NCBI GenBank assembly: GCA_903832665.1
Contig: CAILCG010000016.1
Span: 1 to 64,000 of the forward strand
Direction: 5' to 3'
Source of the DNA: an uncultured Methanomicrobiales archaeon
GTDB taxonomy: Archaea; Halobacteriota; Methanomicrobia; Methanomicrobiales; Methanospirillaceae
Length of the DNA: 64,000 bases
In this document: piece by piece, positions 1 through 64,000 of the stretch
How the letters are laid out: each line of letters opens with the position of its first letter
How positions within the stretch are numbered: position 1 is the first letter of the stretch
Notes under the pieces: model-generated
What the model was told of the DNA's origin: nothing
What the model saw: only the letters and a program-made list of their open reading frames with translations
Databases searched by the model: none
Made by a program: the position numbers and the translations under genes

Positions 1-335
1 CTGAAAAGAAAGTTCAGCGGCGATCTCAAAGCTCGAAGATTTCTGATTCAGACAAAAGAAATCGCTACCAAAATGATTGTTTGTAACATTCACACGTTCC
101 TACAATTTCTCATCATTGAGGTTTTCTACAGAGCAGGTTTTAAAAAAATTCCCACAAATTTTTGAGAATCTGAAAAAACCAATATAAAATCCCCTCAACC
201 GGTACAAAGAATTTCGTACATTTTGCGGAAAAGTGTTTACAAAACAAATTTGAAAGAAAAAGGATCGATATCCAGAATTTTTTGGGGTTGATGGAAAAAT
301 GTTGATGTTGCCAGGAAAGACGGAAAATTCTATTC
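1..335. other. Left edge, no gene seen
   Basis: AT-rich sequence with poly-A and poly-T runs. It lies downstream of the minus-strand thioredoxin-like gene. The only open frame here (minus strand, 67 codons) is Phe/Lys-rich with no recognisable motif, and I read it as chance. Nothing else is supported. Confidence 0.5.
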
Positions 336-728
336 TTATCCATAACCCGTTATCTCATAATCATTTGCCGTTGTATTTTTTTCACATTCCTTCTTGAGAG
401 CAAGACCTTCTTCAACCATTTTTTTAAGAAGAGCCGGGTACACCGGCCCCACTATCTCCTGCACTGCTTTACCATAGCAAAAGAACTTGAATGTCGGCGT
501 GCTTCGTATGCCGTATCGCTCGGCAGTCCAGGGGTTGGCCATAATATTGATTCTTGTAAAGAGGACCGAGTTCCTGAACTCTTCCGCGTAACTTTTAAAA
601 TATGGTTCAATTTGTTGACAAAATGGACAGACCGGGCTGTAGAACATGACAGCAACCGGTTGTGTTCCTTTCTTAACAGTCTTTTCCCAGATTTGATCAT
701 TTACTTCCAAGAGCGGTTCGTCAGTCAT
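336..728 (-). CDS. Thioredoxin-fold protein with CPFC motif
   Basis: A 130-residue protein with a thioredoxin fold. The active-site motif CPFC sits near residues 35-38 after the hydrophobic strand VAVMFYS, and the cis-proline region reads IRSTPTFKFF near residues 75-84. These are the two hallmarks of the family, which reduces or isomerises disulfides in the cytosol; no signal peptide is present. The length is slightly above the usual 105-110 residues because of a charged C-terminal tail. An AGGGG ribosome-binding site lies about 6 nt upstream of the ATG. It is divergent from the aldehyde dehydrogenase across about 275 bp. CPFC instead of CGPC suggests a redox potential unlike standard thioredoxin; the exact substrate is unknown. 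Confidence 0.85.
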   Translation of the reverse strand: MTDEPLLEVNDQIWEKTVKKGTQPVAVMFYSPVCPFCQQIEPYFKSYAEEFRNSVLFTRINIMANPWTAERYGIRSTPTFKFFCYGKAVQEIVGPVYPALLKKMVEEGLALKKECEKNTTANDYEITGYG

Positions 729-1003
729 AGAAATCCCCTGTCAGCCTTTCATTAGAGGACACTACACAAAATAGTTTCTTTCGTACATAACAGTAGTCGG
801 GTTTCACCACATACCCATTTATAATTTTTTCTGGCTCCATTGCGTCCGTCATTAAAATTGATAAAAAATGCCCCGATGACGCCTCCAGAACATTTGAGAT
901 ATATTTCCGATCCTGCCAGTTCGGAACGGTTGCCTGGTCCGATCTCTTCCATTTATTGCACAAGCATTGCATATGAATCATGTACGAAAGGAGGAACCAG
1001 GGT

Positions 1004-2434
1004 ATGCTAATGCGAATCGGGGGAACAGATACTGCCGGAATAGATGAGTACTGGATTGAAGTAAAAAATCCGGCAACCGGAACTTTTATCGATCGGGTCC
1101 CGTCAGGAACTTCAGAGGATGTAGCCCGGGCGGTTGAGGCGGCAGATGCGGCAACCGGCGGCTGGAAGAAAAAAACCATGCGGGAGCGGGGAATGATCCT
1201 CTTCCACGCGGCCGCCCTCGTGAGAGAACAGCACAAGGATATCGCCCAGGTATTGACAGAGGAACAGGGCAAACCTCTCCGGGAGGCGATCGATGAAGTC
1301 CGGGGATTTGCCAATATCCTGGAGTACTATGCCGGGATTTCCGCACGGTCTTCTGACGAGACAATCCGGCTGGGCACTTCCGGGGATTGCATGGTAGTGC
1401 ATGAGCCTATCGGAATTTGCGCAGCGATCATCCCCTGGAATATGCCGGTCATTATCATGGGATGGAAGATAGGGCCGGCGCTTCTTGCCGGAAATACCAT
1501 GCTCCTCAAGCCTGCGTCAACAACCCCCTTATCCGGCCTGAAACTCGCAACGATTCTGGAAAAAGCAGGTCTTCCTCCCGGGGTTCTCAATATTGTAACG
1601 GGAAGTGGTGAGTCCGTTGGGGAAGCCATTGTCCGGCACCCCCTCATCCGTAAAGTCTCCTTTACCGGGGACTGCTCAACCGGCAAAAAAATTCAGGCAA
1701 TGGCATCAGGAACGGGAAAAGAACTCACTTTGGAGCTCGGGGGTTCTGATCCGATGATCGTCATGGATGACGCCGATATCGACCGGGCGGTAGAAGGTGC
1801 GATCAGGGGTCGGTTTTACAATACCGGCCAGACGTGCACTGCCGTAAAACGCCTGTATGTACATGACAAAATTGCAGATGCTTTCGTAAAGAAACTCCAG
1901 AAGCGGGTAGAATCCCTCAAGGTGGGAAATGGCCTTGAACCGGGAATCGATCTTGGGCCGATGAACAGTGCAGGACAGCGGGAACGGATTGCCGGTATGG
2001 TAACTGATCTGATCGATAAGGCAGAGGGAGCAATTCTTGCCGGCGGGTGTTCACTTACGGGGCCAATGTTCGATCCGGGATATTTCTATAGCCCTACCCT
2101 GGTCTCCGATGTCAGGCCCGGATCCCGGCTCCTGAACGAGGAGATATTCGGACCGGTTTTACCTGTCATGAGCGTCCCGGATCTTGAAACGGCAATCCGG
2201 GAAGCAAACCGGTCACGCTATGGTTTGGGCGCTTCTGTATGGACAAATAATCTTGCGACTACAAAACAGGTTTTTGATCAGGTGCACGCAGGTATCATCT
2301 GGGTAAACCGCCATCTCACTGTTCCACCCGAGATCCCCTTTGGAGGGATAAACGAAAGCGGTATTGGCAGGGAGAATGGTTCCCGGGCCCTGGAGAGTTA
2401 TAGCAGGACAAAGACCCTGTTTTTGGGGTGGTGA
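1004..2434 (+). CDS. NAD(P)-dependent aldehyde dehydrogenase
   Basis: A full-length aldehyde dehydrogenase superfamily protein of 476 residues that oxidises an aldehyde to its acid with NAD(P). The general base Glu is in LELGGSD (about residue 244), the catalytic Cys is in GQTCTAV (about residue 278), and the EIFGPVLPV and PFGGINESGIGRE motifs are present. The overall pattern resembles succinate-semialdehyde, lactaldehyde and glycolaldehyde dehydrogenases, but substrate cannot be fixed from sequence. An earlier in-frame ATG at 980 exists, but the strong AAAGGAGG at 987-994 sits inside that extension and points to the ATG at 1004. The gene stands alone, divergent from the thioredoxin-like gene. 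Confidence 0.9.
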   Translation: MLMRIGGTDTAGIDEYWIEVKNPATGTFIDRVPSGTSEDVARAVEAADAATGGWKKKTMRERGMILFHAAALVREQHKDIAQVLTEEQGKPLREAIDEVRGFANILEYYAGISARSSDETIRLGTSGDCMVVHEPIGICAAIIPWNMPVIIMGWKIGPALLAGNTMLLKPASTTPLSGLKLATILEKAGLPPGVLNIVTGSGESVGEAIVRHPLIRKVSFTGDCSTGKKIQAMASGTGKELTLELGGSDPMIVMDDADIDRAVEGAIRGRFYNTGQTCTAVKRLYVHDKIADAFVKKLQKRVESLKVGNGLEPGIDLGPMNSAGQRERIAGMVTDLIDKAEGAILAGGCSLTGPMFDPGYFYSPTLVSDVRPGSRLLNEEIFGPVLPVMSVPDLETAIREANRSRYGLGASVWTNNLATTKQVFDQVHAGIIWVNRHLTVPPEIPFGGINESGIGRENGSRALESYSRTKTLFLGW

Positions 2435-2865
2435 AAACATAACAATCTCCGGCCGGGGAAACAAAAAAAATCACACAAAACCTGTATGAATTGCAGTCAT
2501 TCCTGATCTTTCGGAACCTGATGATTTTTACCGGTTCTGGCATTAACAGAAAATTACATCTTTCCTTTTCGCATACAGGGAATTTTTATGAAATCCGCAT
2601 CCCGGCAGGAGTTTTTTGCCGCGGTTGCAAGTTCCTGGCTGGCCGGCGTACAGAAATCCCCGGTTTCGTGTTTTTTTGTGCAACTGGGACAGCCGGTCTC
2701 ATTTCCCCGGGTTGGTTGGGTGCCCGCGAGGTGTTTGCAAAGAAAGGAAAAAGACATCATTTCTATCATCCCAGCATTACCTGTCAAAGAGTATAAAGAA
2801 ATGTGCAGTTGAAGATTATTTTCTGGTTTATTTCATTCCGCTCTTCTCACTTATCTGCACGGATC
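2435..2865. other. Intergenic, no gene seen
   Basis: This lies between the aldehyde dehydrogenase (plus) and the YkgJ-like gene (minus), which converge here. Several short overlapping open frames of 74-101 codons occur on both strands, but none has a good ribosome-binding site or a familiar motif. A T-rich stretch at 2660-2680 could be part of transcription termination. Confidence 0.5.
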
Positions 2866-3348
2866 TTATCTGACCACACGGTATCCTGCACGCACAAGAG
2901 TTTCCTCCACAAATATCTCCCAGGTCATTTCATCCGCGATCTCCGCTTCCGCGATCTTCTGGTTCCAGAGTCTGCGGAGATTGGGATCGTTTGTGGTAAA
3001 ATACCGTGACGCATCAGTAACTTTTCCGATACGGTTACTTCCTGAGTCAAGTACGAGCAGCCGATAACAGGAATACTGGCGGCATAATCCCGGGCGGGTT
3101 GTATGAACAGAACAGACACATTTCTCAGTACCAGTCTCTCTCAGGAAGGGACATGCCATAGGCCGCGAAGCGGTTAACTCAGCCGACCGGAACAGGTGTA
3201 TTTTATCAGAATCCACTGAAACGATCCGCTCTTCTCCAGTAACGGTAAACCCAATACGGAATGTATGGGAGTCGAGTTCTTCACGTATTTCTATGATCTC
3301 GCCCATGGAGCTGCAACACTCCCCGCATTGATGGCAGGAAAAAACCAA
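2866..3348 (-). CDS. YkgJ-family Cys-cluster protein
   Basis: A 160-residue soluble protein of the YkgJ/CxxCxxCC family. The N-terminal motif CHQCGECCSSMG is followed by CPFL, then CVCSVHTTRPGLCRQYSC. These are the Cys pairs expected to bind an Fe-S cluster or zinc in this family. Biochemical function of the family is not settled. The start is a TTG: an AAGGAGT ribosome-binding site sits 6 nt upstream, and the first Cys motif begins only four residues in, so no later start is possible. It is convergent with the aldehyde dehydrogenase and divergent from the pscS operon. Confidence 0.8.
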   Translation of the reverse strand: MVFSCHQCGECCSSMGEIIEIREELDSHTFRIGFTVTGEERIVSVDSDKIHLFRSAELTASRPMACPFLRETGTEKCVCSVHTTRPGLCRQYSCYRLLVLDSGSNRIGKVTDASRYFTTNDPNLRRLWNQKIAEAEIADEMTWEIFVEETLVRAGYRVVR

Positions 3349-3464
3349 AACGGTACTCCTTCTTATTCATTCTCTCGGTTAAGACCCGATATATTCAGCG
3401 ATCTGACATTGATGAAAACGGTTACTTATTTCAGGGCAGTTCAATATTAGTAAGGTGATTCCAT

Positions 3465-3647
3465 TTGTCAAAACGGGCAGTTGATATGACGTTCCAGGCT
3501 CTTTTTACCCTTACCGATCTCCGGGTAATTCTCCGGGAGACCACACCCAGGCACGAACTGGACGAAAAACAACGTGAGCAGGCGCAACGTCTTCTGGATA
3601 ATCTCGAACGACAGGTCTCTTCACTAAAACAGGAGATGCTGAAATGA
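3465..3647 (+). CDS. 60-residue helical ORF coupled to pscS
   Basis: A 60-residue, charged and probably all-helical protein. Its second half looks like a coiled coil (DEKQREQAQRLLDNLERQ). It starts at TTG 3465 behind an AAGGTGA ribosome-binding site and overlaps pscS by four bases (ATGA), so translation of the two is probably coupled. I do not recognise the family with certainty. From established knowledge, methanogens carry a scaffold protein, SepCysE, that ties SepRS to SepCysS, and its N-terminal part is a small helical domain. A free-standing equivalent here is plausible but is inference. TTG start and short length keep confidence moderate. Confidence 0.6.
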   Translation: MSKRAVDMTFQALFTLTDLRVILRETTPRHELDEKQREQAQRLLDNLERQVSSLKQEMLK

Positions 3648-4825
3648 GATGCGCAAGCGGGATTGAGGCGCGGCAGGTGGATGAACTAGCGATAAATATC
3701 GATCCAATTCAGGCGGGTGGAAGACTTACGGGGGATGCGATGAAAGCCGTGATTGCGTACGGCGACGGGTATTCTGTCTGCGATAACTGCCGCAAACCAA
3801 ACCGTCTCGATTACATCAACAAACCCCCGATAGCAGAATTCCACAAGGATGTTGCGGGATGGTTGAACATGGATGCAGTCCGCACCGTGCCGGGTGCCCG
3901 GCGGGGATTCCAGGCCGTTGCCCATACCTTTATCCGTAAAGGAGATCCGGTCCTGCTCACATCGCTCTCCCATTATACAGAATTCCTGGCCATTGAGGGG
4001 GCGGAGGGAATTGCCTGCGAGATACCAGCTGACGATCACCATATTATCACACCGGATGCAGCCGCCGTCAAAATTGAAGAAGTGAAAAAACAGTCTGGCA
4101 GGGCGCCCGTTCTTGCTTTCATTGACCATGTGGACTACCAGTATGGGAATATGCACGATGTAAAAGGGATTGCAAAAGTCTGTCACCAGTACGATATCCC
4201 GGTCCTCTACAATGGTGCCTACACGGTCGGGATCATGCCCGTGAATGGAAAAGATCTTGGCGTGGATTTCGTTATTGGTTCCGGGCATAAGAGCATGGCA
4301 TCTCCCGCCCCGTCCGGGATCCTTGCAACAACAACAGAATATGCAGCAGAAGTCTTCCGCACGACCGCGATCACCGGGGATGTAACTCATCGTAAATTCG
4401 GGATAAAGGAGCCGGAGATGATGGGATGCACGCTGATGGGGGTGACCCTTATCGGGATGATGGCATCATTCCCGCATGTCAAAGAACGGGTAAAACACTT
4501 TGACCGGGAATTGGAGAACAACCGGATCGTGGTAGACGGACTTCTGGCTGTTGAGAGAACAAAAATTCTCTCAGAGATGCCCCGGAAACACACACTGACC
4601 CGGGCAGATACCATAGGTTCTTTTGACAGAGTAGCAGAAACCCATAAGAAACGAGGATTTTACTTCTCAAGTGCCCTTGAAGAGAAAGGCGTAACGGGAG
4701 TAATTCCCGGCGCAACGAAAGTTTGGAAGTTCAATACGTACGGCATGACTCAGAAGCAGGCACGGTATCTCGCTGACACATTTGGCGAAATCGCTCAGGA
4801 AAATGGGCTTACGGCAAGTAAATAA
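3644..4825 (+). CDS. pscS: Sep-tRNA:Cys-tRNA synthase
   Basis: A 393-residue PLP enzyme that converts phosphoseryl-tRNA(Cys) to cysteinyl-tRNA(Cys), the second step of tRNA-dependent cysteine formation in methanogens lacking the normal CysRS route. The sequence matches throughout: YSVCDNC carries the paired N-terminal cysteines (about residues 46 and 49) that the family uses for sulfur transfer, the PLP lysine lies in GSGHKSMASPAP (about residue 216), and a third cysteine is in PEMMGCTLMG. Length is normal. The start overlaps the upstream 60-residue ORF by four bases, which suggests a two-gene operon. A T-rich run follows the stop and may terminate transcription. Confidence 0.95.
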   Translation: MRCASGIEARQVDELAINIDPIQAGGRLTGDAMKAVIAYGDGYSVCDNCRKPNRLDYINKPPIAEFHKDVAGWLNMDAVRTVPGARRGFQAVAHTFIRKGDPVLLTSLSHYTEFLAIEGAEGIACEIPADDHHIITPDAAAVKIEEVKKQSGRAPVLAFIDHVDYQYGNMHDVKGIAKVCHQYDIPVLYNGAYTVGIMPVNGKDLGVDFVIGSGHKSMASPAPSGILATTTEYAAEVFRTTAITGDVTHRKFGIKEPEMMGCTLMGVTLIGMMASFPHVKERVKHFDRELENNRIVVDGLLAVERTKILSEMPRKHTLTRADTIGSFDRVAETHKKRGFYFSSALEEKGVTGVIPGATKVWKFNTYGMTQKQARYLADTFGEIAQENGLTASK

Positions 4826-5110
4826 TCCCGACAATATTTTTTTTTAAAATTCCGGTAATTGCCAAATTTCTCCGTGGCCAGTCGAAATTACTCGATCAAC
4901 CGTGGTTGAAACCAACCGTCTTCCATTATGAGGAAGAGATCCCGGGAATTTTTGTATCCTCGGGTTTCAGGTTTTGTGGGCCCAGTTCCATAAAAAAAAC
5001 TTTTGGCAAAAAAATCATCTTAATGGCGGGATAAAATAATGCAATTTTAAAAAAAAAATGTGGGAGTCCGTGATTTTTTTATTTTTAGTGAAAATCTAAA
5101 AAAATCATTT

Positions 5111-6313
5111 TTACCGGTAACATTCACCGTGCTGTGAGAGATCGAGGCCCACGTATTCTTCTTCTTCGCTTACGCGGAGCCCCATTGTCTTGTCAACAGC
5201 AATGGCGATTACACAGGTAACAACAAACACGTAAATTGTGACAACCACTGCACCGAAAACATTTGCGGTAAACTGATGTACATTTCCTTCGAGCAGGCCG
5301 GAATAACTGCAGACTGCAGTTGTTGCAAATATTCCTGCAAAGATCGTACCCATAAAACCTCCAACCCCGTGGACGGCCCATGCATCGAGACTCTCGTCCA
5401 TCCCGCTCTTTATCCTCAAGAGCATTGCCTTATAGCAGACAATTCCGGCGATCGCACCAATCAGGACAGCAACCAGAGGAGTGACGTACCCGGCAGCTGG
5501 AGTAATTGTTCCCAACCCAGCTACGGCTCCGGTGACCATCCCGAGAGAACTGGGCTTGCCATAGTACCAGCTGATCGCCATCCAGGAAAGTGCACCGGCT
5601 GCCGCTGCGGTGTTGGTCACAACGATTGCGTTCACTGCCATACCATTGGCTGCAAGAGCACTGCCGCCATTGAAACCGAACCACCCGAACCAGAGAAGAG
5701 CAGCTCCCAGGAGAGTCATCGGAATATTGTGGGGTTCCATAGAGTAATGACCGTACCCTGCACGTTTACCAATTACAATTGCAAGTGCCAGTGCGGCAAA
5801 CCCGGCACTGATATGTACGACGATTCCGCCGGCAAAATCAATAACACCAATTGCAGCAAGCCAGCCACCTCCCCACACCCAGTGGGCGATTGGATCGTAC
5901 ACCAGTGTTGTCCAGAGTAATGAAAAGATGATAAATGAACTTAATTTTACTCTCTCAGCAAGACCCGATGTTACAATTGCAACAGTGACCGCGGCAAAAG
6001 TCATCTGGAAAAGCATGAACAGGAGCGGGGGATACCCTGCTTCTCCGGGATTCATGCTCACGCCGTTCAGCCCAAGATTCCCCAGGTTTCCAATAAGTCC
6101 GCTTACATCGGGTCCAAAGGATAAGGTATACCCCACAAAAATCCACTGAATACTCACAAGGGCAAAAGCAACGAAGGAAAGTGAGATCATGGAGATAAAA
6201 TTCTTCTTTCGCACAAGTCCGCCGTAGAAAAAACCTACGCCGGGTGTCATCAGCATCACGAGCGCTGATGCCGTGATAAGCCAAGCAATGGTGGATCCGC
6301 TATCTGCAACCAT
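5111..6313 (-). CDS. amt: Ammonium transporter Amt
   Basis: An AmtB-family ammonium channel of about 400 residues with eleven predicted membrane segments. Family signatures are present: [11 protein letters not shown] near the N-terminus, [18 protein letters not shown] with the pore histidine, [11 protein letters not shown], and [15 protein letters not shown] with the second pore histidine. It imports ammonium for assimilation. I chose the ATG at 6313 because it gives the usual Amt N-terminus; a TTG at 6382 would add 23 residues of atypical sequence. In many archaea amt is followed by glnK, the PII protein that blocks the channel. None is present on either side here. Confidence 0.93.
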
Positions 6314-6637
6314 ATGTCCACATCCCAGTTGAGAAGTATGATTTGTTCCCTCAACCCACGGTTCCCCGCTACAGGAGAACAACGGGAATTATGTACCAAA
6401 TCTGAAGAATCATTCGACTTGGTACTACATAAAATGGAAGGAAGTCGTATTCTTACATATTTAAAAATATGGATAAATAAGGGAAAAAATTCCCTGATGT
6501 TTGAAAAAATTTCCCAAAACGGTGTGTCAAATGGTCTCAGCGCCACGGTTGTTTTATTAATCGCGGTAACCTACGATTCGTTTGTCACTATAACATATCC
6601 CGATGGGTAAATTCAAAGAAAATAGGGGGAGGAAGAT
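6314..6637. other. Divergent promoter region amt / ppk2
   Basis: A gap of 324 bp between two divergent genes must hold both promoters. AT-rich stretches such as CATATTTAAAAATAT near 6457-6470 and ACTATAACATAT near 6588-6599 are candidate TATA elements. The short plus-strand open frame here has no support. Confidence 0.45.
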
Positions 6638-8116
6638 ATGTTTGAAAAGCTGGATCTGAAGAAAACCATCAATGACGAAACTTTTGAAAAACCCATCGAT
6701 GAACTGAAAGACCGCCTGAGCGTCCTCCAGCGGACACTTCGCGATCTCAATATACCGGTCATCATCGTTCTTGAGGGGTGGAATGCATCCGGCATCACCA
6801 TGTCAATCCAGGAGATTATCCAGTCACTCGATCCCCGCGGATTTAACCTGCACGCAATAGACAATCCCACCGATCAGGAAAAGACCCGTCCCTTCATGTG
6901 GAGGTTCTGGTTGAAGATCCCATCAAACGGCCGAATCACCATCTTTGCCCGGAGCTGGTACAGCAGGGCACTTGCAGAAAAACTTTCCATTGCAGGCTGG
7001 AAAAAAACAATGAGAAATGAGATCACCTCGATCAACAATTTCGAACGGAACCTTTCGGATAACGGAACCATTATCATAAAAAATTTTTTGCATATCAGCA
7101 AAGAAGATCAGAAAATGCGCCTCCTTGTGAGGGAACGAAATCCCCTTACCGCCTGGCTGGTGACCCCCAAAATCTGGAATTTCCATCACCATTACGATAC
7201 GTATCTCCCCATCATCGAAGAGTTTATTGAAAATACCGACACTTCCTATGCCCCGTGGCATGTGATCGGGGCCACTGACCGCGAGTATACCATTTTGAAA
7301 ATATATTCGGTCCTGGTAAAAACACTGGAAAAGAAAATTTCCGAATCCCAAGCCGGTCACACCCATAAAAATAAAAACCGGAGTATTGTCAAACCCCCTA
7401 AAAAACAAGTCATGAGAAGGGCATCTTCCGAATCAACCCACACAAAGGAAAAATGCCAGGATATCCTGAATAATCTCCAGATCGAGATGCTGGAGTTACA
7501 TTACCTTCTCTTTAAGAGAAAAATTCCGTTTGTTATTGCCTATGAGGGCTGGGATGCGGCCGGAAAAGGGGGCAATATCATGAGAGTTGCCCGATACATG
7601 AATCCTCTTGGATATGATGTAATTCCGGTTGCTGCTCCCAACCAGAACGAAAAGCAGTACCACTACCTGAGGAGGTTCATCAAGCATTTTCCCACTGCGG
7701 GCCATATCGCGATTTATGACCGGAGTTGGTACGGGAGAGTTCTCGTAGAAAGGGTGGAAGGATTTTGTTCCGAGAATGAATGGCAGCGGGCGTACCTGGA
7801 GATCAATGAGATGGAGCAGGATTATGTGGAGAGCAGTGGCGGGGGCATGCTGAAATTCTGGCTCGAGATTGACAAAAACGAACAGCTCAAACGATTCAAA
7901 CAGCGGGAGAACGATCCTCTCAAGAAATACAAAATTACCGAAGAAGACTGGAGGAACCGGGAAAAATGGGACCAGTACGATGAGGCGGTCGACGAGATGC
8001 TTGCAAGAACAAATACCACCTATGCCCCGTGGGTGGTAATTGAATCCGATGACAAATGGTATGCCCGGGTCAAAGCGCTCAAGACGGTTATTACCAATAT
8101 CGAAAAACTGCTCTGA
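6638..8116 (+). CDS. Two-domain PPK2: polyphosphate:AMP phosphotransferase
   Basis: A 492-residue fusion of two PPK2 domains, the architecture of class II PPK2 (polyphosphate:AMP phosphotransferase), which makes ADP from AMP and polyphosphate. The C-terminal domain has an intact Walker A loop (GWDAAGKGG), the DRSWYGR lid motif and the APW motif near its end. The N-terminal domain keeps the same skeleton (GWNASGIT, ARSWYSR, APW) but has lost the Walker A lysine, so it is probably structural. A GGGGGAGG ribosome-binding site precedes the ATG. Role: energy recovery from stored polyphosphate. Nucleotide preference cannot be proven from sequence. Confidence 0.9.
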   Translation: MFEKLDLKKTINDETFEKPIDELKDRLSVLQRTLRDLNIPVIIVLEGWNASGITMSIQEIIQSLDPRGFNLHAIDNPTDQEKTRPFMWRFWLKIPSNGRITIFARSWYSRALAEKLSIAGWKKTMRNEITSINNFERNLSDNGTIIIKNFLHISKEDQKMRLLVRERNPLTAWLVTPKIWNFHHHYDTYLPIIEEFIENTDTSYAPWHVIGATDREYTILKIYSVLVKTLEKKISESQAGHTHKNKNRSIVKPPKKQVMRRASSESTHTKEKCQDILNNLQIEMLELHYLLFKRKIPFVIAYEGWDAAGKGGNIMRVARYMNPLGYDVIPVAAPNQNEKQYHYLRRFIKHFPTAGHIAIYDRSWYGRVLVERVEGFCSENEWQRAYLEINEMEQDYVESSGGGMLKFWLEIDKNEQLKRFKQRENDPLKKYKITEEDWRNREKWDQYDEAVDEMLARTNTTYAPWVVIESDDKWYARVKALKTVITNIEKLL

Positions 8117-8231
8117 CAATTTTCCCATTTACCGCCGGGGAATGTTGCACATTCTTCCGGTTCATACCAGGTAAAATGAAAAAATGATAATAGAATCCGG
8201 GTATCCTTCAGAACACACAAGGGTCGCACGA

Positions 8232-9443
8232 TCAGGTTCCGGTAATAATCTCACTGTTCAGTGCAGTAACATACACTAATTCAGTGCATGCCCGTGAAAC
8301 GAGCAGCTCGATCTCCATTTTCTGTTCGCATTCCAGTATAACTTTTAACTCTGCAGCAGTTGCCGGCATTTTGGGTACCGCCCGGCAGGCGAGATCTCCC
8401 GGATGGGTGTCAAAAGTGCCGATACGCCGGGCGATAGTGACGATCTCTTCCTTATCGTGGGTAATGAGAGGGCGCAGAACAGGTACCGTCACCCCTTCAG
8501 AGATAACGGAGAGGTTCACCAAAGTCTGAGATGCAACCTGACCCAGATTCTCTCCGGTAATAAGGGCCAGGGCTCCTTCATGCCCCATCAGGTTTGCCGC
8601 CACCTTGAGCATGAACCGTTTGCAGATCACACAACGGTACCGTGGAGGGATACGGAGCTCCTGCATCTGGTCGTACAGGGGTTCGCTGTTGGCAATCACC
8701 ATCATAAGGGGGTAGCCTGCACACCAGCGCGAAAGCCTGCGATGATTTTCTATTGCCGCTGCTTTGACATCGCATCCCGCCCATCGCCCACCGTCAAGAT
8801 GCAGGTGGTTTATCTCGCATCCGCGCTTCATTGCCAGCCACGATGCAACCGGGGAATCAATACCCGATGAGAGCAGCACAAGGGCACGTCCCTGCGTTCC
8901 CCAGGGCAATCCCCCGGGGGCAGAGATACGGGAGTCGTACACCAGCCCGCCAAAATCCCTGACCTCAATAAAGACCTCGTAATCCGGATGGTCGAGATCT
9001 ACATAGAGACCGGGGATCTCTTCATAGATCGCAGAGCCAATCCGCGCACCCAGTACCTGGCTGTCGAGCCCGGTCTTCTGCTGGCGCTTTGCTCTTACCG
9101 CAAAACTCATTCCGGCAGAGAGGCGTTCTTTTGCCAGAATGACCGCTTCCCTGCAGAGATCTTCAATAGTGCCTCCGGTCTTTGTACAGATGCTTACGTC
9201 CACAAGGCCAAAGATACGCGAGACGATATCTGCTATCTTTTCAGGCTCCGCGCCAAAGATCAAGATACGCCCCCGGGGCGTCTCATAATGCCCCTGAAGA
9301 GCTGAAGCATTGAGTGCTTTTCCAATGTTTCGCAGGAGAAGCCCGATAAAATGGTGTTTGACAGGGTCGCTTTTTAAAAAAAGTTCACCATATCGTACCA
9401 TTACCAACCGTTCAGAGCAGGTTTTTTCTTTAACGGTTTGCAT
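8232..9443 (-). CDS. thiI: ThiI-type tRNA 4-thiouridine synthase
   Basis: ThiI of about 403 residues: an N-terminal ferredoxin-like/THUMP part (VRYGELFLKS...), then a PP-loop ATPase domain with the loop LLSSGIDSPVASW that adenylates U8 of tRNA before sulfur insertion. The rhodanese domain of bacterial enzymes is absent, as is common in archaea; a CVICKR cysteine pair in the C-terminal half could serve sulfur transfer. I prefer the ATG at 9443 (AAAGGGA just upstream) over a TTG at 9467 that has no ribosome-binding site. Neighbours suggest no operon. Confidence 0.9.
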   Translation of the reverse strand: MQTVKEKTCSERLVMVRYGELFLKSDPVKHHFIGLLLRNIGKALNASALQGHYETPRGRILIFGAEPEKIADIVSRIFGLVDVSICTKTGGTIEDLCREAVILAKERLSAGMSFAVRAKRQQKTGLDSQVLGARIGSAIYEEIPGLYVDLDHPDYEVFIEVRDFGGLVYDSRISAPGGLPWGTQGRALVLLSSGIDSPVASWLAMKRGCEINHLHLDGGRWAGCDVKAAAIENHRRLSRWCAGYPLMMVIANSEPLYDQMQELRIPPRYRCVICKRFMLKVAANLMGHEGALALITGENLGQVASQTLVNLSVISEGVTVPVLRPLITHDKEEIVTIARRIGTFDTHPGDLACRAVPKMPATAAELKVILECEQKMEIELLVSRACTELVYVTALNSEIITGT

Positions 9444-9606
9444 AATCCCTTTACTATTGATATTCAAGGGTGATAACCATTGGTTACGACAGCAATGTTT
9501 TTTATTTTTTTTAGCGATTCTGCCACAAAACCCGCAGATTTCCGGAACGGGAAATACCCAGATGACAACGAAATCCTTTAATCAGGAGAGTGAATAGTGT
9601 ACTGAA

Positions 9607-10239
9607 ATGGCGAAAAAGGCGACTAAGAAAATAGAGGCTGAACCGCTGAAGTTGTTTTATATTTTTTATAACCAGGAACGCTGGGACAACTGGTTAAAGT
9701 CTCTCAAAGAAGCGAGTTTTGAAGCAGACCCCAAGAGTGAGGATTTACCGGAAGGGTTCCGGATCCTTGACGGATTCTCGGTAGATATCACCGTATCGGT
9801 CTTAAAGATCATCAAACTGTACCAGAACAAACGGTATACCTTTGAAGAGGCAGTGGACAAGCTCTCCCAAGTCGAGGCGATTGTGATGTCGCCGGCTCCT
9901 GAAGGAGAGCTGGGCGAACTTGTCGAGATACTCCAGCTTCCCAAACTGGCCCTCTTTGCGTCCTGCCGGCTCTATCTGGCCGGAGGATTTGACAAAGATA
10001 TCAAGACTCTTGTCAAAAAAGGCCGGGCAGACCTTGAAAAAGATATGGAGAAAGCGCTTGAGACGGTTGCAAATATCGGGGCCGCGGTCATTGACGGGGC
10101 AACTTGCTGCAGCAAATTTGTCAAGGACGATGTCGAAGGAACCACGCTCTTTGATGAATGGCTTATCGAATGCGACCGTATGGGCGAAGCGATGACCTCA
10201 TTAAAGAATTTCGATGAGACAACCGGTGACGAGGATTGA
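9607..10239 (+). CDS. DUF2150-like archaeal protein
   Basis: A 210-residue soluble protein with a Lys-rich N-terminus and an otherwise acidic, helical body. From memory it resembles the archaeal DUF2150 family, found mainly in methanogens, whose function is unknown; I could not verify this by search. No catalytic motif is visible; two adjacent Cys occur in DGATCCSKF. Its stop overlaps the TTG start of the next gene by four bases, so the two are translated as a unit. The upstream region contains a GGAGAGTGA that may act as ribosome-binding site. Confidence 0.75.
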   Translation: MAKKATKKIEAEPLKLFYIFYNQERWDNWLKSLKEASFEADPKSEDLPEGFRILDGFSVDITVSVLKIIKLYQNKRYTFEEAVDKLSQVEAIVMSPAPEGELGELVEILQLPKLALFASCRLYLAGGFDKDIKTLVKKGRADLEKDMEKALETVANIGAAVIDGATCCSKFVKDDVEGTTLFDEWLIECDRMGEAMTSLKNFDETTGDED

Positions 10240-10688
10240 TTGCGGATCGTGCACGGTTCCGGAATGCAAAAAAAATCGAGAGGCTCACCGGCTATCGTCT
10301 CCCAGAGCTTGCATTTTCCGGCACCATGCTCGAAGCACTCTGTTCGCGCCTGGATTATGATTCCCTGGATTTCGGCGTGAGGGATCAGATCCTTTCCTTT
10401 TTTAACGATTTTCTTCGCTGCAATTGCAAGGATTCCCCTCTCTGCGGATGCCCGGAAAAAAAGTTTTCAAAAAAAGTTATTGAACTCCGCGAGAACGGAC
10501 TCGATCACCGGCAGATCGCAGTGTTCCTCCAGGAGGAATATGGTATAGAAGTCTTTCCTGCAGATATCCTTTCGTTCCTGGAAGAGTCAGTCCATGTTCT
10601 CGAAGCAATGTCTGACGTAGCCCGTTTGCAGGGACAGGGTGATCTGGCGAAAAAAACCGATGAACATATTCAACTCATCGAACGATAA
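10236..10688 (+). CDS. Cys-motif protein coupled to DUF2150-like gene
   Basis: A 150-residue protein starting at TTG 10236 inside the end of the preceding gene (TTGA overlap). It contains a compact metal-binding-like motif, CNCKDSPLCGCPEKK, followed by a helix-turn-helix-like stretch (LDHRQIAVFLQEEYGIEVFPADIL). The same combination occurs, as I recall, in the DUF5814 region at the end of some archaeal helicases, so this may be a stand-alone version; this is inference. A nucleic-acid-binding role is possible. No membrane segments or signal peptide are present. Confidence 0.7.
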   Translation: MIADRARFRNAKKIERLTGYRLPELAFSGTMLEALCSRLDYDSLDFGVRDQILSFFNDFLRCNCKDSPLCGCPEKKFSKKVIELRENGLDHRQIAVFLQEEYGIEVFPADILSFLEESVHVLEAMSDVARLQGQGDLAKKTDEHIQLIER

Positions 10689-10807
10689 TTTTTTATAAGC
10701 CATCCACGTTTAATCATTTCTTCAGATGGGCTCCTGATTTTCTAAAATCGAGTAAGATAAGTAAATCATTTTTCTGTAGTTACAAAAAAAGGTTGATTTT
10801 TTTTATG

Positions 10808-11407
10808 TTACGCAATCTTACCCGCTGCCAGTTCCACTGCCCGCAAAAATGCCGGATATTCCGAAGGGGTTGCCTGCAGTGAAAATATTTCGTATATGCC
10901 GGATTTCACGAATCCTGCTACATAATAGTTTATTTCTACTCCGGACGGATCAGTGATTGTATTTTTCACGGCAAAATTTTTCTCTCCAATACCGGGGTCT
11001 GGCAGATACAAGGGAGTGTATGTTTTGCTCTTGAGAGCATGGAAAGAAGCATTCGTCTCCTCCAGCATTACAGAAGCATTCGCCCCATTAAATTTAAGGA
11101 TGTCCTGCTCAAGTACCCTCGCTTTTGCCGTGGGAGGGATTTCATCGGCATAGAGGACCCGGTAACCTCCGACAGCATGGTAAATCCTCATCAATTCTGA
11201 GAAATCCGATTCGGGTATCGGTCCATTACTGACATGTGAAAATCCCGGCGGAAGCTCTGTCGGTGAAAGGATTAGGTGAGAATACTCAGAATCCGAAGTA
11301 CCAGAGGATGTGAATTTCGATGGTGATGAAGAAGGAGAAATGCATCCCGACAATGCAAGAAGAACGATCATAAGAATCGTAACGGAAAGGAACCCGGATT
11401 TTTGCAT
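10808..11407 (-). CDS. Membrane lipoprotein, unknown function
   Basis: A secreted lipoprotein of about 200 residues. The N-terminus has a hydrophobic signal (SVTILMIVLLALSGC) ending in a lipobox Cys, then a Ser/Thr-rich linker typical of archaeal surface proteins, then a globular domain with no family I recognise. The start was set at the ATG at 11407 because it gives a compact signal peptide; ATG 11422 and TTG 11458 are alternatives, and none has a convincing ribosome-binding site. It is convergent with the DUF2150-like operon and lies downstream of tRNA-Leu on the same strand. Confidence 0.75.
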   Translation of the reverse strand: MQKSGFLSVTILMIVLLALSGCISPSSSPSKFTSSGTSDSEYSHLILSPTELPPGFSHVSNGPIPESDFSELMRIYHAVGGYRVLYADEIPPTAKARVLEQDILKFNGANASVMLEETNASFHALKSKTYTPLYLPDPGIGEKNFAVKNTITDPSGVEINYYVAGFVKSGIYEIFSLQATPSEYPAFLRAVELAAGKIA

Positions 11408-11469
11408 AGAAACTATTTGCATGACAGAAAAGATGAATGTTTCATCAGGAAAAAACAACTAAAACAGGA

Positions 11470-11554
11470 TGCGAGGGATGGGATTCGAACCCAAGAACTC
11501 CTGCGAGACTAGGCCCTCAACCTAGCGCCTTTGACCGGGCTTGGCTACCCTCGC
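11470..11554 (-). tRNA. tRNA-Leu (GAG anticodon)
   Basis: Read on the minus strand, the acceptor arms GCGAGGG and CCCTCGC pair perfectly, with A73 as discriminator. The anticodon stem CTAGG/CCTAG encloses the loop TTGAGGG, giving anticodon GAG (codon CUC). A long variable arm (TCTCGCAGGAGTT region) marks it as a class II tRNA, and the T-loop reads TTCGAAT. The length is 85 nt with no intron, and CCA is not encoded. One weak pair at the base of the T-stem is the only irregularity. Confidence 0.95.
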
Positions 11555-11593
11555 CTTCTTACTTTTTCTGAGGGAACACTTCGCGTTTTTTGT

Positions 11594-11654
11594 GCCAGAT
11601 TCATGTCCAAGGTCCCATTCAGGTACCTTTGACCGGGATTGGCAACCCCGCGCC
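11594..11654 (-). pseudogene. Decayed second tRNA-Leu copy
   Basis: About 40 bp upstream of tRNA-Leu and in the same orientation is a 61-nt degenerate copy. Its 5' half keeps GCGGGGTTGCC and AATCCCGGTCAAAGG, matching the acceptor and D-arm of tRNA-Leu at most positions. A remnant of the T-arm, CTTGGACATGAATC, follows where the gene has CTTGGGTTCGAATC. The anticodon arm and most of the variable arm are missing, so no functional tRNA can form. Confidence 0.6.
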
Positions 11655-11863
11655 TGTGCCATAACAAAAAGGTTGTCCATCTAAAAGAATGTTATGTTCC
11701 AGAGACGCCCGGTTACCGGTTTTTTCTGTCGGAGATGTCCATTTACGGAATCTTCTGCACGACCGATACGCGGATGTTTTTCGAAGAAAGACTTTTTTCC
11801 GAACAATAATGAATCGAAAATAACATAGATGTCTATTTATTTGCGTTCTACCCAGTGGTGTGT

Positions 11864-12364
11864 ATGTGGTCAGATATCATCAATGAATTTTCTGATTCGC
11901 CTTCCCAGAGTCGCGTGGTTCGATTCCTGCTCGAAAACGGCTTCGGAATTACTGAGGGGGGGAGGATCAGCTGCAATGGAATTGAGATACCCGCAACCGC
12001 TGTTGCAAAAGCGATTGGATCTGACAGGCGAGTGGTGGATTCTACCGCGCGACGTATCCTTGAACGTCCGCTACTCAAAGAGATTTTTCTGAACATGCGG
12101 GCCACTCCGGACCTGAGCAGGGTGGGAGAATCAATGGGGTACACGGTTATCACTATCCTCCCCAAAAATGCCAATGAACGCGGAATTGTTGGGGCGGCAG
12201 TCCGGGTCCTTTCCGATCACCTCCTCTCGATACGGCAGATATTTGTGACCGATCCCCAGTTTTCCGAAGAACCAAAACTGGTAATCATTATCGAAGAACC
12301 CCTGCCAACGGGAGTCATAGAAAAAATACGGGCACTCCCCCAGGTAAAACAGATCATCATATAA
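11864..12364 (+). CDS. HTH/ACT-domain regulator (COG2150-like)
   Basis: A 166-residue protein with an N-terminal helix-turn-helix (residues about 15-65: SQSRVVRFLLENGFG and IPATAVAKAIGSDRRVV) and a C-terminal ACT domain (about residues 90-166, starting MGYTVITILPKNANERGIVG). This is the archaeal family annotated as predicted regulators of amino acid metabolism. The ACT domain would sense an amino acid ligand. The upstream GTG at 11855 would add three residues; the ATG was preferred. It stands alone between tRNA-Leu and hemA. Confidence 0.85.
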   Translation: MWSDIINEFSDSPSQSRVVRFLLENGFGITEGGRISCNGIEIPATAVAKAIGSDRRVVDSTARRILERPLLKEIFLNMRATPDLSRVGESMGYTVITILPKNANERGIVGAAVRVLSDHLLSIRQIFVTDPQFSEEPKLVIIIEEPLPTGVIEKIRALPQVKQIII

Positions 12365-12427
12365 CGTATAAGTGAATCAGGATATCGCAAAAACCGGTTT
12401 TTAAGAATTCGCCAGGAAAATACCCAT

Positions 12428-13708
12428 TTATTCCGGGGGAATTTTTTTGGTGCCAATCCGGTCGCCTTTCGTGATCGCTTTGACCAGTGCATCGACCGTT
12501 TCGAGATCCCCTTCCTCGGCACTGGCACGGATGGAAAATGTCATATCGGTGAGCAGTTTTTTTGCCAGTACCCGGCTCAGGTCATCGATCACCTCAGCAG
12601 TTTTCTTATCTGCCGTATTCAGGCGGGCAACCGCCCGGTCGCGTTCCCGCACGCGAACCGATTCTGCCCACGTATGGAGTGAGGCAAGGGCATCATCGGC
12701 AGATTTCCGGTTCAGGTGCCGCAGGAAGATCTCCAGTTCTGCTTCCACAAAATGATGAGCCCGGTCAGCCTCGGCTTTCCGGGTGCTCATGGTCTGTTCA
12801 TTGATACTGCGGAGATTGTCGATGGTAAAGAGATGAACATCGTCTATCGTTTCTGCGCCTTCCTCTACATCGCGCGGCTGGGCAATATCCACCAGAATCA
12901 GGGGACGGGGGTGACCTTCCACGGGCCAGCACCGGTCCTTCATGGCATGGGCCAGATCCTTCCGGTGAATGATCGGGTGCGGGGCGGAGGTACAGGAGAT
13001 CACAACATCGGACAGGGTTATGTAGTGATACAGTTCTGAGAGTTTTACCGCTTTACCCCCGATCTTGTTTGCAAGGATAACCGCCCTCCCATAGGTCCGG
13101 TTCGCTACGTACATCGCGGTGAGGTTCTTTGCTGCGAGAGCCTGGGCAACCAGCAATCCCATCTCGCCGCTTCCTATCACGAGAATATGTTTTCCCGCAA
13201 GGCTGCCAATCTCCGCTTCTGCAAGCAGCACCGCGGCCGATCCCACGGAAACGGAACCACGGTTGATCAGGGTGCGCTGCCGGACTTCCACACCAACATG
13301 CACTGCCTTGTTGATGCAGGTCTCCAGGAAAATACTCGAGGTCTGAGTTTCATGAGCATCCGTAAGGGCTTTTTTCAGCTGGCCTATGATCTGGTCTTCT
13401 CCCACGATCATTGAATCAATGCCGGATGCCAGGGCAAAAAGATGACGCAATGCTGCCCGTCCTTCGTGGACGAAGAACCCGTTCCTGCCCAGCCCAGTCA
13501 GGAAGGAGTGGAGATCTTCGGCTTCACCCTCCACGATCACTTCAACCCGGTTGCAGGTCTGGATAAGAAGTACGCCCCGGAACCGTGCAGCAGCTGCTGC
13601 AAGAAATTCTTCTTCACCGCCAAAACGGAATGCCTCAAGTGCGGTTACATTTGCCGTATGATGACTGACACCCGCAATTACCAGAGGTATATGTTCAGGT
13701 TCAGCCAT
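12428..13708 (-). CDS. hemA: Glutamyl-tRNA reductase
   Basis: A 426-residue enzyme that reduces glutamyl-tRNA(Glu) to glutamate-1-semialdehyde with NADPH, the first committed step of tetrapyrrole synthesis (siroheme, corrinoids and the nickel cofactor F430 in methanogens). The catalytic Cys lies in LLIQTCNRVEV near residue 50, GEDQIIGQLK follows, and the NADPH-binding domain contains VIGSGEMG. A C-terminal helical dimerisation domain is present, so the protein is full length. Its start overlaps the end of the precorrin-2 dehydrogenase gene by eight bases, giving a two-gene operon read right to left. Confidence 0.95.
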   Translation of the reverse strand: MAEPEHIPLVIAGVSHHTANVTALEAFRFGGEEEFLAAAAARFRGVLLIQTCNRVEVIVEGEAEDLHSFLTGLGRNGFFVHEGRAALRHLFALASGIDSMIVGEDQIIGQLKKALTDAHETQTSSIFLETCINKAVHVGVEVRQRTLINRGSVSVGSAAVLLAEAEIGSLAGKHILVIGSGEMGLLVAQALAAKNLTAMYVANRTYGRAVILANKIGGKAVKLSELYHYITLSDVVISCTSAPHPIIHRKDLAHAMKDRCWPVEGHPRPLILVDIAQPRDVEEGAETIDDVHLFTIDNLRSINEQTMSTRKAEADRAHHFVEAELEIFLRHLNRKSADDALASLHTWAESVRVRERDRAVARLNTADKKTAEVIDDLSRVLAKKLLTDMTFSIRASAEEGDLETVDALVKAITKGDRIGTKKIPPE

Positions 13709-14327
13709 GCAGGTGCATCTCCGTTACCAGTTCCCATGCGCCGTCAGTGTCTGCAGAAAGGGCTTGCCAGACTTTGGGATCCTCAAGCACATTCCAGAGA
13801 ACCCCATTCCGCTTCTTCTGATCGGGTTCAGTCCGTTTTAATTCCGCCCGGAGGCGCTGCTGGAGAGCGATCATTGAGTCCAGGGCCGGGAAATTCTGTT
13901 CCAGGTGCTCACGGATAAAACGGGACATCGCCGGGCTGCTGCCCTGAGTGCTGATAGCCAGGGTATAATTTATCCCCCCCGTCACTGAGGGAAGGATCAC
14001 ATCCCCGGGCTCCCCATCGGCATTGTTGAACAGGATACCCCGGTCCCTGCAGAGCCGGCCGATACGGTTGTTCTGCGCTGGGTCTGATAGTGCTCCAATA
14101 ACAAGAAAGGCAGAGTCAACCAGAGATCCGAGTGCTGTATCGGACAGGGTACTCACGTCACATTCCCTGCAGACCAACGGGAGATTTTGGATTTTCTGCT
14201 GAAGTGAACGGCTCACCACCATCACTTCAGCTTTTCCGGCAAAATATGCCGCCTTTCGTGCGGCCACGTCCCCCCCTCCGAAAATGATTATACGCCGATG
14301 GGTGCAATCCACAAAGAGAGGGATCAT
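13701..14327 (-). CDS. Precorrin-2 dehydrogenase (siroheme synthase N-domain type)
   Basis: A 208-residue Met8p/CysG-N type protein. The NAD-binding loop IIIFGGGDVAARKA is at residues 13-26, followed by the family pattern with NADGEPGDVILPS and GINYTLAISTQGSSPAMSRFIREHLE. It oxidises precorrin-2 to sirohydrochlorin and in some family members inserts iron. Sirohydrochlorin feeds F430 and corrinoids, both needed by the Cdh enzymes encoded downstream in this window. It is first in the operon with hemA (8-bp overlap). No strong ribosome-binding site is seen at the ATG, so a leaderless or weak initiation is possible. Confidence 0.9.
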   Translation of the reverse strand: MIPLFVDCTHRRIIIFGGGDVAARKAAYFAGKAEVMVVSRSLQQKIQNLPLVCRECDVSTLSDTALGSLVDSAFLVIGALSDPAQNNRIGRLCRDRGILFNNADGEPGDVILPSVTGGINYTLAISTQGSSPAMSRFIREHLEQNFPALDSMIALQQRLRAELKRTEPDQKKRNGVLWNVLEDPKVWQALSADTDGAWELVTEMHLHG

Positions 14328-14671
14328 CTTCTATTAGATTGAGCATGATATTCAAAAACCCTGTCGTTGTGATCCGGATTTTTCCGGCACCTTGAACCGG
14401 TAAACGTTCCGGAAAAACAGGCAGGGATTCACGAACCCGGTACTCCATGAACCGGAAATTCCGGGCAGGTATAATGCGATAAAATGAGATGGCATCGGGA
14501 CATTCCGGTATTTTCTGTAATGGTATACTTGTCCCACTTCCTGGCAGGATATGCGGGGAGGGTTTCCCGGATCCCGTGCGGATATTTAGCCCACGCCGGA
14601 GAATGCATAATCCGGGGTCCTCTGCTTCGATATCCTTAAATCATTTGAATTCCCACATTATAGAGCGCAAT
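14328..14671. promoter_or_regulatory. Divergent region with tRNA-Gly promoter
   Basis: This 344-bp stretch separates the hemA operon (minus) from tRNA-Gly (plus). A box A-like CCTTAAAT at 14634-14641 lies about 31-38 bp before the mature tRNA 5' end, a normal distance for an archaeal tRNA promoter. Short open frames on both strands have no support. Confidence 0.55.
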
Positions 14672-14743
14672 GCGCCGATAGTGTAGTGGTTATCACTAGG
14701 CGTTGCCAACGCCTAAACCCGGGTTCGAGTCCCGGTCGGCGCA
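14672..14743 (+). tRNA. tRNA-Gly (GCC anticodon)
   Basis: Acceptor arms GCGCCGA and TCGGCGC pair fully, A73 follows, and the anticodon stem AGGCG/CGCCT encloses TTGCCAA, giving anticodon GCC. The T-arm reads CCGGGTTCGAGTCCCGG. The length is 72 nt without intron, and CCA is not encoded. A T-rich run (CTTCTTTTGTTTTT) follows and may terminate transcription. Confidence 0.97.
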
Positions 14744-15049
14744 CTTCTTTTGTTTTTCTGTTTCAACATTTTTTTGGTAGCGGAAGAAAATTTCATTCGC
14801 GATAAAAAATCCAATCACCGGTAATTTTCGAAGACATTCCTGTTCAAGCCAGGAATCATTTTCTCTGCCCATGGCCAGTGCCGATCCTCATGAACTATTC
14901 TGAGGTCCTCACAATGAATCATAGATATTTATTTGCCGGGTACGGGCGTGAAAATTTCATTGTCTCTGCATCCCTTCTCCACAATCATCCCGGAACCCCG
15001 GACCACCATCTTTATTATTAGGTAAAGCCTAACTAATAGAGATCGGAGT
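14744..15049. other. Intergenic, promoter of the marR gene
   Basis: Just over 300 bp without a gene. The left part is the tRNA-Gly trailer. The right end carries the AT-rich TTTATTATTA, which can serve as TATA box for the marR gene and overlaps the palindromic operator. A long minus-strand open frame that crosses this region and runs into lon is a shadow. Confidence 0.5.
15015..15036. promoter_or_regulatory. Palindromic operator upstream of marR
   Basis: A 22-bp imperfect palindrome with perfect inner arms TTAGG and CCTAA separated by five bases, extended outward to TTATTAGG and CCTAACTAA. It overlaps the AT-rich presumed TATA element and ends 13 bp before the start codon. MarR proteins commonly bind such sites and repress their own gene. 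A related site precedes lon. Confidence 0.6.
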
Positions 15050-15469
15050 ATGATGGAGCGAGACGAGCATTTGTTGGAAGTATTTGAACAACTGCTCCGT
15101 ATGAAAAATGAATGCTCCTGTACTATCTTTTCCGAATGCGGGCTTGCAGATATGACGGTCAAACAGATCGCGTACCTGAAAGTCATTGATGAGCAGGGTG
15201 ATGTAACATTCAGCAGGCTTGCTGAGATTACCCGGAATTCAAAACCCACCATCACTGAGATGATCAACAAATTTGTCCGGATGGAATGCGTATACCGGGA
15301 ACCCTGCGACCATGACAGGAGAATCCTGTATATCCGCCTTACCGAAAAGGGGCAGAAGATTGCCAAGGCCGAACAGGCTGCATTGCGCCAGGTGATTGGA
15401 CGGATGGTAAATTCACTCGAAGAACACGAGCAAGAACTCCTGATAGAGATCCTGAAGAAAGTCAGGTAA
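15050..15469 (+). CDS. MarR-family transcriptional regulator
   Basis: A 139-residue winged-helix protein of the MarR family. The DNA-binding part covers about residues 45-95 (VTFSRLAEITRNSKPTITEMINKF, then the wing with CDHDRRILYIRLTEKG); flanking helices form the dimer interface. Three cysteines (CSC near residue 23, plus one in FSECG) could allow redox sensing, as in some MarR proteins, but this is inference. GGAG precedes the tandem ATGs; the second ATG at 15053 is equally likely. It is followed after about 55 bp by lon on the same strand, and both genes have related palindromes upstream. Confidence 0.9.
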   Translation: MMERDEHLLEVFEQLLRMKNECSCTIFSECGLADMTVKQIAYLKVIDEQGDVTFSRLAEITRNSKPTITEMINKFVRMECVYREPCDHDRRILYIRLTEKGQKIAKAEQAALRQVIGRMVNSLEEHEQELLIEILKKVR

Positions 15470-15487
15470 TTTTTTTTGTCCGTGACT

Positions 15488-15510
15488 TTAGTTAGGTAAA
15501 TTCGAACTAA
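15488..15510. promoter_or_regulatory. Palindromic operator upstream of lon
   Basis: The arms TTAGTT and AACTAA are perfect inverted repeats around an 11-bp centre. The left half, TTAGTTAGG, is identical to the reverse complement of one half of the marR operator (CCTAACTAA). The site lies between marR and lon, directly before the region of lon translation start, so a bound MarR protein would block lon transcription. Confidence 0.55.
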
Positions 15511-15525
15511 ATGAATGAGGAAACC

Positions 15526-17904
<2,379 letters not shown>

Positions 17905-18394
17905 ACAGAGTCACCGAACGCAAAGATGCATGGGAAACGATCAGCGAGTTCTGATCGCAGGGGAGACAATATCTCCTAACCTCATTTTAAAAACCTCCCG
18001 GAGAATACCCGGGAATATTTTTTTTCTCCTGGATCGGGCTTATCATTGAGCGGTCAGGAAAGATTCGATCTCCCTGAATTGGCGGTTGAAAAATCTATGG
18101 CTTCGAACCAGATTCACGGATCGTGACTTTTCCGTAAGAGAGAATAAGGCGTTACTTCTTTGCAAAATTATCGCTTGTCTCCATCTTCCGGATTTTTTAT
18201 GCGAGATTCATTCTAAAAAAACGCTTGAAAAAATCCTGCCGTCCAAATTTTTTCTGAAACAATTTTTAGTACCTCACATTTTTTTACGATTTGGTGACCC
18301 GCATCCCTCATTCCAATGGATCCCAACCGGCTTTTAATCCATTGAATGATCCAAACATATGGCAAAAATCACAAGTTCACCGGAGAATGTTATC
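17905..18394. other. Convergent intergenic region, no gene seen
   Basis: A 490-bp gap between lon (plus) and the NapH-like gene (minus), which converge. The sequence is AT-rich with T-runs around 18018-18028 and 18250-18290 that may terminate either gene. No open frame here is convincing. Confidence 0.5.
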
Positions 18395-19339
18395 TCAGGG
18401 TTTTTCCGGTCCCGTATACTGCAACGCACCCTCAACCGGGCAGGTATCCGTACACCGGCCGCAGAGATAGCACTCCCCCTTTGAATCGGATCTTCCCGCC
18501 ACTTTGGCCGGGCAGGCTTTTTCGCATTTCCTGCAATTGATACAGGCTGCGGTGCGCCGGAACCGGAACCAGCTGAACTTCGCGGGAAGGGAGAAGAGGA
18601 CACCGAACGGACAGATGATGCGGCAGACCGGACGGTACAGGAATACCGAGACCAGGATGATACCGGCAGCAACAAACAGCAGGGCTGAAACCGTGAGGGA
18701 GAACAGGTCGTACAATCCGGTGAACGCCATCAAGTCGATAAAGTACAGGGCAGCAACGATCGTCCCGATGAAAATAACCAGGCGGATCCTGCTGAAGAGT
18801 ACCGGTCTGCGCATCACCCACTTCGTTCCGGGTACTGCATATGCCAGTTCCTGCAGGGAACCCACCGGGCAGAGCTGGCCGCAGAATGTCCTCCCTATTA
18901 TGAGGGGGAGCCCTAAAACGGCACATAACACAAGAATTCCGATGCTGATCGCCGAAACCCCGGTCACGACATTGACAAGACCTCCCAGTTCCAGAGGCAT
19001 AATCGGTGCGAGAAATACAAAATCGGTGAGCGTACTCAAACCTGCAAGTGCCAGCACGATCGGACGTGTCATAACCCTGGCGTACCACACATATGCAGCA
19101 AGCAGGATCCCGCCGCACATATAGCACAACGCCCACGTGGTTCCTGCAATCGCCGCCCCCGTAAGGAGCGATGTCATGACCAGTGATATGCCGAGTGCAA
19201 AGAGGGAAGAAAGTGCCAGGGCGGGAAGTGTCTTTTCTATTCGTACTCCAACGATTCCGGTCCTGATGATGGCAAAAAAGATCCCGACGAGCAGGAGAAA
19301 GAGAACGGCCTCTGCCAGGGGAGCGATGACGTGAATCAT
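18395..19339 (-). CDS. NapH-like membrane ferredoxin
   Basis: A 314-residue integral membrane protein with about seven to eight hydrophobic segments and Fe-S sites. Near the middle is RTFCGQLCPVGS, and later CRIICPFGV, the twin CxxxCP motifs of the NapH/NosR/MauN family. The C-terminus carries two 4Fe-4S ferredoxin motifs, CINCRKCEKACP and CYLCGRCTDTCP. Such proteins pass electrons between the quinone or membrane pool and periplasmic or cytosolic redox partners. The upstream gene on the same strand ends 1 bp before its ATG and codes for a small secreted Cys protein, so the two probably work together outside the membrane. Substrate unknown. Confidence 0.88.
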   Translation of the reverse strand: MIHVIAPLAEAVLFLLLVGIFFAIIRTGIVGVRIEKTLPALALSSLFALGISLVMTSLLTGAAIAGTTWALCYMCGGILLAAYVWYARVMTRPIVLALAGLSTLTDFVFLAPIMPLELGGLVNVVTGVSAISIGILVLCAVLGLPLIIGRTFCGQLCPVGSLQELAYAVPGTKWVMRRPVLFSRIRLVIFIGTIVAALYFIDLMAFTGLYDLFSLTVSALLFVAAGIILVSVFLYRPVCRIICPFGVLFSLPAKFSWFRFRRTAACINCRKCEKACPAKVAGRSDSKGECYLCGRCTDTCPVEGALQYTGPEKP

Positions 19340-19340
19340 A

Positions 19341-19697
19341 TCAGAAAATCCTTGATGCCGCGATTACTGGATTTGAGGTATCCGGTGCCGCAATAACGGG
19401 AGCTCCCTGAACATTTGCCGGAGACAGAGCTGAGGGTACACTCGCCGGGAGTGATGAAGCGGAATTCTGGGGTGCGACCGGGCTGGCATATGCGGTTGCT
19501 GATGAAGTTGAAGAGCTGAAGCGAGATGTGTAATCACACAGGGAGTTGCCATCTGCATCGATAAAAAGAAAGCATCTTCCCGGAGAAGGGCACCCCCCGA
19601 TTCCTTTGGGACAGACGGCGGCACATGCCGGATAAACAAGTCCCGCAGTAAGGAGAACCGATGCGATGGTGCGTCTGATGAATGAGGTGATCTTCAT
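19341..19697 (-). CDS. Small exported Cys-motif protein with NapH-like partner
   Basis: A 118-residue exported protein. A signal peptide covers about residues 1-27 (positively charged start, then IASVLLTAGLVYPACA), followed by a compact Cys motif, CPKGIGGCPSPGRC, then FLFIDADGNSLC. The rest is low-complexity Ser/Ala/Pro sequence typical of a wall-spanning or disordered tail. The ATG at 19697 has a strong AAGGAAGG upstream; an in-frame extension of 26 residues is unlikely. It is first in a two-gene operon with the NapH-like ferredoxin. The four Cys could bind a cluster or heme-like cofactor, but no family is recognised. Confidence 0.75.
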   Translation of the reverse strand: MKITSFIRRTIASVLLTAGLVYPACAAVCPKGIGGCPSPGRCFLFIDADGNSLCDYTSRFSSSTSSATAYASPVAPQNSASSLPASVPSALSPANVQGAPVIAAPDTSNPVIAASRIF

Positions 19698-20012
19698 GAG
19701 ATTTTCCTTCCTTTGCAGGCCGGGCCTGCTGAAATCAACCGGGAATCGCGGGTTGGAGTTAAAGATTGGGTGCATGACCCGGGCGGTTTCCCTTCACCGG
19801 GGAGGGATAATCTTCCCAACAGCTATCGTATCAATTCTTATAGGTCCATTCATTCCCCGCCACTTCCGGAGGGGATAGTGCTGTCATCAGGATCGAAAAA
19901 AACCAATGAACATCAGAAACGAAATCCCGTAACACTCAGACCGTTCGTCAACCTGCCCGGAAATAATCGTGGAATGAAACGGGCCGGAAAAAATTAAAAA
20001 GTTAAAAAAAAA
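19698..20012. other. Intergenic, promoter side of the NapH operon
   Basis: A 315-bp gap between two minus-strand genes. It should hold the promoter of the exported Cys protein/NapH operon and the fprA terminator; an A-rich run with AAATTAAAAAGTTAAAAAAAA just downstream of fprA fits the latter. No gene seen. Confidence 0.45.
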
Positions 20013-21230
20013 TTACCCGGTGATGCGTTTTGCCATCGCCTTGCCGGCCTCAAATGCCGTATCAAGTTCGGACGCGTCCGGTACGTACAGGACTTCCTGC
20101 GAACCGACCAGGGTAAACCCGGCGGTCTTCAGCTCATCGGCAACCATCTTCACCGCGCCACCCTTACCTCCCATCGAGCCGAAGGCTAAGGCGAAGCGTT
20201 CGCCAGTCCGGTTGAAGTGCAGCCCCTTGAGATAGTAGAGGAGATCCCCGACGCTGGGATAGGGCATATCATTGAGTGTGGGAACACCGACCATGATCGC
20301 TTTCGAATCGAGAATGTGCTTCACGATCTCAGACCGCTCATCGTCATGCAGGTTGAAGACTTTTGCATCGCAGCCTCCCGCGATGACACCTTCAGCAAGT
20401 CCGTGCGCCAGCATGCGGGTCGACCCATGCATGGTATCGTAGATGATCGTCACCTTGTTCTTCCGGGATGTACCGGATGCCCATCCCACGTACGCACCGA
20501 TCACCGTCATGGGGTTGGTCCAGATCTGCCCGTGGGCCGGCGCGATCATCTTCACCTTCTCGAGCAGGCCAAGACCGGTCAGCTCTTCCGCCTTCTTCAA
20601 AAAGAGCGGTGTCAGCGGAACTATCAGGTTTGCGTAGAACTTCTGCGTGGCATCCATCAGGACATGTTCCGGGATATCGGTATCGAGCCGCTTTGCGCAG
20701 CAGAGATGCTGGCCGAACGCATCGTTCGGGAAGAGAATCCCCTTCTCCGCGTACAGGGTGAACATGGAGTCCGGCCAGTGAAGCAGCGGCGCCTGGACAA
20801 ACGCGAGGGTCTTGCCGCCAAGATCAAGCGTCTCACCGGTCTGTACATGGTGGAAGTGTGCTCCCAGGAGTGCCGGGAAATGCCGGAGCAGTCCCTTCTC
20901 CGCAATCTCGGTGCAGTAGATGGGTGCGGCCGGGAACTTTTTGTGGATCTCGACAAGGGCTCCCGAATGATCCTTCTCCACATGGTTCTGAACAATGATA
21001 TCGATCTCTTCTTTCCTGCCTTCCTTTGCAAACGCATCGGCAATGCGTCCCCACATCTGGGCGGAGTGGCCGGGATACACATTGTCGATGAACGCTGTCT
21101 TCCTGCCAAAAACCAGGTAGCAGTTGTAGGATGTTCCATCGAGCGTGTAGCCGTGATAGGTTCTCAGGTCCCAGTCCAGTGACCCGACCCAGTATACGCC
21201 ATCGGCGATCTTGTACGATTCTGCTTTCAT
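20013..21230 (-). CDS. fprA: A-type flavoprotein FprA (F420H2 oxidase type)
   Basis: A 405-residue flavodiiron protein. The N-terminal beta-lactamase-like domain carries the diiron ligands in NHVEKDHSG plus later His/Asp positions ([23 protein letters not shown]); the C-terminal flavodoxin domain binds FMN ([12 protein letters not shown]). In methanogens this family reduces O2 to water with electrons from F420H2, protecting the anaerobic cell. The ATG at 21230 was chosen over a GTG at 21239. It is divergently transcribed from a V4R-domain regulator across a short region full of inverted repeats, which suggests local control of this oxygen-defence gene. Confidence 0.93.
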
Positions 21231-21239
21231 AATAATCAC

Positions 21240-21295
21240 ATTGTTCGTAACAATACGAATGTTCTATTATATGCGAACAATCTTTATGAACATTG
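21240..21295. promoter_or_regulatory. Nested inverted-repeat operator, fprA / V4R regulator
   Basis: Three inverted repeats occupy 56 bp: ATTGTTCG at 21240-21247 with CGAACAAT at 21274-21281; TTCGTA at 21244-21249 with TACGAA at 21254-21259; and AATGTTC at 21258-21264 with GAACATT at 21288-21294. The AT-rich TATTATAT at about 21265-21271 is a likely TATA box for the regulator gene and lies inside the outer pair. The arrangement suggests several regulator dimers bind here and control both divergent genes. Confidence 0.65.
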
Positions 21296-21297
21296 CG

Positions 21298-22155
21298 ATG
21301 CACATGGTATGTGTGAAAGGAAAACGGGGCCAGGTTCCGGAAGTCCATGAGGAGGAGGTGCGGCTTTTTTCTGCGCCGGGTACCGTTGTAGCGGTCGACA
21401 GTCCGATCAAATTACGGATTCTTGAACTTGCTGCCGCGGGCCCGGTATCGTTCGACCGGATCGTGGAACTGACCCAGAAGGCCAAGTCCACTATCTCAGT
21501 GCACCTTCGCGACCTCGAACGTTCCGGTCTCATCACCATGGTACCCGATCCCCGGGACAGTCGCAGGCGTTCGATCACTCTCTCGTCCGATGCGATTGGC
21601 AGGCTGACCAACACCGACCGGGACATCGGGGCACCGGTTCACCATCACCGGGGCATGATCACCGACCAGCCATTTTCTGACGATGATATCGTCTCGTTCT
21701 TCCGGTTCTGCGTCTTAACCTTCCGGACGCAGGCCATGACTATGGGAATCAATATCGATCCGGTGCTGGGCCGGACCGGTGAGCAGGTGGGAAATGTCCT
21801 CGCCCCCAAAGTGGCCGGCAATACCGTGGAGGATGTTGTAAAAAAGATGGACGCGTTCTGGCAGGCTCACGGCCTTGGTGCGATCACCATTGCCAGTACC
21901 GGCCCGCTCACGCTTGAGGTTCGCGGCTGTTTTGAATGCGAGGATCTCCCGGTCACCGGCCACAGTGCCTGCGTCTTTGATATTGGCGTGCTCACCGCTA
22001 TCTTCTCCCATCACTTCAGATCGCCGGTCACCGTTGTCGAAGATCGCTGTTATTCTTCGGGAGATGAACGGTGCATCTTTGTGATCACGCCCCGCGCCAC
22101 CACTTTTCCCCGGGTGAATCCGGCCATGGCGTCCTCCCGGTTCTGCGTTGGATGA
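21298..22155 (+). CDS. ArsR-type HTH regulator with V4R sensor domain
   Basis: An approximately 285-residue regulator. The N-terminal winged helix (about residues 25-90: IKLRILELAAAGPVSFDRIVE and KSTISVHLRDLERSGLI) is ArsR-like. The C-terminal half is a V4R (4-vinyl-reductase-like) ligand-binding domain, ending with clustered Cys and the motif CYSSGDERCIF. V4R domains bind small hydrophobic or tetrapyrrole-like ligands; conserved Cys suggests metal or redox sensing. The exact start is unclear: the presumed TATA box at about 21265 would place transcription start near 21292, so a leaderless or nearly leaderless mRNA starting at ATG 21298 or 21304 fits best. Divergent from fprA, its probable target. 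Confidence 0.85.
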   Translation: MHMVCVKGKRGQVPEVHEEEVRLFSAPGTVVAVDSPIKLRILELAAAGPVSFDRIVELTQKAKSTISVHLRDLERSGLITMVPDPRDSRRRSITLSSDAIGRLTNTDRDIGAPVHHHRGMITDQPFSDDDIVSFFRFCVLTFRTQAMTMGINIDPVLGRTGEQVGNVLAPKVAGNTVEDVVKKMDAFWQAHGLGAITIASTGPLTLEVRGCFECEDLPVTGHSACVFDIGVLTAIFSHHFRSPVTVVEDRCYSSGDERCIFVITPRATTFPRVNPAMASSRFCVG

Positions 22156-22400
22156 GCATGGAGTACCGGAGGATGCTCCGCTCCATCAAGCACTTTCAGG
22201 AACCTTCCGGTCGTATCGATCCGGGTGCATCAGGTCGGGACAAATGCAACAAGGCAGATGATACCCATGAAGCGGTCCCGAATTCCGGACCCCGCAGGAT
22301 GCGGTCCTCCGCGGGTGACGGAAACAGATCCCCCGCCCATTCCTGTGGATTTTTATTAAGGCACAAAACCCAACATTCCCGGACAGGTGGAATGTAACTT

Positions 22401-23174
22401 TTGTCGGATTCAGATCTCTCTATTATCTATATCATCGGGTTTTTTATCGGCCTCATCCTCATCGTGACCGGCTTCTGGCGATATCTTGTTGTCCAGAAAC
22501 TGAGAAATACCCAGCTCTCGAAAGTCATCTCGGCTTCCGTGGGCCTTGTGGCACTCTCGGGAAAAGCCCGGCTCCGCGAGCCGATGCTCAGCCCGGTCAG
22601 CGGTGTGCCGTGCGCGTTCTGGCGGATCTTTGTCTCCTATTACAAGTCCGGCAAGAACGGGGGATGGGAGGGATTCTACAACGCGGCCTCGAAACTTCCG
22701 ATCACCCTGGAAGACGAGACCGGGCAAATCCCGGTCCTGCCGGACGGCGCCACGATCGAGATCCCGTCCAACCTCTCGTTCGAAGGCTACATCCAGGAAC
22801 GGGGACTGGTGATCAAAGAAGCGGCCACCATGGATCCCCGGGTCCTGAAGTTCATCGAGTCGCTCGATGCGGATACCCGGGCAATCTTTGCCGAGCACCA
22901 TGAGCGGAATATTATGCTCAACGAGTACGTGATCCATGAGAACGATCCCCTCTTTGTGCTGGGCACGGCGCTTCCCGCTGATAATGTTCCGGGCCTGGCG
23001 GACGAGACCCTGGTGGTCCGGCAGGGCCCCAATGATGCGACCCTGTACATCAGCGAATCATCGGAGAGTGCCTTTATGAATACCATGACCGGCCACATGT
23101 ACCTGCAGATCATCGCGGGCCTCGCCCTCTCGGGCATCTGCCTGCACCTGTTCCTGTCCGTAGGAGGAAACTGA
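22401..23174 (+). CDS. GIDE/MUL1-like membrane protein
   Basis: A 257-residue protein with one membrane helix at each end (about residues 8-26 and 238-254) and a middle domain resembling the GIDE (MUL1-type) fold found without the RING finger in bacteria and archaea. Visible landmarks are GKARLREPMLSPVSGVPCAFWR and FEGYIQERGLVIKEAA. Function in prokaryotes is unknown. It starts at TTG with AGGTGG about 11 nt upstream and lies 2 bp before a lemA homologue, a recurring pairing, so the two probably form one envelope-associated complex. Confidence 0.75.
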   Translation: MSDSDLSIIYIIGFFIGLILIVTGFWRYLVVQKLRNTQLSKVISASVGLVALSGKARLREPMLSPVSGVPCAFWRIFVSYYKSGKNGGWEGFYNAASKLPITLEDETGQIPVLPDGATIEIPSNLSFEGYIQERGLVIKEAATMDPRVLKFIESLDADTRAIFAEHHERNIMLNEYVIHENDPLFVLGTALPADNVPGLADETLVVRQGPNDATLYISESSESAFMNTMTGHMYLQIIAGLALSGICLHLFLSVGGN

Positions 23175-23176
23175 TC

Positions 23177-23764
23177 ATGGCTGCTCTCGATATCACGTTC
23201 GGGTTCATCATCATCGGGATCGGAGTGATCGTACTCTTCTTTGTGATCACGTGCTACAACGGTCTCATCTCGCTGCGGAACAATATCGACAAGGCCTGGG
23301 CAAACATCGATGTGCTCCTGAAAAAACGCCTCGACCTGATCCCCAACCTGGTGGAGCTCGTCCGGGGCTATGCCAGCTATGAGCAGGGCGTGCTTGAGGA
23401 GATCACAAAGATCCGGGCCTCCGCCATGCAGGCCCAGGGAATCCCCGAGAAGGCCCGGGGGAGCGAGGCGGTCAGTGCATCGCTGGGATCAGTCTTTGCC
23501 CTTGCCGAGAACTACCCGAATCTCAAGGCGAGCGAAAATTTCCTGCATCTCCAGAAAGAGCTCTCATTGATCGAGACCCAGATCGCCCAGCGCCGGGAGT
23601 TCTACAATGACTCGGTGCTGCTGTATAACACCAATATCAAGACGATCCCCAGCGTCTATCTCGCGAACTGGCTCAACTATAGCTCAAAGGAATATTTCCG
23701 GGTGGACGGGGATGTCGGGACACCCCTCAAGATCACTATCGAAGTTCCCCAAAAAATCGTATGA
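23177..23764 (+). CDS. lemA: LemA-family membrane protein
   Basis: A 195-residue LemA family protein: one N-terminal membrane helix (residues about 8-26) and a long helical bundle outside, with the family landmarks NNIDKAWANIDVLLKKRLDLIPNL and the alanine-rich YEQGVLEEITKIRA. The C-terminal FRVDGD segment is also typical. Function is unsettled. It starts 2 bp after the GIDE-like gene, in the same operon. A GGAGG lies about 6-8 nt upstream of the ATG. Confidence 0.92.
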   Translation: MAALDITFGFIIIGIGVIVLFFVITCYNGLISLRNNIDKAWANIDVLLKKRLDLIPNLVELVRGYASYEQGVLEEITKIRASAMQAQGIPEKARGSEAVSASLGSVFALAENYPNLKASENFLHLQKELSLIETQIAQRREFYNDSVLLYNTNIKTIPSVYLANWLNYSSKEYFRVDGDVGTPLKITIEVPQKIV

Positions 23765-23886
23765 ATTCAGAGGGCTGGTCCCCCCACAGTCCATACAAGT
23801 ACTTTTTTTACCGGGCTGAAAATTCACGGAACTGATCCTAACGATCATAAGGATCGCCGGTACAATTCTTTGCAGGAGAACCCTGC

Positions 23887-25107
23887 ATGCCTGTTCACGA
23901 TTCACTGCTCAAAACCACGCTCGGTACCGTAACGCTCAACAACCCCTTCCTGCTCACCTTGGGCCCTCCGACCGCATCGGGCGAGCAGATCCGGCACGCG
24001 TTCCGGCTCGGCTGGGCCGGAGCCGTCACCAAGACCATCGTCCCCGACTCGATGGAGATTGAGGATGTCTCTCCACGGTTTGCGGCCTGGAAGGGGAAGG
24101 ATGCCGGGCTCCTGGGGTTTGAGAACATCGAACTGCTGAGCAAACGGTCCGTGCTGTACTGGACCGGTGAGATCGCGGCCCTGAAAGCGGAATTCCCGGA
24201 CCGGTTCCTGATCGCGAGCATCATGGCGTCGCCCGATCCTGAGGAATGGCAGGAGCTTGCCGGCGCCATGCAGGACGCCGGGGCTGATGCGATCGAGCTG
24301 AATGTCTCATGCCCCCACGAGATGCCTGAGCGGGGTGTCGGGGCTGCGCTCGGCCAGCACCCGGGTCTGGTCCGGGAGCTGACACGGGCGGTCCGGGGCG
24401 TGGTGAAGGTTCCGCTGATCGTCAAGCTGACCCCCAATGTCACGGACATCCTGCCGGTTGCGGAGGCAGCCGTTGAGGGCGGGGCGGATATACTCGCCGC
24501 GATCAACACGGTCCAGTGCCTGATGGGCATCGATCTCGAAACCCTTGAGCCCCTCCCTTCGGTGGCGGGTTCCAGCACGTACGGGGGCTACTCGGGTCCG
24601 GCGGTAAAACCGATCGGGCTCCGGATCGTCTCGCAGATTGCCCGGGAACTGCCGGTGCCGGTCATGGGAATTGGGGGGATCTCGCGGTGGCAGGATGCGG
24701 CCGAGTACATTGCGGCAGGGGCATCGGCAGTCCAGGTCTGCACGGCCGTGATGTGGGACGGGGCCGGCATTGTCAGGGATATGAACGCGGGTCTTGCGGG
24801 ATATCTTGCGGAGAAGCATCTTGCGGGACCCGATGCCCTCAGGGGGCGGGCGCTTCCCCACATCGGGGCGCATGCTGCATTGTCGCGGGAGATCTCCCGT
24901 TGTGCGGTTGCCGAGTTCCCGGACAAGTGCACGTCCTGCGGGCATTGTGTTGTTGCGTGCCGCGACGGGGGATATCATGCGATCTCACTGGTGGAGCGAC
25001 AGGTCGTGATTGACCGTTCCCGGTGTGACGGGTGCAGCCTCTGTTCGCATCTCTGTCCGGAGGGTGTTATTGCGATGCAGGTCCGGCCGCAGGGGAACCG
25101 GCGCTGA
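23887..25107 (+). CDS. Dihydropyrimidine dehydrogenase PreA-like with ferredoxin tail
   Basis: A 406-residue protein with an FMN-binding TIM barrel (about 1-310) related to dihydroorotate and dihydropyrimidine dehydrogenases (IELNVSCPHEM, VKLTPNVTDI, GIGGISRWQDA), followed by a two-cluster 4Fe-4S ferredoxin domain (CTSCGHCVVACRDGGY, CDGCSLCSHLCPEG). This layout matches PreA, the catalytic half of the enzyme that reduces uracil or thymine. The next gene is a uracil permease 1 bp downstream, which supports pyrimidine metabolism. The usual NADH-binding partner PreT is not adjacent, so electrons may come directly from ferredoxin. A dihydroorotate role cannot be excluded. Confidence 0.82.
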   Translation: MPVHDSLLKTTLGTVTLNNPFLLTLGPPTASGEQIRHAFRLGWAGAVTKTIVPDSMEIEDVSPRFAAWKGKDAGLLGFENIELLSKRSVLYWTGEIAALKAEFPDRFLIASIMASPDPEEWQELAGAMQDAGADAIELNVSCPHEMPERGVGAALGQHPGLVRELTRAVRGVVKVPLIVKLTPNVTDILPVAEAAVEGGADILAAINTVQCLMGIDLETLEPLPSVAGSSTYGGYSGPAVKPIGLRIVSQIARELPVPVMGIGGISRWQDAAEYIAAGASAVQVCTAVMWDGAGIVRDMNAGLAGYLAEKHLAGPDALRGRALPHIGAHAALSREISRCAVAEFPDKCTSCGHCVVACRDGGYHAISLVERQVVIDRSRCDGCSLCSHLCPEGVIAMQVRPQGNRR

Positions 25108-25108
25108 A

Positions 25109-26350
25109 ATGGAACCGCCGGTTGTGGGGGTGGACGAACATCCCCCGCTTGCGGTCTTCGTGCCGCTCTCGCTGCAACACCTGCTCGCGATGTTCGGCGC
25201 AACGGTGCTCGTGCCGGTGCTGCTGGGCGTAGACCCGTCCACGGTGCTTCTCTTCAATGGCATCGGCACGCTGATCTTCCTGGTCGTGTGCCAGTGGAAG
25301 GTCCCGGCGTACCTTGGGTCGAGTTTCGCGTTCCTTCCCCAGGCGCTCATCATCATCCCCCTGTACGGGTACGGCGCAGCACTCGGGGGATTTATCGCTT
25401 CAGGAATTTTGTTCATCCTGCTGGCAGGTCTGATCAAGAAGACCGGGATCGGCTGGGTGAAGACCGTCTTTCCCGATGCCGCCAGGGGAGCGATCGTTGC
25501 GGTCATCGGCCTGGAACTCGCACCAACGGCCGCCGCGATGGCCGGGCTCACGACCGGCCCGGTGGACCTGACAAATCTTGCTATCGTTTTCCTGACGCTG
25601 GGCGTCATGATTGCGGGCATGACGGCATGCCGGGGATTCCTCCGGCTCATCCCGATTTTGCTCGGGCTCGTCACGGGGTACGGGGTCTCGCTCCTGCTGG
25701 GCCGTGCAGTCTTTGACCCGATCCTTGCGGCCCCCTGGTTCTCCATCCCCACCATCTATACGCCGGTCCTGTCGCTGCCGGCGATTATCCTCATCCTCCC
25801 GGCATCGCTGGTGGTCTTTGTCGAACTGATCAGTCACCTGAAAGTCACGGGGACCATTATAGGCCGGGACCTGATGGCAGACCCGGGGATCGAACGGACG
25901 TTGCTCGGCAAGGGAATCTCCACGGTCCTTTCGGGAATGTTCGGCTCCACGCCCAACACCACGTACGCGGAGAATATCGGTGTGCTGGCGATCACGCGGG
26001 TCTACAGCACCGCGGTCTTTGCGGGAGCTGCCGTGATTGCAATCTCGTTCTGCGGGAAGATTCCTGCGGCTATCCAGTCGATCCCGGGCCCCGTCATGGG
26101 GACGGTTTCGCTTTTACTTTTCGGGGTCATCACGGCATCGGGTATCCGGATGCTCATCGATGCGAGGACGGATTTGTCGCTGCCCCGGAATCTTCTGTTG
26201 GTTTCTTTGATTCTGGTTATCGGGGTTTCAGGGGCGTCGGTCGATATCGGGCTGGTGCAGTTGAAGGGGATGGCGCTGTCGACTATCGTGGCGGTGGTGC
26301 TGGGGGGATTTTTTTATGGGATTGATTGGTGGGGCGGGAGGAGATGCTGA
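25109..26350 (+). CDS. uraA: Uracil/xanthine permease (NCS2 family)
   Basis: A 413-residue transporter with about 12-14 membrane segments. NCS2 landmarks are FVPLSLQHLLAMFGATVLVPVLLG at the N-terminus, SSFAFLPQ, and the core motif STPNTTYAENIGVLAITRVYS. It imports uracil, probably with protons. The ATG at 25109 follows the stop of the PreA-like gene by 1 bp. An upstream in-frame GTG inside the previous gene only adds non-family sequence. Together the pair suggests uptake and reduction (or synthesis-linked turnover) of pyrimidines. Confidence 0.92.
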   Translation: MEPPVVGVDEHPPLAVFVPLSLQHLLAMFGATVLVPVLLGVDPSTVLLFNGIGTLIFLVVCQWKVPAYLGSSFAFLPQALIIIPLYGYGAALGGFIASGILFILLAGLIKKTGIGWVKTVFPDAARGAIVAVIGLELAPTAAAMAGLTTGPVDLTNLAIVFLTLGVMIAGMTACRGFLRLIPILLGLVTGYGVSLLLGRAVFDPILAAPWFSIPTIYTPVLSLPAIILILPASLVVFVELISHLKVTGTIIGRDLMADPGIERTLLGKGISTVLSGMFGSTPNTTYAENIGVLAITRVYSTAVFAGAAVIAISFCGKIPAAIQSIPGPVMGTVSLLLFGVITASGIRMLIDARTDLSLPRNLLLVSLILVIGVSGASVDIGLVQLKGMALSTIVAVVLGGFFYGIDWWGGRRC

Positions 26351-26687
26351 GGGGGATTACCGGGTTTTTCTTTTTTTATTGTTTTGATGAAATTATCGGG
26401 CGGTTGCTTTTTGTTTCTGCATATTTGTGACCGGTCTGACCAAGGCCCGAAGGTGGCGCGGCCCTGATGACGGGGATGAAGGTTGGGTCTGAGTTTTATT
26501 TGGGGTGTGGCGTATAAGTGAGGTGGGGGGTGCTGGGGGTAACGAGGAGTTTCAAAAATGATCTATTTGATCTTCCAAATCGTATTTTTTTATGCAATTT
26601 TTTCTCACTGATCTTCCTATGTTCATCTATCATAAATTTAGATTTAACAACCATTATAACTTGACAAGTCATTGTTAATTTATTAAA
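26351..26687. other. Left boundary of the AT-rich island
   Basis: A 337-bp gap between the permease and the SIR2-like gene. At about 26464-26505 there is a stretch (CTGATGAC ... GGTTGGGT ... TATTTGG) that recurs inverted at 31936-31971 beyond the island. From about 26560 on, base composition falls sharply to AT-rich, marking the transferred segment. No gene; the AT-rich TTATAACTTGAC near 26655 may be part of the promoter. Confidence 0.5.
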
Positions 26688-27760
26688 ATGGACCAACAAT
26701 TCTCTCCTGAATACAATAATGAAAAAAAAGGGAGTTAATCGAACTTCTAAAAACGCAAACTGCAGTACTAATGGTGGGAGCGGGAAGCAGTACGATTGTG
26801 GGGTATCCTCGATGGAAAACATTGGTAACGGAATTAAGAGATAAATTTTTTCTTGATCTTAAAGACCCCTCTGATGGAGACGATTTATCGGACTATGCTC
26901 AAATAATAAAAGAAAAAATTATTTTGGACAGTCGGCAAGAAGAATATTATCAATTTTTATCCAAAAAATTTCAACCATTTAGAGGGAAAAAAAAGCTATA
27001 CAGATTTTCATAAATCTTTGGTAAATCTCGGTTTTTGTGGCATTGTCACAACAAATTATGATAAAGTATTGGAGATTGCTTTACAAGCATCAGCAGAGGA
27101 ACATGGAAATTCTTATAATTGCGAACCCCTTGATCTTTGCGAAGAGAAACCATTTTTTATATTTCCATTTTTAAGATCTTTAAATTCTGAAACAGATCAC
27201 TCAAGTGTTTTACATCTTCACGGATATTACCATCAATCTGATCAAATTATTTTGACATTAAATGATTATGAAAAAAATACGGCTTACGTGACGAGAACGA
27301 AGAAAAATCTCGGACTATTTTAGATTCTCTTCATCGTAAAGTAATTTGGGCTTTATTAACAACTCATCCTCATGTTTTTGTGGGATTTAGTTTGACAGAT
27401 CCATTTTTCTTAGATATGATACAAGCAATAAATGTTGATTTCAAATTAGGGACGAGATGTAGTCATTACGCGATTATGGGATATCGTGATGATATTCATA
27501 TGTCCCGAATTATTCAGGAACTTATACCTCTAGGTATTTGTCCTGTTTTTTATAAAATTGACATCAAAAATGGATTTGAAGATCATATTACAGGACTTAA
27601 CGATTTGATATCTGAAATTGAGGATTCATTATTAGCAACCTCAAAACTTGCAGAATCCAATATAAAACTAGACGTAATTGAATCAGAGAAGAAACTACAT
27701 TCCCCTACAACCCTTCCCTCGTTAAGTTCAATGAATAAAATAACTGGTGGTGAAGGATGA
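26688..27760 (+). pseudogene. SIR2-like NADase effector, three frameshifts
   Basis: Joining three frames restores a 357-residue SIR2-like protein. Family motifs are in order: MVGAGSS (nucleotide loop), GIVTTNYDKV, LHLHGYYHQSDQIILTLNDYE, then VFVGFSLTDPFFLDM. The breaks are all at A-runs: one A missing at 26722-26729, one extra at 26987-26994, one missing at 27271-27277. Correcting them gives an open frame from ATG 26688 to TGA 27760. SIR2 domains in defence systems destroy NAD+ to abort infection. The stop overlaps the start of the STAND-like NTPase by four bases. AT-rich and unlike its neighbours, so foreign. As written the product is truncated after a few residues. Confidence 0.8.
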
Positions 27761-30700
27761 TGCTAATTATTCGAAATCATTTGGAAGAGTCGCTTTATAA
27801 TTTCATAAAATCGGGTAATGGTATTCTCATTGGATCACCCGGGATAGGCAAAACATATCTATTAAACAAAATATGTTTGAGATTTAAAAAAGAGGACATC
27901 CCTGTTCTTTATTTGCCTATTGATAAATTTGATATCGAAAGTAATCAGGATTTAGAAAGTACATTACAATTTAAAGGCGATTTCATCGATGGGCTGTCAA
28001 ACCAACCTGAAATACAAGACAAAAAAGGGTATCTAATCATTGATTCATTCGATTCTGCAAAATCCGAAAAATCAAAAAAATTTTTTCTGAATCTTATGGA
28101 AAGAGCTGAAAAGCAATTAACTAATAAATGGCAAATTATTGTAAGTGTCCGGACATTTGATGCCAAGAAATCCCAAAAATTATTAGAGATATTTCCAAAA
28201 TCAATAGTGGAAGAAGATTCCGAATATCATTTACCCGAAATTCCTTCTCGTCATTTTTTCATACCCAAATTAACCAATACTGAATTACGGCAGGCACTTG
28301 AAGAAAATATTAGTCCGAATAACATTTCCACAATTTCTAACTTGGAAATTTGGGACCTCCTAAAAACACCATTTAATTTATGGTTATTTGAACAAGTGTT
28401 AGTGTCTGGCAAGTCACTTATTGAGTTTCAAAAAATTCGTTCTCAAGTAAAATTATTAGATCTATTTTGGAGTAAACGTATTCATGATTCCGATTCTTGG
28501 CAGGAAAAAGAAATAATTCTCCGATCAGCCACTCGAAAAATGGTAGAATCAAAGTCACTCTTTGTTAATATCGGAAATATCTATCAGTCTGAAAAGAAGA
28601 ATGCATTGAATAGTTTATTAAGTGACCAAATTCTTGTTGAAACGTCACAAAGTAGTCTTAATTATGCATTTTCTCACAATATTTTGTTCGATTATGCAGT
28701 AAGCATATTACTAATTGATGACACTGAAAAATCTTTTTTTACATTTATATCAGAGGATGTAAGTAGACAATTATTTTTACGGCCGAGTCTTGACTTTTAT
28801 TTTACGCGGCTTTGGTATTCCAATCGAGTACAATTCTGGAAGATATTCTGGAAAATTATTCGTTCCTCCGAAGTAAATATGAGTATTCTCCTTCGTTTGA
28901 CGATCATCAATGTTCTGATTACTGAAATCAAAAAAATCAGTGATTTAGATCCATTCTTTTCCGATATTGAAAGAGGAGACTATCAGGGAATTAAGGCGAT
29001 ATTGTATATTTTACAATCTCTTGATGTCCAAGAATTTAGAAATGATAAGATTTGGTTGGCATTTTTAGAAAACGTGTCGTTGGATCTCAATAAAAATTTT
29101 ATTTGGAATTTTGCTTGGATATTATCAAAAATTATTGATGACGCAAAAACTGGTAAAAAAACTAAAGAATTGAAATATTCTGGCAAAATCGGGCGATCTC
29201 TATTAACTTGGATTCTTAAAGAAAGAAAGAAAACGCCGGAAAATTATATAGACGGTGTTGGAGCAAATTGGGCGGTTCCAATAGTTGCTAAAACATTTTG
29301 TACAGATCCAAAAGAATCTGAACGTCTACTAAGAGAAATATTGGCGTTTAGACACGAGCCAAATTTTTTAATAATGTACATATATCGTTTAGTTACTGAA
29401 TTAGAAAATATCTGGCTCACAGCCCCGGAATTTGTCGAATTAATTTATCTAACTGTCTTTAGTTATGAAGAGACGAGTCAAGAAAAAACATCGATGGGAA
29501 CTCCGGTTCTTCCTTTGTCTAGCACGCGTCGTCAAGATTATGATCTATGTTATTATTCTCTCGTGAATTCCTATCCGAAATTTTTATCAGAAAGTCCATT
29601 AGCTGCCGTAAAAACAGCAATTATTGCTCTAAACTCGTACATCATTCAGCACCATATCCTCCCATTTATCAATCCCGGTTATCATCTTGAAGATGTAAGA
29701 AAAAAATATTTTTTGAATAAGAAGGAGGTGTCGATTTACTCTGATCATTGCATTATATGGGATACTAGTGGGTACATTCATGAACCAATAAAAATTGCTG
29801 ATGAATTATTCACCTACCTCGAAAGAAGAGCAGAGCAAAAAGATCATCTATTTATTGAAAATATAATTAACATTTTTATTGAAAATGTTAAAGTTACGTT
29901 CTTTTGGCGACGTCTATTAATTTCTGCTACAAAGTATCCAGAAATGTTTGCAGAAAAATTATTTGATTTTTGCATAACAAAACCTATTTTATCGGATTCA
30001 GAAACGATAAAAGAAATCGGTGATTTCCTTCAAAAATCCTCAAAATTTTTCACGTCAGAACAATTGTTTAAAATCGAGAAGACAATCCTCGAAATTCCAA
30101 AAGAAGGTGACTTGAATGAAAAACAAGCGGAATATTTAAAGGATAAAAGAAACCGGTTGTTATTCAGAATTCCAAAACATCTCTTGCAAACTGAAGAAGG
30201 CATAGCAATTCGTATTTCCATCGAAGATAGTAAAAAAATACCGAGCAATGAGCCTTTAGTAAAATGGGAAGGTGGAACGAGGGAATATACCAAAGCGGAA
30301 TCTCTATGCGACCGAGGAGTAGATTTATCTCAAGAGCAAAATAAAAAATTGTTTCAATCCTTCATTCATCTTGAGCTTTTTTCATCAAAATGGCTCAATG
30401 ATAAACCAGATATTGAATCAATCCAAAAAATTTTACCTGTGCTTAAGGAGTTTTATTCCTTATTAGAATCACAATCCTCGCCGGATATTAAAATAAAAAA
30501 TATTGCATGGACGCATCTAGCATCCTGTGTTTCCGAAATAAGCGGCGGAATAGATTCCACGGATATTGCTACATTTTACTTTTGCAAGGAGGTTCTTTTA
30601 AAGTGTGCTCATCATCCTGAGCCCGCGTTCTCTCTCGAATATCATTCAACATTTGACTCACTAGCTTGGTCCCCAGATCCAAGAACAGAAGCTGCAAGTG

Positions 30701-31803
30701 GACTTCCCAAACTCGGAAGCATTATTCGAGATGAAGAAATTCTTTGCGAAGTGAGAAATTTGGCTATTAAGGAGCTTGTGCCTGCAGTTCGGTATCTTGC
30801 GATATCTCGTCTATTATTAATATGGAAATCGGCACCAGATTTTGTTTGGGATCTAACCGCAGAAATTATTCAAAAAGAACGAGTTCCAAATATCTTATTT
30901 GATGCATGTGGTAATGTAGGTCATATTTTCAAAACTGATGAGAATAAGGCTCAGGCTCTCCTTGAATTTATATTCGAAAAGACCGACATCATGGAACACC
31001 CGGATCGGTCAAATCCTTTTATCCCAATTATTGTTCAATTATCTGTTATATATAAAAATGAATGGGCTACCGAGTTATTGAAAGAAACCATCATTAAAAA
31101 TCCCAGAAAATATTCAAAACATTTCGGGTACATTGTTTTCGAAATTTCTAGAATTTTTGATCCCAGGTTTTCCGAAAATCACCAAGAATGTAATGGTGTA
31201 AGTGAAAGGGCGATCGAAGTACTCAATAAGATAATTGCAGCAACCCACTTGAGAATATTAGAATTAATTTCCAACATTGATAAAACCGAAAATATTACGA
31301 ATGATTCTGAAATCAATGATTTGTATTTAGTTATTCACGATATGATACTTCGACTTTTCTTTGCCGTCCAAAAAGATGAGACGAAATCAGAAAATTCGAG
31401 GTCGCGTATTTCTGACAAAGATAGGAGGAAATTATATTTCCAGTTTAGACCCCTCCTTGAAAAAATAATTAAATTTCAAAATTCAGAAAATATGCCCTCC
31501 TTCAACGCACAAACGCTTCACTACTTCGTCCAAATCTTTAATGAAATCGTTGAATTTGATCCTGAATTTGTAATCCACACGATGGCAGCTCTCTTGAAAA
31601 AAGGAGGATCCGCATATGCATTTGATCCCCTCGCATCTGATGAAGTATTAAAACTGGGGGAGAAAATTATTAGTGATAACAAGGATGTTTTACAAGACGG
31701 CGAAATTTTGAAAGATTTTATTTTTATCATCGATAGTTTTGTCAGAAATGGTAATAAAAAAATGTTGCAATTTGTTTGGCGTCTCGATGAAATTTACCGG
31801 TAA
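27757..31803 (+). CDS. STAND-like NTPase, candidate anti-phage sensor
   Basis: An intact 1348-residue cytosolic protein. Walker A is GSPGIGKT (residues 26-33), Walker B is LIIDSFD (93-99), followed by a sensor-like VSVRTFD, the pattern of STAND/AP-ATPase signalling NTPases. After the NTPase and a winged-helix-like zone (to about 330) there are roughly 1000 residues of helical sequence, with HEAT/ARM-like pairs most visible around 980-1060. Such tails usually sense the trigger. It starts within the last codons of the SIR2-like gene (ATGA overlap), so the two were made together. SIR2-STAND fusions are known in AVAST-type defence; here effector and sensor are separate genes. Strongly AT-rich. 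No family is recognised for the C-terminal part. Confidence 0.8.
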   Translation: MMLIIRNHLEESLYNFIKSGNGILIGSPGIGKTYLLNKICLRFKKEDIPVLYLPIDKFDIESNQDLESTLQFKGDFIDGLSNQPEIQDKKGYLIIDSFDSAKSEKSKKFFLNLMERAEKQLTNKWQIIVSVRTFDAKKSQKLLEIFPKSIVEEDSEYHLPEIPSRHFFIPKLTNTELRQALEENISPNNISTISNLEIWDLLKTPFNLWLFEQVLVSGKSLIEFQKIRSQVKLLDLFWSKRIHDSDSWQEKEIILRSATRKMVESKSLFVNIGNIYQSEKKNALNSLLSDQILVETSQSSLNYAFSHNILFDYAVSILLIDDTEKSFFTFISEDVSRQLFLRPSLDFYFTRLWYSNRVQFWKIFWKIIRSSEVNMSILLRLTIINVLITEIKKISDLDPFFSDIERGDYQGIKAILYILQSLDVQEFRNDKIWLAFLENVSLDLNKNFIWNFAWILSKIIDDAKTGKKTKELKYSGKIGRSLLTWILKERKKTPENYIDGVGANWAVPIVAKTFCTDPKESERLLREILAFRHEPNFLIMYIYRLVTELENIWLTAPEFVELIYLTVFSYEETSQEKTSMGTPVLPLSSTRRQDYDLCYYSLVNSYPKFLSESPLAAVKTAIIALNSYIIQHHILPFINPGYHLEDVRKKYFLNKKEVSIYSDHCIIWDTSGYIHEPIKIADELFTYLERRAEQKDHLFIENIINIFIENVKVTFFWRRLLISATKYPEMFAEKLFDFCITKPILSDSETIKEIGDFLQKSSKFFTSEQLFKIEKTILEIPKEGDLNEKQAEYLKDKRNRLLFRIPKHLLQTEEGIAIRISIEDSKKIPSNEPLVKWEGGTREYTKAESLCDRGVDLSQEQNKKLFQSFIHLELFSSKWLNDKPDIESIQKILPVLKEFYSLLESQSSPDIKIKNIAWTHLASCVSEISGGIDSTDIATFYFCKEVLLKCAHHPEPAFSLEYHSTFDSLAWSPDPRTEAASGLPKLGSIIRDEEILCEVRNLAIKELVPAVRYLAISRLLLIWKSAPDFVWDLTAEIIQKERVPNILFDACGNVGHIFKTDENKAQALLEFIFEKTDIMEHPDRSNPFIPIIVQLSVIYKNEWATELLKETIIKNPRKYSKHFGYIVFEISRIFDPRFSENHQECNGVSERAIEVLNKIIAATHLRILELISNIDKTENITNDSEINDLYLVIHDMILRLFFAVQKDETKSENSRSRISDKDRRKLYFQFRPLLEKIIKFQNSENMPSFNAQTLHYFVQIFNEIVEFDPEFVIHTMAALLKKGGSAYAFDPLASDEVLKLGEKIISDNKDVLQDGEILKDFIFIIDSFVRNGNKKMLQFVWRLDEIYR

Positions 31804-32397
31804 TACCCTTTTTCTTCGGCAAATTTCACCGGCTCCCTCTCGCCCCCTTTCCTCTCACTCCCAAACCTCCCCTTCTCTTAACACATTTTCCAACCACCTC
31901 ATACACCCAAGCCCCGGCCTCCGTCCGCCCAAGTAACCAAATACAAAACCCAACCAGCCTCAGGTCATCAGCCCCCTTCCGCACCAATCCTGCGTGCGTC
32001 CGGTGCCAAGCGTCGTGGCGGCGGGCTGGCGATGTGAGCGGGGATAAGCGTGGACACTAGGAAATCTCCGGAAAATAATTGGTGGGAGTTAGCGGACCCT
32101 CCCCTCCTCACGACTTCCCCCACATAACCACAATCGCCCGGCCAATCATAGAACTTTAACCAAAGCGAGGGAGGTCGACCGGAAAATTTTACGGCCGGAC
32201 TTTTTCTGGAAAAATTTTACCGGATTTTCCCGGAAAATTTTATCAGCAACAATCGTAGAAAAAAATTCAAGCGAATCTGGAAATAAAATTTTTCACACGA
32301 TCCCATCAAAACGAAAAAGCCCTTGCCCCTCCGTAAAACCCCTCTTCCAAATCACCTTTTTCCCGACTTAACTCCTTCCTCAATCCGGCCACGCTAA

Positions 32398-32432
32398 GGG
32401 CTCCGCTGTACCTCTTTTCCGAAACGGAGCCC
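32398..32432. repeat. Hairpin with GGGCTCCG/CGGAGCCC arms
   Basis: Perfect 8-bp inverted arms with a 19-nt loop. No flanking T-run, so it is not a plain intrinsic terminator. It is placed about 27 bp before a second, longer hairpin. Confidence 0.6.
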
Positions 32433-32458
32433 CATACGTCCCCGGATTATGATCATCC

Positions 32459-32509
32459 GACCCCCTGTTTGATAGAAAAGTCCTGGATATTTTAGCTGAA
32501 CAGGGGGTC
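32459..32509. repeat. Hairpin with GACCCCCTGTT/AACAGGGGGTC arms
   Basis: Perfect 11-bp inverted arms (32459-32469 and 32499-32509) separated by 29 nt. With one bulged base the pairing extends by TCC/GGA on the outside. It could fold as RNA or act as a protein-binding cruciform; similar ends also occur on small mobile elements. Confidence 0.65.
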
Positions 32510-33260
32510 CGGAAGAATGCGTGAAATTCACGTCGATGTCCGACGTAAGCCTCCTTTCATTCCGAGCCCCAAAACAGGCCTTCTTTTCATCGCGACCCTC
32601 CTACCCCCCATCGCCTTCGAGTTTTGCCATCCAAAAGCGTCTATTAGCGTTTGGTACGTCCTCGCAAAACGTCCCGTTTGGCCTGAATCCCCAGCAAAAG
32701 GCGTTTCTGAAAAATGTGTGTAAAAGTGTACCGTTTTTTGCACATAATTCCCGAAATGGCAGCTACTGAATATGGGGTCCACCGTCGGAGAGTTATCATT
32801 TCTCTCCCATTCCTTTTCCAGGGTCCGACCCTTCGACGATACCGCCGTAAAGAACGAAGTCTGCTTACGTTCATCGACGGAAAAAATCCCCCCACCGTCG
32901 GAGAACGATCCTCATAATCAGGGACTTCCTTCGACCCCCCTCCGGAAATACAGGTTCCTGTGCGATCCTCAATTCAAAGCAGTCTAAAGAGGTACATTTC
33001 TGAACCCGATTGAAGTCGAAATATGCTAAACGTAGTGCATTTTGCGTGTATCTGGAGAAAAGCGGTACGCTTTTTCGCGAATACGGTACACAAAACCTGC
33101 CGGATGGGGTAAACGGAGGCTGAAACGGGCGATTTTGGGAGCATCTCTGGAAATGGGTTGTTCTCCGACGGAGATGTGCTTCCCCGTAATGATATCCAGG
33201 ACCAGCCTTTGCCGGTCATTCCGGTCCATGAGAGTCCTTGCGGGAAATTTCCTTACCGGA

Positions 33261-33307
33261 TCCGGTCAAAAAAAATTCCAACCGGATTTTTCTTAAATTT
33301 TTTATCG
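33261..33307. repeat. Direct repeat copy A beside TA-like pair
   Basis: The stretch begins TCCGGTC, continues with an A-run, ATTCCAACCGG, ATTTTTCTTAAA, a T-run, and ends ATCG. It recurs almost unchanged and in the same orientation at 34163-34215. The two copies bracket the DUF433/DUF5615 gene pair. Confidence 0.65.
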
Positions 33308-33335
33308 TTAACAAAATTTTTAGAGATGTTCCACG

Positions 33336-33688
33336 TTACGGAAGTTGTCTCATCCGGACCCGGTCGTTCTCTATTACCGAAAGATTGCCTTCCCAGTCAT
33401 TCCGTGATCTGATGACACCCCTTGTATATTCTGCCATAAGATGGGGGTTCATCTGATGCAGGCGCAATAGAATAATTCCGGCTGAAGGATACACCCGGTC
33501 CCTGACGGCGAGTTCTCCGAAATCCAGATCGAACGTCAGGATGACCCGCTTATCGTTGTGTGCATACCGCATGACCTCCAGGTCCGAAACTCCGGGTGCA
33601 TCGAGCCGTATACACCTTATATCATAGCCGTCTTCTTCGAGTGCCCGTATGATGGAAACGGGACATTCTCATCAGCTAGGAGTTTCAT
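33336..33688 (-). pseudogene. DUF5615 PIN-like protein, frameshifted
   Basis: Reading from the ATG at 33688 gives MKLLADENVPF, the start typical of DUF5615 (Mut7-C-like PIN) proteins, but the frame breaks at about 33648-33656. In the shifted frame the rest follows: ALEEDGYDIRCIRLDAPGVSD and VILTFDLDFGELAVRDR with the conserved acidic residues, to a stop at 33336. Together this makes about 117 residues, the normal length. Members are predicted RNases acting as toxins with DUF433 antitoxins. The gene overlaps the DUF433 stop by four bases. One indel inactivates it unless it is a sequencing error. Confidence 0.75.
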
Positions 33689-33933
33689 CCGGTGATCTTT
33701 CCCTGGAGAGTTGTGGAGTAGACCCGTTCTGAACGGATAATCTCCTGTGCATACCGGATGCATGCGAGTATATCATCCCGGCAAAGCCCGGGATACTCTT
33801 TTACGATGGTGGCTTCATCCCATCCCGATGCAAGGAGGTCGAGAACAAGATCAACAGAGATTCTCGTCCCCCGGATGATCGGTTTGCCGGAAAGAACCGA
33901 AGGGTCAAGGATGATCCGTGATTGCGCGTTCAT
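33685..33933 (-). CDS. DUF433 antitoxin-like protein
   Basis: An 82-residue DUF433 protein with a winged-helix-like fold: IILDPSVLSGKPIIRGTRIS, then SVDLVLDLLASGWDEATIVKEYPGL and DDILACIRYA, all family signatures. DUF433 proteins are usually paired with a DUF5615 PIN-like toxin, as here, and are thought to bind DNA and neutralise the partner. The ATG at 33933 gives the standard N-terminus; an in-frame upstream extension of 29 residues is unlikely. The stop overlaps the next start (ATGA). Confidence 0.9.
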   Translation of the reverse strand: MNAQSRIILDPSVLSGKPIIRGTRISVDLVLDLLASGWDEATIVKEYPGLCRDDILACIRYAQEIIRSERVYSTTLQGKITG

Positions 33934-34162
33934 GAACATAGATTGTGGCGGGGGCATATTATATTTATGCCGACGGCAGGCAAGCGACGTGGAGGGTAGG
34001 CAAAGCAGATTCCACGGCATCCCCAGATGGAGAGATCAAAGATGCCTGAAGTGCGGTAATGCCCCCGGCGTTTCCCGGTCAACGGTCCAACACGGGAATT
34101 TTGTGATACGTGCAGATGCGAACTCACGAAAGGACAGACAGAGGCATTAATTTCCATCCAGG

Positions 34163-34215
34163 TCCGGTCTGAAAAAAAATTCCAACCGGGATTTTCTTAA
34201 AAATTTTTTTCATCG
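34163..34215. repeat. Direct repeat copy B beside TA-like pair
   Basis: Second copy of the 33261-33307 sequence, same orientation, about 85% similar by eye: TCCGGTCTG, A-run, ATTCCAACCGG, ATTTTCTTAAA, T-run, CATCG. It lies upstream of the antitoxin gene. Confidence 0.65.
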
Positions 34216-34391
34216 GATCTGAATAAGTCAGACCCCATCTCATCACAATAGACCGCAGGGATCTCTGCCGGAAAAATCCCGGTTGTATCTATAATCAACC
34301 GGCCAAGATCCATCAAAAAATTTAAAAAAAAAGAAATCCGGTTTTAAAAAAAGATCATCAAATGATTTTTGTGAACCGGCAATAATCGCAG

Positions 34392-35075
34392 TTAAATCTG
34401 CGATTGCCCGGCCTGCCGGTTGGTATAGATCTGGTATATCACCAGCAGGATGATCGTAACTGCGGCTGCCGTGACCAGGGATGAGATGATCGTACTCTCG
34501 CTCATCACCGCAGGAATATTCTCTGCACCCAGCGAACCGGGATAGAACGGGATTTCCCCGCGTGGCAAAGACCCCGTTACCAGTGAGACACAAAATACAC
34601 TGATAAAGATCACAAAGGCTGCATTATACTTCATCAGCGCCGACCTCACCTGGGCAACACTCGTCATCTTCGGGGCGACAATAAAGACCTGGTTCTTTAA
34701 CCGGTAGATCTTGACCTTCTTTCCCTTTACGCTGTACCGGGTATCGGAGATTTCCAGGATGCCGGCATTCTTGAGATTCTCGATATGATATTTTGCAGCA
34801 TTCAGGGAGATATTCAGCCGTTCGGAAATATCGGTGAGGTTGAGTGGACCTTCGAGCGAGAGGAGCTGGACCACCTCGCCGGCATTCTGGTGAGACATTG
34901 CTTTTACAATGTTCTGCGCCTTTTCATCGCCCGGCTCAAGAAATATCACCTCTTCCGTGCCAGTGAGCGACTCACCGGCTGCCGGAAACTCCATGCTGCC
35001 GCCTGCTGATCCAAACGGACCCGTTGAATAATCGGTTGTCCGGCGGATCACATCTCCCCCGTTATGTGCTTCCAT
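34392..35075 (-). CDS. ArsR-like HTH protein with membrane anchor
   Basis: A 227-residue protein. A winged helix occupies about residues 55-130 (AGEVVQLLSLEGPLNLTDISE and SLNAAKYHIENLKNAGIL), preceded by a disordered N-terminus. The C-terminal third has two membrane helices (AAFVIFISVFCVSLV near 155-170 and the Ala/Val/Ile-rich stretch near 195-215). It is therefore a membrane-tethered transcription regulator, a layout seen often in Methanomicrobia. The ATG at 35075 was chosen for its GAGGAG 7 nt upstream; earlier in-frame starts lack this. It is divergent from the PrsW-like gene across about 400 bp; target genes are unknown. Confidence 0.85.
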   Translation of the reverse strand: MEAHNGGDVIRRTTDYSTGPFGSAGGSMEFPAAGESLTGTEEVIFLEPGDEKAQNIVKAMSHQNAGEVVQLLSLEGPLNLTDISERLNISLNAAKYHIENLKNAGILEISDTRYSVKGKKVKIYRLKNQVFIVAPKMTSVAQVRSALMKYNAAFVIFISVFCVSLVTGSLPRGEIPFYPGSLGAENIPAVMSESTIISSLVTAAAVTIILLVIYQIYTNRQAGQSQI

Positions 35076-35473
35076 GATAAGACTCCTCATTGTCTGGTTG
35101 TGCTGTATTCGCCCCGGAATTGTTGTCCGGCCCGGGTACCGTTCCACCGGGATATCGTTTTGCAATAGACCCGGTGGATGATCCGGGTGACGGTCCCGGT
35201 ACGAACCGGTTACCCGGTGTATTCCCGGGGACTCTGGCCACCCGTTAATATATAGCTCATATCTCAGTCGCTGGTCGTATAAACACGTCTATAACTGAAA
35301 ATTTTTTTTCACTCATCATTCCTGGCCGGTTCAGCCCCCAAACCCTCTCCCATATTATCGGTAAAACCCTGATATCTGTGAGAGAGCATGAATTCCCGCC
35401 CCAAGGCACAGGTCCCGGTCCAGAAACCACCGGGAACACCCCCGGACACGGGACCCGGGCGAGGAGGAGCACC
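35076..35473. other. Divergent promoter region
   Basis: About 400 bp between the membrane HTH gene (minus) and the PrsW-like gene (plus). TTAATATATAGCTCATATC near 35245-35263 is a good TATA candidate. An in-frame upstream extension of the PrsW-like gene across this region has no family similarity. Confidence 0.5.
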
Positions 35474-36205
35474 ATGGCATTCGACATTTTGACGGATATT
35501 GAACTGGTAGCCGCATACTTCCTGCCCATCCTCTTTCTCATGGCATTTGTCGGCCGGGCCGGGAAGAAATATATCATCTACCTGTTCTGGGGATTCCTGG
35601 CATCGGTCCCCGTCCTCATCCTTACACCGGCCATCATCCATGCGATTCCCATCGCCAATCCAGAACTGACGGTATCGCCCCTGCTGGAAGAATTTTTCAA
35701 GGCACTCCCCATCATCATCCCCGCGTTGATCGGTGCAAAAAACCGGGATGATGATCTCCTGGTCTGTGCAATGGCCTCGGGCATTGGCTTTTCGCTGATA
35801 GAAAACATCATCCACGTGAATTCCGATCTCGTCGGCTACCAGCTGCAAACTATCGGGACAAGCCTGGCCGGTTTTTTTTCAACACCCCATGCCCAGGCCG
35901 AGATCTTCGCGGTTCTTGCCACCTCATTTTCCGCTACCCTCATGCACGGGTGCACGGGCGGGATCATCGGGTACGGCGTAGTCCTGATCCGGAATTTCGA
36001 CCGGGCAGCCCTTCCCACGCTCCTGTTCGGATTCTATACGATTGCCGTCATGGTCCATGCACTGTATAACCTGTTGCTGCTCCCGGCCTTCCACCGGGTC
36101 GGCCCCATGATCGATCTCATCTTCCCGGTCTTCCTCTTTTTCTTACTGCATGCCCTGTACCACGTGGATGTGCCAGTCCTCTTTCGGAAGAATCCAGAAA
36201 CGTAA
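35474..36205 (+). CDS. PrsW-like intramembrane protease
   Basis: A 243-residue membrane protein with about seven to eight helices. The family motifs are visible: PLLEEFFKALPI (EExxK type), FSLIENIIH, TLMHGCTGGIIGYG, and MVHALYNLLL near the C-terminus, which together place the Glu and His residues of PrsW/CAAX-type intramembrane proteases. PrsW cleaves membrane anti-sigma factors in bacteria; in archaea the substrate is unknown. The ATG at 35474 follows a GAGGAGG by about 6 nt. Its divergent neighbour is a membrane-tethered HTH protein, a conceivable cleavage substrate, but this is only inference. Confidence 0.82.
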   Translation: MAFDILTDIELVAAYFLPILFLMAFVGRAGKKYIIYLFWGFLASVPVLILTPAIIHAIPIANPELTVSPLLEEFFKALPIIIPALIGAKNRDDDLLVCAMASGIGFSLIENIIHVNSDLVGYQLQTIGTSLAGFFSTPHAQAEIFAVLATSFSATLMHGCTGGIIGYGVVLIRNFDRAALPTLLFGFYTIAVMVHALYNLLLLPAFHRVGPMIDLIFPVFLFFLLHALYHVDVPVLFRKNPET

Positions 36206-36220
36206 GTGGGCCGGTCATCG

Positions 36221-37147
36221 TTAAAGAAGAATTACTGAAACTGGATGCATCGGCCCTCTTCCAGGTGAATGCTGATATGGAGAAACGCAGGGCCCGTTCT
36301 GGGTGAATTCAAAAACGGCTGATGAGTTGGTTTGATCAGACAAACCGAACGGCAGGGATAAATCACTGAGGGTAGCAACAAGAGGGTCCCCGATCATCTC
36401 CCGCATTGCGTAAAGATAGAGGGTAAAACTCCAGAGGCAGACACCAGACCAGAGCAGGGAATACCGGTACACTCCGTGAGCGAGCGCGGTATCCATCAGG
36501 ACCGCGATAACCATGAGAAGGAGACTGAACATTGCCAGGGCCGGGGTGAGAGAGAGAAATCCTGCAGAATGGAGTAGAGCATCCGGGAAAAGGGCAGGTA
36601 TTCCGGCAACAATGAGCGTAATAAGAATAAACAGGGTCCCGAACGCGATTCGCCAGGAGACCGGGCAGAACGTTCCGGGGAATTCAATCCGGAAGGCAAC
36701 AATAAAAAAGAGCATGAATCCCAGAAAACCCAGTTCAGCGATGCTCACGAATGCACCCGTTGCCGGTAAGGCAATATCGTACAGGTACCAGAAGGTATTG
36801 GACAACGCATACCCGCCAAAGGCAAAGGCTCCCAGCAATAAGAGAGGATGCTCTGACCATGTCCGGTAGGCATACAGGCAGGAGATCATGCAGGTGAGAG
36901 CGACAATCACCTCAACCGCATTTCCCAGGAACCGGTAATAATCATGGTCGGTTAGTACAAAATTCAGGACGTATACAAGGGGTGGGAGGACTGTGAGGCA
37001 CCACAGGAAAAGGATTGCCTTGTGGGGAACAACCTCTTTTTTCACGACCCCCTGCGCCCTCTCCAACATACAGGGAATGTTCCATTTTTTGGGGTAAATA
37101 CCTGAGGGTTCTGATCTGCCGGGGCGGGTACGCCGGTCTTCGTTCAT
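36221..37147 (-). CDS. Polytopic membrane protein, unknown
   Basis: A 308-residue protein with seven to eight predicted membrane helices between about residues 42 and 265. I recognise no family; the pattern of evenly spaced hydrophobic segments resembles sensory membrane modules, but no signalling domain is attached. The C-terminus (about 270-308) is suddenly hydrophilic, which could reflect a late frameshift. An alternative ATG at 37069 would drop the polar first 26 residues. It converges with the PrsW-like gene and follows the permease on the same strand after 35 bp, so co-transcription is possible. Confidence 0.65.
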   Translation of the reverse strand: MNEDRRTRPGRSEPSGIYPKKWNIPCMLERAQGVVKKEVVPHKAILFLWCLTVLPPLVYVLNFVLTDHDYYRFLGNAVEVIVALTCMISCLYAYRTWSEHPLLLLGAFAFGGYALSNTFWYLYDIALPATGAFVSIAELGFLGFMLFFIVAFRIEFPGTFCPVSWRIAFGTLFILITLIVAGIPALFPDALLHSAGFLSLTPALAMFSLLLMVIAVLMDTALAHGVYRYSLLWSGVCLWSFTLYLYAMREMIGDPLVATLSDLSLPFGLSDQTNSSAVFEFTQNGPCVSPYQHSPGRGPMHPVSVILL

Positions 37148-37182
37148 GGCCGGTCAGTACCCGGGAAGATCCACCGGCTTCC

Positions 37183-38718
37183 CTATCGCTCAGGTTCTGG
37201 CACACTGATCGGGGGCATATCGATCTCCATCACATCGGGCAGGGAGGATTCCGGGTGCCGGGAGCGGTGAACAGGTCCCGGCATCTCTGCCGGAGTATGT
37301 TTCCGGTTCTCGCTCTTCCGGATCCCGTACAGGAAATAGACAACCAAGCCAATGCACAGCCAGATAATAAACATAATGTGGGCAATGGGCTTGAGGTACA
37401 GGATCAGGAAGATGCAGGTACCGATGCACAGGACAGGGATGTACGGGACGCAGGGACACTTAAACGGCCGGCATAATTCCGGCTGCCGGTACCGGAGGAT
37501 GAGCACGCCCAGCGCAACAATGGCAAAGGCCACGAGTGTTCCCATGTTGACCAGTTCGGCCACCATTGCCAGCGGGAACAATCCCGCAACGAATGCAGTT
37601 ATCAGGCCGATAAAGAGGATCGATTTTGTCGGGGTTCCCGTAGTGGGATTGACGGCAGAAAAAAACGTGGGAAGCAGGCCATCGCGGGACATGGCAAAAA
37701 AGATCCGGCTCTGCCCGAAGAGCATGACCAGGATCACCGAAGTCATGCCTGCAAGTGCCCCGACCGAGACGATCGCTGCGCCCCACGAGACACCAATCGA
37801 GCTGAGGGCAAACGCAATGGGGGCATTGATCGCATCTGCACCGGCCAGCAGGGCAAACGGTACCACGCCCGTCAGGACAATCCCGACAATGATATAGAGC
37901 ACGACACTCACACCGAGCGAACCGATGAGACCGATCGGCAGGCTCTTCTGGGGGTCTTCGATCTCTTCGGCTGCCGTCACGACCGCATCAAACCCGATAA
38001 ACGCGAAAAAGACGATCGCTGCACCGGAAAAAACCCCCAGCCAGCCGGTCGGAGGCATAAAAGGCTCCCAGTTCACCGGGTGGATCGAGGTGATGCTGAG
38101 CAGGACAAAGAGCAGGATCACGGCAATTTTGATGATAACGATGATCGTGTTCATGCCGGCACTTTTTCTCGTACCCTGGATGAGCAGCAGGGTCAGGCAG
38201 AGCACGATCAGTACTGAGGGCAGGTTGATGATCCCCCCGTCAATCCCGAACGGGTGAATAAGGGAGGCCGGTAAATGGACGCCAAAGGTACTTACCAGTG
38301 CCGTCATGTAGCCGGACCAGCCGATTGCTACGGCAGATATCGCAAGACCATACTCCAGGATGAGCGTCCAGCCAATGATCCATGCCCAGATCTCCCCGAG
38401 CGCCGTGTAGCTGTACGTGTAGGCGCTGCCGGCAACCGGCACCATAGTGGAGAATTCCGCGTAACAGAGCGCTGCAAAGAGGCAGACGGTGCCGGCGATG
38501 ATAAAAGAGAGCGGAAGGGCATTTCCCGCATAGAGGCCGGCGGCAACTCCCGAAAGGACAAAAATTCCGGTACCGATGATTCCTCCGATACCGAGCATGA
38601 CCAGGTCAAACGGTTTTAACACGCGTTTGAGGGAGTGAGTATTCTTTGTATCCTCTTCCGGCAGCCCCATGGGCTTTTTCCAGAACATGGAGTGATCGAA
38701 AATGGACCTGTTTTTCAT
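37183..38718 (-). CDS. APC-family amino acid permease
   Basis: A 511-residue amino acid-polyamine-organocation transporter with twelve or more helices. The signature GIGGIIGTGIFVLSGVAA follows LKRVLKPFDLVML near residue 40, and the middle contains IGFDAVVTAAEEIEDPQKSLP and FGQSRIFFAMSRDGLLP. These are typical for cationic amino acid (CAT/YfnA-like) transporters. The Pro- and His-rich C-terminal tail is unusual. The start was set at ATG 38718, which gives the family N-terminus; a TTG at 38811 would add 31 residues. Confidence 0.9.
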   Translation of the reverse strand: MKNRSIFDHSMFWKKPMGLPEEDTKNTHSLKRVLKPFDLVMLGIGGIIGTGIFVLSGVAAGLYAGNALPLSFIIAGTVCLFAALCYAEFSTMVPVAGSAYTYSYTALGEIWAWIIGWTLILEYGLAISAVAIGWSGYMTALVSTFGVHLPASLIHPFGIDGGIINLPSVLIVLCLTLLLIQGTRKSAGMNTIIVIIKIAVILLFVLLSITSIHPVNWEPFMPPTGWLGVFSGAAIVFFAFIGFDAVVTAAEEIEDPQKSLPIGLIGSLGVSVVLYIIVGIVLTGVVPFALLAGADAINAPIAFALSSIGVSWGAAIVSVGALAGMTSVILVMLFGQSRIFFAMSRDGLLPTFFSAVNPTTGTPTKSILFIGLITAFVAGLFPLAMVAELVNMGTLVAFAIVALGVLILRYRQPELCRPFKCPCVPYIPVLCIGTCIFLILYLKPIAHIMFIIWLCIGLVVYFLYGIRKSENRKHTPAEMPGPVHRSRHPESSLPDVMEIDMPPISVPEPER

Positions 38719-38943
38719 AGTAACACCGGGATCTGTCTCTTCACCAGGGAGGATCTTTTTCCGGCACATGAGCCGGAGATCAGGTTTTTTCGCACCAATT
38801 TTTTTTGGCACCGCTGTTGAATTGGACAGTTCTTATGACAATGTGATTCAAACGCGAAATCGTATAAATACGGCGTTGAGTGAAAAAATTATTGCAGTCA
38901 CCGCGGGATTTATGCTGCAATAAAAGGAGATCTTATACGGGAG

Positions 38944-39120
38944 GTGGGAATAATCGAATCTTCGAGATTTTATCTGGTCCTCACCTGTGGCATCATCGCC
39001 TTCTTCGCCGCCTACATGAATTACCGTGAAACTGCAGTTGCGTCATGGAGCACGTACCTGATGTTCATTTCAGCAATCCTCATCGTAGCCGGCACTATGT
39101 ACAAAGGAAAGGATGCATAA
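38944..39120 (+). CDS. 58-residue membrane protein
   Basis: A short open frame starting with GTG 38944 encodes two membrane helices separated by a loop (SRFYLVLTCGIIAFFAAYM and STYLMFISAILIVAGTMY) and a charged end, KGKDA. A good TATA-like GTATAAATA lies about 80 bp upstream at 38863-38871, and AAGGAG at 38924-38929 is 14 nt before the start. The composition fits a real small membrane protein. No family recognised. It is divergent from the permease. Confidence 0.55.
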   Translation: MGIIESSRFYLVLTCGIIAFFAAYMNYRETAVASWSTYLMFISAILIVAGTMYKGKDA

Positions 39121-39290
39121 TTTTTTTTCAGCGCGTTTTTTCTTTTTCATTCAGCTCAGTATTCCACGGGGCAGGTTTCTCACCAGTTTTTCCGGCCGGG
39201 TAAGAATCCGGACATGGTCAAAGATTAGGCATTGAATCTCTCCCAGGGAATGAGGACCGGAAATACCGGTCATGAAGAGAAGGCTTTCCT

Positions 39291-39534
39291 GAACAACGAG
39301 AAAAAATCCGGTTATTAATCTCATTATTTTTCGATTTTCAGGAGTGTTGCACAAGAACAAAGTGTTCCACCCTTGATTCTTGAAAACCGGTACCATGATC
39401 TGGAGAAACGATGATCCCCCGCCTCAGGGCCTCTCCGAGGCACGGCGGGGCAAGGAAGTTTCCGGCATTTTTATTGTTGGTCGTTGATCCACAGCGAGGG
39501 CGCCTCTTCGGGGGCGGCGGGGTTCATCATAATT
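39291..39534 (+). repeat. Dispersed 240-bp repeat, unit 1
   Basis: It begins GAACAACGAGAAAAA and ends with GGCGGGGTTCATCATAATT. Inside are TTTCGATTTTC, a CCTCAGGGCCTCTCCGAGG hairpin and CAAGGAAGTTTCCGGCATT. It is followed directly by unit 2 in the same direction, and a third copy lies inverted at 57261-57450. Confidence 0.8.
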
Positions 39535-39775
39535 GAACAATGAGAAAAACCAGGAATTAATCCCATTGCTTTTCGATTTTCCGGAGAAACGCACAAGAAT
39601 AAAGTGTCCATACCCGAAGCATGAAAATCGGTATTATTTTCTGGAGTAATGATGAACCCCCCTTCCTGGGGCCTTTCCGAGGCACAGCGGGGCAAAGAAG
39701 TTTCCGGCATTTTATCGTTCGTCATTGATCCGCCGCGGGGGCGCCCCTTCGGGGGCGGCGGGGTTTATCGTATGT
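39535..39775 (+). repeat. Dispersed 240-bp repeat, unit 2
   Basis: A tandem copy of unit 1, about three quarters identical by eye: GAACAATGAGAAAAACC, TTTCGATTTTCCGGAG, GAGGCACAGCGGGGCAAAG, AAGTTTCCGGCATTTTAT, CCCCTTCGGGGGCGGCGGGG. It runs into the hairpin element at 39783. Confidence 0.8.
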
Positions 39776-39782
39776 GGGGGTA

Positions 39783-39800
39783 TGGGGGTCTCAACCCCCA
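39783..39800 (+). repeat. Covarying 7-bp hairpin, copy 1
   Basis: Arms TGGGGGT and ACCCCCA around the loop CTCA, followed by TCAACAT. A second copy at 56959-56976 has arms TGGGGAT and ATCCCCA with the same loop: one base pair changed from G-C to A-T on both sides, so pairing is kept. Confidence 0.75.
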
Positions 39801-40059
39801 TCAACATAATGATATGATTCTCTGGAGAAGTCTTCGTTTTCAATGATATCCGGAAAAACCCCGTACCTGCCATGAGAAGGACTCTGAGGAGACAGACCTC
39901 GATGAGTGCACCAAGACCCCTTTTACCGGGATATCCCATTCAGAATTGTTGGCGCAATCGCGGGGTTGCCTGATAGCAGCGGCAGAAGAATGAGTTAAAT
40001 AGAGTTACGGGTGCGACTCAACTATTTTAGAGGATTTTCTCCCGGCGAAAAAAAGAAAA

Positions 40060-41253
40060 TTACCGGTTTTTCCTGATAGAGAAGAGTGCAATTCCCCCCA
40101 GGGCGACTAACGCCACCAGTGGGATCGAACCGGATCTCTGCGGGGTTGTGGGAGTTGCCGGGGATAATCCGGCTACGACCGTGCTGGTTGCACCGGCGTT
40201 TACTTCCGTGGTGACTTCGTAATCCTGGTAACCGGCGAGCCGGACCATGATCGCATGGGTTCCGGTCGGGATTGCCTTGAGCGTGAGGGGAGTAATCCCT
40301 ACGAAATTATTGTCAATGAAAACATTTGCACCCGCGGGGGTTGAGGAGACGGACACTTCGCCGACCCCGGCTTTGGGCCCGGAGGGCTGGAGGATCGCAC
40401 TTACCTCAGAAACGGTATTTGCATAGACCGTCACCCGGGTACTGTAGGGCTGGTACCCGGCCAGGGTAAGCGTAACCGTGTGTTCCCCGATCGCGATCGT
40501 ATTGAGTTTGAGGGATCCGCTGCCGGGAGTCTGGCCGTAATTTGCACCATCAAGAGTTACTGAGGCACCGCCGGGGCTTGACGACACGTATACCCAGCCG
40601 GTGGTACTGACCGGCATCGGGTTGAGCGAGGCAGAGACCATCTTGGTTCCCCCGGCCGGCACGTCAACGGTCGATTTCCAGTCATAGTATGCGGCACGAT
40701 CGAGTTCCAGGATATGGGTTCCGGCGGCAAGCTTGTTGAGCGTCAGGGGAGTTGTTCCGCGTTCGAGCCCGTCCAGGATCACCTTGGTATTGGTTGGATC
40801 GGAGAGAATGTACAGGGATCCTGAAGAATCCAGAGCCGTGAGGGGGCAATAGACATTGGACCGGGTTCCTGACGAGACGGAGGTGGTGGTCGTGTACGTG
40901 CGGTACCCATTCAATTCAGCCTGGATCGTATAGCTGCCGGGCCAGACATCACTGATGGTCAGCGGTGCACTGCCACGGTAATTTCCATTGAAATAGATGG
41001 AAGCGCCAGAGGGCGAGGACGCCACATAGACCGATCCATAATTGACCGGTACCGGGGTTTCGACCGGGTTCAGGGTCGCATATTCGGTGATCGTCTCACC
41101 GATGGAAGGGGAAGAAAGTTGCCCGGAATAGGTAGTGTAGCCGGCTTTCACTACGGTAAATGAATGGTAGGGAGCCGCAGTAGAGTACACGGGAACCGTG
41201 AGCGATCCTCCGCTGATCACACCTTTGTCCACGCAGTTGCCTGTGGTGTTCAC
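40060..41253 (-). pseudogene. PEGA-repeat surface protein, 5' truncated
   Basis: At least 397 residues with four PEGA domains in a row (each about 70-80 residues, with patterns such as VSSSPGGASVTLDG, GQTP, and GEHTVTLTLAGYQPY), then a Pro/Thr linker and a C-terminal membrane anchor (SIPLVALVALGGIALFSIRKNR-type, about 20 residues). PEGA proteins are cell-surface or S-layer-associated in methanogens. There is no signal peptide: the open frame begins abruptly near 41300, where it meets the other strand's gene fragment. The GTG at 41253 is only the first available codon. I infer that the 5' part was lost in a rearrangement. Confidence 0.75.
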
Positions 41254-41271
41254 ATAATTACAATCAATGGA

Positions 41272-41634
41272 GAGAGTTACAATCTTGCTTATTTCAACAA
41301 GGTGTCTGTCTCAAACACCCTTGAGCATGTCGAGGTGAAGTATAACATAAGACATGATGGGGCTGATACTACCCTTACCATCACGAAAGACTATATAACC
41401 AAACTTCGGGAAGAACATCCGGGTTGGGAACCGGGCCTTTATGCCTGGGGTCTTGGTTATACGTATGATGTGGATGCTCAAGGGTTTGACACGAATTCAG
41501 TACTCGGGGACTATGCCTTGAAGAATTCTATGACCATTGAACACCTCAAAAAACGCGGTTTGGTGCACCATAAGATCGGGGGTAACATCACGTATTTATC
41601 CGGAGTTCCAAGCGTGCACTATATCATGAGCTGA
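41272..41634 (+). pseudogene. C-terminal fragment of an unknown protein
   Basis: An open frame without its own start encodes about 120 residues with good coding character (NTLEHVEVKYNIRHDGADTT, TKDYITKLREEHPGWEPGLY). It ends at a TGA at 41632. The 5' end runs directly into the truncated PEGA gene on the opposite strand, so both genes lost their beginnings at this junction. Family not recognised. Confidence 0.5.
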
Positions 41635-44361
41635 AAAAAGTACCGGTTTTCCTTTCTAGTGGACATACTCTGCCAGGCCCCTCTTATGCAAAACCCCATC
41701 CGCTCCTTTTTTTACCTGTAAACGCTTCTACCGGTTGCCCATTATTTCTGTCGGATAATGCCCGTTATTACCAGGCTTCGAGCCGCGTGACAGAACAGGA
41801 AGGTTACCGGATTTTCAATACCATTCACCCAAACCTGAGTTATTATGATTTTCTCCTGCGCCCTGAGCACCCGAATCCGAATTCTAGGAATACCAGTGAC
41901 AGCGGTGAAAGTGAATTCGCGAAGTCGCTATTCAATATTTATGGATGTAGGTGAGTGAAAGCCCTTATCCCCAGTACCAGCACTGGTCCCTCTACCCATG
42001 CCGGTTGAGCAGTTCAACCAGAAAGGTTATGCTCTCTCATATGTCATTGTCCGCGTGAAACAGTTCACATTTTAGGGGATCATCCCTCTCAGCCAAAAGT
42101 CGCAGGATACGCTAATATTACGCAGAATATCTTGAAGATTCAGTCAACCGAGTAAAAGGTTCAATTTCATTCACGCTCAACCGGAACTGTAGCCTGCCGG
42201 TAGTAGCGGTAGCATATACCGGTTCTTCACGGAATTTCTGCCTTTTCGGATATGATCTTTTTCGTATAAGGCTCCATCAGAATTTTATCAATAAGAGACC
42301 CTGTGCCTGTAACAGTCTATTTGAAGGAGGCAATGATTCAGTATTGGACTTGATTCACCTGGTGCGATCATCTCTGCCAGCAAGGACATGCCTACAACGA
42401 TCGTGTATTATGCGAACGGGCAGCCGCAATAGCGGGCAGATGATCGGGAGGCGTTTATGATGCCGGTTCCCGGAGTTGATATAGTTCCTGCGAAGTATAT
42501 TTTGCAATTCCCATCAGATACATTCGTACATACTGGAGAGAATGATAAAACTGCCTACTTGAACGGGTAACCTTTTTTATGAGTTAGAAGAAATTCACAA
42601 ATCCTGCCTGACAACAGGAATTTTTTACATTCGAACGGATAGATCCAGTTAACGGATCCAGGGGAATATACTGACTGGATCGAAGATGCAAAACGGGAGA
42701 CTTATAATATCCAAATCGATGATTTTACCGGTTATTGGAAAGTTCCAGCAGGACCAGACATATAGATACCAGCGATGATAAATACCGAATACAGTACTTG
42801 TTTACTGCATTAACGGGGCAAACGAAGGATGATCCATCTCAAGATAACGGTCCCATACTTCAACAGGTTCTTGAATGGAGCCAGGTAGGAAATATTAATA
42901 CTTGAACTATCGCCTCGTGGACTGACTCTATGAATATTGTGGGAAAATCTACCTATCAAACCGGAAACAGGAACTGTGTGAATATCTGAGATGAAATTAA
43001 AGGACAAATAGATTGGAATTCTGGTACCAGGATGAAGTATACATATAACACCAAGACGTCGAGATAATCGCATTTGAGAACCGATGTTATCCCTATAAAT
43101 TCCCGTTTGAGTGTATAGGGGGGGTTTACGAAACGTATAAAATTTCAGGCAAATCAACGATGATTATTGACAGTGAGTTTTACCGCATGTCCTATAATAG
43201 ATAAGACGGCAGTTCAGCCCCAGTCAGTTTAAGTCAAAGGGTCACTCCTGGGGCACCTATTACAATCCTTGATCACTTGAGCGTTGTTATTGTGACAAAT
43301 CCATCTAATATTCAATTAAAAACTCAAAATTGATAGTAATGGAGAGATGGTGTTCTCATGCAAAAAAGACGATAACTCCTGATTTGTGTATTAATCTCAA
43401 TCATTTTTTTCAATGGAATCGGGCGTGTCACAAATGTTCCAGAAAATCTTCCTATACCACATTGAAAAACAGTACTGGGTTTAATGATGCTATTCAAACG
43501 ACCTCCATTGTCTAACCACGTCGGTTCGCAGCCGAATCGGAGGTTTCGAATTCTCGAGGGTACCAAAACATTCGCACTTCAATTCGATGAATTTACTGCA
43601 TTCGATCTCAAAGCCAGTAAAGTGCGAAATCTGACGGAGGCCTTTAGATGTGGGGAGATATTATTGCAGATGGACAAGAAGGAGAAAACAGTAGATTGGA
43701 TTTTTTCGCTAATAGCGGCATCAATTTTTTTCACTTATCGCCGCCATTATTGCAGATCCATCCGACACGTTATCACCTAGCAGTTCCCGAAGAGGGCGGA
43801 CATGACGAATTTATCGCGACGCCAACACCCTCGGGTACTTTCCCAAATCTCCCGAATTCTGCAAATAAAATTTCGCTCGATGTCGTGTTTGTGCCAATTC
43901 TCAGTAGATATCTGCAATTACTGAAAGTCTTTTCAATCGGTTTGGTGTGGGGGGTCTTTTAGCAGGGTGATAGCGCATTGCCCAACACACAATTTCCCAC
44001 ATATTAATTTTTGTTTATTGTTTTTCTGATAATTGCAGCACATCCCGTGCTGGCTTCCGATAACGGGGCAAGGGATACCTGTGTCGGTTCTAACCGGTAG
44101 ATCAATTTCAGTATCATCTCCAGAAACTAGAGCGGTGACCCGGAGATGAATATGTATAAGATGGCGAAGGCAAATCTCACGAGTAAAAATGCTGGGCCGC
44201 ATCACAATATTCCAGAGACCCCTTCAGTTTCAATACCTGAAATAAACATCACCCCGCAGATATGGAAAAAGACGTATGCCGGAGACGTGTTGGTGTTTGC
44301 CAAACATAAAACACTCCGCTTTGCTTTAACATCATGCATTGCAACCGGGAATTTCTGAATT
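41635..44361. other. Decayed coding DNA, no intact gene
   Basis: About 2.7 kb with short open pieces interrupted by stops in every frame. Some pieces read like worn protein sequence, for example a plus-strand stretch at 43648-43962 (GGHDEFIATPTPSG). The composition is more AT-rich than the flanks. I read it as remains of one or more large surface-protein genes. No tRNA, integrase or transposase motif was seen. Confidence 0.55.
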
Positions 44362-44985
44362 TTAAGGAGATAAAAAAATCGCCTGGATTTCCGCACGGGG
44401 AAATTTCTCTCCCCGGACCCGCAGGGACCACCGCCGGGTCGTGACCGACTGAAGGGTCATCATGCCAAACAGCGAGAGCACCTCTTCTTCCGTGAAAAAA
44501 TGGGTGCAGATTCCCCCGGCATTCTCGGTCGTCCCCGGTTCCACAACAACTCCCTTCCTTGATCGGAAATCTTCATCAGAAAATGCCGAGAACGAGAGCG
44601 TCCCTCCCGTTTTGAGCATACGGACAGCTTCGAGCGCTGCATGGGAACGATCGCGGCTGTGCATGTGGGAAAGTACATGATTGGCGATCACCCCGTCAAA
44701 CAACCCAGGCCGTAACGGGAGGTGGCGGGCATCGGCAACACAGAGGGTTCCGTTATTCACATCCGGGAAAACCTGTCGGCACATCCGGACCGCACTGGAA
44801 GAAAAATCTATGGCAGTCACCTCCCAGGATCGGGAACCCATACCGGCAAGGGACTTGCCATTCCCGCATCCCAGTTCAAGAACCCGGGAACCCGGGGGTA
44901 ACGGGGGGAGGTGCCAGACGCTCCCGCTCCAGAGGGCTCCCCGTTGCGAGTAATCCTTCTCCCAGGCTTCAGAATCCTTTCCCAT
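44362..44985 (-). CDS. Class I SAM-dependent methyltransferase
   Basis: A 207-residue methyltransferase. Motif I is VLELGCGNGKSL (about residues 35-46), the acidic end of strand 2 is AIDFSS, motif II/III region is VADARHLPLRPGLFDGVIANHVLSH, and GGTLSFSAFSDEDF follows. Methyl donor is S-adenosylmethionine; acceptor is unknown (small molecule is more likely than DNA at this size). It lies at the edge of the decayed region but is itself intact. No operon partner. Confidence 0.9.
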   Translation of the reverse strand: MGKDSEAWEKDYSQRGALWSGSVWHLPPLPPGSRVLELGCGNGKSLAGMGSRSWEVTAIDFSSSAVRMCRQVFPDVNNGTLCVADARHLPLRPGLFDGVIANHVLSHMHSRDRSHAALEAVRMLKTGGTLSFSAFSDEDFRSRKGVVVEPGTTENAGGICTHFFTEEEVLSLFGMMTLQSVTTRRWSLRVRGEKFPRAEIQAIFLSP

Positions 44986-45226
44986 AGTTTCCAGCTGATT
45001 TGCGTCAGGATAATCCTTATACCCAGTGATCCGGGAACTAGGAATCCGGCCAGGGATGTAAAATTCCCCGGAAATTCATCCCTCTCCAGAAAATAAATCC
45101 AGGAAAATTGAACCAAAGCACTCATATAAGCGGGGAGAAAATGTGTATTTGTATTGACGATCATCAGGAGACCAGGTAAAAAACAGGGTGGCGGGTTCCT
45201 ACCTCTGGGAATATTGGGGCATTTTC

Positions 45227-45973
45227 ATGACTGAGGTCGTCTATCACGAGTACCAGAAATCCGGCAGGAATCACGCCGACCATTCCTATCTCGTGGACGT
45301 GGGAGAGGAGATCGATATCCAGCAGGTCATGGAATACAAATGGAAAGTATTCGACAGCGTTATTCTAAAACCGCCCCACCCCCGGACAAGATATTTTGAA
45401 CTGGTCATCAATGAGTACTTCCACGACAATGTCTCATCCATCGATGATCTCCAAGTCTACCCGGTCCTTGCCAATAAGAAACCCGACTTCCGGATCCTCG
45501 AGCTCACCCTCAAGCGGGGCGACTGGGCGATCACCGAACGGATCTACAAAAAAGCCAATACTACCGAGATCCAGTGGATCTATTCCGATGATTTCCACCT
45601 CTTTGCCATCACCCACGCGCAGGACAATCTGGAAGAGATGGTGGAACAGATTGTCCAGAAGATCGACGAGACTGCCAGTTCCGTAAAATCCGGGTACCGC
45701 ATCTATTCCCATATGGAGAACCAGCGGATGCGCAGGGAAGCATTCGATGCCGTGATGGAGAGCCAGAGCGGGATTACGATCAACAAGACCGCGATCCTCA
45801 AACACCCAGAATTCCAGCTCATCGCTGAACTGGGAGAAGGCGACCGGCGGAAGATGCAGGAAGAGATCCTGCAGGATCTTGTTGCCCTGGGGGCAACGCT
45901 GGATACGTTTGGCGGCTCCAACAAGATCGTGGCCAAACTCAATATTCCGGAAAAGACCGATATCAACAAATAA
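45227..45973 (+). CDS. Conserved-looking protein, unknown function
   Basis: A 248-residue soluble acidic protein. No motif is recognised; the ATG at 45227 (MTEVVYHEYQKSGRNHADHSY) is more natural than a GTG at 45188. The middle reads like an alternating strand/helix domain (DFRILELTLKRGDWAITERIY), and the C-terminal third is helical (GEGDRRKMQEEILQDLVALGA). A role connected to the neighbouring Cdh operon cannot be inferred since it is on the opposite strand and convergent. Confidence 0.7.
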   Translation: MTEVVYHEYQKSGRNHADHSYLVDVGEEIDIQQVMEYKWKVFDSVILKPPHPRTRYFELVINEYFHDNVSSIDDLQVYPVLANKKPDFRILELTLKRGDWAITERIYKKANTTEIQWIYSDDFHLFAITHAQDNLEEMVEQIVQKIDETASSVKSGYRIYSHMENQRMRREAFDAVMESQSGITINKTAILKHPEFQLIAELGEGDRRKMQEEILQDLVALGATLDTFGGSNKIVAKLNIPEKTDINK

Positions 45974-46026
45974 CTGGCCCATATCGAAGAACTTCAGGAT
46001 CTCGGCTGGCTCTTTGAGTAACCGGG

Positions 46027-47856
46027 TCAGTGAACAAAATACTCTTTTTTGCCCGGAATATAAATTGCCGACGAATATTCCTCAATGAAATCCGCATCGC
46101 AGAGGAGATCGATGTACACCATCTTTGTTGCCACATCCTGGGCAGCCAGCCGGTTCCTTCCGGAAATGAGCGCCGCATACGCACCGCTCAGGGAACCGTT
46201 GCCGATTCCCTGGAAGGCAGCGTTATAGAAATCCGGAATTATGCCGAAGCGGACGATATTTTTTGTATTCGCATAGGTCCCGAATGCCCCGGCGAGGTAC
46301 ACCTGTTTTACATCCCCCACATGGACGCGGTATTTTTTCAACAGGACGCCGATAGAGCCGAGCACGGCAGCTTTTGAGTCCATCAGGTATGCCATATCCC
46401 GGGACGTGATGATAATATCCCGGCCGGTCGCAGTCCCCTCCTTGGGGACAAGCACATATTCAGGTCCGTCCGGGCCTGCCCGTACGCCCGGTTTTCCTTC
46501 AACAATCTTTCCGGTGAAATCAAGAATGCCGGCCTGTGCCATCGCCGCTGCCGCATCGATGAGGCCGGAACCGCAGAGGCCCCGCGGGGGGACGTTCCCG
46601 ACCGTAGTTACGGAAACGGATAATTGTTCAGGGTCGATGGTCACCGAGTCGATCGCACCCTGCATGGCCCGCATGCCGGAACTGACACCGGCCCCTTCAA
46701 AGGCAGGGCCTGAGGCACAGGAGACGGAGGAGAGCCAGTCCGTATTGCCGAGCACCACTTCGCCGTTCGTGCCAAGATCGATCAGGAGGGAGAGCGCCTT
46801 TCCATCCTGCATGCCGGAAGCCACGACATCCCCGACCGCATCCCCCCCAACAAAGCGGCTGACATTGGGCAGGCAGTACACGTACGCTTCAGGGTGAACC
46901 CCGAGACCGAGCGTATGAGCCCGGACTACGATCGGTTTCCGGGAGACCACCGTATTGACCAGTTCCAGGTCATGGGCGTCTTTGCCTACAAGGAGATATT
47001 CCATAACGGTATTTCCCCCGATACAGACATCATAAACCGAAGAATGGTCAACCCCGGCCGACGCGATCAACTGGTAGATAACAATGTTGATGCTCTCTAC
47101 GGCCAGGCGCTGGAGGGCAGATTTTCCGGCAGGTTTTTTTCCCGCGTGAATACGGGTGAGCAGTTCTTCGCCGAGCGTAATCTGGCGGTTGAGGGAGGAG
47201 GCCTGGGCGCAGATGGTCCCGTCAGAAAGATTCACCAGCACGCCCACGACCGTGGTGGTGCCGAGATCCAGGGCAAGCCCGTAGTTCTGTGTCCGGGTAT
47301 CTCCTTCCTCTATTGCGATCACCTCCGGGTAATGGTGCGAGCGGATGATGGTGACGGTCACCAGCTCCCTTGCATCGACAAGGCGATCGTGCTGCTCTTT
47401 TGTCATATGCGGGCGGGTCCCGGTGTAACCTTCAAGACGCAGCGAACGGGACGATGCCTGCCCGCCGGTCCCGGTAACCGGCAGTAACAGGTATTTCGTT
47501 ACGAGCGGTGCCGGATCGGAGGAGACCTTCATCACGTTCGTGAGAATCCGGGGGGAGAAGATCCGGCTCTCCACGGGAATGATGAACTCGCAGTCGCCCA
47601 GTACATGGGTATGACAGGCCCGGCAGTAATTGTTCCCGATCTCTTCGGCCGTGAGACCGTGCCGGCTCTCCGGGGTACCCGCATCGCATGAACCCTCTAC
47701 AAAAATGACTTTGCATTTATTGCATTCCCCTTTCCCGCCACAAATGGACTCAAAGAGGATCGCAGCCCTGCGGATCGCCTCGAGCACCGTGGAACCCCGG
47801 GGTACGGAGACCTGCCGGTTCACTGGGGAGAACGAGACCGTGACGCGATCAGTCAT
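46027..47856 (-). CDS. RACo-like corrinoid reductive activator
   Basis: A 609-residue protein with an N-terminal 2Fe-2S ferredoxin domain (CGGKGECNKCKV and CRACHTHV) and a large C-terminal ASKHA-type ATPase domain (DUF4445: LALDLGTTTVVGVLV, CIGGNTVMEYLLVG, LIDLGTNGEVVLGN, CGSGLIDAAAAM, VYLAGAFGTYAN). This is the layout of RACo, which uses ATP to reduce the accidentally oxidised Co(II) corrinoid of the corrinoid iron-sulfur protein back to active Co(I). It follows cdhE, the cobamide-binding subunit, by about 105 bp on the same strand, which supports that job. AGGTGA 5 nt before the ATG sets the start. Confidence 0.9.
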   Translation of the reverse strand: MTDRVTVSFSPVNRQVSVPRGSTVLEAIRRAAILFESICGGKGECNKCKVIFVEGSCDAGTPESRHGLTAEEIGNNYCRACHTHVLGDCEFIIPVESRIFSPRILTNVMKVSSDPAPLVTKYLLLPVTGTGGQASSRSLRLEGYTGTRPHMTKEQHDRLVDARELVTVTIIRSHHYPEVIAIEEGDTRTQNYGLALDLGTTTVVGVLVNLSDGTICAQASSLNRQITLGEELLTRIHAGKKPAGKSALQRLAVESINIVIYQLIASAGVDHSSVYDVCIGGNTVMEYLLVGKDAHDLELVNTVVSRKPIVVRAHTLGLGVHPEAYVYCLPNVSRFVGGDAVGDVVASGMQDGKALSLLIDLGTNGEVVLGNTDWLSSVSCASGPAFEGAGVSSGMRAMQGAIDSVTIDPEQLSVSVTTVGNVPPRGLCGSGLIDAAAAMAQAGILDFTGKIVEGKPGVRAGPDGPEYVLVPKEGTATGRDIIITSRDMAYLMDSKAAVLGSIGVLLKKYRVHVGDVKQVYLAGAFGTYANTKNIVRFGIIPDFYNAAFQGIGNGSLSGAYAALISGRNRLAAQDVATKMVYIDLLCDADFIEEYSSAIYIPGKKEYFVH

Positions 47857-47961
47857 GGGAGTCACCTGCAGAGGATCCGGAAAAATGAGGAGATGCAGCA
47901 GGTATCATACCGTGTGAAGCGGTAGGGGGACCAGGATTTTTTTTGGTTCGGTACGCACCAT

Positions 47962-49410
47962 TCATGACCCGGCAGACCAGCGTTCCCTGATAAAGGCAGC
48001 AATGCCGGAAGAATCCTTGGGGCCGACCAGGATCTTCCAGCCGGTCGCCTCTTCCGTCTCCCCGCTCAAGCGGGCGGAAAGCCCGGGGATGATCAGCGTC
48101 TTGTGATTCACCATCTCCGCCACTCCGAACTCTTTTATGGCCGAGGCAATTGCGTCCGCAGTAAAATACCGGCCGGCAACGGCACTCTCCACGCTCAGGC
48201 CGCCGGTATCGGTCACGATGAGATAACAATCAAGATTGGATGCCTTGATATCCGACTCGACAGTGAAGTAAGTGAGTGCGTAATTGGTGGTGATCAGGAC
48301 CGGGGAGTCCCGGTCGGGCCTGCCAAAGGATTTCACGCCCGCTTCGACAGAGACCGGTTTTCTCGGGTCTGAGTAGAGATTGAAGCGCCAGATCAGCTGG
48401 GGAAGGAGCACCCAGCCATCGAGGCTGTGCATGATGAGCAGGTCGGAGTACCGGGACAGGAGCATCGATGCCATGGTAGCTTCGCGCCATTTCAAGACAT
48501 CTTCGGAGAGCTCCCCGCTGGTCCAGACCGTGAGGGGGACCCCGAGAAGGGGAAACCCGAAGAGTTCATCAAAATTCCGGCAGGCCTGTTTCCGGATCGC
48601 TGTAAAGGTGTCGATAGTACGGGCCAGCCCGTCTTCTGCCACCGTGCCGGGGTCCAGCACGAGATCCGTTACGCCGTACGCGAGCAGGGTCCGGACAAGG
48701 GAACGGAGCAGGGGGAGATCCTGCGGAGAGAAGACCGCAAGCGGCGCCTGGTACTCCAGCGCGAGATCGGCCATGGCCTTCCAGTTCTTCCCGGTCGCCG
48801 CATAGATGAGCGGGTGCTGGCCCCTGGTGACCGCAAGACCCGCTTCCATCACCACGGGATCGAGGGCACAGAGGATCAGGGGGAGGCGGGTGGCACCGGC
48901 AACTTTTCTTACGGCTGCCCCAAAGAGCCCGGGATCCCCGGAGCAGGAGCGGACCGCAATCGCATTGAGGGTCAGGGTTCTCCCGATATAATTGTAGGAA
49001 AAACCACTGATCTGCCGGACCCGTTCATCAAGCTCCTCATCGGTCATGAGGTCGTTGACATCGATTGCCACCGGTGTCGGGTTATGGTACGTGAACTCGT
49101 GGCGCTGGAGCACGTATTTTCCCCCCACCGCAATACCGGTCTCGCCGGTCCCGATGGTCACCTGCCGGACGGGCGGGGCCATAAGGGCAGAGAGGGATTC
49201 GTGCTCCTTCCGGTACTTGTCGGTATGGAGGGGAGGGCATGCCGTGAGCGACAGCTCCCCATTCACTACCCGCGTAGCAAAGGCCATGCAGTTGGATTCC
49301 CCGCATTCCTTGCAGTTTGTCCGGGGCAGCAGGGAATAGACATCGATGGGGCTGATCTCGCGGATACTCTTCTTTGCCTTCTTTTGAGGCATGGTGCCTG
49401 ATCCGTTCAT
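47962..49410 (-). CDS. cdhE: CdhE, corrinoid/Fe-S protein large subunit
   Basis: A 482-residue gamma subunit of the CODH/acetyl-CoA complex. The N-terminal CKECGESNCMAFATRV with a further Cys in LTACPP is the 4Fe-4S motif that reduces the corrinoid; the central TIM barrel carries the methyl group site together with CdhD, and the C-terminal domain binds the cobamide base-off. It accepts methyl from tetrahydromethanopterin and hands it to CdhC. The ATG overlaps the stop of cdhD by four bases; a second ATG at 49392 is possible. Length is as expected for the family. Confidence 0.95.
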   Translation of the reverse strand: MNGSGTMPQKKAKKSIREISPIDVYSLLPRTNCKECGESNCMAFATRVVNGELSLTACPPLHTDKYRKEHESLSALMAPPVRQVTIGTGETGIAVGGKYVLQRHEFTYHNPTPVAIDVNDLMTDEELDERVRQISGFSYNYIGRTLTLNAIAVRSCSGDPGLFGAAVRKVAGATRLPLILCALDPVVMEAGLAVTRGQHPLIYAATGKNWKAMADLALEYQAPLAVFSPQDLPLLRSLVRTLLAYGVTDLVLDPGTVAEDGLARTIDTFTAIRKQACRNFDELFGFPLLGVPLTVWTSGELSEDVLKWREATMASMLLSRYSDLLIMHSLDGWVLLPQLIWRFNLYSDPRKPVSVEAGVKSFGRPDRDSPVLITTNYALTYFTVESDIKASNLDCYLIVTDTGGLSVESAVAGRYFTADAIASAIKEFGVAEMVNHKTLIIPGLSARLSGETEEATGWKILVGPKDSSGIAAFIRERWSAGS

Positions 49411-50645
49411 ATTCTCACGCTCACCCAGTCCTGAAGCGGTTCTGTAGGAATATCTTTCGTCATCTCCAGGCGCCGGATCACATCCTTGATGGTCAGCACG
49501 GCAGCCGGGTGCATCATGAGGAAGAGGTCGATGCCGGCCAGCATCAGGGTGAGGGCATTGACCGTCTCCCAGATGGGACCCCGGAGTTCACGCGGCCCGT
49601 ATTCCGGGGCCATCTTCATCCATGCTTCCCGGGCTGCCCAGGCATTGGTGGCTGCCGATAGGACCGGGTGTGCCAGTTCTGAATCCCCCATGAGCGCCGC
49701 ATACCGGGCACGCTCGTGAATCGTGAAGGAATATTCGAGCCCGTACCCCAGTGCCACGGTCGTCAGGTCCATCACAATCTGTTCGGGAGCAATGTACTCG
49801 TACAGGCGGCGGTTCAGTTCCTTGGCATTATTCAGCTCAAGACCGGTGAATGCCAGCAGCACATGGTCATGCTTGTGAGCTGCAGTGGCAACACTTTCCA
49901 GGGTTTTTGCTTCTGCCATGTCGAGCGTGACCGAGTTGAGCAACAGCCGCTCGCCGTGGGCCATCTCAGCAACAGCGGTAAAGACCGCGGCATCCTTCCG
50001 GGGATCCCCACAACCACCGATGATCAGGGGAACGTCTACAGCCTGTAGGATATCTTCAACGGTCTTGACAGCCTGGGCCACACTCGCGTTCCCGAGAAGC
50101 GGATCAGTGCTCATCAGGTGAATCGTGATCATGTCAGCCCCGAACGTATCCACATTCATCCGGGCCCATTCGGCCGGATCTCCCATCACTTCTTTCACGT
50201 TCTCGCGAAGCACTGCCGGGAGCGAGACGGTCATGTCAAAAACATCGAGCGAGATGATCGGGGGATGAACCGGGGGATGCAGCCGGTCCGAATAGGCAGG
50301 GGCGGTTGCACCGCCGATGGTGATCGTTCTGCTCCGGCTGCCTCCCCGGGCTTTTGTCGCCCCGAGGGTAACTTCCCGGATCTTTCCCGGGTATTCCGTG
50401 ACCTGGGGTACATAGGATTCGCGGATCAGTTCAGTGGGTTTCTGTATCGCTGCCGGGGGAGCAAGGGTCGGGGGGTGCTGGGGAGCAAAGGCCGATGACG
50501 GGATAAAAAATTCGAGATCGCCGATCTCGAGCGTCACGTTCTGGAGCTCCACCTGCTGGACTCCTTTCAGGAGTTCCAGGAGCTGCGGGGCCAACGCGAG
50601 CAGTTGTTCGCTGTTCATGGGACCGGGGGTATTTTTCTGTGCCAT
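49407..50645 (-). CDS. cdhD: CdhD, corrinoid/Fe-S protein small subunit
   Basis: A 412-residue delta subunit. After an acidic, helical N-terminus and a Pro-rich linker (about 1-90) comes a TIM barrel related to methyltetrahydrofolate/pterin transferases (VDTFGADMITIHLMSTDP, VPLIIGGCGDPRKD, LLNSVTLDMAEAK). It forms the dimer with CdhE that carries the methyl group. The ATG at 50645 has AAGGTGAG just upstream and was preferred over a GTG at 50654 that overlaps the cdhC stop; either keeps translational coupling. Confidence 0.94.
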   Translation of the reverse strand: MAQKNTPGPMNSEQLLALAPQLLELLKGVQQVELQNVTLEIGDLEFFIPSSAFAPQHPPTLAPPAAIQKPTELIRESYVPQVTEYPGKIREVTLGATKARGGSRSRTITIGGATAPAYSDRLHPPVHPPIISLDVFDMTVSLPAVLRENVKEVMGDPAEWARMNVDTFGADMITIHLMSTDPLLGNASVAQAVKTVEDILQAVDVPLIIGGCGDPRKDAAVFTAVAEMAHGERLLLNSVTLDMAEAKTLESVATAAHKHDHVLLAFTGLELNNAKELNRRLYEYIAPEQIVMDLTTVALGYGLEYSFTIHERARYAALMGDSELAHPVLSAATNAWAAREAWMKMAPEYGPRELRGPIWETVNALTLMLAGIDLFLMMHPAAVLTIKDVIRRLEMTKDIPTEPLQDWVSVRI

Positions 50646-50650
50646 GCGAC

Positions 50651-52030
50651 TCACCTTCCCTTCTGCACCGGGGGCTTGACCGGCAGGATGATCACTTTTT
50701 CGGCCGTGATTTTTGCGTTTTTCAGGATCACCCGGAACCCACCCATCGTGACCGGAATATCCCCGGCAGAAAATACCACAGGTGCGCCGGTTGTTTCCTC
50801 AGCGGGCTCTTCTTCCTTAATCCAGCGCTTGACCACCGGGTGATGGTGGGTTTCGAGGAAGGTTTTGAGATCGGCTACGGACTCTGCATCCTTTTCCGTG
50901 GCAATGGCATCGTACACTTCCGCCGGAATATATTCCTTTAACCGTTCCTTGATCTCGGAAGGCATCCAGACAACCCGGTTGTACCCGCCATCCGCATGCA
51001 TGAATTTCGACGACCGCATGTACTCGATCGAGATGCCATGGAATCCCTCTACCTGGCGACCGCCGGCGGTGGAGTCCGCCATGGTAGAGAAGGCGAGGCC
51101 GTTTACCGTTACCTGGCGGAACCCGCGGTGGACAATCCCGAAGCCATCCACTTCGGGGATGTAGAACGCAATGCCTTCAAAGCAGCCGCAGGAAGTGTGG
51201 GGGTAGCCGAACGCGGAGTAGAGATACACCCGGTCCACCTCGCCCATCGATCGCTTCTTTGCACTCTCGTTGATACCGGTATATTCCCCGTTCTCCCGGT
51301 CAAGGCACTCGCCCTTGTCGATGGCAAAGATCGGACCCTTTGGATCGATGCCGGCTGCTGCCCGGCCATCAAACCAGCTGATGGCACCGCAGTTGGCATA
51401 GCGCTGGGGGGTGATAACGCAGACATGGGTGGGTGCAAAGGACTGGCAGAGGGCACAGCCATAGAACTCGTCCACATCATCATCCGAGAGGCCGCGGGCC
51501 CGGGCATCCCGGGCTTCGTAGGTTGCCATCGCTTCGGCATACAGGGGGTGGATCTTCTCCCAGTCGGTGATGAAGGTGATCTGGACGCGCTCGATGATGG
51601 GCAGTTCGTTCCGGAAGAGCTCATGCATGACCCGGCCGATAAGGGTAAAGGAGGTCAGCCCTTTTTTGAAGGATTTTTTCGAGAGCCGGATCCAGATGTC
51701 ATACCGCTGGTTGAGGTGCATGAACCCTTCGATATAGTTTGCATACTCATGAACCCGTCGCTCGACAACCCCTTCGAGATCCGTCTCGATCCGGGTACCG
51801 GCAACTTCCACCAGGATACCGATCGGGTAATGGGCTCCGGGTTCCATCTCGCTGAGGTCCGGACCGATGATCTCAATTTTACCATCGGTGACCTGGTCCA
51901 TGGGCAGGACCCGGACAATCTCGAACTTTTCCGACTCGGACGGCCCCCCGAGTTCCACCTGCATGTCATTCTTGCGGACCCGCTCCCCTTCATGGACAAG
52001 GCCGACTTCAACAGGAATATTCTCAAACAT
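50651..52030 (-). CDS. cdhC: CdhC, acetyl-CoA synthase beta subunit
   Basis: A 459-residue beta subunit that joins methyl, CO and CoA into acetyl-CoA at the Ni-Ni-[4Fe-4S] A-cluster. The cluster ligands lie in FYGCALCQSFAPTHVC, YANCGAISW and HTSCGCFEG. The protein lacks the large N-terminal CODH-binding domain of bacterial AcsB, as archaeal enzymes do. The C-terminal tail (about 385-459) is Glu/Pro-rich and then basic and may contact other subunits. It starts 7 bp after cdhB. Confidence 0.96.
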   Translation of the reverse strand: MFENIPVEVGLVHEGERVRKNDMQVELGGPSESEKFEIVRVLPMDQVTDGKIEIIGPDLSEMEPGAHYPIGILVEVAGTRIETDLEGVVERRVHEYANYIEGFMHLNQRYDIWIRLSKKSFKKGLTSFTLIGRVMHELFRNELPIIERVQITFITDWEKIHPLYAEAMATYEARDARARGLSDDDVDEFYGCALCQSFAPTHVCVITPQRYANCGAISWFDGRAAAGIDPKGPIFAIDKGECLDRENGEYTGINESAKKRSMGEVDRVYLYSAFGYPHTSCGCFEGIAFYIPEVDGFGIVHRGFRQVTVNGLAFSTMADSTAGGRQVEGFHGISIEYMRSSKFMHADGGYNRVVWMPSEIKERLKEYIPAEVYDAIATEKDAESVADLKTFLETHHHPVVKRWIKEEEPAEETTGAPVVFSAGDIPVTMGGFRVILKNAKITAEKVIILPVKPPVQKGR

Positions 52031-52037
52031 GGTGTGC

Positions 52038-52577
52038 TCAGTCCCCCAGGTTCGCTACAATGCAGGTAAGATTCGCTGCCCAGTCCTTGATGGAGCTGTT
52101 GGGAAATGACCAGCTGGCATTGGGCTGGTACACGCAATCGAGTGTCATGGTCTTGACGTGGGGTGCAAAATGCTTGAGACCGGAGAGGATGGTCCATTCC
52201 ATGTAATACGGGAGACCGACAAAGATCGCCAGGTCGTAGGAATCTTTGCCATCAAGACCATTCCACCGGGCGTCGGTGAGGCGGTTGGCGAGATCCACCG
52301 CGGGCATCAGGGCCGATGGGGAAAATCCCCGGTTGAGGAACTCCTGGTTCGTGCTTGCAGTTGCGACTACCGGGATCTTTCCCCGGCGGGAAAGTTCGAT
52401 GAGGCAGTCGATCAGCTTCCGGCCTTCCACTTCGTACTCCAGGATTCCGTGGCCAACCACCATGATGGGACGCCGGGCCCGTCGGATCATCGCATCGGCA
52501 ATGTCGGGCTTGATGATGAGGGATGCCTTCTTTGGCCCGGGTATCTCGGCAGTCTGCCAGGAATCAGTCATCGGCAT
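52038..52577 (-). CDS. cdhB: CdhB, CODH epsilon subunit
   Basis: A 179-residue epsilon subunit, with a Rossmann-like DHS fold (RRPIMVVGHGILE, PVVATASTNQEF, DLAIFVGLPYYMEW). It binds next to CdhA in the alpha2-epsilon2 CODH and may assist electron transfer via flavin. An AAGGAGG lies 8 nt before the ATG at 52577. It is sandwiched between cdhA and cdhC with gaps of only a few bases. Confidence 0.94.
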   Translation of the reverse strand: MPMTDSWQTAEIPGPKKASLIIKPDIADAMIRRARRPIMVVGHGILEYEVEGRKLIDCLIELSRRGKIPVVATASTNQEFLNRGFSPSALMPAVDLANRLTDARWNGLDGKDSYDLAIFVGLPYYMEWTILSGLKHFAPHVKTMTLDCVYQPNASWSFPNSSIKDWAANLTCIVANLGD

Positions 52578-52580
52578 GGA

Positions 52581-54935
52581 TCAGCCCTCCTTTTCCTTGT
52601 GGATCATCCGTTTCAGCAGGGTGGGATCGGGAATCGGGTTCTCCTTCCAGCTATGATCGTGCAGGTGGGTGACGATCTCATCTTTCATGGTCAGGGGGAC
52701 ATCGGATAATGTTCGGACGAACAGGTGGACATCGGGAGGGATCCCGCCGACAAGACGCTTGTGAAGATCGATATAATTGGCCAGCTTGTTGGCACGGCCC
52801 TTGCTGGTATCGTTCGGGCGCATGGTCAGCTTGGCGATCATCACCATTGCTTCTTCCTTGGTCTCAGCGGCAAAGAAGAGATGCTCCGGCACCGGACCTC
52901 CGTACACTTTCTTGCCGGTACGGGCATCGTACACGTACCAGTCTTCTTCCTTGTCCGAGCGGCCCAGCAGCATGCGCCGATACTTGGTGCCGTGCGGCCC
53001 GACAACGACCGGGATGCCAAGACGCCAGAACCCCGCGGCGATCGCAGCCGCTTTCTGGGACATGGCACCCCATGCAACACCAACTGCACCGACACGGTTG
53101 TACACGTAATCGGCGATCTCTTCGTAATTGCCCCGGAGCGGGCGCTTGGCAAAGATGCTCGCAATCTTGATCGCGGCACCCGCAATATGGGCATTGGATA
53201 CGCAGGAACCGACGTTGACAATACCGCCGGCTTCAAAATGTCCGGAGTACTGTTCGTATGCCGTCTTGCCGTCCTCATTCCGGTACATGCCGGCAGACAT
53301 GGCAGAACAGCCGGAAGTGCAGACAATGTAGCGCCGCTTTGCAAACTCCATGCACATCTCGGCCACTTCGCGGGAACCCTTCGGGTAGTTGGCACAGCCA
53401 ACAAACGCAACAATGCCCGGAATCTCTCCGAGAACAATCGGGCCGCCCACTTTCCGGATCTCGACATCCTGGATGGCGCCCCGGCCGGTCCGGATGCAGT
53501 ACGTTTCATCCCGGGTCTTCTTCCCGGCCGCGGCAACGATCAGGCTGTGGATGGGGATCTTCTGGGCGCAGGGTGGTTCGCACCGCCCGCACCCGAGACA
53601 GTCATCGTAGATCTCATCAAGACCCGACAGGTTGCCCTGCGCCGCAGCCTTGATCGCGGCTGGCAGAGGTAGATCATTGGGGCAGGCGCGCCGGCAGAGG
53701 ACGCACTGGGTGCATTTCTTGGCGAGCGCGATGATGGCATCTGTATCTTTTGGCAGGGTCTTGTGCTTCTTGCGCAGGGGAGCGATCCCGATCGAGGTCC
53801 GGACTGCCACTTCCCCGACTTTGACAGGATCGAGGATGAGCGCCCCGGTCTGCTTCCCGGTGATAAAATCATGGACTATCTCATCCACCGGATCATCAGT
53901 CCGGTCCGGGAGCCCGAGACAGTTCTTCTCGCTGGTCGCAATCAGGGGAGCCCGGATATGGGCGGATTCCTGGAGCGTATCGGCGCGGACACATTGCTCA
54001 TCGATCACGACCACATCGGGAATGCCGCTCCGGATGTAGCGCAGCTGCCAGGAGATGGGACCGATGATCTTTGCTTTTGAGGAGTACCGGGTGATATCGA
54101 GCGCCGTGCAGCAGATGCCGGTCACTTCCACATCGGAGGTGAGACTCTTCTTCTGGAGATAATCGATGATCTCGGTCGACGGCGGGACATTGTGGCCGAT
54201 CACTAAAATGACCGGTTTACCGGTATCGACCGTTCCCAGGCCAAGGTCTGCCAGGCTGGACTCGGGGTCGGCCTTGGGAAACCCGAGTGCCGAGATCTGC
54301 GCAATATCGGCCACTTCCATGCCGAGCTGATCGATCATGCCAGCATGGAGCACCTTGGATTCGAAATCGAGCTGGTATCCTTCCTGCCCGGTATGGGTCA
54401 CGGCCAGCAGCTGGGTGATCTGGTTCTCGCAGTAATCCAGCACAGGCTCGAGGTCGCTCAAGGTAACCGGCTTTATCCCGCAGACCAGCCGGATAACGGG
54501 AGCTTCTACTTCCACGCCCGTATCCCCGACATTTATCAGGAAATCCCCGCCGTACTTTTCGATCAGATGGTCGAGAAGATGCCGGGCATGGCCACAATGC
54601 GTGGAAGCGCCGATACAAGCAGTGATGAGGACGGTTCTCGACTGCTGGGCGGGCATGGAGATCCCGCAGGCGCCCCGCTTGGTACCGGAGAGATCGCACT
54701 TGCCATAGGTGCAGAGACAGCAGAGATCGCAGAAGGGGAGGTAAAACGGTTTGTACCGGTTGAGAAGGGTGAGATCCCAGTTCCGAAGCGTAGTGAGGGA
54801 GGGGAATGGGGTAGGACCCATCGGCTCATCCCAGGTATCGTTATTGATAGCGCCAATGGTAAGACTGATATCGCGGAGTTGTGCAATGTCAGAATTCAGC
54901 TCTTTTATCTTGATGTTGACGCCCTTCCTGCTCAT
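52581..54935 (-). CDS. cdhA: CdhA, CO dehydrogenase alpha subunit
   Basis: A 784-residue alpha subunit that interconverts CO2 and CO at the Ni-Fe-S C-cluster. Near the N-terminus FCDLCCLCTYGKC and GACGI bind the D/B clusters, GASTHCGHARHLLDHL holds the first C-cluster region, and a two-cluster ferredoxin insert (CTQCVLCRRACP and CLGCGRCEPPCA), typical of archaeal enzymes, lies in the middle. Later come VGCANYPKGS, CTSGCSAMSAG and VNVGSCVSN for the C-cluster. The length is normal. It is followed by cdhB within 3 bp. GGGAGAACC precedes the ATG. In hydrogenotrophic methanogens it serves carbon fixation to acetyl-CoA. Confidence 0.97.
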   Translation of the reverse strand: MSRKGVNIKIKELNSDIAQLRDISLTIGAINNDTWDEPMGPTPFPSLTTLRNWDLTLLNRYKPFYLPFCDLCCLCTYGKCDLSGTKRGACGISMPAQQSRTVLITACIGASTHCGHARHLLDHLIEKYGGDFLINVGDTGVEVEAPVIRLVCGIKPVTLSDLEPVLDYCENQITQLLAVTHTGQEGYQLDFESKVLHAGMIDQLGMEVADIAQISALGFPKADPESSLADLGLGTVDTGKPVILVIGHNVPPSTEIIDYLQKKSLTSDVEVTGICCTALDITRYSSKAKIIGPISWQLRYIRSGIPDVVVIDEQCVRADTLQESAHIRAPLIATSEKNCLGLPDRTDDPVDEIVHDFITGKQTGALILDPVKVGEVAVRTSIGIAPLRKKHKTLPKDTDAIIALAKKCTQCVLCRRACPNDLPLPAAIKAAAQGNLSGLDEIYDDCLGCGRCEPPCAQKIPIHSLIVAAAGKKTRDETYCIRTGRGAIQDVEIRKVGGPIVLGEIPGIVAFVGCANYPKGSREVAEMCMEFAKRRYIVCTSGCSAMSAGMYRNEDGKTAYEQYSGHFEAGGIVNVGSCVSNAHIAGAAIKIASIFAKRPLRGNYEEIADYVYNRVGAVGVAWGAMSQKAAAIAAGFWRLGIPVVVGPHGTKYRRMLLGRSDKEEDWYVYDARTGKKVYGGPVPEHLFFAAETKEEAMVMIAKLTMRPNDTSKGRANKLANYIDLHKRLVGGIPPDVHLFVRTLSDVPLTMKDEIVTHLHDHSWKENPIPDPTLLKRMIHKEKEG

Positions 54936-55080
54936 GGTTCTCCCGCGGTAGATTCACACATACATTGAAGAATGGCCCACATAAGGTTATCGAAGGGGTA
55001 CCATGGCCGGATTATGTTGATTTTTGAGCCGGTGTTGATCAAAAATGGTTGAAAACCGGGTACATTTATCCCATTTTCCT

Positions 55081-55848
55081 TTAGGAAAGGGCGAGGACCT
55101 GGTCCATAATTTTACCAACCGAACGGAACGCAACAGAAGTGTCGGGGATATCGAGAAGCGACCTGCCCGCAAGGACATGGGCTGCAACCTCCGCATCGTT
55201 CGCAATATTTCCCGGATAGAGAAGGGAGGTCTCTGCAGCCACGCGGGCACTGGCGTCCTGGGGAAACGCATAGCCCCCGATTACATAAAACTGCTTAAAA
55301 CTGATGCCGACTTCCCCGATCACCCGGTAGGCACGCCTCACATGGGCAAATGATTTGGCCGAAGGACCCATGACATCGAAGATGATATCCACGTTGCTGG
55401 CAATCTTCCGGTTGAGGTGCTCGAGTCCCCCGGGAGAATCGATCAGGATATACTCGTAATTTTTGGTGATGGAGAGGAGGGCATTTTTGAGTGCCGCATC
55501 CGGAAGGCAGTAACAGCCCTCCACCCATTTGGTACCCACCGCGAAGAGATCGAACTGGCTTCCCTCATACAGGCCCTCCTCCCAGATCCGGTTCTCTATC
55601 CGGTGCGAGGGTGCCACACCAACAGTCGTCCCGCCCCGGGCAATGAACGTGTCCGACAGGAGTTCTGCGATCGTCTTTTTCCCGGCCGCTTCAAGATCAA
55701 CGCCCACCATCTCGGCAAGATTCTGATCGGGGTCCGCGTCCACCAGGAGCAGGGGCGTTGCTCCTTTACCAATCAGGTATTTTGCCATCAGGGCCACAAA
55801 ACTGCTCTTGCCGGTCCCGCCCCGTCCCATAGTAACAATCGTTTTCAT
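55081..55848 (-). CDS. Second CooC-type ATPase
   Basis: A 255-residue MinD/Mrp-type P-loop ATPase. The Walker A loop reads GRGGTGKSS (with Arg in place of the usual first Lys), the switch strand is LLLVDADPDQN, and ILIDSPGGLEHL is the later motif. A GCYCLPDAALKNAL stretch carries a CxC that in CooC binds nickel at the dimer interface. It probably loads nickel into CdhA or CdhC. It stands between cooC and cdhA, about 145 bp before cdhA and 39 bp after cooC. Confidence 0.85.
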   Translation of the reverse strand: MKTIVTMGRGGTGKSSFVALMAKYLIGKGATPLLLVDADPDQNLAEMVGVDLEAAGKKTIAELLSDTFIARGGTTVGVAPSHRIENRIWEEGLYEGSQFDLFAVGTKWVEGCYCLPDAALKNALLSITKNYEYILIDSPGGLEHLNRKIASNVDIIFDVMGPSAKSFAHVRRAYRVIGEVGISFKQFYVIGGYAFPQDASARVAAETSLLYPGNIANDAEVAAHVLAGRSLLDIPDTSVAFRSVGKIMDQVLALS

Positions 55849-55887
55849 CCGTTGATCACACTCCTTTGTCCTGGACTATTCCTGAAA

Positions 55888-56667
55888 TCAGATCGGGCTC
55901 ATCGCCAGGATCGTTTCGGCAAGACTGCCAATTGCCTGCAATGCCGGGGACGTGGCTTCATCCAGCGGATTGCCGGTCATGCCGGTATCTGCCACCAGCG
56001 GGTCAAACGGGATCATTGCAAGGATCACAATACCATGCGTTTCCGCAAAGGTCCGCACGGCCGTCTCCTGCCGGGAATCTGCGATCCGGTTACCGACCAG
56101 GAAAACTTTTTTGATCGCGGAATTCGCGGCAAGTCTGCAGATCGTTGCCGAGATCTCCAGGGATTTCCGGTTTGCGTCAGCGATCACGAGCAGGAGATCC
56201 ACATGTTCGGCAGTCCCCCTGCCCAAATGCTCGATACCGGCCTCCATGTCCAGGATCACCACTTCATCCCGTTCAACCACAAGATGCCGCAGCAGGGCCT
56301 TTACCAGCGAGTTTGCCGGGCAGGTACACCCGGCTCCCATCGAGCGGACCGTTCCCATAACCATGAGTGCAGGACCGGCCGGGGTGGGGGAGGAATATTT
56401 CTCTATGATATCATCGACCGAGAACGTGAGGCGAAACACCCCGGGAAATTCTGTCCCGGTCTTGAGCTTGATCAGGTGCTCATCTTCCGCAATGGGAACA
56501 ATCCGGGCTGCTTCTTCCACTGACAATCCTAGGGTCATGGCAAGATTGGGAGAGGGGTCCGTGTCAATAGCGATGACCGGGTGACCATGCCGGGCGTAAT
56601 ACGCGGCCAGGCTTCCCGCGATAAAGGTCTTGCCCAGGCCCCCCTTTCCGGAAACTGCAATCTTCAT
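55888..56667 (-). CDS. cooC: CooC nickel-insertion ATPase
   Basis: A 259-residue CooC. Walker A is GKGGLGKTF (signature Lys present), then AIDTDPSPNLAMTLG and VILDMEAGIEHLGRGT. The nickel-binding CxC lies in GCTCPANSLVKALL (near residue 113-115). ATP-driven dimer rearrangement delivers Ni to the C-cluster of CODH. It is the first gene of the Cdh operon on this strand; the AT-rich ATATATTTTATG at about 56808-56819 (its complement AAATATATAAT) is a good TATA box about 140 bp upstream. GAGGAG lies 11 nt before the ATG. Confidence 0.93.
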   Translation of the reverse strand: MKIAVSGKGGLGKTFIAGSLAAYYARHGHPVIAIDTDPSPNLAMTLGLSVEEAARIVPIAEDEHLIKLKTGTEFPGVFRLTFSVDDIIEKYSSPTPAGPALMVMGTVRSMGAGCTCPANSLVKALLRHLVVERDEVVILDMEAGIEHLGRGTAEHVDLLLVIADANRKSLEISATICRLAANSAIKKVFLVGNRIADSRQETAVRTFAETHGIVILAMIPFDPLVADTGMTGNPLDEATSPALQAIGSLAETILAMSPI

Positions 56668-56805
56668 TCGGGTCGGATCTCCTCAACCATTACTGGTGCC
56701 GTTGCGTCAGATAAAAATTCTGTTTGGGACAGGAAAAATTTGTATGAGGGAAACACACGTGAAGGGAGTTCGATCCCGAAACTTGAAACCATGATATTCA
56801 GTTAT

Positions 56806-56818
56806 TATATATTTTATG
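56806..56818 (-). promoter_or_regulatory. Candidate TATA box of the Cdh operon
   Basis: The complement reads AAATATATAATA, close to the archaeal TATA consensus. It is the only strong AT element between cooC and the repeats. A leader of about 110 nt before cooC would follow. Confidence 0.45.
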
Positions 56819-56958
56819 AGTAAAACCACCCCCTTCGGGGGTCGCTCGGCCGCCTCATCGGGGCCTCGCTGGGCAGATCGGTTTAAGAAAGTGGCCGTGT
56901 TTTAACCGCACCAGGGGATTCCTTTGGGGTGTGGCGGAATTTATCATATCGGGGGGAT

Positions 56959-56976
56959 TGGGGATCTCAATCCCCA
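56959..56976 (+). repeat. Covarying 7-bp hairpin, copy 2
   Basis: Arms TGGGGAT and ATCCCCA around the loop CTCA, within TTATCATAT...TCAACATC...TATATGATT, matching 39765-39820. Compared with copy 1 a G-C pair is replaced by A-T on both arms. Confidence 0.75.
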
Positions 56977-57260
56977 TCAACATCTATGAACTATATGATT
57001 TCCATAGGAAAATATTGCGGGGAACAGAGGATTCGCTCTTGAGGACTCACACGCTTCGTGCTTCCGCTCTCGCCGCTCTGGCATCTCTCCATAGAGCGAT
57101 AACCTCATACGGTCGACAAGAACTTCCGAAATGGGGGTCAAGGGGGGCTCCCCTTGGGATGCCTCCCCCTCTTGGAGAGAGGGGGTCACCATCACAACTG
57201 CCGGAGAGATTTCCATTTATAATTGTGACAGGGATTTCCCTGCGAATCAAAATTTAAAGA

Positions 57261-57450
57261 GGTCTAATTTCGGGTTTTTTCTCATTTTCAATTAAGATGA
57301 AACCCACCCGCCCCCGATTAGGCCCTGCTGCGGCAGATCAATGACTAAAAATAAAAATGCAGGAAACCGTCTTGCCCCGCCATTCCTCTGAGAGGTCTTG
57401 AGGCGGGGGATCATCATTACACCAGATCATGGTACCGATTTTCATGCTTC
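57261..57450 (-). repeat. Dispersed repeat, inverted partial copy
   Basis: On the minus strand it reads GCATGAAAATCGGTACCATG, ATGATGATCCCCCGCCTCA, GGCGGGGCAAGAC, GTCATTGATCTGCCGC, and runs on into AATTGAAAATGAGAAAAAACC. This matches unit 1/2 at 39.3-39.8 kb including the point where unit 1 passes into unit 2, so the family itself is organised in tandem. Confidence 0.75.
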
Positions 57451-57581
57451 GCTGCGAACTCCCGCCCGTATGCATTTCCGGGAACTGGAAAAATTCACCT
57501 GCGCAAAATAAGAATTAAGAGGATGCATAATACTTGAGTAATCACCCATTACGGTAATCTCAATAACAAGGGGTAGTTTGA

Positions 57582-58859
57582 ATGCTTGACATCAGGTTCG
57601 TTAGGGCCAGCCCGGATGCAGTAAAGGCAGATCTCAAAAAACGCAATGATACGGAAAAACTCGCCTGGGTTGACGAGTTGCTCAAAAAAGATGCCCGGTC
57701 CCGGGAACTCAAGGGCGAGACCGATGTACTCCGCCAGCGACGCAATACCATCGCCCGCGAGATCAATGCCGCACGAAAAGCCGGCCAGGATCCCGCTGCC
57801 CTGATGGCTGAAGCTGCCAGCCTCCCCCAGAAGATCAAAGAGTGTGACACCGAACAGGAAGAGAACGCGGCAACGATCCGGTCGTACCTGATGCGCCTGC
57901 CCAACATCCTTCATGAAAGTGTTCCCTTTGGGAAAGATGATACCGAAAACGTGGAGATCAAGCGGGTAGGAACCCCCCGGGACTTTGACTTCGAGATCCG
58001 GAACCACGGCCAGCTCGCGACCGACATGGGTTGGGCGGATTTTGAACGAGCCACCAAGATCTCCGGGGCCGGCTTCTATTTCTTAAAAGGGAGTCTTGTC
58101 CTGCTCGACCTGGCACTCCAGCGCTATGCCCTTGACCTGCTGGCAAAGAAAGGATACATCCCGGTCATTCCCCCCTATATGATCAACCGGGCTTCCTACG
58201 AGGGAGTCACGGACCTTGGGGATTTTGAGAAGGTGATGTATAAGATCGATGGCAATGATGCCTACCTGATTGCCACCAGCGAGCATCCCATCGGCGCCAT
58301 GTACCAGGACGAGATCTTTGAAGAGAAGGATCTCCCCCTCAGGCTTGCCGGCATCTCACCCTGCTTCCGGCGCGAGATTGGTGCGCACGGGCTTGATACA
58401 AAAGGCCTGTTCCGAGTCCACCAGTTCACGAAAGTCGAGCAGTTTGTCTTCTGCAAACCCGAGGATTCCTGGAAGATTCACGAGGAACTTCTTGCAAACG
58501 CTGAAGAGATATTCCAGAACCTGGGACTGCCGTACCATGTTGTCAACATCTGTACAGGCGATATCGGTAACGTTGCGGCAAAGAAATATGACATCGAAGT
58601 CTGGATGCCCCGGGAGAAGGCCTACAAGGAGGTAGTCTCCTGTTCCAACTGCACATCGTACCAGGCAGTCCGGCTCAACATCAAGGTGAGGGACAAGAGC
58701 GAATTTGAGCTCAAGCAGCACATCCACACGCTGAACTCCACTGCGATTGCAACTTCGCGCGTTATGCGTGCAATTCTTGAGAACTTCCAGGAAGCGGATG
58801 GCCGGGTCATGGTCCCTCCCGTGCTCCGTCCCTACATGAATGACCTGGAATATCTCTGA
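57582..58859 (+). CDS. serS: Seryl-tRNA synthetase
   Basis: A 425-residue class II synthetase of the common bacterial/eukaryal-like type, not the rare archaeal SerRS. The N-terminal coiled-coil arm (about 1-105) contacts the long arm of tRNA-Ser; the catalytic core has motif 2 in ISPCFRREIGAHGLDTKGLFRVHQF and motif 3 in LNSTAIATSRVMRAILENFQ. It charges tRNA-Ser (and tRNA-Sec where present) with serine. Start by AAGGGG about 9 nt upstream. Single gene. Confidence 0.95.
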   Translation: MLDIRFVRASPDAVKADLKKRNDTEKLAWVDELLKKDARSRELKGETDVLRQRRNTIAREINAARKAGQDPAALMAEAASLPQKIKECDTEQEENAATIRSYLMRLPNILHESVPFGKDDTENVEIKRVGTPRDFDFEIRNHGQLATDMGWADFERATKISGAGFYFLKGSLVLLDLALQRYALDLLAKKGYIPVIPPYMINRASYEGVTDLGDFEKVMYKIDGNDAYLIATSEHPIGAMYQDEIFEEKDLPLRLAGISPCFRREIGAHGLDTKGLFRVHQFTKVEQFVFCKPEDSWKIHEELLANAEEIFQNLGLPYHVVNICTGDIGNVAAKKYDIEVWMPREKAYKEVVSCSNCTSYQAVRLNIKVRDKSEFELKQHIHTLNSTAIATSRVMRAILENFQEADGRVMVPPVLRPYMNDLEYL

Positions 58860-59051
58860 TTTTCCGGGCTTTTTCCGACGTTTTGCAACAAAAAATCCAT
58901 TGAACGGGGACTGGAAAAATCCCCGGGAAATATTCACCGGGTGGCACACAATTGTGCCCAGATTCATCCGGGTTTTTTTATTCAGATTCCATGTTTTTTT
59001 GCAAATCCTTATTTTCTGCAAATCACCTAGATATAATTAAGAAGGGGTTGT

Positions 59052-60704
59052 ATGGGTATTCCGGAATTATATCACGATGAGACAATTATCCTCCAGGCTC
59101 ATAATATCAAAGTCAAGTCAGTTGTCTTTGATGCAGTTCTGACAAATAACCGGCTGATTCTTATTGATAGCAAGAAGGGCCTCATACCGCCACAGGAGAT
59201 ACTGCTTCCCGCGATCAGTACTGTCGACGGCGGCGAAAATGCAATCCGTGACCCGATACTCACTTTCACGATCATTGCCAAAGGCAGCACGGCGCGACAG
59301 ATGATTCTGACATTCCCCCGGGAAGCCAGCGGGGAGCGGCGCAGGGAACGGGATGACTGGTTAAAGGAGCTCAAAGAACGGATCGGATCATTTGATCATG
59401 CAACCATTGTTCCTGAAACACCGGTACCGGAACCCGTGTACCATGCGGAAATTACTCCCCCACCCTATCCGGATGTCTCCGGCTCATCATCCCAGAAAAA
59501 GAAGATCGATATTGTCCGGCCCAAGAGAAGCATCATAGATTCCGTGCCGGCCATGCCCCGTCCGGTAGAAACCACGTCCCTTCCCGTTGGTTCATTCTGC
59601 TCCCGGTGCGGCAACCGGGTTCCTCCGGAATCCGTATTCTGTAACCGGTGCGGGACACCGGTTGCCAGCTCAACAGAACCAGCAGCCACGAACCCCCCGG
59701 CAACTCCCCCGACACCACCCGCGCCTATACCATCAGCGGTTCCCCAGGTGCAGATACCAACCCCCCACGTCTTTGGTCTTGGCGGGGAGCGCAAGGAGCG
59801 GACTCTTGAAGAGGTCATCCACTCGATAGAACCCCTGATTGAAGATTCGGTGCCGCGCCGCAGTGAGCCGGCCCCGCTGGTCCCCCGCCAGTACCCCGCA
59901 CCCCCACCAATTATAGAGACGCCCGCAGCAGTTGAGACACCTGCGGAGGTTCCCGCTGCAGAACCAGCCGCTCCTGCCGTGCCGGGCGAACCAGCCCCGG
60001 TGACTGCCGAGACTACCGGTATTCCGCCTTCAATACCGGCAATCCCGCCATTACCTCCGGTAATGCCACCCCGGCCATCCGGCAAACGGAAATATGTTGC
60101 CATTGCGATGGTTGCGATCGTCATCCTGATAGCCATCGTGGGCATTGTCGTTCTTCCGAATTTCGCAGGAACTACCCCGGATGCAACCGTGACTCCCCCA
60201 ACGATCACCACTGCTCCAACCGTCATCACAACGGTTCCCACCCCCGTTAAGACCCCTGCGCCGGTCGTGACAACTCCCGAAGTAACCCTGACGCCCACGC
60301 CAAAACCGCAGGCTGCGATTCCACCCAATGGCGTCTGGTTACGCGTGACGTACCCGGGTAAGTTTGATGGCACCTACGGCACTCCCGGCGGCCAGACACC
60401 CGTTGGGGAAAGAAATACCGGTGATCAGTTCTTCATGGTTTCAACCATTGACGGCCCGGTTGTGGCATCCATCCAGAAACTGGATGGTTCCTCTGACGAA
60501 CTCGTTATTACCGTGTACAAAAATGGTATAGCAATGGATCACAAGTCTACCACCGCACCCAAGGGGACCATTGATTTCCAGGTAGACCTGAGACCCGCCG
60601 TATTACCCACTACTGCTGCACCTCAGACCCCGGTTCCCACCATCACTTCTGTTGAAACCACTCCGGCTGCGAATCCCTCCGTGAATTCAACAGAAACGGT
60701 GTAG
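59052..60704 (+). CDS. PH-like/zinc-ribbon protein with outside domain
   Basis: A 550-residue membrane protein. Domain order: bacterial-type PH-like domain (about 1-115, LYHDETIILQAHNIKVKSVVF...), a double zinc ribbon (FCSRCGNRVPPESVFCNRCG, about 180-205), a long Pro/Ala-rich region (about 210-345), a single helix (YVAIAMVAIVILIAIVGIVV, about 352-371), a Thr/Pro-rich linker, and an exported beta domain (GVWLRVTYPGKFDGTYG onward to about 520) with a Thr/Pro-rich end. The same type of exported end domain occurs in several methanogen membrane proteins. Function is unknown; the layout suggests sensing across the membrane. Confidence 0.8.
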   Translation: MGIPELYHDETIILQAHNIKVKSVVFDAVLTNNRLILIDSKKGLIPPQEILLPAISTVDGGENAIRDPILTFTIIAKGSTARQMILTFPREASGERRRERDDWLKELKERIGSFDHATIVPETPVPEPVYHAEITPPPYPDVSGSSSQKKKIDIVRPKRSIIDSVPAMPRPVETTSLPVGSFCSRCGNRVPPESVFCNRCGTPVASSTEPAATNPPATPPTPPAPIPSAVPQVQIPTPHVFGLGGERKERTLEEVIHSIEPLIEDSVPRRSEPAPLVPRQYPAPPPIIETPAAVETPAEVPAAEPAAPAVPGEPAPVTAETTGIPPSIPAIPPLPPVMPPRPSGKRKYVAIAMVAIVILIAIVGIVVLPNFAGTTPDATVTPPTITTAPTVITTVPTPVKTPAPVVTTPEVTLTPTPKPQAAIPPNGVWLRVTYPGKFDGTYGTPGGQTPVGERNTGDQFFMVSTIDGPVVASIQKLDGSSDELVITVYKNGIAMDHKSTTAPKGTIDFQVDLRPAVLPTTAAPQTPVPTITSVETTPAANPSVNSTETV

Positions 60705-61076
60705 GATTCGATTCATTCTTTTTTTCTGTAGTTTTCCAATCCAAAGGATGAACCATCAAAACGAATTATTGGGAAATTCTTCCCGGATTGTTTACCAAAC
60801 TAATCTGATTTTCTTATGGGTCCGTTTTCCTATCCGGGAAATGAACAGACCTTCATGACTGCCACCATCCTGCAGGGTTCGATGCAATCCTTCATGAGCG
60901 CAAAAGAACGGGAGAATATCCATTCTATTGTGATGCCCCCTGGCTGCCAGTTAGGGAATGCAAAAACAAATTTACGGAGCCAGGGGAATTTTCCCGGAGA
61001 TTTTTTCTCAAATTCACAATGGTTATCTGTCCTAATTTCTTAAAAATACATTAACTGATTTTTCCGGAGAATTTAT
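60705..61076. other. Intergenic, no gene seen
   Basis: A 372-bp stretch. The first part has a T-run that may terminate the upstream gene. One 75-codon open frame starting with ATG 60816 lacks a ribosome-binding site and recognisable motif. The right end carries CCGGAGAA, the ribosome-binding site of the next gene. Confidence 0.5.
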
Positions 61077-61364
61077 GTGTCAGAATTAAAATCACCGCTT
61101 GCCCGGCTTGTAGTATTCATGGTCTGCCTGTCAATCGCCGGGGCCCTTGGTGCGGGGAAATACTGGTATGCATTGGATCGCCAGTCTCCGGATGCCTTCA
61201 GCGTTCCGACCAATGAGGTAGACATCTATTGCATGAATGATTGCCAGTTCAATGCCGAATGGTGCTCGAACTCCTGCGGGCTCCCCGACGATCCGGACTT
61301 TGGTTCATGTTCGGACCGATGCCTGAATGAGCTGGAGACCTGCGAGACACGGTGCGGGTTCTAG
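61077..61364 (+). CDS. Small Cys-rich exported protein
   Basis: A 95-residue protein with an N-terminal signal/anchor helix (LARLVVFMVCLSIAGALGA) and a mature part with eight regularly placed cysteines (IYCMNDCQFNAEWCSNSCG, then CSDRCLNELETCETRCG). The CxxxC pairs look like two disulfide-clamped helical hairpins, a pattern of small secreted disulfide-rich proteins. It starts at GTG 61077 with CCGGAGAA about 7 nt upstream. No family recognised. Confidence 0.75.
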   Translation: MSELKSPLARLVVFMVCLSIAGALGAGKYWYALDRQSPDAFSVPTNEVDIYCMNDCQFNAEWCSNSCGLPDDPDFGSCSDRCLNELETCETRCGF

Positions 61365-61423
61365 ATATTCGTTATTTTTTTTTTTTTAGCGGAATCAATG
61401 CATTTTTTTCCGAAGGAATCATA

Positions 61424-61570
61424 ATGCCAGATCCAAAAAATCACCACTCACCCGAACAGGATTATTCACCGGCATTTCATTTTGCTGACCGTAGCGGTTT
61501 ACACCATAATTCCCATGCCCGGAACACTGTGGGTGATGGCGGCTTGTCCGGCATTACGAACAGTTTTTGA
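61424..61570 (+). CDS. 48-residue ORF, doubtful
   Basis: ATG at 61424 with GAAGGA about 7 nt upstream, encoding a His-rich hydrophilic peptide (DPKNHHSPEQDYSPAFHFAD). No hydrophobic part and no known motif. It follows the Cys-rich gene by 59 bp. The ribosome-binding site is the only support, so this may not be a gene. Confidence 0.3.
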   Translation: MPDPKNHHSPEQDYSPAFHFADRSGLHHNSHARNTVGDGGLSGITNSF

Positions 61571-61642
61571 CAGGCCGGATCAACGATGAGACCAAGGCGG
61601 AAAAATCCAGAACAGAGCATCGCAATAATGCTCGAAAAAGAA

Positions 61643-61717
61643 TGCTGCTATGGGGATTCGAACCCCAGTCGCGGGCGTGAAAGGCCCGCATGATTGGCCG
61701 GACTACACTATAGCAGC
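61643..61717 (-). tRNA. tRNA-Glu (TTC anticodon)
   Basis: On the minus strand the acceptor arms GCTGCTA and TAGCAGC pair fully with A73 after them. The anticodon stem CGGGC/GCCCG encloses CTTTCAC, giving anticodon TTC. The T-arm reads TGGGGTTCGAATCCCCA. It is 75 nt long, has no intron, and CCA is not encoded. A TATTTATAA-type box A lies about 30-38 bp upstream (61747-61755 on the plus strand). Confidence 0.96.
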
Positions 61718-62027
61718 AAAGTTGCTCTCTATAATTACCCTGCGACTTATAAATAGATTATGGAGAAACGGGCAGTTTTTTCCCGGATCTCAGTATCCTG
61801 CAGGGTTGAACGCATCTTTTTACCTGCATTCGAGGGGATCAAAAACCTGTTAAATCGTCTTTTTTTATTCTTGAACAATTCAAAATTTTTAAATGGGATT
61901 GCAATTAATTAAACCATGACCGGGAAGGATTTTCGGGTATTTCCGGAGAGAACCGGGAGCCTGATACCAGAAAAAATGAAAAAAATACTATTTTTTTCAT
62001 ATAGGCATAAAAAAAAGTGAGCAGATA
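61718..62027. other. Divergent promoter region
   Basis: A 310-bp stretch between tRNA-Glu (minus) and the REC-PAS gene (plus). It holds the tRNA box A and AT-rich stretches such as TTTTTAAATGG near 61888 that may be the promoter of the signalling gene. No gene. Confidence 0.5.
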
Positions 62028-64000
62028 ATGTCAGCAACGCAGCCGAATACATCCCCAATTTCACTACTGTGCGTGGATGATGATATCTGGATCCTGGATG
62101 CCCTCAAAAAATATTTTGATCATGAACCGGATATCGCTCTCCACACCAGCACTTCGGCTGTAGAAGCACTCAATCTCCTCAGTTCCCGGCATTTCGATGC
62201 GGTCATCTGTGACTATTCCATGCCGAACATGGATGGCATTGCATTACTGCGGGAGATCCGGTCCCGGGGAAATGATGCAATATTTATTATTTTTACCGGG
62301 AAGCGTCTCGCACACGTGGCAATTGAGACCCTGAACAGCGGAGGGGATTACTACCTGCAGAAGGGTGTCAATATCATCAGCGAGCTCCCCAAAGTTGTTG
62401 GCTACATACGAAGTCACCGGAACAACGATCATGCCGGAGACATTTCCCCCGCCACAGACAATCCGTTTCACCGGCTGGTGGAAAACCAGTTCGATCCTGT
62501 CTGCTGTTTTGACAGGGATGGGGAGATCCGGTATGCCAACAAGTCGTTTAAACGGGATATTGCACCGGAAATGCGTGAGGGGGAGGTTAGTGATTTTTTT
62601 TCATCCATACCAGAAAATGAGCGTGAAGGGCTCCTCATACATTTAAAATCCCTTTCCCTGCTCAATCCCAATGCCCATATCGAGCACCAGATCCGCATCC
62701 ATGACGGCTCATTGAAACAATACTTGTGGAATTACCGTGCGATTGGCGATGAATCCGGTGAGATCACCGGATACACTGCGCAGAGAATCAATCTTTCCGA
62801 CAGGGTCCGTCTCTCCCCTCCTGTCCTGCTTTCAACCCCCGGTTCCGATACGGAAGCAGAAGTATCGACCCCGGAAGTGTCTTCCCCGGAGCCCGGGATC
62901 CCTGTACCGGTAAAAAAAGGAGAAGAAACCCTGGACTATTTTACCGATCTTGCAGCTTCTGTTGAACATGTCCAGTACCCGATATTTGCCATTGACCGGA
63001 CCGGGAAGATCGTTGTATGGAACCGGGCGATTGCTGACATGACCGGGGTCAAGGCCGGAGAAATAATCGGCAGGGGCGATCATGCGTATTCCCTTGCCAT
63101 CTATGGCGATAAACGAGCCATGCTGATCGATTATATCTTCGATCCGCCAGAGGAGCATGAACTCAAAAAGACCCTGGGAATAACCCGCGAAGGGGATTCA
63201 TTCACCGGGGATCTCGAAACCGTCATGATCCACGGAAAGATGGTACTGCTCTGGAGCAAGGGAGCGGCAATCTTCGGTCCGGAGGGTGAGACAATTGCTG
63301 CAGTCCAGTCGATCCTTGTCAGCGACGGGCAGGCTGAGAAAAACAGCGATGAGCGTGCGGAGCACGAGCACTATATCGGGGGAATCTCGAGCGTCATCCT
63401 CAAGGTTACTAGCGGGGGAATGGGTGGGGCGATTGGATCCACGACCGGGGGTTATGGGGTATATGCCACCAGCAAGAGACTCTTTGTGATCCATAACCCG
63501 ACACCGGAGGACCGGCGCAATGATCTGATCCAGTTCGGGACATTTGTCATCGACGAACTCTTCGGGATCAATATCGATATCCGCCCCCGATCTATCGAAG
63601 AACTGGAAGCACACAAGGTGTTTGAGGTATGGAGAACGAATATCTCCAGTATTGAACTGAAGAAACCCCGGCTTCTTGCCGGATACCTTATCCTTAAAAC
63701 AGTGAACGGTGAGTCGTTCCGGGTCTATGTCGACAATAACAGGGCCTTTGTCCACCTTGAACAGCTCTTCAGGATGTTCTACCCGGAACTTCTCGTACCC
63801 ACTGCACCGGGAGCTCCCGATAAAGACCTGGTCTGGCTCGATGAGATCCATTCATATGATCTCGTAGGTAATTTCGCAATCGATGACCCTCTTGAAAATA
63901 TCGGCACCAGGGCAGATAATATCCCCGCAGCACTAAAAACACCCCACGCATCCATTGCCAGACCTGCCAGCGGGACAAAACGCACATGGGACGATCTTGC
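62028..64000 (+). CDS. REC-PAS signalling protein, right end cut off
   Basis: An open frame from ATG 62028 runs off the window after 657 codons. Domain order: response-regulator receiver (about 13-130; LLCVDDDIWIL, phosphoacceptor Asp 62 in VICDYSMPNMDG, and a Lys in YYLQKG), a first PAS domain (about 145-250, DPVCCFDRDGEIRYANKSF), an acidic Pro-rich linker, a second PAS domain (about 310-430, YPIFAIDRTGKIVVWNRAI), and a C-terminal beta-rich part (about 450-590, SSVILKVTSGGMGGAIG...). No histidine kinase motif appears before the edge. It is part of a two-component network, probably cytosolic. Product may be much longer. Confidence 0.88.
   Translation, partial: MSATQPNTSPISLLCVDDDIWILDALKKYFDHEPDIALHTSTSAVEALNLLSSRHFDAVICDYSMPNMDGIALLREIRSRGNDAIFIIFTGKRLAHVAIETLNSGGDYYLQKGVNIISELPKVVGYIRSHRNNDHAGDISPATDNPFHRLVENQFDPVCCFDRDGEIRYANKSFKRDIAPEMREGEVSDFFSSIPENEREGLLIHLKSLSLLNPNAHIEHQIRIHDGSLKQYLWNYRAIGDESGEITGYTAQRINLSDRVRLSPPVLLSTPGSDTEAEVSTPEVSSPEPGIPVPVKKGEETLDYFTDLAASVEHVQYPIFAIDRTGKIVVWNRAIADMTGVKAGEIIGRGDHAYSLAIYGDKRAMLIDYIFDPPEEHELKKTLGITREGDSFTGDLETVMIHGKMVLLWSKGAAIFGPEGETIAAVQSILVSDGQAEKNSDERAEHEHYIGGISSVILKVTSGGMGGAIGSTTGGYGVYATSKRLFVIHNPTPEDRRNDLIQFGTFVIDELFGINIDIRPRSIEELEAHKVFEVWRTNISSIELKKPRLLAGYLILKTVNGESFRVYVDNNRAFVHLEQLFRMFYPELLVPTAPGAPDKDLVWLDEIHSYDLVGNFAIDDPLENIGTRADNIPAALKTPHASIARPASGTKRTWDDL

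Follow-up and report, generated by a model that had tools for sequence, protein, structure and literature searches.

What is the small open reading frame (ORF) that runs into the start of pscS, the SepCysS gene, in an uncultured Methanomicrobiales archaeon, and does its product do the work of the methanogen scaffold SepCysE? The ORF occupies positions 3465 to 3647 on the forward strand of the window, the whole 64,000-nucleotide stretch analyzed here (positions 1 to 64,000 of contig CAILCG010000016.1, assembly GCA_903832665.1), and its translation is LSKRAVDMTFQALFTLTDLRVILRETTPRHELDEKQREQAQRLLDNLERQVSSLKQEMLK, followed by the stop. As the initial annotation had it, the product has 60 residues and its TGA stop shares an ATGA, at 3644, with the ATG of the next ORF. 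That ORF (3644 to 4825, forward strand; 393 amino acids) is SepCysS according to NF006810 (E value, 9.1e-177) and TIGR02539 (E value, 3.4e-115; 385.0 bits against a cutoff of 365.25). Upstream of the TTG start of the small ORF, a GGTGAT at 3454 to 3459 on the same strand, read by eye, resembles a ribosome-binding site.

To follow the ORF through related genomes, we searched 60 of them, comprising the window's own genome and others of the same genus and order, with the window peptide and found matches in 59. A separate ("split") small gene is present in 58, the window's own genome included. From these genomes we fetched 60 split loci, and every one has pscS next, in the same orientation and no more than a few bases away. 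One genome (G016; 82% complete) gave no match to the window peptide in this search, and another (G011) gave two weak matches, both in long frames, of which the one fetched (L065) is a fused form. The TTG start falls in the same alignment column as ATG, GTG, or TTG across the 60 split loci, with CTG in one (L057), and many of these loci have a GGTGA-like sequence shortly 5' of the aligned start.

Using SepCysS as the query avoids searching with the small ORF itself. This search confirmed 124 stretches, of which the best 80, 66 to 91% identical, were used; these loci overlap with the 60 genomes above, so the two samples are not independent. A small ORF lies directly 5' of SepCysS in all 80, always ends in TGA, and has a length, counted from the aligned start, of 59 or 60 codons; in 68 its end overlaps the SepCysS start in an xTGA, and in 59 a GGTGA, GGAGG, GAGGT, or AGGTG motif precedes the aligned start. 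Named hosts include Methanoregula, Methanoculleus, Methanofollis, Methanolinea, Methanocalculus, Methanocorpusculum, and Methanospirillum, and one bin carries the label delta proteobacterium; the nearest named SepCysS genes, 88 to 91% identical, are labeled Methanoregula sp. or Methanomicrobiales archaeon. When the window's four neighbor genes were used as queries, at least one recurred in 6 of the 80 loci (up to 3 kb of flank on each side), suggesting that the pair travels without its surroundings. Compared with the window gene, dN/dS was 0.05 to 0.135 in 9 of 11 pairs, dS being saturated in the other 2. The presence across genomes, the linkage to pscS, the overlap pattern, and the low dN/dS together place the ORF far beyond chance, and we conclude that it is a real gene. 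It is conserved before pscS in the relatives, a check that the initial annotation had proposed.

We then asked what the peptide is related to. As a single sequence, the window protein gave chance-level matches only in Pfam, NCBIfam, and PDB, with no match to DUF2100 or to MJ1481, the SepCysE of Methanocaldococcus jannaschii. Families were more informative. Profile A1, built from 32 split peptides, had MJ1481 as its best match among 177,635 PDB sequences (E value, 0.021), and profile A2, with 29 rows of split and fused domains, also placed it first (E values, 0.0019/0.0047; next unrelated match, 0.3). The aligned stretch, MJ1481 residues 54 to 97, falls within the N-terminal domain (residues 35 to 101) that is bound to the SepCysS dimer in M. 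jannaschii crystal structures (PMC5688128), so that the domain matched is the SepCysS-binding one. A direct comparison of the family with the MJ1481 segment by hhalign gave a probability of 92%. Part of MJ1481 falls in Pfam DUF2100, the Pfam family matched by the most A2 members (7 of 29 at E values of at most 0.1; the window protein is not one of the 7). The homology to SepCysE thus rests on the family profile and not on the single sequence. MJ1481 keeps L16, P28, and H30 of the family but has Asp and Tyr in place of the family's invariant R20 and R24, and the contact surface may therefore differ from that of SepCysE. In the phylum, profile A1 has a match at E values up to 0.01 in 160 of 392 genomes, split and fused forms taken together.

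The AlphaFold model of the peptide is a two-helix hairpin (helices at residues 3 to 25 and 34 to 58; mean pLDDT, 95.6). "Coiled-coil-like," as the peptide had been described, was therefore nearly right: the helical character stands, and the predicted shape is a hairpin. Among 350,542 chains searched with Foldseek, the five best are all SepCysE (E values, 0.09 to 0.21; probability, 0.99 to 1.00), the best two with an rmsd of 0.9 to 1.0 over 49 columns and the other three with 5.4 over 61. VIA-align does not discriminate on this model: 13 chains had a Z score of at least 8, and the SepCysE chains, at 7.5 to 7.6 (ranks 30, 31, and 40), scored the same as many unrelated helical hairpins. In this alignment SepCysE residues ∼41 to 100 pair with the whole peptide.

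The association with SepCysS also occurs as a natural fusion. Eight of the weak peptide matches in long frames were fetched, and each turned out to be this domain placed N-terminally in a SepCysS paralog. The window's genome has three SepCysS genes above the family cutoff: the window copy, with its split gene directly 5'; a copy on contig C10, with a split gene of its own directly 5'; and a fused form of 454 amino acids on contig C14 (L075). A model of this fusion had a mean pLDDT of 68.4, falling below 50 in the linker (residues 61 to 79), and at such low pLDDT no interface was read from it. The C10 pair of small gene and pscS (C10:161740-163079; L031 and L076) shows 92% and 88% identity to the pair in the window and has different neighbors; it is either a recent duplicate or from a contaminating relative (estimated contamination of the genome, 2.04%). 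At another locus (G151:C130; L207), an 85-amino-acid frame ∼0.5 kb before a fused gene carries an extra copy of the domain, so that both forms occur in one locus.

The peptide has a name. Mukai et al. (2017, mBio; PMC5424206) called it SepCysSn, or SepCysSN when fused, and described it as a split gene before SepCysS or as an N-terminal fusion, accompanying SepCysS of clade VII and, in a few cases, of clades I and VI; it is also described in PMC8762117. In two marks of the published peptide, a separate small gene directly 5' of SepCysS and the same domain fused elsewhere, the present gene agrees, and we see no essential difference from SepCysSn as presented in PMC5424206. A host with SepRS and without full-length SepCysE, a typical if not strictly defining trait of SepCysSn, is found here too. 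The finding is thus correct but already known in kind, having been named and described in 2017: the initial annotation, which had supposed that a stand-alone version of the domain had never been described, was right in substance about a stand-alone, SepCysE-like, SepCysS-contacting domain, and its claim of novelty fails. Overall it is partly supported. The words Methanoregula and Methanomicrobiales are absent from the main text of PMC5424206, and the per-genome counts for the order Methanomicrobiales come from the present analysis. The present tests do not depend on the original description, and they confirm that a methanogen lineage lacking SepCysE keeps the scaffold's SepCysS-binding piece, with SepCysSn a near-constant companion of SepCysS there. 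By description only, the arrangement can be likened to PylSn and PylSc of split PylRS (PMC5424206), a different aminoacylation system in which a small adapter peptide likewise stands alone in certain lineages and is part of a fusion in others.

How far does the likeness to SepCysE extend? As described in PMC5688128, SepCysE residues 1 to 24, an N-terminal helix, bind SepRS, residues 35 to 101 bind SepCysS, and the Toprim-like C-terminal domain (residues 111 to 213) carries tRNA, with both linkers essential in Methanococcus maripaludis. The 60-residue peptide covers part of the N-terminal domain only: the SepRS-docking helix has no counterpart, the linkers are missing, and the tRNA-binding domain is absent by length. 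The SepRS gene of the window's genome is on another contig (C4), and at the three docking loops its product reads VSPEG/WEGT/AARCG against ILDEF/FNGE/ALVSN in M. jannaschii, 3 of 14 residues being identical in this comparison by eye from one alignment. The control was SepRS of M. maripaludis, which functions together with SepCysE; its first and third loops read VMDEI and AFVSN, and loop two did not align cleanly. With the SepRS- and tRNA-binding parts missing and the docking loops mostly changed, it is unlikely, judged from sequence, that SepCysSn bridges to SepRS by the known interface or carries tRNA as SepCysE does, and the linking and channeling role proposed in the initial annotation finds no support.

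Beside the features observed directly, namely the gene, its conservation, its overlap with pscS, its homology, its predicted fold, and its natural fusion to SepCysS, stands the assignment of a function. Very probably the ORF is sepCysSn, a stand-alone equivalent of SepCysE residues ∼41 to 100, whose product would bind SepCysS as a subunit and not serve as a channeling bridge. The stop-start overlap suggests translational coupling, which would deliver both chains in similar amounts and in one place. Two SepCysSn chains may bind one SepCysS dimer along its 2-fold axis, since the N-terminal domain of SepCysE does so in the M. jannaschii crystal structures. As a constitutive subunit, SepCysSn would stabilize or shape SepCysS for the Sep-to-Cys step, with a presumed effect on catalysis, and perhaps also shape the tRNA-binding side of the enzyme. 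A testable question follows: what does the minimal adapter do when it no longer docks SepRS or carries tRNA?

A more ambitious reading would make the peptide a minimal but functional SepCysE, another surface of which links SepRS to SepCysS in a transsulfursome that hands over Sep-tRNA. The homology to SepCysE is what such a reading would predict, and R20 and R24, kept throughout the family and not in MJ1481, could form a different interface. We nevertheless consider it improbable: nothing in the peptide corresponds to SepCysE residues 1 to 24 or 111 to 213, the docking loops of the host SepRS mostly differ from those of M. jannaschii, and the SepRS gene lies on another contig. Far less probable is that the ORF acts like a leader, its main role being translational coupling of pscS and its peptide dispensable. 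The frequent xTGA junction would suit a leader, but constraint at the protein level, residues invariant across the order, a confident predicted fold, and fusion to SepCysS are all unexpected of one, and we rejected this explanation. That an unrelated small helical protein precedes pscS by chance has a negligible probability and was likewise rejected, for although helical hairpins are common, VIA-align is unspecific, and the single sequence does not match SepCysE, it is contradicted by SepCysE topping two different kinds of search (profile and Foldseek), by the fusion of the domain to SepCysS, and by the small gene before pscS in 80 of 80 loci.

We also compared the split and fused forms on the SepCysS tree. 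We assembled 175 SepCysS cores, from which identical ones were removed and in which truncated copies of one gene were not merged. A split gene lies 5' in 123, 20 are fused, 2 (the same G221 locus) have the domain nearby on the other strand, and in 30, the best-scoring TIGR02539 matches and not a random draw, no domain was found; the searches behind this collection favor the split form, and the counts are therefore not frequencies. Trees of 48 and 91 rows were made from thinned sets of these cores. The 48-row tree, whose root was set on 8 SepCysS lacking the domain, has the fused rows paraphyletic to a single split clade (95/85), which would mean fission, and none of 200 bootstrap trees united the fused rows; in the AU test a single fused clade was not rejected (P = 0.17). 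A quick tree of 91 rows has the same shape, with the split rows as one group (SH-aLRT, 84). Published work suggests that fusion of the peptide to SepCysS took place in modern archaea. Fission of an ancestral SepCysSN, if true, would be the opposite. It is improbable, though conceivable, that the Methanomicrobiales peptide arose by such fission as a dissociable subunit with a job of its own and that its family-specific R20/R24 surface serves to bring SepRS, a sulfur donor, or U73 tRNA-Cys to SepCysS.

Searching 196 genomes with DUF2100 gave 7 matches at E values up to 0.01, 2 of them over the cutoff. Two of the seven are SepCysSn-like (G221 and G084), four are in long frames aligned to the later part of the profile, and the seventh is a 161-amino-acid frame in G068. 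The window's genome, 98.8% complete, had no DUF2100 match, and the M. jannaschii positive control was detected. A divergent 66-amino-acid stand-alone homolog (L190; G221:C30) passes the curated DUF2100 cutoff (26.7 against 23) and matches profile A1 weakly (E value, 0.02); its gene and the SepCysS gene beside it lie on opposite strands and point away from each other. Another divergent stand-alone SepCysSn-like peptide (L206; G237:C179) is also closer to SepCysE's DUF2100, and SepCysS was not found within 3.1 kb around its gene.

Near the fused gene of the window's genome (L075; contig C14:145000-157000) lie two tRNA-Cys(GCA) genes, at 887 to 959 and 5191 to 5262 of that locus. Position 73, read by eye in both, is G in the one before a CysRS-like ORF, itself recognized by eye, and U in the one immediately 5' of the fused SepCysSN gene. 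This fits separate tRNA pools for CysRS and for SepRS/SepCysS; a G73 tRNA-Cys has been reported in some Methanoregula (Perona 2018, as quoted in PMC8762117). A tRNA-Cys gene was found just 5' of fused SepCysSN in 9 of the 16 fused loci scanned (L061, L063 to L068, L199, and L209), in agreement with the account of clade VII SepCysS in PMC5424206.
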